Shown one piece after another: positions 1 to 64,000 of a DNA stretch of 64,000 bases (positions within the stretch are counted from its first letter, which is position 1; each line of letters begins with the position of its first letter). The stretch is from Hemerocallis citrina. Lineage: Eukaryota > Streptophyta > Magnoliopsida > Asparagales > Asphodelaceae. The stretch is from NCBI GenBank assembly GCA_017893485.1, contig CM030368.1, positions 176,138,504 through 176,202,503 on the forward strand. Reading direction: 5' to 3'. A program made the position numbers and the translations under genes. Under the pieces are notes generated by a model that was given only the letters and a program-made list of their open reading frames with translations, had not been told where the DNA came from and searched no databases.

Positions 1-960
1 GTCGTCCAACACAAAGGGCTTTTTTTATTTTTTTTCCTCTCACAAACGGAAGATTATCTTCCTATTTCCTTTTTTTTTAATAATTCAAACGGCAGATCAT
101 ATGCCGTCCGAGCATTTCTCAATTAAAAAATTTGTCTCAGACGACAAATCATATATCGTCCGACTATAAGACGGTAAATCATCTCCAATTTCTAAAATAT
201 GGATAAAGCAATTTCCGCTGCCAAATATAGCCGTCTCCTGTTCATTCGAAACCCAAAAATGGGTATATAGACGACGACTACAGAGGTTTTTTTTTTCGAA
301 ATATCCATTTTTTGGATATATAGCCAACGACTACAAATGCTCTAAAGGGATAAATATATAAGTCATTATCTAATCACAAACATTACATACATATACTAAA
401 TTTTTAGGTATCTATGATTACCTTGAAAAAAACCCGAAGTTTGAGCAAGAAAATGACGGCGTAGATGATGTATGAGATGACTAGGGATGATATTGGAGAT
501 GATGCGAGATTACAAATTTTGATTTTAAGAGAGATGATGCGAGATTTCGGATTTTAATTTTGAGAGGGATGTGAAATTGGCAGCCAATAAGTTCTTTAAC
601 GGGGTTTGAGAAGTCGAAGGAGTTGGAAGAGATTAGACGGGGTGGAGGAATTAGAGGAGTTGGAGGAATTTTGGATCTAGGATTTTGAGATTTTGGTTTC
701 GGAGTTGCAGGTGAGAGAGTTAGGAGAGATGAAGTGAAGGAGAAAGAGAGGATGCCCAGATCTTGAAGTGTTATTTTTTAATGGGTCATAATAGAGGCCG
801 CAGTAGTCAACTCTGGTCTCAATATAAGAGTCCGCAGTACCCATGTCCGCAGTTGGGTACTGCGGTCTAAATTTAACACATTTTAACTTTAACAATTTTT
901 GGTTAAACATGCACTTGTTTATTGAGAGGGGAGTGTTCAACTACAGCATCGACATTCTTT
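1..960. other. AT-rich flank with short inverted words, unassigned
   Basis: I see no credible gene here. Positions 40-180 hold several short near-palindromic words built on acgg...ccgt (for example acggcagatcatatgccgt near 90-108, and a related gacgacaaatcatatatcgtc near 139-159). Positions 790-870 hold four copies of ctgcgg or its complement. Such clustered short inverted words resemble the subterminal repeats of plant DNA transposons such as CACTA types. No terminal inverted repeat or target duplication is visible and the left edge is cut, so no family is assigned. Short open frames here are AT-rich and have no recognisable domains. Confidence 0.3.
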
Positions 961-1638
961 GATAGTCTCAGGAGGTGGCTGCAAGCCTGCAACCATTCAT
1001 CATAGTCTTGGTTTCAGGTTGGTTCTGTATGGCATTGCGTCTAGCAGCCGGTCTGCATTGGAAGGCAGCAAGGGAATGAGCGAGAACGGAGTGTGAACAT
1101 GGAGTCATTCGCTCAAATAACAGTTGAAAATCTATGTTTACATAATTTCCAAAGAACTTGAGAACCTAATCTAACAGATTCACCATCATTAGTCATTTAT
1201 TTTACGTAATCTACGCTTGACAGCATAAAGATACTTCCTAACGTTTAAATTTCATCAAATCACATAATCTTGCCTGTACTCTCACCATTAAAAGTGCCAA
1301 TAATTAGCCTGCATATATGTACTTAGAAAACTTGAGATACTATTCAACTGAGAGTTAGAGAATGAAAAATGATCATTGAACCCTTTCTCTTCCATTTGGT
1401 ATTCATGGGATTTATATGTCTTAGGCTGGCTGTCACTATTTTACGGAACCCTCCTCCTTATCCGATTTCTAGCTAGATTTCTGATTTGGGACAGATAATG
1501 GCTGAGTTTTTCTTCCATTTGCTATTAGTTGTAATAAATGCTTGTCCAATGCACAATCAGAAAATGTACCTGACATGCAAAATGTAATATGTGCATGCTC
1601 CTACATAGAAAGCACTCCTTTTGAAATACATATATGTA
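961..1638. other. Intergenic sequence without recognisable feature
   Basis: This is moderately AT-rich sequence between the left-edge repeats and the half-LINE. I found no long open frame, no transposon terminus and no RNA gene. Its last bases form the left target duplication of the next element. Confidence 0.4.
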
Positions 1639-2575
1639 TGAAAACCTAATTTGCGGTAGATGTATAAGAGGTTATAACACTCAAGTATATAAAAACTTTC
1701 ACTCTTCTTAATGAATCTAACACATAAAGATTTTGAAGCGATTTTGAAGCAATTTTGCCTGCTCTCCCCTCTGACTTTCCTCCGCCAAATCTGGCCAACC
1801 TTCTCACCCTTCCCCCATACTCCCTTCTTTATTTTTGTTCAGTGCTTCCTTCTCTCCAGACCCATATCCCCAGTTCCCCTCTCCTCCTTTTCCTTGACGT
1901 TCGGATTCCCCCTTCGGTGCTTCGATCCGAGCCCCCTTCTCTTGAATCCAGGCGTTCGGATTCCCCCGTTCGCCTCTAGGGTTCTCGCTGCGTCCAGGTG
2001 TCGTTTCCTCTTGCGCCTCCCTCCGGTCGCTGACTTTGCTCCGTACGATGGAGATCCGCTTCTCGGTGGTTCTCCTGCCAGAGTTGCTCCAACCTACAGC
2101 TTTCCAGGGTTCCCTGTTATCCGCTCACTGTGAGTTTTCTCTTGCTTTAATCGTTAGTTGTAGATTCTTGTTGAGTTTTCGTTGGGGCGCTTCTTTGGCA
2201 TCGCTGCTCCCTCAGAGCGTTGTGTCGTTCCCCCTAACCTGGGTTTCTTTCGTGTTGACTGTTTATTTCCTCTGATATTGCGCTCCCATTTTCCTGGGGA
2301 TCGATACTATCAGTGGCTTTTTAAGCTCCTTCTGTGTTCTGACCAAGAGCTTGTTCAAGCTTCGGTCGTTCTGTTCGTCATCTCGGATTCTATTTTATCT
2401 CCACTATTTCTCTCCCTTTGTGGAGGGTGTTGTTGCCCCTCTTTGAGTGTTGCTGTTTTATTCTTTGTTAGTGTTGTTTTACTGGGATTGGATCTGTACC
2501 GTAAGTGGTGCCTTTGTCCAATTCCTCTCCTCAGTTGATGCTTTGCTTTGTTTCTCTCTTGGTTTGGATTCTTCC

Positions 2576-3724
2576 ATGAATCTCACCGAGTCCGAAGCTA
2601 CCTCTTACTGTTCTGTATCGGCTCAGGATTTGAAGTGGAACTTATCTTCTCCTCTGTTGGATAACATCTATCACCCTCGGTGCGCTCCCATTTTATCTAA
2701 TTTCCCGTTGACTCATAAGCCCGACCCTCATCGGGTCTGCTTCAGGTGCCTACTTCCTGGTCATTTTAAACGTGAGTGCGTGAATAAAATGAAGTGCATT
2801 TTCTATGATAAGTTTGGACACTCTCGCAGTAGATGCTTCTCCCTTCAAAAACTTCTTGGTTTTCCCAGAGGTCATTCTTTATCGGCTAAACTCCTCTCCT
2901 TTCTTAACTACCCCCTATTAAAGCGCAAGCTTCATGCTTGCTTGGCTAGTAAGCACGGTACTGTTACTGGTAAGGATCTCCACTCCTCTGTTGTTGATTC
3001 TCGGTCAGCTACGAGCTGCTCTAATTCTATCTCTCGTTATCGTGATTCTCTTGCTACTCGTCTACCTCCTAATATTGCTAACTATTTTAAGGATCGTAAA
3101 GTTTATACGAAACTTGTCTTCTACCCTCGTTTGGGTTCTTATAAGGCTCGTTCCCGTTCTTGCTCAGTGGCACCGTCGTTGTGGTCGTATCTGGATAATA
3201 AGTCTGACTTCTTTAAATCCTTTTTCTCTTCTCTCTCGAGGTCTCGTAGTGCGAGGGGGTTAACTCCGCTCAGCCGCATTTCTATACTCCAAGTGCATCC
3301 CGACAGAGTTATTTTTCATTTCAAGGCCCTTTCTTTATCTTTTTGCTCTCCTTGTGGCTTGAAGATTATTTCTCCCAAAGGTCTTATGTTCTCTTTTCAT
3401 TTTCCTGGAAGCTTATTCTCCTGGTATCAACATTTAGGGGTTCAATCGTGGCTCAATCTGATCCTGATGAAGCTTAAACATAACCTGCACTCCCTTTCCC
3501 TAAAGCCTTCTCTGAGTCTTGATGTATCTTCTTTCCCCCGTTGGGCCGACATTACCAATTCCATCCCTATTGCCTCAACGGTCGCTCCCAGTATTCCCTT
3601 GTCTCCATCTGGCCCTATCATAGTCGAAGTTGCTTCAGTTGACCATGCGGCCATCTCGACCCCTGCGATGGAGGATGCCCCTCCTCCCATCAGGCGGAGA
3701 TACAATTCTCACAGATTCGAGTGA
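2576..3724 (+). CDS. LINE ORF1 (gag-like) nucleic-acid-binding protein
   Basis: This is an uninterrupted frame, 382 residues from the Met at 2576. The frame is open upstream to 2447, but the longer N-terminus is hydrophobic, leader-like translation and is less convincing. The diagnostic feature is a CCHC zinc knuckle near 2742-2783, C-F-R-C-x4-H-x4-C. It is followed directly by a second, damaged knuckle in which the second Cys is Tyr (C-I-F-Y-D-K-F-G-H-x4-C). Plant L1-type ORF1 proteins carry such knuckles and bind the element RNA as an RNP. The C-terminal half is Ser/Pro-rich and recognisable only as low complexity. No RNA-recognition fold could be identified by eye. The protein lacks any ORF2 partner in cis. 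The intact frame in a non-autonomous element could mean youth or selection for ORF1; the sequence alone cannot decide. Confidence 0.7.
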   Translation: MNLTESEATSYCSVSAQDLKWNLSSPLLDNIYHPRCAPILSNFPLTHKPDPHRVCFRCLLPGHFKRECVNKMKCIFYDKFGHSRSRCFSLQKLLGFPRGHSLSAKLLSFLNYPLLKRKLHACLASKHGTVTGKDLHSSVVDSRSATSCSNSISRYRDSLATRLPPNIANYFKDRKVYTKLVFYPRLGSYKARSRSCSVAPSLWSYLDNKSDFFKSFFSSLSRSRSARGLTPLSRISILQVHPDRVIFHFKALSLSFCSPCGLKIISPKGLMFSFHFPGSLFSWYQHLGVQSWLNLILMKLKHNLHSLSLKPSLSLDVSSFPRWADITNSIPIASTVAPSIPLSPSGPIIVEVASVDHAAISTPAMEDAPPPIRRRYNSHRFE

Positions 3725-4171
3725 GTGCTCGTATTCTTGCGAGGAAAGCTGCTTCTGTGTCAGCTCATCAGTTTGTGCACAGTTGAGTCTTGGATCCTCT
3801 TTGACATCCTTGGTGTAGGCAGAGCGTTGCCTCCTTTGTGCCGCTAGAGTTCTCGTGGGCTGCTAGTGGAGTTGGATGTCTTCGTGTAGGAAGGTTTGGT
3901 CTCCTGTTTCTTGGCTCGGTCGTCTAGGCTCTGGTCCTTCTCAGGTGCGGCTAGTTGGTTTGGCTCCAACAGTTTATTGTTTTTCCTGGCCGCTCGCTCT
4001 GCCCCCGTGTTTCAGCGTGGTGATTCTGTTATTGCGCCTCCGTTTTGCTGGCTTTTCAGCCATTTTGGATTTCCTTTTTGTATGCTTATTTCTGTTTTAC
4101 ATCTTGTAAGACCTATTGATTATTTGTTTTGTATATTAACTGCTTTTATTGATTAATATATTTTTGATGGC

Positions 4172-4189
4172 TGGAGCCGTTTGGCTCTA
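4172..4189 (+). promoter_or_regulatory. 3'-terminal hairpin of the half-LINE
   Basis: GGAGCC-GTTT-GGCTCT folds into a 6-7 bp stem with a 4-nt loop, 11 nt before the A-tail. Many LINEs use a 3' stem-loop as the recognition site for their reverse transcriptase. Retention of this hairpin in an element without ORF2 fits mobilisation in trans. The function is inferred from position and fold only. Confidence 0.5.
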
Positions 4190-4226
4190 TCCGATATATC
4201 AAAAAAAAAATGAAAACCTAATTTGC

Positions 4227-4766
4227 AAATGTTACTATTTAGGAAACTAAAAATTGTAAATATTCATCAATAAATAGACTAAATTGTAAAAAAACAGGAT
4301 TAAGTCATTCTAGGTGGGAGATCAAATTGCAAATACGATTTGAAGAACTAAATTATAAATATCTGTTAATTAAGTGAATAAATTACAAAAAAAACTCTTT
4401 ATATTAAAAAAAGGAACATTTTCGTCAAAAAAAAATAGAGTAACTTGAGAAACTAAGTTTAGTTTAGTGAAATTTATAAATAAATAAAAAATAGTCGATG
4501 AAGGTTTATAAAAAATGAGCAATATTTGAGTGAGGTTTTTTTAATTTAGCCTACATATGTATAAAAAAAACCACAAAAGAAATTTCAAAAAATAAGAAAA
4601 GAAAAGATAAAAACAAGAAAATAAATGAGAGTTACTTGATTATGAATTGAATATACAATGGGGAAAGCTATAGCTATGATGCCAAAGCCAACTGATACAT
4701 TTCAATGACACCAAAGAAATAGCAAATGGGTATCACATACAAAATGAGGAATTTAAGGAATCGACG
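4227..4766. other. AT-rich intergenic stretch before the large LINE
   Basis: This stretch follows the half-LINE's right target duplication. It is AT-rich with many A-runs and near-repeats of the 'ggaaactaaaaattgtaaat' type. I see no gene. The 5' boundary of the large LINE lies somewhere in or just after this stretch. I could not find a convincing duplication of the bases that follow its A-tail at 52225. Confidence 0.35.
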
Positions 4767-5459
4767 ATGTTCACGAGGAGGCAAAGCTACATTAATGAGA
4801 TGAGTAGGGAGGATTTTGACGAATTAGTCAAGAGAGCAGTGAAAGAGGCAATCAAAGGAAAAGTGGGTTGGGCCAGGAGCATAGTATGGGCCCAAATGAT
4901 AACCATCAAGCAGTGCAGCAAATAGAGGATGTACAGGCCCAAGAGCAGACAAATGATGTTGGCATTGGGACAGATAATGAGGTGATGGACGCTGCGGAGA
5001 ATGAGAGGCTAGAGGAGCAGGAGGACCACATTAGGGAGGAGGTTCAGATGATACAATTACTAGACTGTAATCAAGATGATTGCTCTAAGGAGTTCATCTC
5101 TAGTGATGGAAGAGGTGAGAGAATTGAAGCGCTAGATGGAGTGGGCGAGGACTCACACGTTTCAGAGACCGACACTGACAAATGGGAGAAACAAGTATCG
5201 GAGTTGGTCGGAGGAGAGACCGCAAGTAGGAGAACACTTGAATACCAGAAAAAGAGAAAGAGGTGACTAGACAAATGGGGCGAGCAGGGACCAAGTGAGG
5301 ATGATCTGATTAGAGTGGCGGCTAAGGCAAAAGAGCCAGTTTCAGCATGTGGAGGTATTTCTAGTTGTAATCTTTCAATTTTGAATTATATTCCTGATGA
5401 TACTCTGCTTTATTATGCTGTTCTATTCGATCTAGCCACGGGTTCTAATGAAGCCGAAC
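4767..5459 (+). pseudogene. Remnant of LINE ORF1 / 5' region
   Basis: A reading frame opens at the Met at 4767 with a charged segment. It is lost by a frameshift near 4855-4868, where a second frame continues to 5266 as an acidic, Glu/Gln/Asp-rich stretch ending in a basic KKRKR tail. No zinc knuckle is visible. I call it an ORF1 remnant because it lies directly upstream, on the same strand, of the LINE endonuclease once the solo LTR at 5460-27338 is removed. I do not recognise the protein by sequence. It may instead be the 5' part of an unrelated gene fragment. Confidence 0.4.
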
Positions 5460-6056
5460 TGTCACATCCCGCTTCCTAAAATATGGAATACGAGTGCGTG
5501 ACGAAGCCCAGCGAATGATTTTTACATCATCCATAAGCTGTAGGATCGACTCAGCATCATAACAGGAATATAACCAGATTTATATATAACCAAGCATGCA
5601 TGAATAATTTATTAAGCAACAGAAAACAATTTAAACAAGTAATAATATTCAAATAGTTCTCATGTCTGGATCAAGTGTAAAACTCGGAAACAAGTCTTAT
5701 ACAGCGGAAGAAATAAATACCTTAAGGAAAGCAATTATTTAAACAAGTCCTTGCTCCAAGAAAAAACCTAAAATGTCTGCTCGCCAATTCCAGCAGGTAG
5801 CTTGTCCCAAAGTCTGCTTAATAAATATAAAAAGGGAAAACAGGGAAAAACAAGAGAAGATGCCCTTAGTGCAAGCTAGGGCCACAAATAGTGAAAACAA
5901 GTACAAGTATGGGGAACAGGAATTGGAATCAAGAATGTAACAGGGATACAACAAGTAGTGGAAATCTAAGAACTAGCTAGCAAGAGGGTCATCCTAGTAA
6001 ATAGGCTAGTTAACAACTGCTAATGGCAAAACATGTGACAGGTGAACCTATAGGGG

Positions 6057-6240
6057 TATCTAACATCAAGTGACAAGTCTCAAGTCTAGTATCAAGTATT
6101 ATATTCAAGTGTCAAGTCTTAAGTAACAAGTTGTCAAATATTAAGTAGCATGTATCAAGGTCAAGTTTCAGGTATCGAGTATCATGTATCAAGTTCCAAG
6201 TATCAAGTTCCAAGTATCGTGTAAGCATGTAACATGTTCA
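6057..6240. repeat. Degenerate short tandem word (tatcaagt) in solo LTR A1
   Basis: About twenty imperfect repeats of an 8-9-bp word, (ta)tcaagt, fill this stretch. At the matching place in the sister LTR (about 29930-30310) the tandem word is different (aacagt), so the slot is shared but the repeat unit is not. Confidence 0.65.
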
Positions 6241-6548
6241 AGTCTTGTAGTTGTTACTATCTAGGTAGCACTTCATGCATCCATCTTTTTACTACATGGT
6301 TGCTACAGTCAAAACAATTTCGTTTAGACCTAGTAATGGAGTTTATAGGGCGGCGTACTCAGGTATCAAGTATCAAGCAAGTCATGCTCATGAAACGGAT
6401 AATCATATAACTAGTTTATGTGTCAAGTCATAACAAGACAAGTCATGAATCATATATATACTAGTTCATGGATCAATAATATACTAGTCCATGAATCAAT
6501 TTATAATATACTAGTTCATGAGACATGTATCAAGTTGGGAAACACGGG

Positions 6549-7145
6549 TGTTACCGCTGATTTCGGTGTGGGGGTAAACAGATAGAATTTGTGAGTCCGA
6601 AAAAAACCTGAACAGTTGACTCAGCCTTCTTGCTCCCGCCGCAACCTGCAAGGAAGTGCGAGACACCGGGGTTGATTCCGGCGACGCACCCTCCGACGCA
6701 CTTGTCAGTAATCAGAAAAAGATTAAGAAAGAGCTTAAGTGGTGAAGAAGTGATTAACCCGGTCGTGGTGGTAGAGGGGTTGTATTTATAGTCGCCTTTG
6801 GAACGGTTAGGATCCTGATTTCCTGCCTAACAGCCAGGAGGAAAATCCTCCTATTCTGTTTTGGGAAATTAGGCCCTAATTCCCTGGTGAGAGCCAATCA
6901 GGCTTATTGATTTGATTTAGTCAAATCAGTGGCCTTGATTCTCCTCATGGTGAACTGGGCTTGTATCGGGTCGGGACCCGTGCCCAGTTGAAGTGGATCT
7001 ATTCGCGGGTGGTCGGCTCTGTGAGAAGGAGGCCCAATACCCGTTTTGGATCCATCTGTATGTGAAATTACCTTTTTACCCCCGTGCTTCAAGATTCGTG
7101 CTCGATCTGGACGGTCCTGATTCAACCCTATTTTTAGCCATATCA
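6549..7145 (-). repeat. 3' LTR of the Tat element
   Basis: This 597-bp LTR has TG/CA ends. It differs from the other LTR at about seven positions (for example ttaccGctg versus ttaccActg at the start). A TATA box for minus-strand transcription, TATAAATA, lies at 6783-6790 on the complement, with its twin at 24931-24938 in the 5' LTR. Confidence 0.9.
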
Positions 7146-7160
7146 CGGGCCCCCCACTCC
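7146..7160 (-). promoter_or_regulatory. Polypurine tract of the Tat element
   Basis: On the minus strand the sequence immediately before the 3' LTR is AGGAGTGGGGGGCCCG, a G-rich purine run placed where plus-strand DNA synthesis is primed. Assigned from position and composition. Confidence 0.65.
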
Positions 7161-9664
7161 TAAAGACTGAGTGTGATCAGACTTTGAGGAGTAGTCTAGC
7201 TGTTTTAGTGGCTGGTGGAGTTGTATCGGAATCCAAATGTAGGATTTTGAATCTAGAAAGGGGGTAGCGAGGTAACTTCCGACGCCGTTGGCTGCTCTCT
7301 GGTCACATCGGGTATTTAAGGGTTTTTATCTATTTTTTTGGACTATTTATTTAATTTTGCGACGTGTTCACTAATCGTTCGGGGGTCTTTAACGGTACAT
7401 TCTAGGTAATAATTGTTCACTTAGGGATTCGAAAATGTGCCCCCAAATTTCCAATTATTTCCCAGAATTTTTAGTCAATTTTCCCGAATTTTTAGCAATT
7501 TTTTCGCAATTTTAAATAAATAAAACGATTTAAATAAATACAAAACGATTTAAATACCGATTGATGACGTGGCTCGATCTGAGCCGTTGATCATGGATGA
7601 GCGCGAATTTCGGAAAGATCTGATGACTGTTACCGCTCGGCAGCGTTTTTCTCCGTTTACGAGCTCGGAAAGGCGCTTGCTCGGCTGTCGACCGGAGGTA
7701 GGGGGTTCGGCAGGCCGAGCGACGTGGCGCTATCTGAGCTGTCGGATGCTGGTGCGCATCTCGAGACGGGCGCGGTTCCCAAGAAAACACTATCTTGTCT
7801 TTTAGCGCACGTGGCGCAATCTGGGCCGTTCATCATTGGGAGCGCGAATTTCTGAGAGATCCAACGGTTTAAGTAGCTCGGTGTCTTTTTTCTCCATTTA
7901 CCAGCTCGGGAAGGCACTTGCTCAGAAGCCGACCGAGGGGGCATGGCTTCGGTCGTCCGAGCGACGTGGCGCTATCTGAGCTGTTGGATATTGGCGCACA
8001 TCTCGAGACGGGCGCAGCTCCCAAGAAAACACTATCTTGTCTTTTAGTGCTCTCGGCGAGATCTGGGCCGTCTGATTGAGATCAGGCACGAAAGTTGAGG
8101 GGAAAGTGAGTTTTCCCCGTTTACACGCTCGGGAAGGCACTTGCTCGGCGGCCGACCGAGGGCCTGTGGTTTTTGGCAATCCGAGATGGCTCTGTTCCCA
8201 ATGGTATTAATAGTGCTTCGGGACTTGCGCGGCGTTCCGCCTTCCCAATGTCATTAAGGATAATTCCCTTAATTAATACGCGGCGTTTCAACTTCCGAGG
8301 GTCATAATGGCTGGTTCTTGGAGACAGGCTATAAGTACCCCACTCCCCTTGTCATTTCAATCACCATCAGCATAGAGTTTCACACCTCGGAGGTATCTGC
8401 CTTGAGTAGCTTTTCTTTCGAGGTCCGGGGTGGTTGCTCTTCTGCCTGGTTTTCCCTTTGTTCCTGACGGCCCCAAAGTGGATGTCAGGAGCGGGGGGGA
8501 ACGAGGCAGTAGTGGCGACGACCATAGTCCGGACCCAAGGGATGAGTTACTTCTGAAGGACGGGTGGTCGCCCTGTTGTCTTATTCTTCTCCCGTTCCTC
8601 ACTGCTCCGAAAGGGATGTCGGGAGCGGGAGGAGATAAGGCAGTAGTGGCGACGACTATAGTTCGGACCCGGGGTGTGGGCCACTTCGGAAGGACGGGTG
8701 GTCGTTCTTCCACCAAGATCTTCTACTTTCTTTGGTCGCTCCGAAGCGGGTGCCTAGGTAGGCGGAGATCTTGGTGGAAGAGGTGACGATCCATGTCCGA
8801 GGCCAATTTCCGGACCATCCGAGTCCGTTTGTTGCAACTGTGAAGGCGCCGTTGCCAGAGTCCTCTGACAAGCCGAGCCTTCCAGTTGCAACCAACTAGC
8901 TCGGAATGGTGCGCTTCTCCATCATGAGTCGTGGCTCGGGCTTCCGGACCGTCCGAGCCCGTTGTTTGCAGCTGTGAAGGCGCTGTTGTCAGAGTCCTCT
9001 GACGAACCGAGCCTTCCAGTTGCAACCAACTAGCTCGGAATGGTTCGCTTCTCCTGATCTCTGAGTGTTGATGGGCCCCCTCCCATCTCTGTCTTCCTTC
9101 CGGGCTGATGGCTTCTGATGGATGTCAGCCCGGAGGAGTTAGAGATGGGGGGAGTGCCGATCTATTTTTGACCGGGGCCCGTGGGTCGGCGGAATACCGA
9201 CGGAGGCACGGGACCCGGGGGGTGCTCGCTGAGGGCGGTGCCTTAAAACTTTAAATCAAAATTTTTCTGGTTCCTTTAGTCATAGGTGGGGCGTCCGAGG
9301 GTTCAATCGTCCGAGCGACGTGGCGCACCCTGAGCCGTTGGATGATGGCGCGCATCTCGAGACGGGCGCAGCTCCCAAGAAAACACTATCTTGTCGTTTA
9401 GTGCTCTCGGCAGATCTGAGCCGTCTGATCGAGATCAGGCACGAAAGTTGAGGGGAAAGTGAGTTTTCCCCGTTTACACGCTCGGGAAGGCACTTGCTCG
9501 GATTCCGACCGGACCCTATTGCCGGCATGTTCGGATTGCTTGTAGCTCGGATTTAGATTCCCCGGAGCCGAGCTAGTTGACTTGGTGACGGAGATAGTGG
9601 TGATGGGCCTTCGCAACGTTTCGAGAGCAGCCCAAAAGTCGCAAACTTTCGCTTGGAAGTCCAA
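7161..9664. repeat. Repeat-rich spacer upstream of the antisense gene
   Basis: This is GC-rich sequence between the 3' LTR and the antisense promoter, with no convincing gene. At 7566-8180 a ~241-bp unit is repeated in tandem; its landmarks are cgtggcgctatctgagc, aagaaaacactatcttgtc and gctcgggaaggcacttgctcgg. Related partial units recur at 9295-9510 and, beyond the antisense genes, at 14170-14410. Two 134-bp tandem pairs follow: gatgtc(a/g)ggagcggg at 8481 and 8615, and ttccggacc(a/g)tccgag at 8808 and 8942. Another TATA-like word (ggctataagtacccc) lies near 8328-8342. Open frames here are repeat shadows. Confidence 0.7.
9082..9212. repeat. Two adjacent inverted repeats (potential hairpins)
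   Basis: CCCATCTCT (9082-9090) pairs with AGAGATGGG (9141-9149), and CCGGGCTGA (9100-9108) with TCAGCCCGG (9125-9133). Just beyond, CCCGTG (9178-9183) pairs with CACGGG (9207-9212) and GTCGG (9185-9189) with CCGAC (9197-9201). These are strong GC-rich folds in the leader region upstream of the antisense promoter. Function unknown. Confidence 0.6.
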
Positions 9665-9689
9665 GGGACGTCCCAATTTTTCTATAAAT
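9665..9689 (+). promoter_or_regulatory. Predicted promoter of the antisense gene
   Basis: A canonical TATA box, TATAAAT (9683-9689), lies 190 bp before the start codon at 9879. The palindrome GGGACGTCCC (9665-9674) sits 8 bp upstream of it and contains a GACGTC core of the kind bound by plant bZIP factors. A pyrimidine-rich leader (9700-9760) follows. The arrangement suggests an internal, LTR-independent plus-strand promoter. It is inferred from motifs only. Confidence 0.55.
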
Positions 9690-9878
9690 CTTCACCCCCC
9701 TTAGACCAAGTCTCACTTTTCACTTTTACTCTCTCTCTTCAGTTTTTACTTTGCTTCGAAGCTTTTAGCTCTCTGGTGGCGTTGCTAGCTGTCGCGGTAG
9801 CGTTCCTAGTTTCCGGCGAACTTTCCGACCGCGCCTGTCACTTCAAGGTCAGTCTCTTTCCCTTCTCTTTTAAGAAAA

Positions 9879-12215
9879 ATGGTTAAGATTTCGGCTGAGA
9901 CCCCCGCCTCGGAACAAGCCGTTGGCCGAGGGGATAAAGGGAAGGGAGTAATGGAGCCGAGCGAGCAAGAAGTCGTTCGTCCGGATAAAGAGGGTGAAGT
10001 GGCTGAAGTGCCCGAGGAAGTCGTGGCGGAGTCCCGAAAGGGTAAAGCCGTGATCACGATAGTGGAAACACCGAAGAGAGCGGGGGCGTTTGGTCGGCAG
10101 CCCATCGCCGTGTCGAGCGTGGGAGGCGTCCGGGATTACACCGAGGATACCTTAGAGAGAGTCACTCAAGGTACGGCTAAGCTGGTGGAGGAGAACGAGC
10201 CTAGGGAGCTGTCCGAGGTGGACCATAGGATCTCGACTCTTACCGAGACCGATCTTCGTCTGATCCGAGAGGGTTTCCGAATCCCGCTTGAGTATGTACT
10301 GCTCCTTCCTGGGCCGGGATTCCGAGCCAACACAAAGTCCTCGTCGGACGTATGTGTCTTTCCGGTCGACTCCCTCATTGCCGGACTCCGCTTTCCCCTC
10401 CATCCGTTCGTGGTTGAAGTCTTGGTCTGGTACGGTTTGAGTCCAGCCCAACTGATGCCGAACACATGGAGGCACGTCGTGGCGTTCGTCCTTCGATGCC
10501 AAGAGATCGGCGCCAAGCCGACTATGTTCCTCTTCCGGAGTCTCTTCCGACCTTGCCAGCCGAGGCGGGACGAGCAGAGGTTTTTCCTTTCTCCGCGGAC
10601 GGGAGTTAAGTTAATCGAGAACCCGGACTCGATCAAACATTGGAAGGAGAAGTACTTCCTCGTCCGAGCTCTGACGCCGTGGGTGATACCGACGGTTTGG
10701 GCGAAGGAAGGTCTGCCCAAGCAGACCAAGAGAGAGGTGCCGCTGAGTGATGAGGACAAGGAGGTCCAGAAGAAGCTCCTCGCCCTGCCAACACTAAGCT
10801 GGAAAGATATCACGGAGGAGCATCTGTTCCGTGGGGGTCTCAGTCCGATCGACCCTCGTATGCTTCTGGTATTTATACTCTTTGTTTAAAGTTCATGAAA
10901 ATTTTTCTAAGTTTTTTCATTCGGCTTTTGTAGAGACGATGAAGCTTGATTACAAGGCTCTGGTGGCGAAGGGCAGGGCAGAGCAGGAGAAGAAGAAGAG
11001 GCCGTCGGCGGCGCCTCAGGACAGCCGAGCTTCGAAGAAGCCCTTGGTTGTGAAGGCTGCCGACCAACCGAAGGTCGCGGTCCTCAAGGAGGGGGAGATC
11101 GAGGTCCTTGTCTCTCCGACGAAGGTCGTGGTCCCCGAGCAGGGGGGAGTCGTGGTCTCTGATCCCCTTGCCTTGGATGCGCCTGCACCGACCCCGGAGG
11201 CGGGTGCTCCCGGTTCGTCGAGCAGCGTGTTCGGGGTGAAGGATGCGCTACACCTCCCAGTTCCGCCCCTTACCGCCGATGCGGAGAAGATCTTGACCGA
11301 GCGTCATAAGCAGATCTTCGTCCCCGACTGGCAGGTGATGAACGTCGACGACTTCTTAGGCGACGGGAACATCTGCATGGAGGCGGTGAGGCACCTGCCG
11401 ACCCCGAAGGATCGAGCGACCCTGAAGGCCGGGATGGCAGGGGATGCCGTGATTCAGATTGCCCGGAATACTATGTCAGTAAGTGAGCCGAGCCCTCCTT
11501 CGTCCAAATTTCTTCCTTAGAATTTTTCTAAGTTCTTGGACTCGGATTTTAACGTGTTGTTCTCTTTCAGACCCTCTGCCACTTCAATTTCTTGGTCGAG
11601 GAGTTGGCGAACAAGGATCAGGAGAAGGAGAAGGAGAGGGTGGAGCGCGTCAAGGTCGCGAAGCAGCTTGATTCCGAACTGCTTCTCTCGACGAAGAGGG
11701 CTGCCGAAGTGGAGGGGTTGGAGAAGCAGCTGGCCGACGCCGTTCAGCTGTCAAAGGACACGGCGGCCAAGCTTGAGGCCTCGGAGAAGGAGGTGGCCGA
11801 GCTGAAGGATTCGGCGGCCAAGCTCGAGGCGTCGGTGAAGGAGGCCGCCGAGCTGAGGAAGGAGTTGGCCAAGGCTCGGTCGGAAGCGGAGGACGCTCGG
11901 AAGAGGGCCGAGAAGATCAAGGCCAAACACCTCAGGAAGGTGAAGAGGGTGAAGAAGGCCGTGCAGGAGGAGGCCGCGCTGCACATGCTCCAGAACATGG
12001 TGGATGCCTACGGCCGAGCCCTGCATCATGTGGTCGCCAAGAACCCGGGCTTCGACACGTCCTCCTACAATTTTTACGACCTCGTGGAAGGGGAGGAGGG
12101 TGTTCCCGAAGGGTTGCTCGACCCCGAGGGGGAGACGGAACCCGTCGAGGACCCATGGAAGGCCGAGGCCGAGGAGGAAGAGGAGGACGACTCCGAGGAG
12201 GAGAGCAGGAGCTAA
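9879..12215 (+). CDS. Antisense Tat-element protein, gypsy-type transposase_28-like domain plus coiled coils (spliced)
   Basis: My model is three exons: 9879-10857, 10934-11478 and 11571-12215. Introns are 76 and 92 bp, AT-rich, with GT(ATGC)...TTGTAG and GT(AAGT)...TTTCAG ends. The phases (1, then 0) fit exactly and give about 722 residues. Residues 1-80 are charged and low complexity. About 95-265 match the plant 'putative gypsy type transposon' domain (Transposase_28 / PF04195), with the typical G-L-R-F-P-L-H-P-F, P-A-Q-L-x-P-N-x-W and KHWKEKYFLV blocks. The last ~200 residues are Glu/Lys/Ala-rich coiled coil with a repeated AAKLEAS(E/V)KE unit, ending in an acidic tail. The gene runs opposite to gag-pol. 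Extra antisense frames are known in Tat elements; their role is unknown. There is no catalytic motif. Confidence 0.8.
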
Positions 12216-12516
12216 GGCGGAGGCGGGGGCGAGGGCGAGGACATGGCCGAGGGGTCGACGGACCCGAACGACAAAAAGGTCGACCCCTGACTCGGTTGTC
12301 TTTTTTCTTTTTTGTTTTTGTTTTTGTAAGCCTAACTGCGGACTGGCCACCGCTGTTGTAGAACTCTTTGAATCTTGAATGAAAAAATATTTTGTTTGGC
12401 CAAAATTTGTCCAAGTGTTGAGTCTCGGATTTAGTGTGGTTTGGCGTAAATTTCTTCAAGTGTTGGGCCTCGGATTTATCTCTGCTTTTCAGGTGAGATT
12501 CGGTCCGATCACGTAG

Positions 12517-13332
12517 GTTGTATACCTTCGGAAGGAGCTGGCGAAAACGAAGGACGAGCTCTTTCAGAGCCGGTATAATCGATTTCTCCTGCTCGGCAGG
12601 CTGGAGGATACGAAGGCAGCTCTGCGGAGGTATTGTCGCGAGCTGTGGCAACTACGGAAGCGCCCCCCGGCTCCTTGTCCCGAAGGCAAAGTCGAGAGTC
12701 TCCGTAGGGAGCTCGCTGCTGCCGAGCAGAAGAACGACGATCTCTTGGCTGAGGTCCAATACTTGGAGTTAGCGGAGAAAGAACGTTCGGCGGAGGGAGA
12801 GAAGCTGACTTCCGAGCTGGAGAAAGCGTCAACCGAGTGTAAGAGGCTATCGGCCGAAGTCGACAGGCTCAGAAGGATCACAATAGATAGGGGGATTGAG
12901 GTCACCCATTACCGACGGCTCGCGACTGATAGCGCCAATGCTTCGGGCTCGTTGAGGGCCCCTCGACCGAAGAAATTGGCGAAGGACGACGTCTTGAGGG
13001 ATAGAATTATCGAATTGGAGGAGGAGATCGCGTCGCTCAAGCCCGTGCCGGAGAGGGCTAATGTCCGCAGCACGTCGTGCACTCGCGAGGAGAGCGAGAG
13101 AGGGATTACGTTTTACGAGCTTGCGACGCGCTCGCCTATGACCAGGCGGAGTCCGGCCGATGCTCAAAGTAGCGCGGCTGTCTCGTCGAGCGGTGCCTCG
13201 GTCGGCGTCGCTGTTAAGACAAGCAGTGAAGGGGGATCCTGCTTCGTTGGTTTAGGGTCGAGCTCGGAAGGCAGGCCTCGTCGTCCTCGCGTTTCCCTAA
13301 ACCGAAGCATTCCCCTTCCGAAGAGGCCCTGA
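12517..13332 (+). CDS. Second antisense coding segment of the Tat element, coiled coil
   Basis: A frame of about 272 codons runs from the likely splice acceptor acgtag|g at 12516/12517 to the stop at 13330-13332. An alternative acceptor, tttcag at 12492, is in frame but reads into a stop at 12514. The first 150 residues are heptad-rich (RKELAKTKDEL..., RRELAAAEQKNDDLLAEV...) and predict a coiled coil. The remainder is Ser/Arg-rich. No start codon is evident at its head, so it is probably a downstream exon of the preceding locus, or a decayed second gene. Upstream T-rich sequence with gtaagc (about 12328) could be its donor. I do not recognise a function. Confidence 0.5.
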   Translation, partial: VVYLRKELAKTKDELFQSRYNRFLLLGRLEDTKAALRRYCRELWQLRKRPPAPCPEGKVESLRRELAAAEQKNDDLLAEVQYLELAEKERSAEGEKLTSELEKASTECKRLSAEVDRLRRITIDRGIEVTHYRRLATDSANASGSLRAPRPKKLAKDDVLRDRIIELEEEIASLKPVPERANVRSTSCTREESERGITFYELATRSPMTRRSPADAQSSAAVSSSGASVGVAVKTSSEGGSCFVGLGSSSEGRPRRPRVSLNRSIPLPKRP

Positions 13333-13500
13333 TCATGTCGTTTTCCATTTTTGTTTGTTGTTGTAAAAACCTAATTATGGGGTCGGTTCGGCTGTCTGTA
13401 ACACTATTATGTCTGAACGCAAATCTTTTTGGAAAATTTTCAAGTGTTAGACATCGGCAGTGTATTGAAGTTGTGTTATTCGTTTTCCCTTTCTTTCAGC

Positions 13501-13919
13501 TCGTGGTGACGACTGATGGCTCGGACTCCGAACGTTCGAATGATGACTCCGAATCCGAGGCCACCTCTAGGGCGGTGGTTCTGAGCCCTAGGAGCGCCGA
13601 TCTGAAGTTACGCCGGGCCGAGAGTGAGTGGGCCCACCTTTCGTCCGTCCTCAGTCTCCGGGAAGCCGAGATCCAATGCTTGAAGAATAGGATCGTCGAG
13701 CTGAGCCCCGCAGGAGAGGATGAAGACTCGCAAACCACATTCAGCAATGCTCTTCGGGTCAAATGCATTCGGCACAACCAGTCGAAGATTATTGTCGAGC
13801 GGGATGACTTGCTTTCGGAGATTCGGCACTTGCAGGCTGTGATGGCGAAGCTTCGGGGGGACGCAGAGGAGCTGCCCGCCGAGGAGGACGAACAGTCTGG
13901 TGAGGATGTGTCTATATGA
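13501..13919 (+). CDS. Third antisense coding segment of the Tat element, acidic coiled coil
   Basis: The frame begins after a strong acceptor (ccctttctttcag, ending 13500) and runs to the TGA at 13917-13919, about 139 codons. It opens with an acidic Ser/Asp/Glu stretch. Heptad-like Leu/Ile spacing follows (LSLREAEIQCLKNRIVEL, LLSEIRHLQAVMAKL), and the tail is acidic. The T-rich stretch, the 'caagtgtt(a/g)' word and the pyrimidine tract before it closely parallel the sequence before the 12517 segment. This suggests that an intron-plus-exon cassette was duplicated. Whether it is translated with its neighbours is unknown. Confidence 0.45.
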
Positions 13920-14003
13920 GAGACAAGTGTAGCGGGTCGGGCGTTGTGTGTTTTGTTTGCTAACACTTTGTAATGGAATGTTTTGTATTATGCGCCGACC
14001 ATT

Positions 14004-14009
14004 AATAAA
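14004..14009 (+). terminator. Polyadenylation signal of the antisense transcript
   Basis: AATAAA lies 85 nt after the last antisense stop codon, in a T-rich context (tttgtatta upstream, ccctttcattgc downstream). This is a fitting 3' end for the plus-strand antisense transcription unit. Confidence 0.5.
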
Positions 14010-14169
14010 ATTCCCTTTCATTGCTTTGCATATTTGTCTTTTGCTTATAACTGTGTCGGTCGTGCCGTGATCTTTGAACCGAGCGTGTTTGTTTAACCGA
14101 ACGGGTCCCCATGGGTACGGTATTTTATCATTTAGCGGCTCTGACGCGGTACGGTACGAATTCCTAGGC

Positions 14170-14440
14170 GGCTCTGCGCCCAAGAAAGTGCTATTTTGTC
14201 GTTTAGAGCAGGTGGCGTGATCTGAGCCGTTGAACGTAGGCGTGAATCTCGAGGCGGCTCAGTCCCCAAGAAAACGTTATCTTGTCGTTTAGCGCAGGTG
14301 GCGAGATCTGAGCCGTCTGATCGAGATTTTGCACGAAAGTTGAGGGGAAAGTGTGTTTTCCCCGTTTACACGCTCGGGAAGGCACTTGCTCGGGAGCCGA
14401 CCGAATGTGTGGGTCGTCGGGCTTCGGCCAATAGTTAGGA
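14170..14440. repeat. Copies of the 241-bp-family repeat downstream of the antisense genes
   Basis: The words aagaaa(a/g)cgttatcttgtcgtttagcgcaggtgg, agatctgagccgtctgatcgagat and ctcgggaaggcacttgctcgg recur as at 7720-8180 and 9295-9510. The same repeat therefore brackets the antisense genes on both sides. Confidence 0.65.
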
Positions 14441-14469
14441 GAGTTCGGATTATGTGTTCCGGACTTTGG

Positions 14470-14909
14470 GTATAGTTCAATGGCTGTGGGAGCAGTTCCG
14501 AACGGCGATCTACCCCTGGTTCGTCCGGAGACGGGCCGAGAAGGTAAAGTCGAGCCGAGTGTTGGACTCCGAACCATCGGTATAGTTTAACGGCTGTGGG
14601 AGCAATTCCGAACGGCGATCTACCCCTGGTTCGTCCGGAGACGAGCCGAGAAGGTAAAGTCGAGCCGAGTGTTGGACTCCGAACCATCGGTATAGTTCAA
14701 TGGCTGTGGGAGCAATTCCGAACGGCGATCTACCCCTGGTTCGTCCGGAGACGAGCCGAGAAGGTAAAGTCGAGCCGAGTGTTGGACTCCGAACCATCGG
14801 TATAGTTCAACGGCTGTGGGAGCAGTTCAACACGGCGGTCTACCTCTGTTCCGTCCGGAGACGAACCGAGGGAATGAGGCCGAGCCGAACATGGACTCCG
14901 AACCATTGG
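14470..14909. repeat. 110-bp tandem repeat, four units
   Basis: Unit starts are at 14470, 14580, 14690 and 14800, each opening with gtatagtt(c/t)aa(t/c)ggctgtg, giving an exact 110-bp period. Units 1-3 are nearly identical and unit 4 is diverged. The array lies between the antisense genes and the end of integrase. Frames within it are shadows. Confidence 0.9.
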
Positions 14910-15075
14910 TTGAAACCACAATATAAAAGGCAGGTGATAAGAGGGGAGAAAAACATGCGGATTCACAAACATAATAGAGCTTTCTTTATTGATTTTTGAC
15001 GGCGAACCATTTTACAATTTATGAAAAAATGGGTTACAAGTCGGAAGACCGGAATGGCTCGATACTCCTTGTTAC

Positions 15076-16105
15076 TTAGAGTGGCGTCGGAGCGCTCTCT
15101 TGGTATTTTAGGAGGTGGTCGGCATTCCAGGTCCTCGGAAGCTCTCTGCCCTCTAGGTCTTCGAGGCGATATGTTCCGGGCCGAACTACCCTTGTGATCC
15201 TGTACGGACCTTCCCAGTTCGGAGCGAGCTTTCTCTTCTGACTGGGGAGGGATATAGCTAGCTTTCTCAAGACCAAATCTCCTTGCTTAAGGTTGGCAGG
15301 TCGGACCTTCCTGTTGTACGCCAATTCAACTCTTCTTCGGTAGATCTGCTGCCGAATCGATGCCCTTTCCCTCAGCTCGTCTATCAAGTCCAATTCTGCT
15401 CTGAGGTCTCGGGCATTCTGTGCTTCGTCAAAGGCTGTGAGCCGAGGGGAAGGTATTCCGACCTCAAGAGGTATCACGGCCTCGGACCCGTAGGTGAGGT
15501 TGAAGGGGGACTCGCCTGTGGGGGTCCGTTTGCTCGTGCGGTAGTTCCATAGGACGTTGGGGAGTTGGTCAACCCATAAGCCCTTGGAGCTTTTGTTGAG
15601 CCTTTTCTTGATACCTGCGAGGATCTGCCGGTTGGCATTTTCTGCCTGTCCGTTCGACTGAGGATGGGAGACGGACGAGAAGCACTGCTGAATGGCCAGG
15701 TCATCGCATAGAGCTCGGAACGCTGCGCCTGTGAACTGAGTCCCGTTGTCCGTTACGAGGACCCGGGGGACTCCGAACCTGCATATGATGCTCTTCCAGA
15801 AGAACTGTACCACTTTGTTCTCGGTTATAGTGGCGAGGGGCTCGGCCTCGACCCACTTCGAGAAGTAGTCGATGGCTACGACCAAGAACCTGAGCTGACC
15901 TGGAGCTGGAGGGAAGGGCCCTAGTAAGTCCATGCCCCACATTGCGAAGGGGATGGGACTTGATAGGGAGGCGAGGTTGGCCTGAGGGAGACGTCAGATG
16001 TTAGAGTGTCTCTGACAGGAACTGCATTGCCAAACGTGTCGCTCGGCGTCTTGAAGAAGGGTCGGCCAGAAATACCCATAATTCAAAGCTTTTCGGGCCA
16101 AGGAC
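15076..16105 (-). pseudogene. Tat integrase (C-terminal part of pol)
   Basis: A 288-residue open frame (15942-15076) carries the retroviral-type integrase core. The DDE residues are in M-D-L-L-G-P-F, T-D-N-G-T-Q-F and G-Q-A-E-N-A-N. The C-terminal region is Lys/Arg-rich with an LAPNWEGPYRI motif. It catalyses insertion of element cDNA. The zinc-finger part upstream (H-V-W-Q-C-S-S-C-Q near 16030-16060) is separated from the core by a stop codon near 15995, and the frame differs from the RNase H segment. The copy is therefore inactive as a polyprotein. Confidence 0.88.
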
Positions 16106-17323
16106 CTAAATCCTGAGTGCGCCCCTCCGATGCCTTCGTGGAGATCTCGCAGGGCATATTCGACTTGATCCGGAGAGAGGCATCTTAAGTACGGCCGGCC
16201 GCTCTATCTGAGAGAAAGAGCGTTTGTACAGGATACCCTCGATTAGGACAAACCGCTCGGCCCGGGCCCTGACTCGGCAAGCCTCTTTGGGATCCGAAGA
16301 CAGAACTCCATCCCTTAAGAATTCTATCAAAGGCTTCATCCAATCATCTTGTAGCATGACTGGCAAAGACTCCGCCGAGGCGGGCGACTCATCTTCGATG
16401 CTCGGCTTAGAGAGGACTTCGATCAGCACGGTCTGTTCGAGACCTTGAAGTGAGGAAGAAGCCAGTTTGGAGAGGGCATCAGCCTGTGAGTTTTCTTCCC
16501 GAGGGACTCGTTCGATAGTGGCCTCTTCGAACCGGCTCAGGAGGTCCCGGACCTTGGCGAGGTACCTCGCCATCCGCTCGTCTCGGGCCTCATATTCGCC
16601 TGAGACCTGGTTCACGGCTAGTTGGGAGTCACTGTGAATCCGGAGGCGCTGGGCTCCAGCACTTCGGGCGAGACCAAGCCCGGCGATGAGCGCTTCGTAC
16701 TCCGCCTCGTTGTTCGAGGCTTTGAAGTTCATGCGGATGGCGTACTGGAGGACGAAGTTGTCAGGGCCGTTCAGTATGACTCCGGCGCCGCTTCCTTCAT
16801 TACAAGAGGATCCGTCCACAAAAACGGTCCAAATGGGGGGCCCCTTCGGGACGTGGCCGACCTCGGGGATAGTGGATTCTACGATGAAGTCGGCGAGAGC
16901 TTGTGCCTTAATTGCCGTCCAAGGCTGATAAGAGATGTCGTGCTGACTTAGCTCAATGGACCACTTCATCAGCCGGCCCGAGGTCTCAGGCTTGTGGAGG
17001 ATCTGCTTGAGGGGTTGGTCGGTGAGGACAACGACCGAGTGGGATTGAAAGTACGGCCGAAGCTTTCTCGCTGCCATGACCAGAGCGTAGGCTATCTTCT
17101 CTATCCTCGGATCGCGGAGCTCGGCGTCCCGGAGCACCTTGCTCACGTAGTAGATAGGCCTCTGGGCCCGATCCTCCTCTCTCACTAAGACAGCACTTAA
17201 GGTCTGCTCGGAGGCAGCTAAGTAGACGAAGAGAGTCTCGCCCGGGACCGGTTTACTGAGCAGGGGGGGTTCACCAAATAGGCCTTCAGCTGGTCGAATG
17301 ATTCCTGTTGTGGTTGGCCCCAT
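16106..17323 (-). pseudogene. Tat dual RNase H segment of pol
   Basis: This 405-codon frame contains two RNase H modules. The first is the usual Ty3 type, following RT (ASEQTLSAVLVRE, then VVVLTDQPLK and SGRLMKWSIEL). The second is the archaeal/plant type (WTVFVDGSSCNEGSGAG, NNEAEYEALIAGL, HSDSQLAVNQV, NSQADALSKLA), with its D-E-D-D acidic residues visible. Both would degrade the RNA strand during reverse transcription. Having two is diagnostic for the Tat clade. It overlaps and is frameshifted from the RT frame near 17218-17323, at a run of G/C. Confidence 0.88.
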
Positions 17324-18832
17324 TCAAAACCTTTGGCCCCCCGGAGTGCTTTGAAGAAGGGAAGGCACTTCTCCCCTGACTTCGAAAGGAACCGGCCGAT
17401 AGCAGCGAGCCGGCCAGTGAGCTTTTGCACCTCCTTGACGTTCCGAGGCGGGGCCATGTCTAATATGGCCTTAATCTTTTCGGGATTAGCTTCGATTCCT
17501 CGCTGGCTTACCATGAAGCCGAGGAATTTTCCCGAGGAGACACCGAACGCACACTTGTTCGGGTTCAGCCGCATGCTGTGCTTCCTCAGCACGTCGAAGG
17601 CCTCCTGGAGGTCGGCTACATGATCGGTGCCGCGGATGCTCTTGACGAGCATGTCGTCAACGTACACCTCCATGTTTCGGCCGATCTGGTTCTGGAAGAC
17701 CTTGTTCACGAGGCGCTGGTAGGTGGCACCCACGTTCTTCAGGCCGAACGGCATTACCCGGTAGCAATAGAGGCCTTGGTCGATGACGAAGGAGGTCTTC
17801 GGAATGTCCGGAGGGAACATTCGGATTTGATTGTACCCCGAGAAAGCATCCATGAAGCTGAGGAGCTCATGGCCCGAGGTGGCGTCGATAAGGGTGTCGA
17901 TGTTCGGGAGCGGGAAGGGATCCTTCGGACACGCCTTGTTTAGGTCGGTGAAGTCAATGCATATCCTCCACGAGCCATTGGACTTCTTGACCATTACAAC
18001 GTTCGACAGCCACTCGGGATAATTTACCTCCTGTATGAACTTGGCCTTTAGAAGCTTATCAACCTCCTCCTTGATGGCCTGCTGTCGCTCGGGAGCGAAC
18101 TTTCGCCTCTTCTGCTGAACCGGTTTGCACCCCGGTTCGACGCTTAAGCGGTGGACGAGGAGCTCCTCGGAAATGCCGGGTATGTCCGCGGCTGACCATG
18201 CAAATAGGTTACGGTTGTCCCGGATGCATTTAATCAGGTCCGAACACAGTGCGGTCGGCAAGGATTTGCTGATGAGGAATTTCCGGCTCGGATCCTCGTC
18301 CGAGAAGAGCACTTCTTCTAATTCGTCCGCCGGTTCGAACGTCTGGCGGGCCTTCGGCTCGGGGATCTCCAGTGTCTCGAGCGAGAGCACTGGTCCCCCG
18401 GTGGAAGTCATGTAGCACTTCCGGGCTGTTTCCTAGCTTCCCCTGACTTCCCCTACTCCCGACCGAGTGGGGAACTTCATTTTCAAATGGTATGCCGAGG
18501 GGACAGCCTCCAGGGCGGCTAGGCCGGGGCGGCCTAGGATGACATTATATGCTGTCGGGACGTCGACGACCATGAAGTCCATCGGCTCAGTCCGGGTAGT
18601 AGGGGTGCTTCCCGCAGTAACGTCCAGGGTTATCACCCCTTCGACGGTTACCGGGACCCCTGTGAACCAGTGGAGAGTGTAACCGGCCGGCTTGAGACGG
18701 TCTCGGGACAGCTGCAGGCCTCGGAAGGCCGAGAGGAAAAGGATATTGACCGAACTCCCATTGTCCACCAAAATCCTCTGCACCTTGAAGTTGGCCATGC
18801 GGAGGTCGATGACGAGGGCATCGCAGTGGGGG
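17218..18832 (-). pseudogene. Tat protease and reverse transcriptase
   Basis: The protease begins against the solo LTR at 18832 with the aspartic site V-D-N-G-S-S-V-N-I-L (Asn in place of the usual Ser/Thr) and ends in an N-V-I-L-G-R-P-G-L motif. An in-frame TAG at 18433-18435 separates it from RT. The RT (18411-17218) shows [28 protein letters not shown] and the catalytic [10 protein letters not shown] frameshift in a homopolymer near 17265 ends the frame before RNase H. The protein would process the polyprotein and copy element RNA. This copy cannot make it as one chain. Confidence 0.9.
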
Positions 18833-19439
18833 TGTAACACCCCGAATTCCAAATACAACTGAATTCGAGAGTTCTACAGGATCTTTTCACTTCTTTCGTA
18901 CAATTTTACAAGGAATTTAAAACTTTTATTTCAACAATAATTACATCAGAGTCTTTTACATCAATAAGCAGCGGAATTAATAAAATACAACCATAATGAA
19001 TGTACAATTGTTACAACTTTAACATTTAAGAAATCAACAGCATCATCAATCATCTTTATATCTTCATGTAACTCCATTTCCTGCATATAAAACTGTGGGC
19101 GCGTCAGTTGCTTACAACTGAAGAAATATTATACACGGCCATCCTCTCTATGCCGGAAACAGTATAACGATTCTCAAATGCTTTAGCAAACACAAACTTG
19201 ATCACAAACAAAGCTACAAAGGGACTATCCTGTTGATGTCGTGTTGTGCGGTGCACTTAGTCCTTGATGCAGTTGTTTATATTATATGACACTAATGCAC
19301 ACTTGTTCGGATTCTATGCATCCCATACTACATAGGTCCGAGGGCAAGCCTCTTAATCGTCTTCATTATTGTAGGGTTCAATCCCTCGCCATGACTTAAT
19401 CTACTACTGTAACTACGGTGAGTATCCTAGATGGTCTGT

Positions 19440-20010
19440 GAGTACAAGCACGTATCCTGGACCCTGGAGGGGAATTCCGCGCCATGTCTTGACTCATCAA
19501 GCATGCATTCTGCGGTAATTCAGCCTCCTCCCTGAACACGATCCTCTTGCAGTCACTAAAACATCCCACAAGCGTGACTAAAGTCCGATCATTACTGAGT
19601 TGTGCCCGCGCCATGTCTTGACTCATCAAGCATGCATTCTGCGGCTCACACACCCGCACCGTACCCTAGCTCTCATACTCATGTTTTTCTCTCACCTTCA
19701 TCACATCTCCACTATGTATCTATCTGTAATTTCAGCAAGTGTCATAGACGTTCCATGATTACAAGCACGTGTCCAAGACCCTGGAGGGGAACCTCGCGCC
19801 ACGTCTTGACTCATCAAGCATGCATTCTGCGATAGTTCAGTCTCCTCCCTGAACACGATCCTCTTGCAAGTCACCAAACATCCCACAAGCGTCGCCAAGA
19901 TCCCGATCATTCTGGAGTATATTGCCCACGCCATGTCTTGACTCATCAAGCATGCATTCTGTGGATCACATCCGCATCGTAGACCCTAGGCTCCCATACT
20001 TATGTTTTTC
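19440..20010. repeat. ~320-bp imperfect tandem duplication inside solo LTR B
   Basis: The block around 'accctggaggggaa...cgcgcca' at about 19458 recurs at about 19778. The word tcttgactcatcaagcatgc occurs four times (about 19487, 19617, 19804 and 19937). Homologous single-copy sequence is present in reverse in copy C (around 48540-48740). Confidence 0.75.
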
Positions 20011-20467
20011 TCTTACTTTCATTACAGCCTTACAATGTATTAATTATTAGAATCATGAATAAAAATCAAAGCTCTAGAGTTAGCCTCTCCACTCAACCGG
20101 GCTTATTCATTCATTACAATATATGACCAACCTTGGTCTTTCAAATTCTCATTTCATTTCATTTCATTGCCGGGGGAGATTTAGCTACTCCTTGATTTCA
20201 ATTTCCCATTCACAATTTCCAATTGAGCACTTCCAGCTCATAATTCATTTTAGAGTCTCACAGACTTTCTCATCATGATCTTAGCCTTTCATATTCATTT
20301 AATTCTCAATCCTCATCTATGATTCATCTCATGTAAATTCTCAATTCAATTATGATTCATTTCATATAAATTTATGCAGCAACAAATAGAGTTTACCAAT
20401 ATCCAGATTCACAATCTTTACCACAAACAATTCACAAGATTTCAGATATATCAAAAAGCACACTGGA

Positions 20468-20896
20468 CAGTCGACTGGGAACTCTTCCAGTCGACTTGTT
20501 CAGTCAATTCACATTCTTCATAACCACTCGGGAGAGTCGACTGCTGCACACGGCAGTCGGCTGTTCCGCAGTGTTCCAATTTAATTTCTTTGTCAATTTT
20601 ATTTTTCATAACCTCGTGTGCATTTCACAATAAAACTCAATCAAATCTTAATAATCATAAAATCTTGTATTCAAAACTTATTTAACTTTCATTTGTCAAA
20701 ATCAATTTCAAACTCAAGAATCATAAACAGTTCGGTTCAGTCGACTGGTGGCAGTATCAGTCGACTGTCCCGCAAATATCTTGAAAACTCAACATCAAAT
20801 TTATGGCAGCATCAGTCGACTGTAAAAAATAGTCAGTCGACTGTCCTACTGACAAGACCCAATTTTTAATACTTACCAGTCGAGAACAGTCGACTG
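20468..20896. repeat. Five pairs of the CAGTCGACTG palindrome
   Basis: Motif copies start at 20468/20488, 20534/20554, 20738/20758, 20813/20834 and 20877/20887. Four of the five pairs are spaced 20-21 bp start to start and the last 10. Several copies carry one or two changes (gagtcgactg, cagtcggctg, cagtcgactt). Spacer sequences are unrelated. The same paired motif fills the Athila element at 32056-42124, which is not otherwise related to this LTR. Confidence 0.9.
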
Positions 20897-22645
20897 TCAA
20901 AACAACAATTTGCATCTTTACATACAATTTTCGACTTTTGAATCGATTGTACTTCCATATACAAAATATAATTTATTTCCAGAATATATTCCTTTTAAAA
21001 CATTATCATATATATTATCAATTCCCAAGTTTCTCTTTTTCCAATCAAAAATGCATCAAAATATATTTTCCAAATGAACTACTTTCTTTTATCAAATTTT
21101 ACTTTACAAAAATCTCTATACTTGTATAAATAACATTTTGAGGTTATAAATCATACTTTTTTGCCACATTTCGCATTATTCCAATAATGTCTCAATATGC
21201 ATCAATTTCATACAATCACTTTAATTCTAGCAATTCAACTAGCAATCGTAACAAGCATAGCAATTTGCATTTACCATAATCAATCAAGATTTACCGATTC
21301 ATTTCTATAATAACTTGCATGCAATCAATTCAATTTCAACCAAATAAATCATATATCATCTATCATGCATTTCTACTCCTAAATTAGAAAGCATTTAAGA
21401 AACACCCACCTAAATTGAAGATTTGTTACCCAAATGAACTCCTAGAATTAGAAGCTCCTAAAGAAAGCTCCAATTGCAATCCTCCTCGAAATCCGTGCAC
21501 CAAAGCAAGCCTCCAAGCTCCACATTTCGGCAAGCATCCATCAATGAGCATCTCCATCTCCATTCGGCAATCATCAAGAACAACTCCCATCTTCTTTCAT
21601 ATACATATACTATGTGTGCACATATATATACATTAGTATATGTATATAGGCAAGTGGAATGGTTATAAAATGGAGGAATGGACAGAGCTTATGCTGTTTT
21701 GGGTTGTCTCGGATTGGCAAGAGAGAAGGGAGAAAAGAGATGAGAGAAAGAGAGGCTAAGAGTGCACTTTTATAAGAAAGCTAATGGGTAGTTAGTATAA
21801 CTACCTCCACATGAACACCACTAACCCATTATAAATTTTGGTAACTTACTTTCCCTCTTGTTTTCAAAATCAAAACTCCAGGTTTTCCCTCCTCTCTAAT
21901 CAGCCCGGTCCCCCAAAAATTGTGTGCACAACGCACGTGTGCACGTGCACGTGCTGTGTGTACAAAAAAAAATTTATTTATTTAATCCTTTAAAAATAAT
22001 TATCTATATATGTAATAAATATATAAAATTAACTTAAAAATTATACTTTTCATGAACAATAAAAATAGACACTCACATTTTCATGAAAATTATTTTGAAA
22101 GAATAATACGCTTAAAACACGTGCACCAAAACACGTGCGTCGCCCGTAAAATCTCAAAAATACAAAAATTGACTTTATGAATCGAAAAATATTTATAATT
22201 AATTGGAATACAATAGAAGGTATATTTAATATACATATTTGATAATATACTCAAACGTACAGAAAACACGTGTATTGCACGTAGAAATTTATTTTAACTA
22301 AAGATAGTCAAAAAATTGATTTTTCGTTTACAAAATAAATTAAAACATGTTTATAAAAATAAATGATTGAAATTCATTGAAAGCCTTGCACGTAACAGTG
22401 GAATACCCAAAATCGATACGTGCATTGATAATACGTAAAAAGCACGTAAAAACTCAAAGATTGAAATTTTGCATTTGAGTTGCCTTAAATGTGATTTTTT
22501 TAAGAATACAAGATTGTATAAATAATTGGAATTCAAAATAAATATCAAAATGCGTTATGGATATGATCAGTAATAGTACAAAATGCACGTGCGTAACACC
22601 CAAGGGCAAAATCGTCATTTAAATTTTGCGGGGTGTTACAGGGGG

Positions 22646-24627
22646 GTTCGGACTCCTTCGAGGTCGGCATCGGAGAAAGACACAGGGACGCCGAGACCTT
22701 TCGGGGGAGGGGCACTATGGACCGAGTTGACCTCTCGGACGAAGGCCTTCCGGGAGGAATTAGAGGAGCCCCCCATGGGGCCTCCGTGGATCAAGTGCAG
22801 AACCCGTTCCTCCTCGAACTCGGGTGTCTCTTCGCACCGCTCGGAGCGCTTGTTAGCCCCCCGAGGCGGAGGGGAGTGGCGATCTGTCCGATCGTTAGCC
22901 TTCACGAACTTGGCCAACTGCCCCCTTCGAATGAGGGCTTCGATCTGATCTCTCAAAGCCCGGCAGTCATTCGTATCGTGCCCGTGGTCTCGGTGGTACC
23001 GACACCACTTATCTTTGTCCCTCCTCTTCGCCGGGGTGTGCATCCTCGGGGCTGGAGGGATGACCCCCTTCTTCTCCACCTCCATGAGGATAGTAGAGAC
23101 ATTAGTGGTGAGGGGAGTGAACTTCTCGAACCTGGGGGGAAGGCGGCACTGACCGCCCATGTCCTTCTGAGCTTTCTTGGACCCTTCTTCACCTGTCGCC
23201 TTCCTTTTCGACCCTGCGGAGGACCCCCCCAAAGCTGGGAAGGGCTTCAGCCTCTTCTGCTCGGATGTACTTCTCGCACCTCAGGAGGAGGTCGGCGAAG
23301 TCATGCGGGGGCTTCATGGCCAGGGATGATCGGAGGTTGGCGTTAAGGACGTTCGACTGGAATGCCACGGTGGCCACGGATTGGTCTAAGGAGGCAATAG
23401 ACCTGACTTCTGCGGTGAACCTTTTCACATAGTCCCGCAACTTTTCTTCCTTCTCCTGCCGCAGGTTCAGTAGGGAAAGACTTGTCTTCTCGGCTCACCG
23501 GCTACTCACGAAGTGAGTAATGAACAGCGTCTCGAACTGCTCGAATGAGAAGATGGATGAGGGAGCGAGCCTGGAATACCATTCCCGAGCCGACCCCCTC
23601 AGGGTGGCAGGGAAGGTCCTGCAGAGCACCGCGTCGAAAGCTTGATGGATCAGCATCAGGGTCTTGAAGCTTTCGACGTGGTCGACCGGGTCGGATTCCC
23701 TTGAGTATGTTTCAAACTGTGGCGGTTTGAAACTCCTCGGTATGTGGGCCTCCATGATCGACCGTGAGAAGGGGGGTCGGCTAGGATGGAAGGTTCCTGC
23801 TCGGGACTCTTCCTCCCTATCCATGCGGCCGATACGCCTTTCCACCTCATGGAGACGGCAGATGAGGGCGTCGTCCCTCCGCTGGTGATCGTATGACCCC
23901 CCGGACTCCTCTTCATAGGAAGGGGAGCGTGGACTGCGGCGCCGGTAGTCCTGGGACCGGGGAGGGCTTTGCTCTCGCTGCTGGCGGCTGGGAGCCGGAG
24001 AAGGGCTCCGGGTTCGGCGCCGAGGACTGGGATCCCTGGGGGGCGTCGGAGCCCTCTGAGCATTCTGGACGTTCTGCCGAAGATTGAGAGCCTGCAGAAC
24101 GGTCTCCTGAAACTGGAGGAATTCGGCTCTACTGATAGGTACATCTCGGTCCCTCGGATGACGCCGATCCCTGGGGGAACGGGACCTCCTCCTTTGGTGC
24201 TCGGGGGACGCCGCTCGGCCTCTGCGGTCCGGAGACCTTCTGCCGTCCCGGCGACGTGGGGACCGCTCACCCTGACGCTGGCGGGAGGCTCCCTCTCGGG
24301 CCGCCTCTCGTCAAGATGGGTACGGAGGTCGTCGTCCTTCTGGCGGTTCAGAAGTGTGATGCGGAGGTCGGGGTGATGAGAAGCCATCAAGTCCGAGGAC
24401 CCATTATGGACCGAGACATGGCCCGGATTGAGGGGCTGCTTCTCCTTCCGACCGTTATGACCGGACGGACCATTATTGGGCTGCTGCTTGGGAGGAGGAG
24501 GTGGGACCTGCTGGGCCAGTGGAGGGAGGTCGGATTGAGGAATAGGATTGACCGGAACTTCATTCGCCGGGTCGGTGAGGTTGCCCACACAGTTCGACCC
24601 TCTGGATCTGACCTTCTTCGGCGGCAT
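22646..24627 (-). pseudogene. Tat gag, disrupted
   Basis: The frame starts at the Met at 24627 (MPPKKVRS...). The N-terminal third is Pro/Arg-rich and runs into the wrong frame. The capsid-like retrotransposon gag domain (IPRSFKPPQFETYS..., AREWYSRLAP..., FEQFETLFITHF) lies at 23845-23497 in another frame. It has an in-frame TGA at 23495-23497 before its continuation at 23440-23189. A further frameshift in a C/G run near 23220 leads to the last segment, which holds a zinc-binding motif (CRYHRDHGHDTNDC, about 22965-23007) and ends at the solo LTR. Gag would form the particle and bind RNA. At least one stop and two frameshifts disable it. Confidence 0.85.
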
Positions 24628-24676
24628 GACTGCAGAGGACGACGGAGAACGGGCTGAGGCTGTTCGTGTGGCTGTT

Positions 24677-24693
24677 TCCCACAGACGGCGCCA
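24677..24693 (-). promoter_or_regulatory. Primer-binding site of the Tat element
   Basis: On the minus strand TGGCGCCGTCTGTGGGA begins 3 nt inside the 5' LTR boundary. It starts TGGCGCC, as expected for a tRNA 3'-end complement in Ty3 elements of this group. The exact tRNA is not assigned. Confidence 0.7.
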
Positions 24694-24696
24694 ATC

Positions 24697-25293
24697 TGTT
24701 ACCACTGATTTCGGTGTGGGGGTAAACAGATAGAATTTGTGAGTCCAAGAAAAACCTGAACAGTTGACTCAGCCTTCTTGCTCCCGCCGCAACCTGCAAG
24801 GAAGTGCGAGACACCGGGGTTGATTCCGGCGACGCACCCTCCGACGCTCTTGTCAGTAATCAGAAAAAGATTAAGAAAGAGCTTAAGTGGTGAAGAAGTG
24901 ATTAACCCGGTCGTGGTGGTAGAGGGGTTGTATTTATAGTCGCCTTTGGAACGGTTAGGATCCTGATTTCCTGCCTAACAGCCAGGAGGAAAATCCTCCT
25001 ATTCTGTTTTGGGAAATTAGGCCCTAATTCCCTGGTGAGAGCCAATTAGGCTTATTGATTTGATTTAGTCAAATCAGTGGCCTTGATTCTCCTCATGGTG
25101 AACTGGGCTTGTATCGGGTCGGGACCCGTGCCCAGTTGAAGTGGATCTATTCGCGGGTGGTCGGCTCTGTGAGAAGGAGGCCCAATACCCGTTTTGGATC
25201 CATCTATATGTGAAATTACCTTTTTACCCCCGTGCTTCAAGATTCGTGCTCGATCTGGACGGTCCCGATTCAACCCTATTTTTAGCCATATCA
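24697..25293 (-). repeat. 5' LTR of the Tat element
   Basis: This is the 597-bp partner of 6549-7145. The minus-strand TATA box is at 24931-24938. It is followed on the outside by the acggg duplication and then by the right part of solo LTR A1. Confidence 0.9.
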
Positions 25294-27456
25294 ACGGGCC
25301 CCCTTCCGAGTACACTTACCTATATTGTCCACCACTATGGCCTTTCCCTTAACCCCGGCTTGTTACATTTATTAATTTTTATCAAGCAAGCATACAAGTG
25401 TGTGAAATGTTGTAAATTAATTCTAAGAAAAATTGGGGATGTCCTATAGGGTGTCCAGCAACTACTTATGAAATTTCATATCCAACGCTTGCTGTTTACA
25501 TAGTTAAACTAATTCGCCAAGTAAAAGTGTGCAGCAGTTTTACGAATCTGTGCCAACCAACACAGCTGCAGTAAAACTACAATAACTCCTATACCGTAAC
25601 TCCAAATTCGAAAGTTTCGGAGTCTAACGACATCTAGACATCCAGGGCTACATCTTCTATTCAGGTCTCGGGTTCAGATTCTGATGTTAAATGAGTCGAA
25701 ACAGCAAAAGAATATTCAGAACAGCAACATGTGGGAATAACTTACTAGTATAGATGTCATGGAAATTTGTTATTAGGTGTCTAAGTTATTGTGTGATATA
25801 AATACATGATATTGATGGTCCAAACAGCAAGTAATAATTATTTTCCAAGTTAAATGGTTGCAAGTTCATCAAACACAAAATATAACATGTGTCTACAAAT
25901 CTAGGGCTCCTTAATTTCATGTGTCCATATGTTCAAGGGGTAAAAGAGTCCAAGTAATTATAATTTAATACAATAAAATTTTTGTGACTCTTAGAATTAT
26001 AAAATTTTGGAGGATTGATATTGATCAACAACGATAGTCAAGGAAGAGTCACAATTCTAACTATTTGTAGTATTTTTCAAGGGCTGCTTGTACTAGAACA
26101 ATTAAAATCGTACAAGGGATACTTGCCTTAATTGACGACGATTAGATCCACTTGTTGAAGAAAATTGGATCGAAAAATCCCGGGCGAAGTCCCCCAAAAG
26201 CACGTGTGAAGCACGTGTGAAAATCAACCGTAGATCGAGATTTCCCAACACCGGATCCCGCCACAACAGCGAACAGCAGCCTGGGATCTGGCGCGGCAAA
26301 ACAGCGAACACCAGATCCAGCGAATACGATTGCACCCTCGCACCGGATCCGATCCAAACAGCGGACAGCGATCTAGGATTCGCTGTGGGCGAACACGGAA
26401 CGGCGATCAGATCGACCCTGATTGCATGGATCTTGGAGCGATCCGACGCCTGAGATTGGATCCCGCCCAATTCAGCATCTTCTTCCTTCTTCTTCAACAG
26501 CGAGAAAGAGAGAGCGTGCGAACGGTAGCGACAGCACGGCGCGATCGTGGCAACGACGTTTGCAGAGAGGCGAGGTGGCTGACGACGGCGGAGGGGTTGG
26601 CAGGACGACGTCGGGGTGGCGACGGCGGTGCTGGTGCGTGCTCTGTTCTTGGGTTCGAATAGGGGAGCGAGCGGAAGGGAATAGGGATTGGGTTCGGGTG
26701 TTGGCGATGCGACGAAGGTGGAGAAGGGGTGAGTCGGAGGTGGCGAGGTGACGGGTAGAGGCGTCGAGATGACGAGGATGGTGGAGGATTGGGAAATGGC
26801 GATATGGGTTTTCGGAGGTTGGGTTCGATGGTGAAGATGATGGTCGTGGAGGATGATGTGGTGGTGGGAGCGGAGTTGAGGACGAATGGAGGAGGTGAGG
26901 GGATTGGCTGGATGGTGGTGATCGGAGAAGGGGAGTTGGGTCGCGAGCAAAAGGAGCGGAGGAAGGGAAGATGAGAGCGGCGGTGAGATTTAGGGTCACA
27001 ACAGTATGGGTTAGGGTTTTGGGGGTTAGGGTTAAATAGTAGTGTTCCGGTTTTGTGGGTTTTAGGGTATCCGCTTCAAATAGGATCCAACAGGAGAATT
27101 GGTAAAACTGCATCAAAATGGGAATTAAAGAGATAAATGAGAAGAAATGGTCAATTCTTCATGAAGAACGACACAAAGCGCACACAAATGAATTCGATAA
27201 AAGGACCAAAAATTGAGTCGAGACAAAAATAACAATTTTATTCAATCTAAAACAAAATACAGGATCTCAATATAGATGAAGGAGTACAATGAGGAGAAAT
27301 ACAGTATAAAATACAAATATGGGGAAACAGGAGTTACACGAACAGTTTCAGACAGTGAACTCTCTTAGAGGAAATATCGGTAGAGTCCTACTTTAACCGA
27401 GTATAGGAGCCAAACTAGAGTAGAAGATAGAGGGTAGGGCTTTAAAGTAGTTATTA

Positions 27457-28485
27457 ATGTTATACATCTTTTGGAACATTAGGGGTATGAGACAGGGTTC
27501 GAAAAGTGGATTAATTAACAACACAATCTCTAAATATAGCCCGTCAATCTGCGCGCTACAAGAGACCAGAATAGAGAATCCTACGGGCGAGGACTTTGAG
27601 AGGATTAGATCACTTAGAGGATTTCATTAGAGAATAAAATCGACTATAGGATTTTCAGGAGGGATTGCTATAGGAATTGACTCGGCCATGTTTGAAATCA
27701 TTGGCGAGACGATTGGAACGTTAACGGTATCTGTTAGAATTAGACGGTGGAGCGATAATTGGGTGCATGTGGTAACATCCGTTTATGGTCCCTACGACTC
27801 GAGAAGGCGGGAGGTGCTGTGGGAGGAATTGGAAGCGATCAGAGAACAATGGGTGGGCCCGGGGGTGACTGGAGGAGACTTCAATATTACCAGATTTCAG
27901 CATGATCACATAGGTAGGGGGGCTAGCGGTAATGACAAAAATAATTTCAACACCACCATAGATGACTTAGAACTCATGGAGCTAAATCTGACTGATAGAA
28001 GGTTTACATGGACGAATATGCAGCAGAATCCGATCCTTGCGAAGCTAGATAAGATATTTGTGTCCACGGACTGGGAGGAGACCTTCCCAATTGCATCCGT
28101 CAAATCCATCACGAGGTTTACATCGGATCACACCCCTTTAGCACTACAATGCGGCGATAGCCAAAGAAGCGAGCAATATCCATTCCGCTTGGAGAAAGCT
28201 TGGACTTTGCATGACAACATCCAAAAGATTATCAAGGAGTCATGGAACACAGATACTGCTTCAACCAATGCCATCGGAAAGTGGATCATGAAAACTAGGA
28301 GACTACGCAAAAGGCTGAAAGATTGGGCTAGGCAGGAGTTCGAAGAAATAAAAAGAAAGGTCGAGGAGTTGGGAGAAAGAATTAAGGAATTAGAAGTGGC
28401 AGACGAGGGAAGAGATTTACTGGGAGCAGAGGTGGAGGACCTGGCAAAGAGCAGATTAAAAATACATCAGTACGCAGATATGGAG
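27457..28485 (+). pseudogene. LINE ORF2, endonuclease part
   Basis: ORF2 starts at the Met at 27457, one codon set before the F-W-N-I-R-G-M motif that opens plant L1 endonucleases. Further apurinic-type endonuclease landmarks are QETRIEN, SVYGPYD, G-G-D-F-N and SDHTPL (near 28118-28137), followed by a Lys/Glu-rich linker. The enzyme nicks target DNA to prime reverse transcription. An in-frame TAG at 27628-27630 interrupts it. The frame stops at 28485 because a hAT element is inserted, and it continues in phase at 45554 and 49340. Confidence 0.88.
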
Positions 28486-28814
28486 TAGGGATGGCAACCG
28501 GGTAGGGCTGACCCCCGACCCGCCCGTGACCCGCTCGCCAAAACCCGGCTCGTTCAAATACGGTTCGGGTCCGGGTCGAACCCGCGAGTCTAAGCGGGTC
28601 AACCCGAGTCGTCTAATAAGGGTTGCCAACCCGTTGAACCCGGCCCGTGAACCCAGTGAACAGTGATGAACCCGCCCACCAACCCGCGGGTTTCGAACCG
28701 TTTGACCCGTACGGGCCAAACGTTCGACCCGCGGGTCCAATGGAGGAAAAACAGACCGTTGGCTATTCTAGCCGTTTTTTTTTGTTTTTTGTTTTTTGTT
28801 TTTTGTTTTTTCCC

Positions 28815-28822
28815 TATAAATA
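28815..28822 (+). promoter_or_regulatory. TATA box of the hAT transposase gene
   Basis: TATAAATA lies about 500 bp before the transposase start codon, after a run of gttttttg repeats and before a pyrimidine-rich CTCT leader. It is a plausible core promoter; assigned by motif and position. Confidence 0.5.
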
Positions 28823-29310
28823 CCCCTTAAACCCAATCTAAAAATTTTACACTTAATTCTCTTACTCTCTCTACTACTACTACTCAATTCAATCTCAACT
28901 TTTTGAAATTTTGTCAACAAAGAAGTTAGCAACATAGAAGCAACAAATTCCGATCGTATCGAATTCAACATTCAACTACGTCTTCAAGTCTTCAACTCCT
29001 CCAATGCTCCAACAAAGAAGCTCTCTTTCTATCTATATACGAGTTCGGACTTCTACTTCTAACTCTACTTCTACTTTTATTTCACTCTCATTCTATATAC
29101 GAGTATCCGCGAAGTACGGTATCAAAATTTCACAACCCTCTTATTGTCTTGATATTTTTTTTTTGTAGTTATAATTTTTTTTATCATATTTATTTGTTGG
29201 TTTTTTTTATCTTCTCTCTCACAACCCTCCTATTGTTTTCTAGATTTTTTTTTTCCAACTTATCTCGCCTAGATTGTATTTAATTTTTTTACATACACTA
29301 CTATATCAAC

Positions 29311-29382
29311 ATGTTTAGATCACGAGGTAGCGGCCGTAGCCAAAGTGACAAGATTCCACCGGCACTTCTGTAGGCCTCCTAT
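29311..29382 (+). pseudogene. 5' fragment of the hAT transposase
   Basis: The frame opens MFRSRGSGRSQSDKIPPAL and hits a stop after about 20 codons, just before the A2 solo LTR at 29383. The continuation is at 42980 onward. It is called from its place between the hAT terminus and the zinc-finger segment; the short peptide itself is not diagnostic. Confidence 0.5.
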
Positions 29383-29929
29383 TTTCACGCCCCGCTTCCC
29401 AAAAAGAATACGGAATACGGATACGCAACAAAAGCCTAGCGAATGACTTTCATCATCCATAAGCTGTTCAGGAATCTTTACAATATCTCACAAAATAATC
29501 AGAGTCGAAAGCAAAAGATACAACCAGGCATGCATAATCGAAACAAGATACCAACAGAAATCACTTGAAACCAAATATAATAATCTCAAATAATCAAATT
29601 CTGAACAAGTCAAATATCCTGGGTCACATCGCCCGAATACAAAAAAAATATTCAAGTACTCAAAATACATTGTTCCAAAGCAACAATAATAATAATACTA
29701 ATAAACAAGAAATCCAGCACTAATATCTCATTTCGCCAATACCGTCGGGCAGCTGACCATCCTGATCTGCAATTAATAATTGCAGGAAAAGGGAAGAGAA
29801 AACAAGTACCCGTCAATTGCAAGTTACGAGCCACTTATAATGTAGGATACAAGCACATGGGAAACTAAATAAATCTAAATAATAGCAAAAACAAGTATGG
29901 CATGGTATAGAAGAATCAACTAGCATGGT

Positions 29930-30310
29930 ATACTAACAGGTGTCCAGTACAGTGTCATATGGCAACTAATAGTGTCCAGCAACAGTAAGCTCAGTATATT
30001 AGTGTAACAGTATAATAGTATAACAGTACCAGTCTAACAGTCTCAGTTTAACAGCATCAGTCTAACAGTCTCAGTTTTATGTTCTTACAGTCTTGTGTGT
30101 ATTACTAGCTAGGTAGCACTTCATGCGCCCCAAAAACATAACACATGGTTGCTACAACAAACAGTTTCGCTTTTAGATTTCGTAGTGGACCATAATGGGG
30201 CAGTGTACTCAAGTATCAGTAATAGTAGCAGTAGCAGTAAAGTAACAGTAACAGTAGCGGAAAAGTAACAGTAACAGTAGCAGAAAAGTAACAGTAACAG
30301 TAGCAGTATG
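29930..30310. repeat. Degenerate short tandem words (aacagt) in solo LTR A2
   Basis: Many copies of a(a)cagt and tctaacagt(c/t) occur, becoming aacagtaacagtagcag near 30230-30310. The stretch occupies the same place in the LTR as the tatcaagt repeat of copy A1 (6057-6240). Confidence 0.65.
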
Positions 30311-32055
30311 GAATACTAGTTCCCTTCCAAGTACACGTTTCCATATTTTCCACTACTAGATCTTCCCTTAAGAAACCCTGGATTGGTTACTTTTATTATG
30401 GTCATCAAACAGGCATGAATATGTACAAAATAGTATCAAACTTAACATGGTATAATCAGTATTAAGTTCAGGAAAACAAATAAACATGCATAGATGATAT
30501 ACAGTCACATAAACGAGCAAAACAGTGTATATTCATATTCAAGACAGCATGACAATACAGTACTAAAACAGTGAATCTCGTCGCTACAGAAGTGCAAATC
30601 TGGATCCGTCAAAGAATCTGAAAAATAGACTCCCAACAAAATCCAGCGAATATAAATAAGTCACATAGTAATTCACAAAATCGTAACTCAAAACTGATTT
30701 GAATCTAGAAAACATGTTCAATCAGAAATCAGTAAAACGAATTTTCAGTCCGAAAAACAGCATCAAAACCTCTCAAATAAATCCAGAAAAAATCTGGGGT
30801 ATTTTCCTATATGTCTAGAATCAAAATATAAAGTTTCATAATATTCCAGTAAAATTAGTTTAGCCATCAAAAATAAGAAAACATCAAGAAACGATAGTTT
30901 GGCCAATCTGGAATTCCCAACACAGCTGTACGAAAACTGAAATATATCGCAAACCGTGAAACGAAATCCAAATCCACCAAAGGGAGATGAAAATAGAAAA
31001 AATATATTAACTTTCATATTTCACGAATATCTTTCATACAGTAAAAGGAATCAGGGTGAAAATACGATTCTTTACAGAACAGCGAGTAAAATACAGTAAG
31101 GATAGATTTCATAAACGAGCATGAAACAACACATAAAACTCATCAATAAAATTCACCAAAATTCTAGGTAATCCCTAACTAGATAAAGAAACACTGACCA
31201 AAGTTTTGGATCAAAATAATATATGTAGCATCAGTATCAAAATCATTTAGTCATCGAAATCATCGAAAAACAAAATCTGGAAAAGATCGACACTGCTGTA
31301 GTAAAACAGTCATAACTCAGTCATACGAAAATAAAATCAAGCAAGTTCGGAAGGGTTTGAAAATAGACAAAATTCTCTAAAACTCATGTTTTATACCAAA
31401 ATTAAGATACTGACTTTAAGACAGTTCAAAACAGCAAACAAAACAGATCAGTGACAAAATACAGATTTTTCCTTTTAACAACCACTCAACATATATCGCA
31501 CAAAACTTGATCAAAACACAACCAAACATGAAATCGAGTCCACCAAGTGTCCAAACGTCATGAATTAGGGTATCTAGCATGTTCACACCAAATATATCAC
31601 ACGGGTCTCAACAAAATCACGAATTCTCACAAATGTCCCACATACATGATCAAATCAAGAATGGGTAAAACCTAAGTTATTTTATGTCCATATTGTGTCG
31701 TGAGTCATCTATGGTCAAATTTTCACAATAGAGATAAAATTTATCAAGAAATAACACAAACAAGAGTCGTCTCTAGACCCAACTACACTATAGGTGGTAT
31801 TTTTGACTTGTATCAAACAAATGAATTGGAGTACAAGTTATTTGCATTAACCGGAGACGAAAACGACGAAAATTAAGAATAACAGGAACAGATTCCCGGG
31901 CAACGAACTCAACGATCACACGAGCCAAAAACGAGCAATACCCACGAACCACGAGCAACGAACTCAACTACGAACAGGAACACGAACGGAACCACGAATA
32001 CACCAATACCCGCAAGCATGAAAATACGTGCATAACCACACGCGTGCGACACGAG

Positions 32056-33733
32056 TGATGAACACATTATTATTCACTTTTTAGAGCAATAATCTTAATA
32101 TAATTAGACATTTAAAAGCTCTGTATATGGTATTTAACTCTTATTTTCTCTTTTCCATAGGAAACAGCTTATAACAGCAAAACGAAGCAGTTTCAGGACT
32201 TCAAGGATAATACACAAAGAACTGCAGAGGATAAGTCGACTGGTTCCCCAACACAGGCGACTGGACAAGAGAAGCTGATTTTCCACAACTCTCGACACAG
32301 TCGACTCACTCCCAAAAGACAGTCGACTGATTTGAACAAAGATGAAATCTACAGAAGTCTCGACTCAGTCGACTGGTCCAGACATAAGTCGACTGGTCTG
32401 CGGCGGAGTAAATAGATAAGATCTTCAAAGATACACCTGCATCTAATTTCAAATCTATTTTGAATCAAGATTTTATAAAGCGAATCAAATCTAAAGACAG
32501 GGTATTTTCCAAGTGGACGGGGTGAACAGATAAGGAAGGAAAGGAGAAAAGAGAAAGATATTAATCATCAAATCAAATAAAGAAGGATCTTCCTGAAAAA
32601 GTGAAAACCCTAATTCTCAGCCGTACTCTATAAATATCAGAATAGATCGACTTAGAGAGGGGATCCGGAATCATCAGATATATCTCTGGGAAGCGACTCA
32701 ATCACCAAGTTCCTGAACAACATCGAGAGCATCACTCCATCAACATCGAAGAGGGAGAGAGAAGATCCAGCAACCAGAAGGCAGTCGACTGTGTGACAGC
32801 CAGTCGACCATATTGCCGGAATTCATTAGTTTATTTCTTCTTCTCTCTTTATTCCTTTATGTTGATCATGTATTCAAACTTGTTAAGCAATAAAGTTATT
32901 ATTATGTGGAACTAATTTCATAGTTGGGTAGATCGAAACCGTAGTTATGTAATGCTATTTTCTTCTGAACTCTTCTATGTTACTTATTGATTGAATCTAA
33001 TTGAATTGGTATAGGTTTATGATAGTCAAACTAGTTCCCAAGACTGAGAGCAGTCGACTGAGGTGAGAGCCAGTCGACTGACGTACAGAACTTGGGAAGC
33101 TCAAGTTTGGATGTCATTTATCTGAATCTGTTATATGAGCATATTGAGACGACCGAATCTCGTGCTCATACTTTGTAACAAAGGAATCTTTAGGGGTTCT
33201 TGGTTCAATCAACTTAGAGGATCTAGATCTGATACCAATTTCTAGAACTTTAAGTGTTTGTTCGTTTACACTGTTCTTATGTTTTCTCTAAGTATAACTT
33301 AGTAGATACCATGCTAGATACTTAGGGGAAGAAACGAATTAGAGTAGATACCATGCCTAATTCTTGGCTTAGGGAAACATTACTTTAAGGAGTAGATACC
33401 ATGCCCTTGAAGTGAACAAACATGAGTAATTAGAAGTAAATTCAGAAGGCAACTTAGCATTACTAACTATTGGTAGAGATCAACAACCCAACTATTCAAG
33501 AGATATTTGTGATTCAACACCTCTCATCTTAGTTTTAATCTTTTAGTTCTTTTAGATCTTTACAACAACCCTTATTCATTCTTATTATTAGTTTTATTGA
33601 TTAGTAAGTTGAAGTCTACAATCTCTGTGGGATCGACCCTTGCTATTACTACGATTCGATTCGTGCACTTGCGAGGTTTTATAATTTGTGTCTAGTTAGT
33701 CTATTCATTTAGGTAGCTAGATTTCCAACAACA
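32056..33733 (+). repeat. 5' LTR of Athila
   Basis: 1678 bp with TG/CA ends. TATAAATA at 32629-32636 is the likely core promoter, placing transcription start near 32660. It contains ten copies of the CAGTCGACTG-type motif in five pairs (32233/32254, 32298/32320, 32366/32386, 32782/32801 and 33051/33071). Confidence 0.95.
32629..32636 (+). promoter_or_regulatory. Athila LTR TATA box
   Basis: TATAAATA in the context ccgtactctataaatatcag. The matching box in the 3' LTR is at 41020-41027, at the same offset of 573 bp. It lies after the first three motif pairs and before the last two. Confidence 0.7.
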
Positions 33734-33739
33734 AGTTTT

Positions 33740-33757
33740 TGGCGCCGTTGCCGGGGA
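33740..33757 (+). promoter_or_regulatory. Athila primer-binding site
   Basis: TGGCGCCGTTGCCGGGGA starts 6 nt after the LTR end. This is the well-known Athila-type site, usually assigned to tRNA-Asp. The identity of the tRNA is from general knowledge of the lineage. Confidence 0.85.
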
Positions 33758-33853
33758 TTGTTTAGTATTTTAACTTACAAGTCAGTAGAATTTTTATTAG
33801 TTTTTCTTTTCTTTTATTAATAATTTTTCTTTTAGGTTACAGGACTTCGGTGA

Positions 33854-36800
33854 ATGCACGGTAGACGATCACTTCGACCAGAGCTACTACCTATTGACGC
33901 AGAAACAGAACGAACTTTGCACAGACTAGGTAAGCTGTTTTCAGCCAACCAGTCGACTGCTGTACTGACCCAGTCGACTGCACAGAGACAGATTTCACAG
34001 GAAAGAATGGCTGAAGAAATACAAAATCGAGTACCAATGCAGGACAAATTCACTCCTAAGAATATTGAGCAACCTTCCTGCATTGCTTTTCAACCTAATG
34101 CTACAGGGAACATGCACCTATCTCCTCATTTACTTAGTATGGTTCCCCACTTTAGTGGCAAACCAGATGAAGAACCTCATCTTCACTTGCAAGACTTTTT
34201 CGATCTTTGCAGGACACAAAGCGTCCAAGGGCTTACCGCTGAACAAATCAGGTTAATCTTGTTTCCTTTTTCCTTAAAACTTAATGCTAAGTTGTGGTAT
34301 AATTCTTTGGAACCAGGATCAATTAATTCATGGGAGCAATTGGCAACAAAATTCTTGAAAGAATTCTTTCCAGCCCAGAAAACCAAACAGCTAAAAAGGG
34401 AGATTCAACTCTTCCAACAAAAGGATGGAGATTTATTCTTTGAGGCATGGAAGGACTTCAAGAGCAAGCTTCTCAAGTGTCCTACTCACAATCTGCCTAA
34501 GGATGATCAGGTACAAGCTTTTTATGAAGGTCTAAATGACACTAACAAAGCAATTGTTGATGCAACTTGCAATGGAATTTTGATGAGGAAAAGTGGAGAA
34601 GAAGCCATTGAACTTTTTGAAGAACTCAGCGAGAACTCCCAACAATTCTCAACAAGAAGGGGACCTACGAAAAAACAGGGAGTTTACGAGATCTCTAATA
34701 ATAATAACATTCAATTAGAAATGGCAAACATGAATAAGAAAATTGATATGCTTGTTAATGCAATGTCGACAATGGGTGGAGTTAAAAATCAAACAAATGA
34801 AATGTGTGCAATTTGTTCTCATTTAGATCACACAACTGATACATGTCCCATGTCTACTTTCACAGATCAGGAGCATGCGAATTATGTGGGTCGAGGAGTA
34901 TTTCCACCAAAGAACAATCCATACTCGAACACATATAACCCAGGATGGAGGAATCATCCAAACTTCTCATGGAGCAATAATCAAAATAATCAAGGGAATC
35001 AATTCACACAAGGACATACAAGAAACCCTCAGATGGGAAGTGGGTTTGATCGACCAGCCCCAGAACAGAAGAAGTTGGATTTTGAATCCACTGTTCTTCA
35101 ACTGCTCCAACAACAACATCAAACAAGCAACCAACAAGGGCAAGCAATTCAGAAGTTGGAAACCCAAATTGGTCAGATTGCAAAAGAGCTAAGCGAAAGA
35201 AAAGCAGGTGAACTCCCTTCACAAACCATACCAAACCCAGGAGGTCAAGAACAACTCCAAGCAGTGACTACTTTAAGAAATGGTAAGGTAATTGATAACA
35301 AGGTTGGAACACACACAGACAAGCCAGTCAGTAAACCAGTCGACTGTTTTTACAAACCAGTCGACTGCACAGACAAACCAGATACACAACCATCAAAAGC
35401 TTTGGGTTCAAGTAAGGTAAGTGAAAAAGTAGGGACAGTTCCACCACCATTCCCTCAAAGGTTAGTCAATAAAAAGAAAGAACAACATTTATTTGACGTC
35501 TTTGAAACTCTCAAAAAGGTAGAAATTAATATTCCCCTACTTGATGCTATTAAACAAATTCCTTCGTATGCCAAATTTTTGAAAGATTGTTGTACTCACA
35601 AAAGAACATTTCAGGTTAAGGAGGATGTGGCCTTGACAGAAGAAGTGAGCGCCGTATTATTAAGAAAACTACCACCTAAACTGAAAGATCCAGGTAGTTT
35701 CACCATTCCTTGCAAAGTTGGTGAGCACTTCTTTGAAAAGGCACTGCTAGACTTGGGGGCAAGCATCAACCTTCTTCCTTATTCTGTTTACGAAAAGCTT
35801 GGATTGGGGGAACTCAAGCCAACATCCATCACTTTGCAATTGGCTGATCGCAGCATAAAAAGACCTAGAGGTATTTTAGAAGATGTCCTAGTTCAGGTAA
35901 ATGATTTTATTTTGCCTGCTGATTTTGTTGTGTTAGATATGGAGGAATCTTCAATGTCATCATCTCTACCGATCATATTAGGTAGGCCCTTTATGAGTAC
36001 AGCTGATATAAAAATTTGTGTTAAAAAGGGCATTATAAGTATGAAGATAAACGGAGAAAAAGTGGAATTTAAAATGTTTGATACACTGAAATTACCACAA
36101 GATGATCATGAATGCTATAATATTGATGTGGTGCAGGAGATTGTTGATCAAACATTTCAGGTACATAGCGTTGAACCACTTCAAGCCACAATCACTCAAT
36201 CTCTAACTTTATCTCATGTTGAACAGGAATACGATGACTGGGAGATTGCAGAGACAGTACATCACCTTGAAACTCCACAGTCATATTCAGGTAAGCCTGC
36301 ACCTTTATTTGAAAAATTGGTGTCTGATAAAAATTGTTCTTCTACAGATCAGGCGACTGATGAACAGAGTAAGTCGACTGGTGCTCTAACCAGTCGACCA
36401 AACCCAGACACCCAGAACAAGTCGACTGCTGACATGGACCAGTCGACTGTACAGAAGCGTCCAGACATAGAACTCAAGCAGCTGCCCGATCATTTGAAAC
36501 ATGCATTTTTGGGCGAGAACCAGACATTGCCAGTAATAATTGCTGCGAACTTGAGTGCACAGGAAGAAGAAAAGCTGCTGAAGGTATTGCGAGAACACAA
36601 AAATGCAATAGGATGGACCATTGCAGACATCAAAGGAATAAGTCCATCCAAATGCATGCATAGAATACTCCTTGAGAACGATGCAAAACCTAGCAGAGAG
36701 GCACAACGAAGGCTCAACCCCAACATGAAGGAAGTGGTAAGAGCAGAAATTTTGAAGCTACTAGATGTTGGCATCATCTATCCTATCTCAGATAGCAAAT

Positions 36801-39427
36801 GGGTAAGTCCTATACATGTAGTACCTAAGAAAAGTGGAGTTACAGTGATAACAAATGAAGAGAATGAACTTATCCCAACAAGAGTAACCACAGGATGGAG
36901 GGTATGCATTGACTACAGAAAATTAAATAATGAAACCAGGAAAGATCACTTCCCTCTTCCTTTTATTGATCAAATGTTAGAAAGATTAGCAGGATATAGT
37001 CATTATTGTTTTCTAGATGGTTATAGTGGCTATAATCAAATTGCTATTGCTCCAGAAGATCAAGAAAAGACCACTTTTACATGCCCTGTTGGTACTTTTG
37101 CTTACAGGAGGATGCCTTTTGGATTGTGCAATGCTCCAGCTACATTTCAGAGATGCATGATGAGCATATTTTCAGATATGGTGGAAAGGTTTATTGAGGT
37201 ATTTATGGATGACTTTAGTGTTTTTGGATCTTGTTTTGATGAATGCCTTAACCATTTGCAGCTTGTTCTTAAAAGATGTGAAGAATGCAATTTAGTGCTG
37301 AATTGGGAAAAGTGCCATTTCATGGTACAACAAGGTATTGTGTTGGGACATGTTGTGTCAAAAAGAGGCATAGAGGTAGACAAGGCAAAAATTGATATAA
37401 TATCGAAACTACCCCCTCCCACTACAGTTAAGGGTGTTAGGAGTTTTCTAGGACATGCAGGGTTCTATAGAAGATTCATAAAAGATTTCTCAAAAATCTC
37501 CAAACCCCTTTGTGACTTGTTAGCTAAAGATGTTGAGTTTGTATGGACAGAAGAATGTACAAATGCTTTTAATACATTGAAAAATCTTCTCATTTCTGCA
37601 CCTATAGTCATGGCACCAGATTGGAGCCATCCTTTCGAGCTCATGTGTGATGCAAGTGATTATGCTTTAGGGGCTGTTTTAGGCCAAAGAATCAATAAGA
37701 AACCCCATGTTATTTACTATGCTTCTCGAACTCTAAACGATGCACAGCTAAATTATTCCACTACTGAAAAAGAAATGTTGGCTGTTATATTTGCTGTAGA
37801 GAAGTTTAGATCATATTTAATTGGTTCTAAAGTTATTGTTTTCACTGACCATGCGGCTTTGAGATATTTGTTGGCTAAAAAGGAAGCTAAGCCTAGGTTG
37901 ATCAGATGGGTGCTGATGCTTCAAGAATTTGATCTTGAGATTAGAGACAAGAAAGGATGCGACAATGTTGTGGCAGATCACATGTCCAGATTACTGCACG
38001 AGGAAGAGAGAAATGTGCCCCCGCTGAATGAAAATTTCCCAGATGAACAACTATTTGAAATAAATGTTCAAACTCTCGGGGCAGTCGACTGGTCCTTCCA
38101 CCAGTCGACTTGCCCCTCTGAACAGTTCCCCTGGTTTGCTGATATTGTCAATTTTCTAACTGCTCATGTTTTTCCTCCAGGTATGACACATCAGGAAAGG
38201 AAAAGATTGGTGGATCTGAGCAAACACTATTATTGGGATGATCCTTATTTATTCAAATTTTGCTCTGATCAAATTATAAGGAGATGTGTGGCAGACGAGG
38301 AACAAAGGAGTATTCTACAACATTGCCACCAATATGCATGTGGAGGACATTTTGGGCCAAAGAGAACAGCACTAAAGGTATTGCAATCTGGATTTTATTG
38401 GCCTAAGGTATTCAAAGATGCTTTTTCTTTTTGCAGGACTTGCGACAAATGCCAAAGGACAGGCAACATCTCTTCTAGAAATCAAATGCCACTGCACAAC
38501 ATACAAGTAATCGAGCTTTTCGATGTTTGGGGAATCGACTTCATGGGTCCATTTCCTAACTCATTTGGTTATTTATATATACTTGTTGGTGTGGATTATG
38601 TGTCTAAATGGGTCGAGGCTGTCCCCTCACGAACTAATGATCACAAAGTTGTTGTCAAGTTTTTGCAGGAGAACATTTTCACTAGGTTTGGTACACCCCG
38701 AGCAATAATAAGTGATGGAGGGAGCCACTTCAATAACTACCCATTTGCTTCTTTGTTGAAGAAATATGGGATTACACATAGAGTGGGAACTCCATATCAT
38801 CCTCAAACCAGTGGGCAGGTGGAGATTAGCAACAGAGAGATCAAGAGCATCTTGGAAAAGACGGTCAACACAAGGAGGAAGGATTGGTCGCTACGCTTGA
38901 ACGATGCATTATGGGCCTATAGAACCGCATACAAAATACCCATTGGCATGTCACCATACCGTTTGGTGTTTGGAAAAGCCTGTCACTTGCCAGTTGAGTT
39001 GGAGCACAAAGCATATTGGGCCATCAAAAGGTTCAATTTTGATATGAAACAAGCAGGTGACAAAAGGAGATTGCAACTAAATGAGCTTGAAGAGTTGAGG
39101 CACGACGCTTATGAAAATGCAAAATTGTACAAGGAAAGAACCAAGTTGTATCATGATAAACAATTAGGAAGGAAGGAGTTTTATGAAGGACAAAAGGTAT
39201 TGATCTACAACTCAAGATTAAGACTCTTTCCAGGCAAGCTTAAGTCAAGATGGTATGGGCCATACATTGTCACAAGAGTCTTTCCACATGGTGCATTGGA
39301 GGTTCATAGCGAAGAAAAAAATCAAACATTCAAGGTGAACGGGCATAGAGCGAAGCCATACATAGAGATGAGTCTAGAACCGCAAGAGGAAGATGTGAAT
39401 CTTCAAATCATTCAATACATAGCATGA
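33854..39427 (+). CDS. Athila gag-pol polyprotein, intact
   Basis: There are 1857 residues in one frame, with no stop or shift. The capsid-type gag domain spans about residues 75-250. A zinc knuckle, C-A-I-C-x4-H-x4-C, lies near 319-332 (second Cys spacing regular). The aspartic protease is near 632 with D-L-G-A-S in place of the usual D-S/T-G. RT spans about 960-1170 with F-M-D-D-F at 1117-1121. RNase H starts near 1255 ([13 protein letters not shown]). The integrase HHCC zinc region is near 1490-1535 and the DDE core has [15 protein letters not shown] and Q-V-E-I-S-N-R. Linkers at about residues 33-43, 495-505, 833-865 and 1410-1420 are made of CAGTCGACTG-containing DNA read in different frames. 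The start codon at 33854 is the first Met after the primer site. An intact frame plus near-identical LTRs suggests potential activity. Confidence 0.95.
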
Positions 39428-39466
39428 CTCATCATGTCTAGCTGAAGACATGAAACACAGCGCTTA

Positions 39467-39482
39467 TTGGGAGGCAACCCAA
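39467..39482 (+). promoter_or_regulatory. TTGGG-AGGCAA-CCCAA hairpin after pol
   Basis: A 5-bp perfect stem with a 6-nt loop lies 40 nt after the pol stop codon, in the context agcgcttattgggaggcaacccaa. I recall this block as recurrent downstream of pol in Athila-type elements. Its role is unknown. Confidence 0.6.
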
Positions 39483-39635
39483 TTTTTTCAGGGGAGTATT
39501 TACACTTTCCCTTTATTTTTCAGTTATTCATTATTATTCTTTTAGTTATTTTTATTTTTCAGTCTCTCCTTACTAGATGGTAACACATGCCTATATCTTA
39601 TGTTTTGTGCGAACAATGAGGACAATGTTCCATCT

Positions 39636-39650
39636 AAGTGTGGGGGTATT
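39636..39650 (+). promoter_or_regulatory. Internal polypurine-tract-like copy
   Basis: AAGTGTGGGGGTATT is identical to the 15 nt that end at the 3' LTR (40432-40446). Both are preceded by gaggacaa (spaced 8-10 nt). It could prime plus-strand synthesis internally, like a central polypurine tract. Inference only. Confidence 0.5.
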
Positions 39651-40094
39651 AGTTAGTTATATTTGGAATCTTTTGAATTTTTTTTAGGATAAACAATTTC
39701 TTATAAAGTAAGAGTAAGGATACTTATTTACTTTAGGATTGTTGAGTTTCATAATTCCCTACAAAATTGTGCGAGTCATGCGATTATACATAATAAACAA
39801 ATGTGATGCTTTTTCTGATAATTATTCCCTTTAGATCTAGTCCTAAATCGAGTTTAAGTAAATAGAGTGATACAATATATGTATATATTTGAATAAAGTC
39901 AGTCTACTCCAATGTTTTGAGCGCTTAGTAACTAGGGGTATTCATCACCAATGTTTACCTTTACGTCAAACGGCAACTTGAAATATGAGTATGCAAAGCA
40001 CTTTAATGTTTGTGACTTGTTGAGTAACCGGGTGGATACATCACAAATGTTTCGCATTCGCGTCAAAAGACAAGTGACAACTTTAAAGAAGAGA

Positions 40095-40096
<2 letters not shown>

Positions 40097-40138
<42 letters not shown>
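40097..40138. repeat. A42 homopolymer in the Athila 3' region
   Basis: Forty-two uninterrupted A residues within the 3' noncoding region. No LINE sequence precedes it and there is no flanking target duplication, so it is treated as a simple repeat rather than an inserted tail. Confidence 0.8.
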
Positions 40139-40141
<3 letters not shown>

Positions 40142-40431
40142 CTAGTTTGCTACTGGATTTGTAGTAGAGAAAAGGGATAATCACAGACTGAGTAGTTGCA
40201 TACTATAACTACATTAATCGCATGACAAATATGATTAAGTTTGGGGATTATGACTGAACAATTGCACTAGAGAAAGTGGGTATGTTCAATTTTACTTTAT
40301 CTGAAATTGTTTGTAGTTTTATATTTTTCATTTTGATGTCCACATAATAAGAAATCTTGATGGTTGAGTTTATTATGATTATTACTCCCTTGTTCATAAA
40401 TTCACTTTTTGCTTGAGGACAAGCAAAAGCT

Positions 40432-40446
40432 AAGTGTGGGGGTATT
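40432..40446 (+). promoter_or_regulatory. Athila polypurine tract
   Basis: AAGTGTGGGGGTATT directly abuts the TG of the 3' LTR, the expected position for plus-strand priming. Confidence 0.8.
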
Positions 40447-42124
40447 TGATGAACACATTATTATTCACTTTTTAGAGCAATAATCTTAATATAATTAGAC
40501 ATTTAAATGCTCTGTATATGGTATTTAACTCTTATTTTCTCTTTTCCATAGGAAACAGCTTATAACAGCAAAACGAAGCAGTTTCAGGACTTCAAGGATA
40601 ATACACAAAGAACTGCAGAGGATAAGTCGACTGGTTCCCCAACACAGGCGACTGGACAAGAGAAGCTGATTTTCCACAACTCTCGACACAGTCGACTCAC
40701 TCCCAAAAGACAGTCGACTGATTTGAACAAAGATGAAATCTACAGAAGTCTCGACTCAGTCGACTGGTCCAGACATAAGTCGACTGGTCTGCGGCGGAGT
40801 AAATAGATAAGATCTTCAAAGATACACCTGCATCTAATTTCAAATCTATTTTGAATCAAGATTTTATAAAGCGAATCAAATCTAAAGACAGGGTATTTTC
40901 CAAGTGGACGGGGTGAACAGATAAGGAAGGAAAGGAGAAAAGAGAAAGATATTAATCATCAAATCAAATAAAGAAGGATCTTCCTGAAAAAGTGAAAACC
41001 CTAATTCTCAGCCGTACTCTATAAATATCAGAATAGATCGACTTAGAGAGGGGATCCGGAATCATCAGATATATCTCTGGGAAGCGACTCAATCACCAAG
41101 TTCCTGAACAACATCGAGAGCATCACTCCATCAACATCGAAGAGGGAGAGAGAAGATCCAGCAACCAGAAGGCAGTCGACTGTGTGACAGCCAGTCGACC
41201 ATATTGCCGGAATTCATTAGTTTATTTCTTCTTCTCTCTTTATTCCTTTATGTTGATCATGTATTCAAACTTGTTAAGCAATAAAGTTATTATTATGTGG
41301 AACTAATTTCATAGTTGGGTAGATCGAAACTGTAGTTATGTAATGCTATTTTCTTCTGAACTCTTCTATGTTACTTATTGATTGAATCTAATTGAATTGG
41401 TATAGGTTTATGATAGTCAAACTAGTTCCCAAGACTGAGAGCAGTCGACTGAGGTGAGAGCCAGTCGACTGACGTACAGAACTTGGGAAGCTCAAGTTTG
41501 GATGTCATTTATCTGAATCTGTTATATGAGCATATTGAGACGACCGAATCTCGTGCTCATACTTTGTAACAAAGGAATCTTTAGGGGTTCTTGGTTCAAT
41601 CAACTTAGAGGATCTAGATCTGATACCAATTTCTAGAACTTTAAGTGTTTGTTCGTTTACACTGTTCTTATGTTTTCTCTAAGTATAACTTAGTAGATAC
41701 CATGCTAGATACTTAGGGGAAGAAACGAATTAGAGTAGATACCATACCTAATTCTTGGCTTAGGGAAACATTACTTTAAGGAGTAGATACCATGCCCTTG
41801 AAGTGAACAAACATGAGTAATTAGAAGTAAATTCAGAAGGTAACTTAGCATTACTAACTATTGGTAGAGATCAACAACCCAACTATTCAAGAGATATTTG
41901 TGATTCAACACCTCTCATCTTAGTTTTAATCTTTTAGTTCTTTTAGATCTTTACAACAACCCTTATTCATTCTTATTATTAGTTTTATTGATTAGTAAGT
42001 TGAAGTCTACAATCTCTGTGGGATCGACCCTTGCTATTACTACGATTCGATTCGTGCACTTGCGAGGTTTTATAATTTGTGTCTAGTTAGTCTATTCATT
42101 TAGGTAGCTAGATTTCCAACAACA
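40447..42124 (+). repeat. 3' LTR of Athila
   Basis: 1678 bp, matching 32056-33733 except for about four substitutions. I noted differences at acatttaaAagc/acatttaaTgc, cgaaaCcgt/cgaaaCtgt, accatGcc/accatAcc and gaaggCaa/gaaggTaa. It carries the same ten palindrome copies. Confidence 0.95.
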
Positions 42125-42892
42125 ACGAGAAAAAGTGAAGAAGCACGGCAACGAAGCGCGCCTTTGCTGGCTGTCGTGGAGCCGTAAACAGGGGAGAGCA
42201 AGGGGGACTTCGGGGATGCTGCGGAGGAAGTAGAGGGGCAGGGAAGGGGGAGAGCAGCGATCGGGATGAAGGACGGAAAGAAAAAACAAAGTAAGGGTCG
42301 GCTGAATGCAAGGGATGGGAACTCAAGGAAACATACTTATATATATATATGAAGGATTAGGTTTAGGAGGGGGAAAGGGACAGATGACGGCTGCAGGTTG
42401 CTAATGGTTTGAATAGGTGCAGGTAGGTTACCAACGGGTTGGGTATTGGTTTATTGGATTATGGTGTGAATGGGTTTAAGGGTAGTTAGTGTATGGGCCT
42501 GGTTTGGTTTAGTAGTGTAGGGTTTTTAATAGGAGGGTTTATAATGGATTAATAGATTAGGTGATAAAATGGGTTAAGAATTGGGTATATAAAAATTACA
42601 TTTGGGGTCAGTTTAATCAGGGTTCAAAATAGGATCATAACAGGTTTTAAGGGCGATGATGCAAAGTGAGGTGATAAAGGATTTAGCAGATTAAATAAAT
42701 ACAAACTAATAAAATGAGTGGAACCCAAAAGGATTAAAACAAACGACCAAGATGATCGAAAGAACAAAACGAAGCAATACGAAACAAGGGGACCAAATAA
42801 GATATAAAACATCAAGCAAAAGAATATATTGAAAATAATATCCAATATACGGACCAAAGAAATACAAGAGAGTACAAAATACCCACAACAAA

Positions 42893-42938
<46 letters not shown>
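42893..42938. repeat. (AAT)n microsatellite
   Basis: About fifteen aat/ataat units near the right end of solo LTR A2. The open frames that cross it on the minus strand are translations of this repeat and are not genes. Confidence 0.9.
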
Positions 42939-42939
<1 letters not shown>

Positions 42940-43119
42940 ACCCAAAAATACACAAATGAAAAACAAGGGTTACACCTATTGTCCCACAAAATGAGCCCAC
43001 TGAATAGTACCCTATGACCCAACACATTGGTACACACGATGTGTTTGTGGGAGACAGAGACATAGAAAAAGAATAGCAAATACAAGCAGCCGAAACAACA
43101 CAACCCTGTAGTAGTAGGA

Positions 43120-45012
43120 AATTAGAGGGGGAACTAGTGATTGGCACAAATTTTATGATTATGTTCCCGACGAAGAAAATCAGGGTATAGGTATAAAAAT
43201 TTGTAAAACTTGTTTGAAAGCATACAAATGGAAGAAGGGTGAGGGGACGGATACAATAAAATGACACATCCAAAATGTACACAAGGAACTTCTTGTAGAC
43301 TTACCCGGCCAACAAAAAATTCACCCTAGGACCGATCTAGTTGATAGCCACCCTTATGATCCCGAACTTATTCATTGGGAAATGGCCCGACTAGTAATTA
43401 AGAGTTACCATTTTCCTATTTCGAGAGTAGTGACTTAGAAGCTTTTAATCAAACCGCATTAAACCCGCATTTTAAAAGAATCCCTATGAATACTTTGAAG
43501 TCTGACTGTTTTAAAATGTACAATGAAATGAGAGAAGCTTTGATTGCCATTTTATGGAGTATAATTTGTAGAGTTTCTTTAGCTTTGGTTGCAACAATAT
43601 TCCAATGATGGGAATAACTTGTCATTGGATCGACAGCGATTGGATTATTCAAAAAAGGATAATATCAGTTGCCGCGTTGCTCTATCCCCATAGTGGTAAT
43701 GAAATTGAAAATCGTATCTTAGAAATTTGTGATGTTTTTTATATTCGTAATAAAATTATGTGTATAAGTTTTGATAATGCATCTAATAACAATGCATCAA
43801 TTAGTATATTAAAAACCGCATTAAACCCTCCATCTGATAATATTTTTCATGTTAGATGTGCATGTCATATTTTAAATTTATGTGTTCAAGATGCATTAAA
43901 AATAGTCAAACTATATATAGTTAACATTAGAAATTGTGTACATTTTATTGCATTAAGTGGCCCAATATTTCAAGAATGGAAAGTTTGGTGTAGGCTTAAA
44001 AATGTACATTTTAGAAAATTTTCAAAGGATGTAAACACCGATGGAACTCTACTTTTGATTTGCTACATGTTGTTACTGGATATAAAGCATGTATAAATAA
44101 TTTTTTATGGCAAAAAATATGCCAAATTTTGAAATGACTTCCCAAGCTTGGTTTTATGTCGAATCTTTGTTAAATTTTATAGAATCTTTTAAAACCGCAA
44201 CTTTCAAATTTTCAAAATCTTATGAATCTACTTCTAGTAGCATTTTTATTTCAATAGTTACTATGTTGCAAATTTTCAAAGAAATGATCGATGATGCTTT
44301 TATTGGTCATATTGTGAAACCTTCATACACTAAATTTTTTAAGTATTTTAACCCTCCTCCTATGTTGTATTGTATTACTACTGTAATGGATCCTCGGATC
44401 AAATTAGAAGGTACGAAGAGTTTGATTGAAATATTTTTTAATTTACATGGGGAAGATGATTCTGAAATTGATTTGGAAACATTTTTAGCTAAATTTGAAG
44501 CGACATTAAATAACTTGTATGATTTTTATGATAGAAGTTTTTCATCTAGTAGTACTACTACTTTAGTTAGTTCTTCTTCTGCTACTTCTAGAGGTAAGGG
44601 AAGAATAAATTAGATGATTCCACATTTAATTTACTTGCACAACTTCAATCAAAAAAACATAGCTATAATCAACCAAATGAATTACATTGGTATAATTAAC
44701 AAGATTCTGAAAGTTTTACTTCTACACTTGATATTTTACAATGGTGGAAAGACCATGAACATACTCATAGTATTCCTAAAATATATGGCTAAAGATCTAC
44801 TAGCTCCTTCTGTCTCTACAGTTGCTTCAAAAAATGCATTTTTTACAAGTGGCAGGGTTCTAACCGATTACAGAAATTGCTTGAAGCCCCAATCGTTGGA
44901 GATGCTCGTCTGCACGGAAGACTGGATGAAGGTCGAAGATAGGATTCAAGGAAAAGGGTTCGACACGTCTACAAGTGGAAGTAACTCGCCGGAAGAACAA
45001 CAACAACAATAG
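43120..45012 (+). pseudogene. hAT transposase, main part
   Basis: A BED-type zinc finger is visible near 43200-43290 (C-K-T-C-L-K-A-Y ... H-x4-H), interrupted by a stop where a Lys/His would lie. The central RNase-H-like region (43605-44610) continues in several frames, with ISFDNASNN, HVRCACHILNL and TTVMDPRIKLEG motifs. The hAT C-terminal dimerisation domain (44770-44960) reads LAPSVSTVASKNAFFTSGRVL, with the typical S-x(3)-E-R-x-F-S-x-x-G core degraded. It ends at 45012. The protein would bind the element ends and catalyse cut-and-paste. At least five stops or shifts disable it. Confidence 0.85.
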
Positions 45013-46455
45013 CAACCAACATGAAGAATTGAAGACCAATAACAAGACCAACAAATTGAAGAAAATTGTAAATGTATAAAAAATTGTATAAAATATTTGT
45101 TTGTTATAAAAAATTAGGATAATTGAAGAAAATTGAAATTCTATCGAAGAAATTTGTTATTATATAAAACAAATTTGTAGAAAATCTTTGTTTTTTATTA
45201 CAAATTGGAAAACTTGTATAAGTTGAAATCATATTAATAATATATACAATTTTTTTTGGCAATTTAACTCTTTGATTCTTATTATTATTATTACATTTTT
45301 TATTATTATTAAAATTACATTTTTTTAAGTTAAAAAATAAAATTAGACAGGCCAACCCGCGACCCGACCCGGGTTGGACCCGAATAGGTTCGCGGGTTGG
45401 GCGGGTCGAGTTTTTTCAATTCCGACCAGACCCGACCCAGCTCGACCCGATTGCCACTCAGACCCGACCCAAACCCGCCCTAGTTGTGTTCTAACCCGGA
45501 CGGGTTCGACCGGACCCGGCCCGGTTGACCCGTTTGCCAAACCTAATATGGAGGAACTGTAACACCCTGCAAAATTGGAAATGACAATTTTGCTCTCGTG
45601 TGTTACGCACGTGTATTTTGTAACGTACTTCACTACGTATTTTGTTTTCCGACCAGTGTTGCATTTCCCGTCTTCTCAGAATTTATTTTTATTCTATTTG
45701 AGTCAACTAAAATATAATATTCCAATCTTTGTATTTTTACGTGTTTTATACGTATCGATGCACGTATCGATTACGTAGTTTTCACCGCTACGTGTGATAT
45801 TTTCTATGTGTTTCAATTATTTATTTTATGCATTTGAATTTGTTTTATAAACGGAAGTTCATTTTTCTTCTATTTTAATTAAAATATTTTATACGTGTGG
45901 TGCACGTGTTTTCTATATACGTATTGAGTACATTATTGAACGTGTATATTAAATATATTTTTTTTATATTGTATTTTTTATTATATTTAATATTTTCCCA
46001 TTGATAAAGTGATTTCGTACTTTAATATTTTTACGGGCGACACACATATTTGCGGTGCATGTATTTAAGCATATTCTTTTCAAAATGAAATTTTGAAGTG
46101 TGTGTGTATTTATTTTATTTGTGCATTAAAAAGTATAATTTTTAATTAAGTTAATTTTATATGCATATAAACACATGTTTTAAATTAAATAAAAATGATT
46201 AATTTTGTGAAGTGTGTGCAAGTGCGATGCACGTGCACGTGTTTTGGGCATGAACCAAAAGGTGGCCGGTTGTCCTTTTTGGGATGGAGGGAAGTACAAA
46301 ATGTTGAATGTGAGAGTGGAGACAGTGGAGTTGTGAGAGAGTAGTTATCATAACCACTCAATTAAAATCCTATACATACCCCCTAAATCCTTCACATTCT
46401 CCTCATCTTCCTTTCCTTCTTTTCCTGTTGCTCTGCCGAAAACCAAATCAGCAAC

Positions 46456-46458
<3 letters not shown>

Positions 46459-46510
<52 letters not shown>
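46459..46510. repeat. (TA)n microsatellite
   Basis: Twenty-six uninterrupted TA units inside solo LTR C. Confidence 0.95.
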
Positions 46511-46514
<4 letters not shown>

Positions 46515-47449
46515 TATGCCTATATATATGTACAAATGTAGATATATAAGTATGAAATGAGTGCCTTGCCCTTTCTCTCCTTCTCTGTCACATCCGAAAG
46601 CAATCCATCAGCATCCATGGGCTTCTCCACCTACTCACCTATCTACACTTATATCATATTCCATCATATACATATATAAATACATATAGATGTATATGAA
46701 GTAGGAGATGCTCTTGCTGTTGCATGCCGAAGGTGAAAGGGGTGCTTTCCCTGTGCTTGGCCGAAGTGGAGTTTGGAGTTTTCTTTGTGCACTGATTTCG
46801 AGGATGCCGATTGGGATTTTTTTGGAGCTCTTCGAAAGGGAATTATTGCTTGTTAAATTCTTCAACTTTGGGTGGGTGTTTCTAAAATTCTTTCTAAATT
46901 TAGGAGTAGATTGCATGCTAGTTGATGTAGAAATTAACTGCTAAATTTTGATTGGTATGTTAAAGGTAGATTGCATGATCTCATTTTAATCATAGTATGA
47001 TGTGTTGAATTAATATCGTGATTCACATAAATGGCTAGAACTCGTGTTGAATTAGAAATATTTATTGTTGAAATGAGAATTTATGCATGTTAGAATAATA
47101 GTCCAAAACAATGCAACATGTATGAAAAAGGATTTCTTTGATGCTAATGGGTAAAGAAATGTGGAATTAATTTCACTAGTATATATTTTAGGAGTTTAGA
47201 AATTCTTATAAAGGAGTTTTTGATGAAAGACAACTGTTTAATTGAAAATTTGTGATATGAATTCTTTGATGCATTTTTGAAGAAAGATCTTATTATATTG
47301 CGAAAAATGAGAAATTTATGAATTTAAAAACATGTACGATATCGTAATTTTGAAAGAAAGTGTTCTGGAAAAGAATTACATTTCTGAATGGTACAAATTA
47401 GTTAAGTAATCAATTTTTGTAAAGAAAAAAATTAATTACGGTATGGTAT

Positions 47450-47770
47450 TTACAAAAAGCAACTAATCTATCCGGTATCGGTTAGTCACTCAAGACCAGT
47501 TGGTCTTCGGGTGCACTTTGGGTCAATTACTGTAGCATAGCGGAGGCTTTGGTCTAGGTTCGAGTCTCATTAGAGACTTTGTTTTTCTAGAAAATTCGAT
47601 TTTAAATTAAATCCCGAGACCAAATTTTAAATACAATTCAATTTTCCTTATATCAGTTAGTCACTTTGGACCAACCGGTCTTCGGGTGCACTTTAGTGCG
47701 GTTACTGTTCATCGGCGGGGTTTGGGGTTCGGTTCTGGGTTCAAATCCGACCATGCCCTTTTATTTTCTT
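47450..47770 (+). repeat. Two diverged ~120-bp repeats with B-box-like ends
   Basis: Both repeats read gttagtcact...gacca(gt/acc)...ggtcttcgggtgcactt(t)...t(c/g)(a/g)(a/g)ttactgt, and end in ggttcgagtct or gttcaaatccgacc followed by a T-run. The ends resemble an RNA polymerase III B box (GGTTCRANNCC), as in tRNA-derived SINEs. An A box is not clear and no target duplication was found, so the SINE idea is weak. Confidence 0.4.
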
Positions 47771-49339
47771 TTTTTGATTTTTTTTTTTTTGATATTTTGA
47801 GTTTCTAAGTGAAATAAAAATTGGAAAAAATACTAATGTTCTTTTAAAATTGTTTAGACTTTATAAAAATTATTTCCACAATATTTTGATATATTTTGTG
47901 AGCATTGAAAGAGGATTTTTACATTAAAGAACTCGAATTTATTTTGATTAAAAGAATTAGAAGTGATTTTATATTGAAAATTGTGACTCTTGTTTAATTT
48001 AAGAGAAATGAAAGTTTGGAATGCACTTAGACTCTCTTTAATGAGATTTTATGATTATTAATACTTGATCAAGATTATTTGAATTGTACACAATTTTATG
48101 AGTGATTAAATTGATAAAAGAAGTCGAAATGAGATACTTCATGTTATGAAATTATAAAAGAAATGTTTCTCTTTGAGAAAGAGATTTTGAATAAAGAAAT
48201 TGAAATGTTTTTTTGAGATTGAATATGAAATATTGTTGATCTCTAGAAAGAGATAGTTGTTGGAATCTAGAGGCTAGGCGAGACCCTAGTGACCGGCAGT
48301 TTTTATTAATAAATTTGAGAGCTAACCAGTGTGGGTTGAGCATCTCTTGAAAAGTAGCCAGGTTGGGCTGACTGTCTCTTTTGTTTGGTTTATGTTCGGT
48401 AGGGTAAGCTAGCTCTAGGTTGTGATGATTTTCTTCTAAAACAAATTTTTAAAAAAAACTTAAGGACTACACCATAGTGGAGATGTAATGAAAGTAAGAG
48501 AAAAACACAAGTATGAGGGCCTCGGATCTACGGTGTGAGAGTGTTCATAGCTTGCCTACTTGATGCATCATGTCATGGCGTGAATACATCGGAATTATCG
48601 GAACCGTGGCGACGCTTGTGGGGTGTTTGGTGACTACGTAGTGCCATCGTTCCATGACGGAGGCGAATTGTCCATAGGCTCTGCATGATGTGTCATGTCA
48701 TGACGTGGGATTCTCCTCCAAGCTATCTCAGCATGGGCTCGTAACTCATAGGACTAGGATACTTACCGTAGTTACCAAAGTAGTTTAAATCATGGTGAGG
48801 GATCCAACCCTACTAGATGGAGAACGATTAAAGGCTTGCCCTCGGACCTATGTAGTATGGGATGCATAAAATCCGAAAAAGTGTGCAAGTGTCATTTAAT
48901 ATAAATAACTGCATTAAGGATTAAGTGCACAACACTCACGACATCAATAGGATAGTCATTCTTTAGCTTTGTTTGTGATCAAGTTTGTGGTTTGTTAAAG
49001 TATTAAAGAATCGTTATACTTTCGGCAATGCGATGATGGTCATGTATAATATTTCGTCGGTTGTAAGCAACTGACGTGCCCACAGTTTCATATGCAGGAC
49101 TTGGAGTTTACAAGAAGATATAAAGATGAATTTGTTGCCAATGATTACTTAAATGTTAAAGTTGTTACAATTGTACATTTATCATTGTTGTATTTTATTT
49201 ATTCTGCTACGTGTTGATGTAAAAGACTCTGATGTAAATAAAAGTTTTAAATTCCTTGTAAAATTGTACGAAGTGAAGTGTAATGATCTTGTGGAACTTC
49301 GAATTCAGGCTTATTTGGAATTCAGGGTGTTACAAGAAC

Positions 49340-51990
49340 AATATTAGAAGCAACGTTCCAGGATTCAATGGCTTAAAGAGGGGGATGCAAATTCAAAGTT
49401 CTTCCACAAAGTCGCAAACGGAAGGAGGCATAACCGCATTACTGGACTTGAGGTGGGAACTAGGTAGACCGAGGATGAGGGGAAGATCAGAAGGCATCTA
49501 GAAGACAAATTCAAAGAACTGTTGGGTCAAACAGATAGGCATAGATTAGGCTAGACGGTACTAGAATAGACGGAAGCGAGGGGATAGAAGGACCGTTTTT
49601 AGAGGAAGAAGTGTTTCAAGCAATCAAAAACCTAGGACAAGACAAAGCTCCGGGACCTGACGGATTCCCTAACTTGTTCTATAGGCTATACTGGAAAATC
49701 ATCAAAAGGGACCTAATGGAAATCTTCCAAGAATTTCACTATGTGGCAGTGGACATCGACAGGCGGAACTATGCAAACGTCATTCTCATTCCAAAAAAGA
49801 CTGAGGCTAGGAGGAGTGAAGACTTCAGACCGATTAGCCTCCTCAACACAACCTTTAAGATTATCACCAAAGTATTGGCCTCAAGATTAGCACCTCACCT
49901 AAATAATGTAATAAGTGAATCATAGAGTGGGTTCATTAAAGGGAGGGACATTATGGACAGCGTCGCCTCTGCTCACGAGATTGTTTATAGAGGAAACAAA
50001 TAGAACGTTGATGGATTCCTGCTGAAACTGGACTTTGAAAAGACCTACGACTCGGTGAAGTGGGGTTGCGTGGATGACGTCCTGCAACTGAAAGGGTTTG
50101 GAGACAGATGGAGATCTTGGATTATGAAATGTGTAAGGGGTGGAAAATCGTTCGTACAATTAAACAGCAAATCAGGGAAGGAAATTAGATGTCAGAAAGG
50201 ATTATGCCATGGTGACCCCTTGTCTTCTTTAATTTTCACACTAGTTGTTGATGGTATAACAGAAATGATCAGGAAGGGTAGAGAGGAAAGAATTATCATG
50301 GGAGTTCAGACAAAAGGGATTCCGGAAGCCATACGAATTTTGCAATATGCGGACGACACGATAATCCACGGGGAGGCAAGAGGGGAGGAGATCTTGGCAA
50401 TTAACATAGTATTGAGGTGTATCTAAGCGTGGGCAGGCCTGAAAGTGAATTTCACAAAGAGCTGTGTTGCACCCCTCAGCGGTAATCTATCCACTTTGAT
50501 AAATACTATCAAGACTATGTTGGGATGCAAGATGGTTAACTACCCAATTACATATCTTGGCGCACCCATTAGATCGGGAACACTACGGAAAGAGGACTGG
50601 CAACCGTTAATAGAGAAAGTGGAAAGGAAACTGGCAGGATGAAAGGTACATTTTCTTACACTCGGAGGGAGGATCACTTTGCTCAATTCGGTTCATAGTA
50701 GTCTACTGATGTATTTAATGTCAATTTATGAGCTCCCGAAGTGGGTTATCAGCAGGATCGACAAATGTAGGAAAAGGTTTCTCTGGAAGAGAGCAGACAG
50801 AACAAACAAGGGATTCCATTTGGTTAAATAGGGAAGGGTGTGCAAAAGGAAAGAATTTGGGGGGCTAGGAATCCTAGACCTGAGGGATATGAATCGGGCT
50901 CTGATGAGCAAGTGGTGGTGGAAGATGAACAGGAGAAGAAATAGCTAGTGGTGCAAATCGTTTGGAACCTACCAGAGAAGAAAAAAAATAAGATTTGGAG
51001 GAAGAAGTTTGTATGGAAGGTCATCCTATCTGTGGAAAGGAGTGGTGAGAGTAGGGGATATTTTCCACACAAATACCACATGTAGAATTGGGAACGGAAA
51101 AAATACACACTTTTGGAAGGATAAATGGTGTGGTAACAATACTCTGCTAAGTATGTTCCCGGAAGCAGCAAAGAGTATGGTAACTACAGACTCGCTAGTC
51201 ACGGATGTTTGGTGAAATGGCAGGCTGAAGCTACAAATAGGAGAGGATGTGTCACAGGAGTGTACCAAACAAATACACAGCCTGAATAGATTCATTCGAA
51301 CCGAAGGAAGGAATACCAAAGGCCCAGAAGACGTCATGACATGGTGCTTAGAGTCTAATGAAAACTTCTCGGTAGCATCCCTTTACAACAGATTGAACGA
51401 TGGAGGAATCAGAAGTAGAAACAGTAAGATTATATGGAGTACACAAGCGCCTTTGAAGGTAAAAACATTCCTATGGCTGGTAGCGAACGATACTATTTTA
51501 ACAAGGGGGAATCAGAAGTAGAAACAGTAAGATTATATGGAGTACACAAGCGCCTTTGAAGGTAAAAACATTCCTATGGCTGGTAGCGAACGATACTATT
51601 TTAACAAGGGTAAACTTACTGAAGCGAGGTATGCATCTTGATGTCGAGTGTTCTAGATGCAACAATGGCGATGAAGACTCTAATCACATCTTTTTCAAAT
51701 ATAATAAGGCAAAACTAACTTGGGAGGTTGTCAGTCGTGGATTTGGGTGTCTACAAAGTCCCTCCTCAATCTCCGAGGCTTGGGACATAGGGAGGGGGGG
51801 TAGCATAAGAAAAGAGGATAGGGAAGCCTGGGATCTGTCAATGGCTGCGGCAATCTGAGGCTTGTGGCTAGATCGAAATAACTTTTGTTTTCGTAATTGC
51901 AATCATAGATTTTCTATCTTTATGCATCAAATTTACGGTTTCATTTATGCCTGGGCAGGTCAGGCGGGTAACAGAAAGAAGCTACGCATG
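49340..51990 (+). pseudogene. LINE ORF2, reverse transcriptase and C-terminal zinc region
   Basis: This continues the endonuclease at 27457-28485. The landmarks, in order, are WLKEGDANSKFFH (49370), APGPDGFPNLFY (49645), ILIPKK and FRPISLLN (49785-49850), LLKLDFEKTYDSVKW (50020), GDPLSS (50213), the catalytic Y-A-D-D-T (about 50347), GLKVNFTKS, YLGAPIRSG, LGILDLRDMNRALMSKWWW (50870), and a zinc-binding RT C-terminal region with C-S-R-C-x(7)-H (51650-51690). It copies LINE RNA at the nicked target. Stops occur near 49423, 49923, 50002, 50426, 50641, 50829, 50943 and 51213. A 103-bp duplication at 51405-51610 shifts the frame. Confidence 0.88.
51405..51610 (+). repeat. 103-bp tandem duplication in LINE ORF2
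   Basis: 51405-51507 and 51508-51610 are essentially identical, starting ggaatcagaagtagaaac and ending ttttaacaaggg. 103 is not a multiple of three, so the duplication frameshifts the RT C-terminus. Confidence 0.95.
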
Positions 51991-52202
51991 GAGAGAGAGT
52001 AGGCTGGCAGAGTACACAAGGAAGTGGGGATGGGCGTTCATTTTGTGTTTTATGTACCTGTATTTTGCTTTCGATTGGTGATGCATTAGACTGTGGAGAT
52101 GCTAGACTTATCTTCTTATTTTGTGTGTTTCTATGTAATTGGGTCTACTGTGTTTCGTTAATTTATCATTAATAGAACAATGACGATGTCATCTTTATTC
52201 TC

Positions 52203-52224
52203 AAAAAAAAAAAAAAAAAAAAAA
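52203..52224 (+). repeat. A-tail of the large LINE
   Basis: Twenty-two A residues immediately after the LINE 3' UTR (…atcttTATTCTC). They mark the right edge of the nested stack, 938 bp from the MYB3R stop codon, which is convergent. Confidence 0.9.
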
Positions 52225-52372
52225 GGAAAGACTAATGCGGAAGCCATGTTAGGAAAAGAAATTGTCAAATAAATTCATGCAACTTCGCATGTTAGATTCT
52301 AATAAATGAAGCAAAACTTTTATCAATGTTACTTGTAAAATGCTAGACATATATGGATTTTTACCCCAAACA

Positions 52373-52591
52373 TCTCTACTACTATAATGGGAGAAGGCCT
52401 TAGTGTAATTTATCCATATCTCAACCCGTGCAACGCACGTTTAATACTACTATAATGGGAAAAGGCCTGTGTAATTTGTCCATCTACCAACCCGTGCAAC
52501 AGACGTACTGGTAGATTTTTTTTTGTTTTTTGCCCTTATCATATTTTCCCCAAAAATTTTCTCCACTTGCACAACACGTGTATAATACTAG
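52373..52591 (+). mobile_element. Small Helitron-like fragment
   Basis: It starts TCTCTACTACTATAATGGG after an A and ends ...ACTAG before a T, as Helitrons insert between A and T and end in CTRR. A ~67-bp segment (tactactataatggg(a/g)aaagg...cccgtgcaac) is present twice (about 52377 and 52446). The 3' hairpin normally seen before CTAG is only weak here (cttgcacaacacgtg). Non-coding; moderate confidence. Confidence 0.45.
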
Positions 52592-53161
52592 TACATTATA
52601 AATGTATTAGAACCTACTTCTAACTGAAAAACAAGATTAAAACATTGTCTTTTAGTGAGATGTAAACCCCCAATGCATTTATAATATATGTTTCGGATAA
52701 AAACCCATATATGTGTAGTCATCCTCATGTTACCTTGTCTAGAACCCCATGTAGAAATAGAAATCAAGGGAATCGAAGATATTGCAAGTAATCATTGAAT
52801 TTTGCTCCTCTTCATACACTACGAACCCCTATGTTATTTAGAATACCCTCTTCAATGGAGTATGTAATAAGGTACTCAAAAGAGTAAATTTCTCAATACA
52901 CGCAGATGTAGGATAACAACCAACTTTCATATAACTTTTTTCCTATCACGCAAATAATATTAATATCATTGAATGTTAATCTTAATCAAAGTCTCATTTT
53001 GCAGTATCCAATTATGAAACAGGCTAGAGGAACAGGGAAGAAAAGAGAAACATAACATAGACAAGAATATAAGCTAAATAGCACCAAGGAACATATACAA
53101 CTTTGTAAATAAATATCACCAACTTATGGAACATATTTACGTCAAGGCTTGACCACAAAAA

Positions 53162-61713
<8,552 letters not shown>

Positions 61714-62017
61714 CTAAAATACAGAAACCACAAGATTAGTAGAGAAAATGAGTTTGAAAGTAATCCTAAAAGTAATAGGCAATGAGAAACGAAGTTAATA
61801 AAAAACAAGCAAATGTCCTTATATCATCTATTAATAAACTTACCTATGAAGTGTAAAATAACTACGAGCGATAAATAGCCATTGGCCCAACTCTGCTTTC
61901 CTAAATCTCTCTTACCATACTCTAGAGTCTTCATGAACATCATATTGCTTTCAATAATTTAGTCCTTTATGATACCATGTTCGGTTTTCGAAGAACAAGT
62001 GCCAATAAAGGATGTAT

Positions 62018-63296
62018 AAGGGTTGTTCGCAGGTAGGGTTGGGCGGGTTTTAGAGGATTTTTTAACCCGAACCCGAAAGTGGGGTGGGTTTTTAAGACCC
62101 CCAAAACCCGTATGAAATTATGGTACTTAAAACCTGAAACCACGGGTTCAAGAAAGTTTCTAGCTCGGGTCAAGTTTTAAAAGTCGGGTTCGATCCAAGT
62201 ACGGCTGGGTGAACCTCATTGAACACAAGTATTGGAACATTGTTTGTAGAAACATCAAAATAAAACAATATTATTTAATATTTAACAGAAACACATGTTC
62301 GACTTCAATGCACAAGTTTATCAAAAAAAACTTTCTATGCACAATAATATATATTATCCCAAAATATAAACCTCCACATATTTATATATACAAAAACTAC
62401 CAACAGCTCATTTTATGCATACATGATACATAAATACTAAAGGTTGTGTTAAAAAAAAACTACGGAATATATATTATATTTTGTATAGCATATATTTTAT
62501 ATATGCACTAGATTTGCCCGTGGGCACGGCACGTCTTCGGACCGATACAGCATATGAAAGCCTTGGAAACAGTAAAACAACAATTATGTAGCTCAAGTTT
62601 GAATAGTAAACCAATAATTAGTTGTAAATAAAAGTAATGTTTCCATTAGTATATGTTGAAAAATAATTATAAATGGAGGTGTAAAATCCAACTTCTTAGA
62701 ACTTTGAGTGTGGAAAATGATGGAATTTAACTGTTGATGAGATATTTGCTATTTTCAATGTAACGAGCAATAAAAAAATGCATAAAAAATCTGAAAATTT
62801 ACAAACCTGAAAACTGAAAATATAAATTTGTGAGTAAATAGAGAGAGAATGAGATATATATAGAGAGAGAGAGAAATAAATAAATAAATGAGTTGTTTTG
62901 GGGGGATTTGAATGAGTTTTGGGGAGAACTTTTGGGCGGAAAAATATGTTTTGTGAGGTTGGATCTGGACCATTGATTTCAACCCTATTGAATGAGAGCC
63001 ACTTGATAGCTTTCTTTGTGTTTTATTATATAGATACCTTATACATCATTTGAAAAAAACAGAACCTTGTATGTAGAATACACCCATTAAATTTAATTTA
63101 TTACCTTCTAATTAGAATATGCGGGTTCGGGCCGGTTCGCGTTCGGGCTGGGTTTGGTTACGGGTTGGTTTATTAAACATATGAAGCCTACTAAAAAAAA
63201 AGGGGTTCTGGTGGGTTTATAAGAAGTTCTTAACCCTTTATTTACAGGTTGGGTTCAGGCAGGTTCAGGTCAAACCCGACCCGATGAACAACCCTA
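62018..63296. mobile_element. Non-autonomous hAT-like element in MYB3R intron
   Basis: It is flanked by the 8-bp duplication ggatgtat (62010-62017, 63297-63304). The left end aagggttgttcgcaggt and the complement of the right end, tagggttgttcatcgggt, form imperfect terminal inverted repeats. Subterminal regions are rich in cgggt/acccg, as in the large hAT at 28486-45545. The 1279-bp element has no transposase. It carries a Helitron at 62508-63034 and itself interrupts the left side of an RTE-type LINE remnant. Confidence 0.85.
62508..63034 (-). mobile_element. Non-autonomous Helitron inside the hAT-like element
   Basis: On the minus strand it starts TCTATATAATAAAACACAAAG (63034 downward) and ends GCCCACGGGCAAATCTAG (62508). 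It is inserted between A and T as Helitrons do. The 3' end has the expected short GC hairpin (GTGCCCAC within gccgtgcccacgggc) about 10 nt before CTAG. The 527 bp are non-coding. Confidence 0.75.
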
Positions 63297-63304
63297 GGAT
63301 GTAT

Positions 63305-64000
63305 GTATCACAGAATCACAAATGATAATAAGGGGTAGAGTAAGTGATGAGAAACCAGACTCGGTTTGTATCAGCATGGCACCAAGGATCATATTGAGTA
63401 TGTACTCCACGGTTAACGTTCTGTAGTTTCTAAATAGAATAAGTTGAATCAACAACTGGAATCCAAAAGTTTTAGAAATGCATGTTGAAAACAGAATCCA
63501 TAAAATATAATTTTAGCAAAACTATGAGAATAAATGAGGTTATAGTTCATATTAGTAACCAGGAAGTGACCATTTTATCTATCTATGAAATCGTTCATCA
63601 TATAGAAGGATTCAGAGAATGTAGTGTGCAAAGATTGAGGAGAATGTTTCACGTATAATCAAAGCGGGATGGCTGCATTGCGGTGCAGAGTAATATGTCA
63701 TGAATCATCACCAAATACCATGATATTGATGGAAAAGGTGTATGAGATGGTTCTACGACCAGCCATATATTTATTATGGCTTTAATGTAGAGCAAATAAG
63801 AAAAGTCCAATTGAGTACAGCTGAAATAAGAGTGATGAGGATACTATAAGAGAAAGAGGTTCATCTAATTGAGTAAAAATGAGGCAAAGCCAAATCAGAT
63901 GGTTCTGCACAAGTAATAAACACCAATAACAAAACCAATTAGAAAGACTGGTATCTAACGAAGAAAAGAAGAGTATGAGAAGACCTAATCAAACTTGAAC
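63305..64000 (+). pseudogene. Remnant of an RTE-type LINE reverse transcriptase
   Basis: In shifting frames I read pieces typical of the RTE C-terminal RT region. They are a degraded N-Q-F-G-F-M-P-G-R-like stretch near 63345-63395, IIKAGWLHCGAE near 63655-63690, VYEMVLRPAIYLLW near 63738-63777, STAEIRVMRIL near 63810-63845 and KMRQSQIRWF near 63875-63905. It is on the plus strand, opposite to the MYB3R gene, in its R2/R3 intron. Many stops; no activity possible. It runs off the right edge. Confidence 0.6.

What the first reader, a model, noticed from the sequence alone, without database searches (positions are those of the whole stretch)
32233..33080. The same palindrome pairs in the LTR of an unrelated Athila element
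The Athila LTR carries ten copies in five pairs (pitch 21, 22, 20, 19 and 20 bp), with spacers unlike each other and unlike those in the solo LTR at 20468-20896. The second LTR has the identical set. A shared dyad-plus-pitch pattern between elements with no other similarity suggests either a small sequence unit that spreads on its own, or convergent acquisition of a dimeric protein-binding site. The pairs lie both upstream and downstream of the TATA box at 32629.
Basis: partly seen in the sequence, partly recalled or inferred. Interest (0 to 1): 0.88.

Follow-up and report, generated by a model that had tools for sequence, protein, structure and literature searches.

The report
Paired DNA palindromes shared by retrotransposons
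A ten-letter DNA palindrome, found here almost always as a pair about two helix turns apart, occurs as such exact pairs at 75,067 places in this plant genome, inside unrelated retrotransposon-type elements and even within one element's protein gene, and is likely a docking site for a DNA-binding protein that these elements share.

Summary
Sites 3 and 4 (33 and 18 residues longer than close relatives), probably site 2, are insertions; a copy in the same genome lacks the site-4 unit. The exact pair occurs 75,067 times genome-wide (reversed-pattern control 0). The 33 pair-bearing loci examined form 8 sequence groups. Between related copies the palindromes are the best-kept bases (95.6%; spacers 77.9%; rest 91.5%) and keep their CpG in 96 of 97 comparisons against 223 of 306 elsewhere. 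Reading frames differ and changes are not compensated, so neither protein coding nor a hairpin explains this; DNA-level constraint does. Best reading: an insertable, dyad-symmetric docking module for a dimeric or tetrameric DNA-binding protein, shared by unrelated LTR elements; protein and effect unknown. Closest known kind: palindromic repeated motifs in Sirevirus LTRs; helical pairing, sharing across families and presence within ORFs appear new.

The parts
32056..33733 (+). 5' LTR of the Athila-type element (TSD ACGAG at 32051-32055); holds five unit pairs
32233..32263 (.). LTR pair 1 (AAGTCGACTG - 11 - CAGGCGACTG)
32298..32329 (.). LTR pair 2 (pitch 22)
32366..32395 (.). LTR pair 3 (pitch 20)
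32629..32635 (+). TATA box (TATAAAT); pairs 1-3 lie upstream, pairs 4-5 downstream
32782..32810 (.). LTR pair 4 (pitch 19)
33051..33080 (.). LTR pair 5 (pitch 20), inside a longer inverted repeat CTTGGGAA...
33854..39427 (+). intact 1857-residue gag-pol frame (gag, protease, RT, RNase H, integrase)
33950..33980 (.). ORF site 1: pair near the gag N-terminus
35337..35367 (.). ORF site 2: pair in the gag-protease linker; window linker 18 residues longer than P0007, 20 longer than P0001
36350..36449 (.). ORF site 3: five palindromes in the protease-RT linker; linker 33 residues (99 bp) longer than in P0125
38082..38111 (.). ORF site 4: pair in the RNase H-integrase linker; 18-residue (54-bp) insert, empty in L036
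40447..42124 (+). 3' LTR with the same five pairs (40624 to 41471)
18833..22640 (.). unrelated ~3.8-kb solo-LTR-like insertion (TGTAACACCCCG...CGGGGTGTTACA, GGGGG on both sides) inside a different LTR element
20468..20896 (.). four pairs (20468, 20534, 20738, 20813) and one lone palindrome (20887) in that insertion

Best explanation
The feature is a dyad-symmetric DNA module of about 46-54 bp (two CAGTCGACTG palindromes 19-22 bp apart with partly conserved outer CCGA arms) that is likely the docking site of a dimeric or tetrameric DNA-binding protein and that unrelated LTR retrotransposons of this plant have likely each gained by insertion. Shown: the palindromes, their pitch, their abundance, an insertion with an empty site in the same genome, their presence in several sequence groups without detectable similarity, and DNA-level conservation of the cores against faster-changing spacers. 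Inferred: that a protein reads them. The four partly conserved points (outer CCGA, core TCGA, core TCGA, outer CCGA) lie roughly 10, 20-21 and 10 bp apart, so all would face one side of the helix; tolerated changes mirror each other (C1 to A, G10 to T), as for a homodimer. Inferred and untested: units enter new elements when reverse transcriptase switches template between co-packaged RNAs, then multiply locally by tandem duplication, and elements that keep intact cores leave more copies because the bound protein raises LTR transcription or keeps silencing off.
For: Abundance: 75,067 exact pairs (spacer 5-15) in 3.78 Gb, reversed-pattern control 0. Pitch: 84 of 145 successive distances under 300 bp in the 24 loci L013-L036 are 19-22 bp; mean of the window's 15 pairs 20.5 bp = 1.95 turns. 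Constraint: in 49 pair comparisons over 13 related loci, core 923/965 identical, spacer 387/497, rest 21,842/23,868; core CpG kept 96/97, other CpG 223/306; core above rest in 13 of 13 loci. With every exact pair left out to reduce ascertainment (33 pairs): core 612/649, spacer 272/336, core CpG 64/65, 9 of 9 loci. Not protein-level: the 11 ORF palindromes are read in three frames. Gain: L036 lacks site 4 while L043, L046 and L053 have it with another spacer; of the 120 listed pol relatives 95 could be measured and have a 38-48-residue linker against 59 here. Shared module: outer flanks match TCCnGA at 2.28 of 5 positions against 1.23 +- 0.06 shuffled, over 134 pairs. Different carriers: 33 pair-bearing loci in 8 groups; L013 and L014 hold integrase 28-30% like Athila's beside their pairs.
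Against: No protein, binding, methylation or small-RNA datum was available. Units inside coding sequence are unusual for promoter sites. Conservation could in part reflect repeated copying of cores by gene conversion. Most loci compared were picked because they hold exact pairs; one control for this was run, and the copies are related, not independent. A profile of the Athila units recognises the solo-LTR units only weakly (p = 0.027; 2 of 4 score positive). The outer arms are not seen in groups 4, 5 and 6, and that pooled test is dominated by the Athila group (70 of 134 pairs). Spacers and flanks change faster than the rest (spacers in 12 of 13 loci, L015 the exception), which a plain binding site would not need. 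The group count may be too high (parts of one family) or too low (the Athila group is joined through L036, which holds two arrays). Template switching has no direct evidence.
Confidence: 0.55

Rival explanations
1. A self-spreading micro-element: the ~50-bp inverted repeat is itself mobile (a minimal MITE or palindromic element) and is carried by whatever it lands in; conservation of the arms reflects what the moving enzyme needs.
For: Insertion with an empty site; the oriented profile places units in both orientations; same unit in several sequence groups; dyad arms conserved, middle free.
Against: No target-site duplication seen at site 4; direct repeats around 13 units no longer than between mismatched flanks (mean 5.38 against 5.46). 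Cores stay conserved between copies after insertion, which a passenger would not need. No candidate enzyme.
Confidence: 0.2
2. A nucleic-acid hairpin is the functional form: in RNA or single-stranded DNA the two palindromes pair into a stem that feeds small-RNA production, or serves RNA dimerisation and packaging.
For: Seven of seven folded units give the expected stem, z from -1.7 to -6.6. A held paper reports, citing work not held here, an excess of small RNAs at palindrome clusters in maize Sirevirus LTRs (PMC10760457 passages). Outer stem partners show 3 complementary double changes against 1.1 expected.
Against: Most changes are one-sided: outer partners 26 single against 5 double, inner partners 49 against 7, no double change at the other eight positions, in 133 distinct pairs. 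Inner complementary doubles are 6 against 4.8 expected, within-palindrome 4 against 5.3, so no clear compensation.
Confidence: 0.1
3. Neutral tandem-repeat drift: a 20-21-bp repeat born by chance duplicates and persists in LTRs without function.
For: Local duplication is visible: a doubled pair in L016, four palindromes at 21 bp in L033, a 21-bp repeat at 35333-35381.
Against: Spacers are unalike (128 distinct in 133 pairs) while cores stay at 94-96% and keep CpG; same core in different groups.
Confidence: 0.1
4. Convergent point mutation of pre-existing sequence into binding sites in each family.
For: Spacers differ between families.
Against: Sites 3 and 4 are insertions, not substitutions; outer arms are shared beyond the palindrome in several groups.
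Confidence: 0.03

Closest known systems
Sirevirus LTR repeated motifs (RM), Bousios et al. 2010, PMC2829016 (passages and section 9 read)
   Same: Short palindromic dyads, at least 8 copies per element, clustered in the upper half of the LTR, highly alike within most elements, carrier families otherwise diverged; the Vitis RM CGGTCGACCG shares the GTCGAC core; function unproven.
   Different: Those are Ty1/copia Sireviruses, nearly all with a CGG-CCG core, and were reported absent from the classic Ty1/copia set; here Ty3/gypsy Athila plus unrelated elements, another core, pairs two turns apart, outer arms, and units inside gag-pol.
VANC target motifs of VANDAL transposons, PMC5735166 (passages) and PMC10398659 (abstract and outline)
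   Same: Short sequence motif accumulating in transposable elements with rapid gain and loss and tandem repeats; there shown to be bound by a TE-coded anti-silencing protein.
   Different: VANDAL transposons, motif YAGTATTAY, mainly non-coding, family-specific; here LTR elements of several groups, and no other ORF of 80 aa or more lies between pol and the 3' LTR of this element.
ONSEN heat-responsive LTR, PMC3907296 (passages)
   Same: A plant LTR element carrying a host-factor site that drives its transcription (functional analogy).
   Different: One copia family, known factor HSFA2, different site; no inserts in ORFs mentioned in the passages seen.
Rickettsia palindromic elements, in the review PMC10969869 (passages)
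   Same: Palindromic inserts accepted in frame inside unrelated ORFs.
   Different: Bacterial, about 150 bp, with a conserved peptide; here 54-99 bp inserts read in different frames in a plant retroelement.
Short interrupted repeat cassettes of A. thaliana (SIRC), PMC10342631 (passages)
   Same: Short direct repeats with diverse spacers, common in mobile elements.
   Different: Many different repeat sequences, about 57% without palindromes; here one palindrome and a fixed pitch.

Membership tests
Sirevirus-type palindromic repeated motif (RM) | palindromic dyad, at least 8 near-identical copies per element | tested here: met
   10 in the 5' LTR and 11 in the ORF of one element
Sirevirus-type palindromic repeated motif (RM) | CGG-CCG core signature (in 12 of the 13 published motifs) | tested here: not met
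   core is CAGTCGACTG
Sirevirus-type palindromic repeated motif (RM) | carrier is a Ty1/copia Sirevirus | tested here: not met
   domain order PR-RT-RNaseH-IN with Retrotrans_gag, i.e. Ty3/gypsy order
Sirevirus-type palindromic repeated motif (RM) | cluster upstream of TATA forming a CpG island | tested here: inconclusive
   3 of 5 LTR pairs upstream; CpG o/e 0.85 at 32200-32420 against 0.54-0.70 in the other LTR stretches, GC only 0.46
Target motif of a VANC-type anti-silencing protein | bound by a TE-coded protein that removes methylation | not testable with these tools
   no binding or methylation data
Target motif of a VANC-type anti-silencing protein | located mainly in non-coding DNA | tested here: not met
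   11 of the 21 palindromes of one LTR plus the interior lie in the gag-pol ORF
MITE or other mobile inverted-repeat element | inverted terminal repeats | tested here: inconclusive
   dyad arms with partly shared outer bases, but exact unit ends are not defined
MITE or other mobile inverted-repeat element | target-site duplication | tested here: not met
   none seen at site 4; direct repeats no longer than off-diagonal
Athila-type LTR retrotransposon (the carrier) | gypsy gag-pol, long LTRs, 5-bp TSD | tested here: met
Athila-type LTR retrotransposon (the carrier) | place in the Athila branch of an RT tree | not tested

The most novel reading that the evidence does not exclude
A shared regulatory currency among retrotransposons: one DNA-binding protein (host- or TE-coded) recognises a paired-dyad module of four helical turns, and unrelated LTR families have each acquired that module, even inside their polyprotein genes, through template switching, so that a sub-element of about 54 bp behaves as a parasite of parasites or as a common licence to be transcribed or to escape silencing. 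Sister dyads (CGGTCGACCG at 12-bp pitch) would be parallel codes for other proteins.
Probability: 0.25. Interest if true: 0.88.

Novelty: new variant of a known kind. Interest (0 to 1): 0.74.

Why it matters
If right, unrelated retrotransposon families in one genome are tied to a single recognition system, and the site can be gained as a ready-made insert even in coding DNA. That gives a testable route to the open question of how cis-regulatory sites in LTRs arise and spread, and whether elements share or steal control signals. The 75,067 exact pairs are a lower bound (87 of 133 distinct pairs in the sample are inexact), so this would also be a genome-wide landing platform for one factor, able to rewire nearby host genes.

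Tried and rejected
Hairpin as the selected form: seven folds were stable but changes are mostly one-sided and not clearly compensated. Extended inverted repeats around 14 units: mean score above permuted flanks only at p = 0.022, driven by a few units, above all 33051. Target-site duplication: none; the 9-bp repeat CACAGACAA beside site 2 lies in a local 21-bp repeat. Unoriented spacers: pairwise identity 29% against 25% expected; oriented flanks and spacers of 14 window pairs carry information above shuffles (11.9 against 7.5 +- 0.6, 0 of 300). Protein-level explanation: frames differ. Viral contigs: exact pair 0 hits; relaxed pair 3 hits, of which only L001 was looked at, a tandem repeat; no relative of the RT piece. 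Prokaryote contigs: 9 hits; by eye L004, L006 and L010 look like terminator hairpins with T runs and L005 and L012 are tandem arrays; taken as unrelated. Rfam 0, tRNA 0. Peptide signatures of pairs in the 240 listed gag and pol relatives: none except QSTQQIFQST in two Orobanche proteins, whose DNA was not seen. Literature: the decamer occurs in 29 papers; the 20 listed titles have no bearing on plant repeats, and none was opened. The listed titles and abstract starts of searches (lists capped at 10-15) show no paper on this pair. The 2016 Sirevirus palindrome paper is not held, so it is known here only through PMC10760457. PMC7218506 (palindromic repeats in fungal mitochondria, passages) was judged too distant.

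Full report
Observation. The element has LTRs 32056-33733 and 40447-42124, 4 differences in 1,678 bp, a 5-bp target duplication ACGAG and an intact 1857-residue frame with gag, protease, RT, RNase H and integrase domains in gypsy order. The window holds 22 exact CAGTCGACTG against 0.03 expected. With one LTR counted, 30 palindromes lie in the Athila-type element (21) and in the solo-LTR-like insertion 18833-22640 (9); among their 29 successive distances 15 are 19-22 bp, against 0.6 expected.

Host. A MYB3R-type gene in the window (58980-60932, minus) has its best named relatives in Asparagus (48%) and Iris (46%), then Asparagus again and palms; the very best hit (52%) is unnamed. The genome has 3.78 Gb in 701 contigs.

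Insertions. Of the 120 listed pol relatives, 95 could be measured over the RNase H-integrase linker: 38-48 residues against 59 in the window. The closely related P0125 reads VQ-LPW where the window has VQ, 18 extra residues, FPW: a 54-bp insert holding the pair. In the protease-RT linker P0125 and P0007 lack 33 residues (99 bp), where five palindromes span 100 bp. At the gag-protease linker the window has 33 residues between shared anchors against 15 in P0007 (again 54 bp) and 13 in P0001, counted by eye; this linker varies among relatives. Site 1 lies in a linker too variable to judge. In the same genome, L036 (84.6% identical over 1,543 aligned columns) lacks the site-4 unit, while L043, L046 and L053 have it with another spacer. 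L028, about 80% identical over the 3' end of the interior, has no unit in its LTR; L016 has an extra pair that duplicates its neighbour.

Abundance and spread. The exact pair (spacer 5-15 allowed) occurs 75,067 times in the genome, the reversed pattern 0 times; the listed rows, which are only the first places on one contig, have a spacer of 10 or 11 except three with 15. In the 24 loci L013-L036, 84 of 145 successive distances under 300 bp are 19-22 bp; only 5 others are 27 bp or less, three of them the 12-bp pitch of a sister motif. Pairs themselves recur in arrays, for example every 76-77 bp in L024 and 67-72 bp in L013. After masking the cores, the 33 pair-bearing loci (the window's two included) fall into 8 groups without similarity near the units. 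Different parts of one family may be counted apart, and the Athila group is joined through L036, which holds two arrays. L013 and L014 contain integrase only 28-30% like Athila's within about 1 kb of their pairs; L024 contains RT 30-43% like Athila's, but some 7.6 kb from its pairs. So at least a few carrier lineages are different. Of the 16 stretches placed without regard to the motif (160 kb), 3 hold pairs (L024, L027, L030).

Constraint. Comparing the window element with 13 related loci over 49 pairs, cores are 95.6% identical (923/965), spacers 77.9% (387/497) and the rest 91.5% (21,842/23,868); the 20-bp flanks in a parallel count are 77.8% (1,343/1,727). Core CpG is kept in 96 of 97 comparisons, other CpG in 223 of 306; cores exceed the rest in 13 of 13 loci. 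Because most loci were fetched for holding an exact pair, I repeated the count without any exact pair: 33 pairs, core 94.3% (612/649), spacer 81.0% (272/336), core CpG 64/65, 9 of 9 loci. The copies are related, so these are not independent trials. The ORF palindromes stand in all three frames, so the protein is not what is conserved. In the window, 30 of 30 palindromes keep the CpG and no further copy with up to 2 mismatches lies within 120 bp of one, although the ORF has a CpG observed/expected ratio of 0.34.

Shape of the site. In 133 distinct pairs (46 with both palindromes exact) with 128 distinct spacers, positions 3, 5, 6 and 8 are nearly invariant; the common changes are C1 to A (32 of 266) and G10 to T (42 of 266), mirror images of each other. 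They occur mostly singly (85 single, 7 double against 9.1 expected; 4 complementary against 5.3 expected), as expected for a homodimer site. Across the two palindromes, stem partners show 3 complementary doubles against 1.1 expected (outer) and 6 against 4.8 (inner), so a hairpin gets at most slight support. CpG was lost in 7 of 266. Outward flanks share TNCCGA-like bases: 2.28 of 5 matches against 1.23 +- 0.06 in shuffles over 134 pairs, seen in 5 of 8 groups and not in groups 4, 5 and 6; 70 of the 134 pairs are of the Athila group. That places partly conserved CCGA, TCGA, TCGA, CCGA about 10, 20-21 and 10 bp apart. For the window alone, oriented flanks and spacers carry information above shuffled controls; the cross-test from Athila to the solo-LTR units is weak (p = 0.027, 2 of 4 positive).

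Mechanism. I take the module to be a binding site for a dimeric or tetrameric protein reading one face of about four helical turns. What the protein does is inferred from the place of the sites around the LTR promoter and from analogies: ONSEN (host factor site in an LTR), VANC (TE-coded anti-silencing factor) and Sirevirus repeated motifs (unproven). No binding, methylation or RNA data were at hand. The carrier has no other frame of 80 aa or more between pol and the 3' LTR, so the protein would act in trans, from the host or another element. Spread by template switching and local tandem duplication is a proposal; tandem duplication is visible in L016 and L033, template switching is not.

Known or new. 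Palindromic repeated motifs in plant LTRs are known from Sireviruses, one of them (Vitis, CGGTCGACCG) with the same GTCGAC core. New here, as far as the searches show, are the pairing at two helical turns with outer arms, the sharing among unrelated elements of one genome, and the in-frame inserts in gag-pol. The listed titles and abstract starts of searches show no paper on this pair; the library lacks most subscription journals. Hence a new variant of a known kind; it would become more than that only if one shared protein or independent mobility were shown.

Noticed in passing
L021 1552-1723 and 9701-9864; L025 6351-6407: A sister dyad, CGGTCGACCG / CAGTCGACCG and one-sided variants, partly repeated at a 12-bp pitch in loci without the 20-bp pairs; CGGTCGACCG equals the Vitis Sirevirus motif reported in PMC2829016.
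   Followed up: partly
window 6549-6848 and 24697-24996: 99% identical direct repeats 18.1 kb apart, apparently parts of the LTRs of a gypsy element (RNase H at 16106-17323, GC about 56%) that the 3.8-kb solo-LTR-like insertion interrupts.
   Followed up: partly
window 14469-14870: 3.7 copies of a 110-bp tandem repeat inside that element (94% matches).
   Followed up: no
window 51405-51610: Two perfect copies of a 103-bp unit head to tail.
   Followed up: no
window 44101-44613: hAT-like transposase fragment (PF14372).
   Followed up: no
window 33020-33110: LTR pair 5 sits at the centre of a 24-27-bp imperfect inverted repeat (CTTGGGAA...), as if inserted in the loop of an older hairpin.
   Followed up: partly
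L009, L011, L012 (Myxococcales MAG): The same decamer at a 21-bp pitch (a pair, a pair, four copies) in three contigs of one bacterial MAG; three other prokaryote hits look like terminators. Taken as coincidence.
   Followed up: partly
window 58980-60932 (minus): Large exon of a host MYB3R-type transcription factor gene, used to place the plant near Asparagales.
   Followed up: yes
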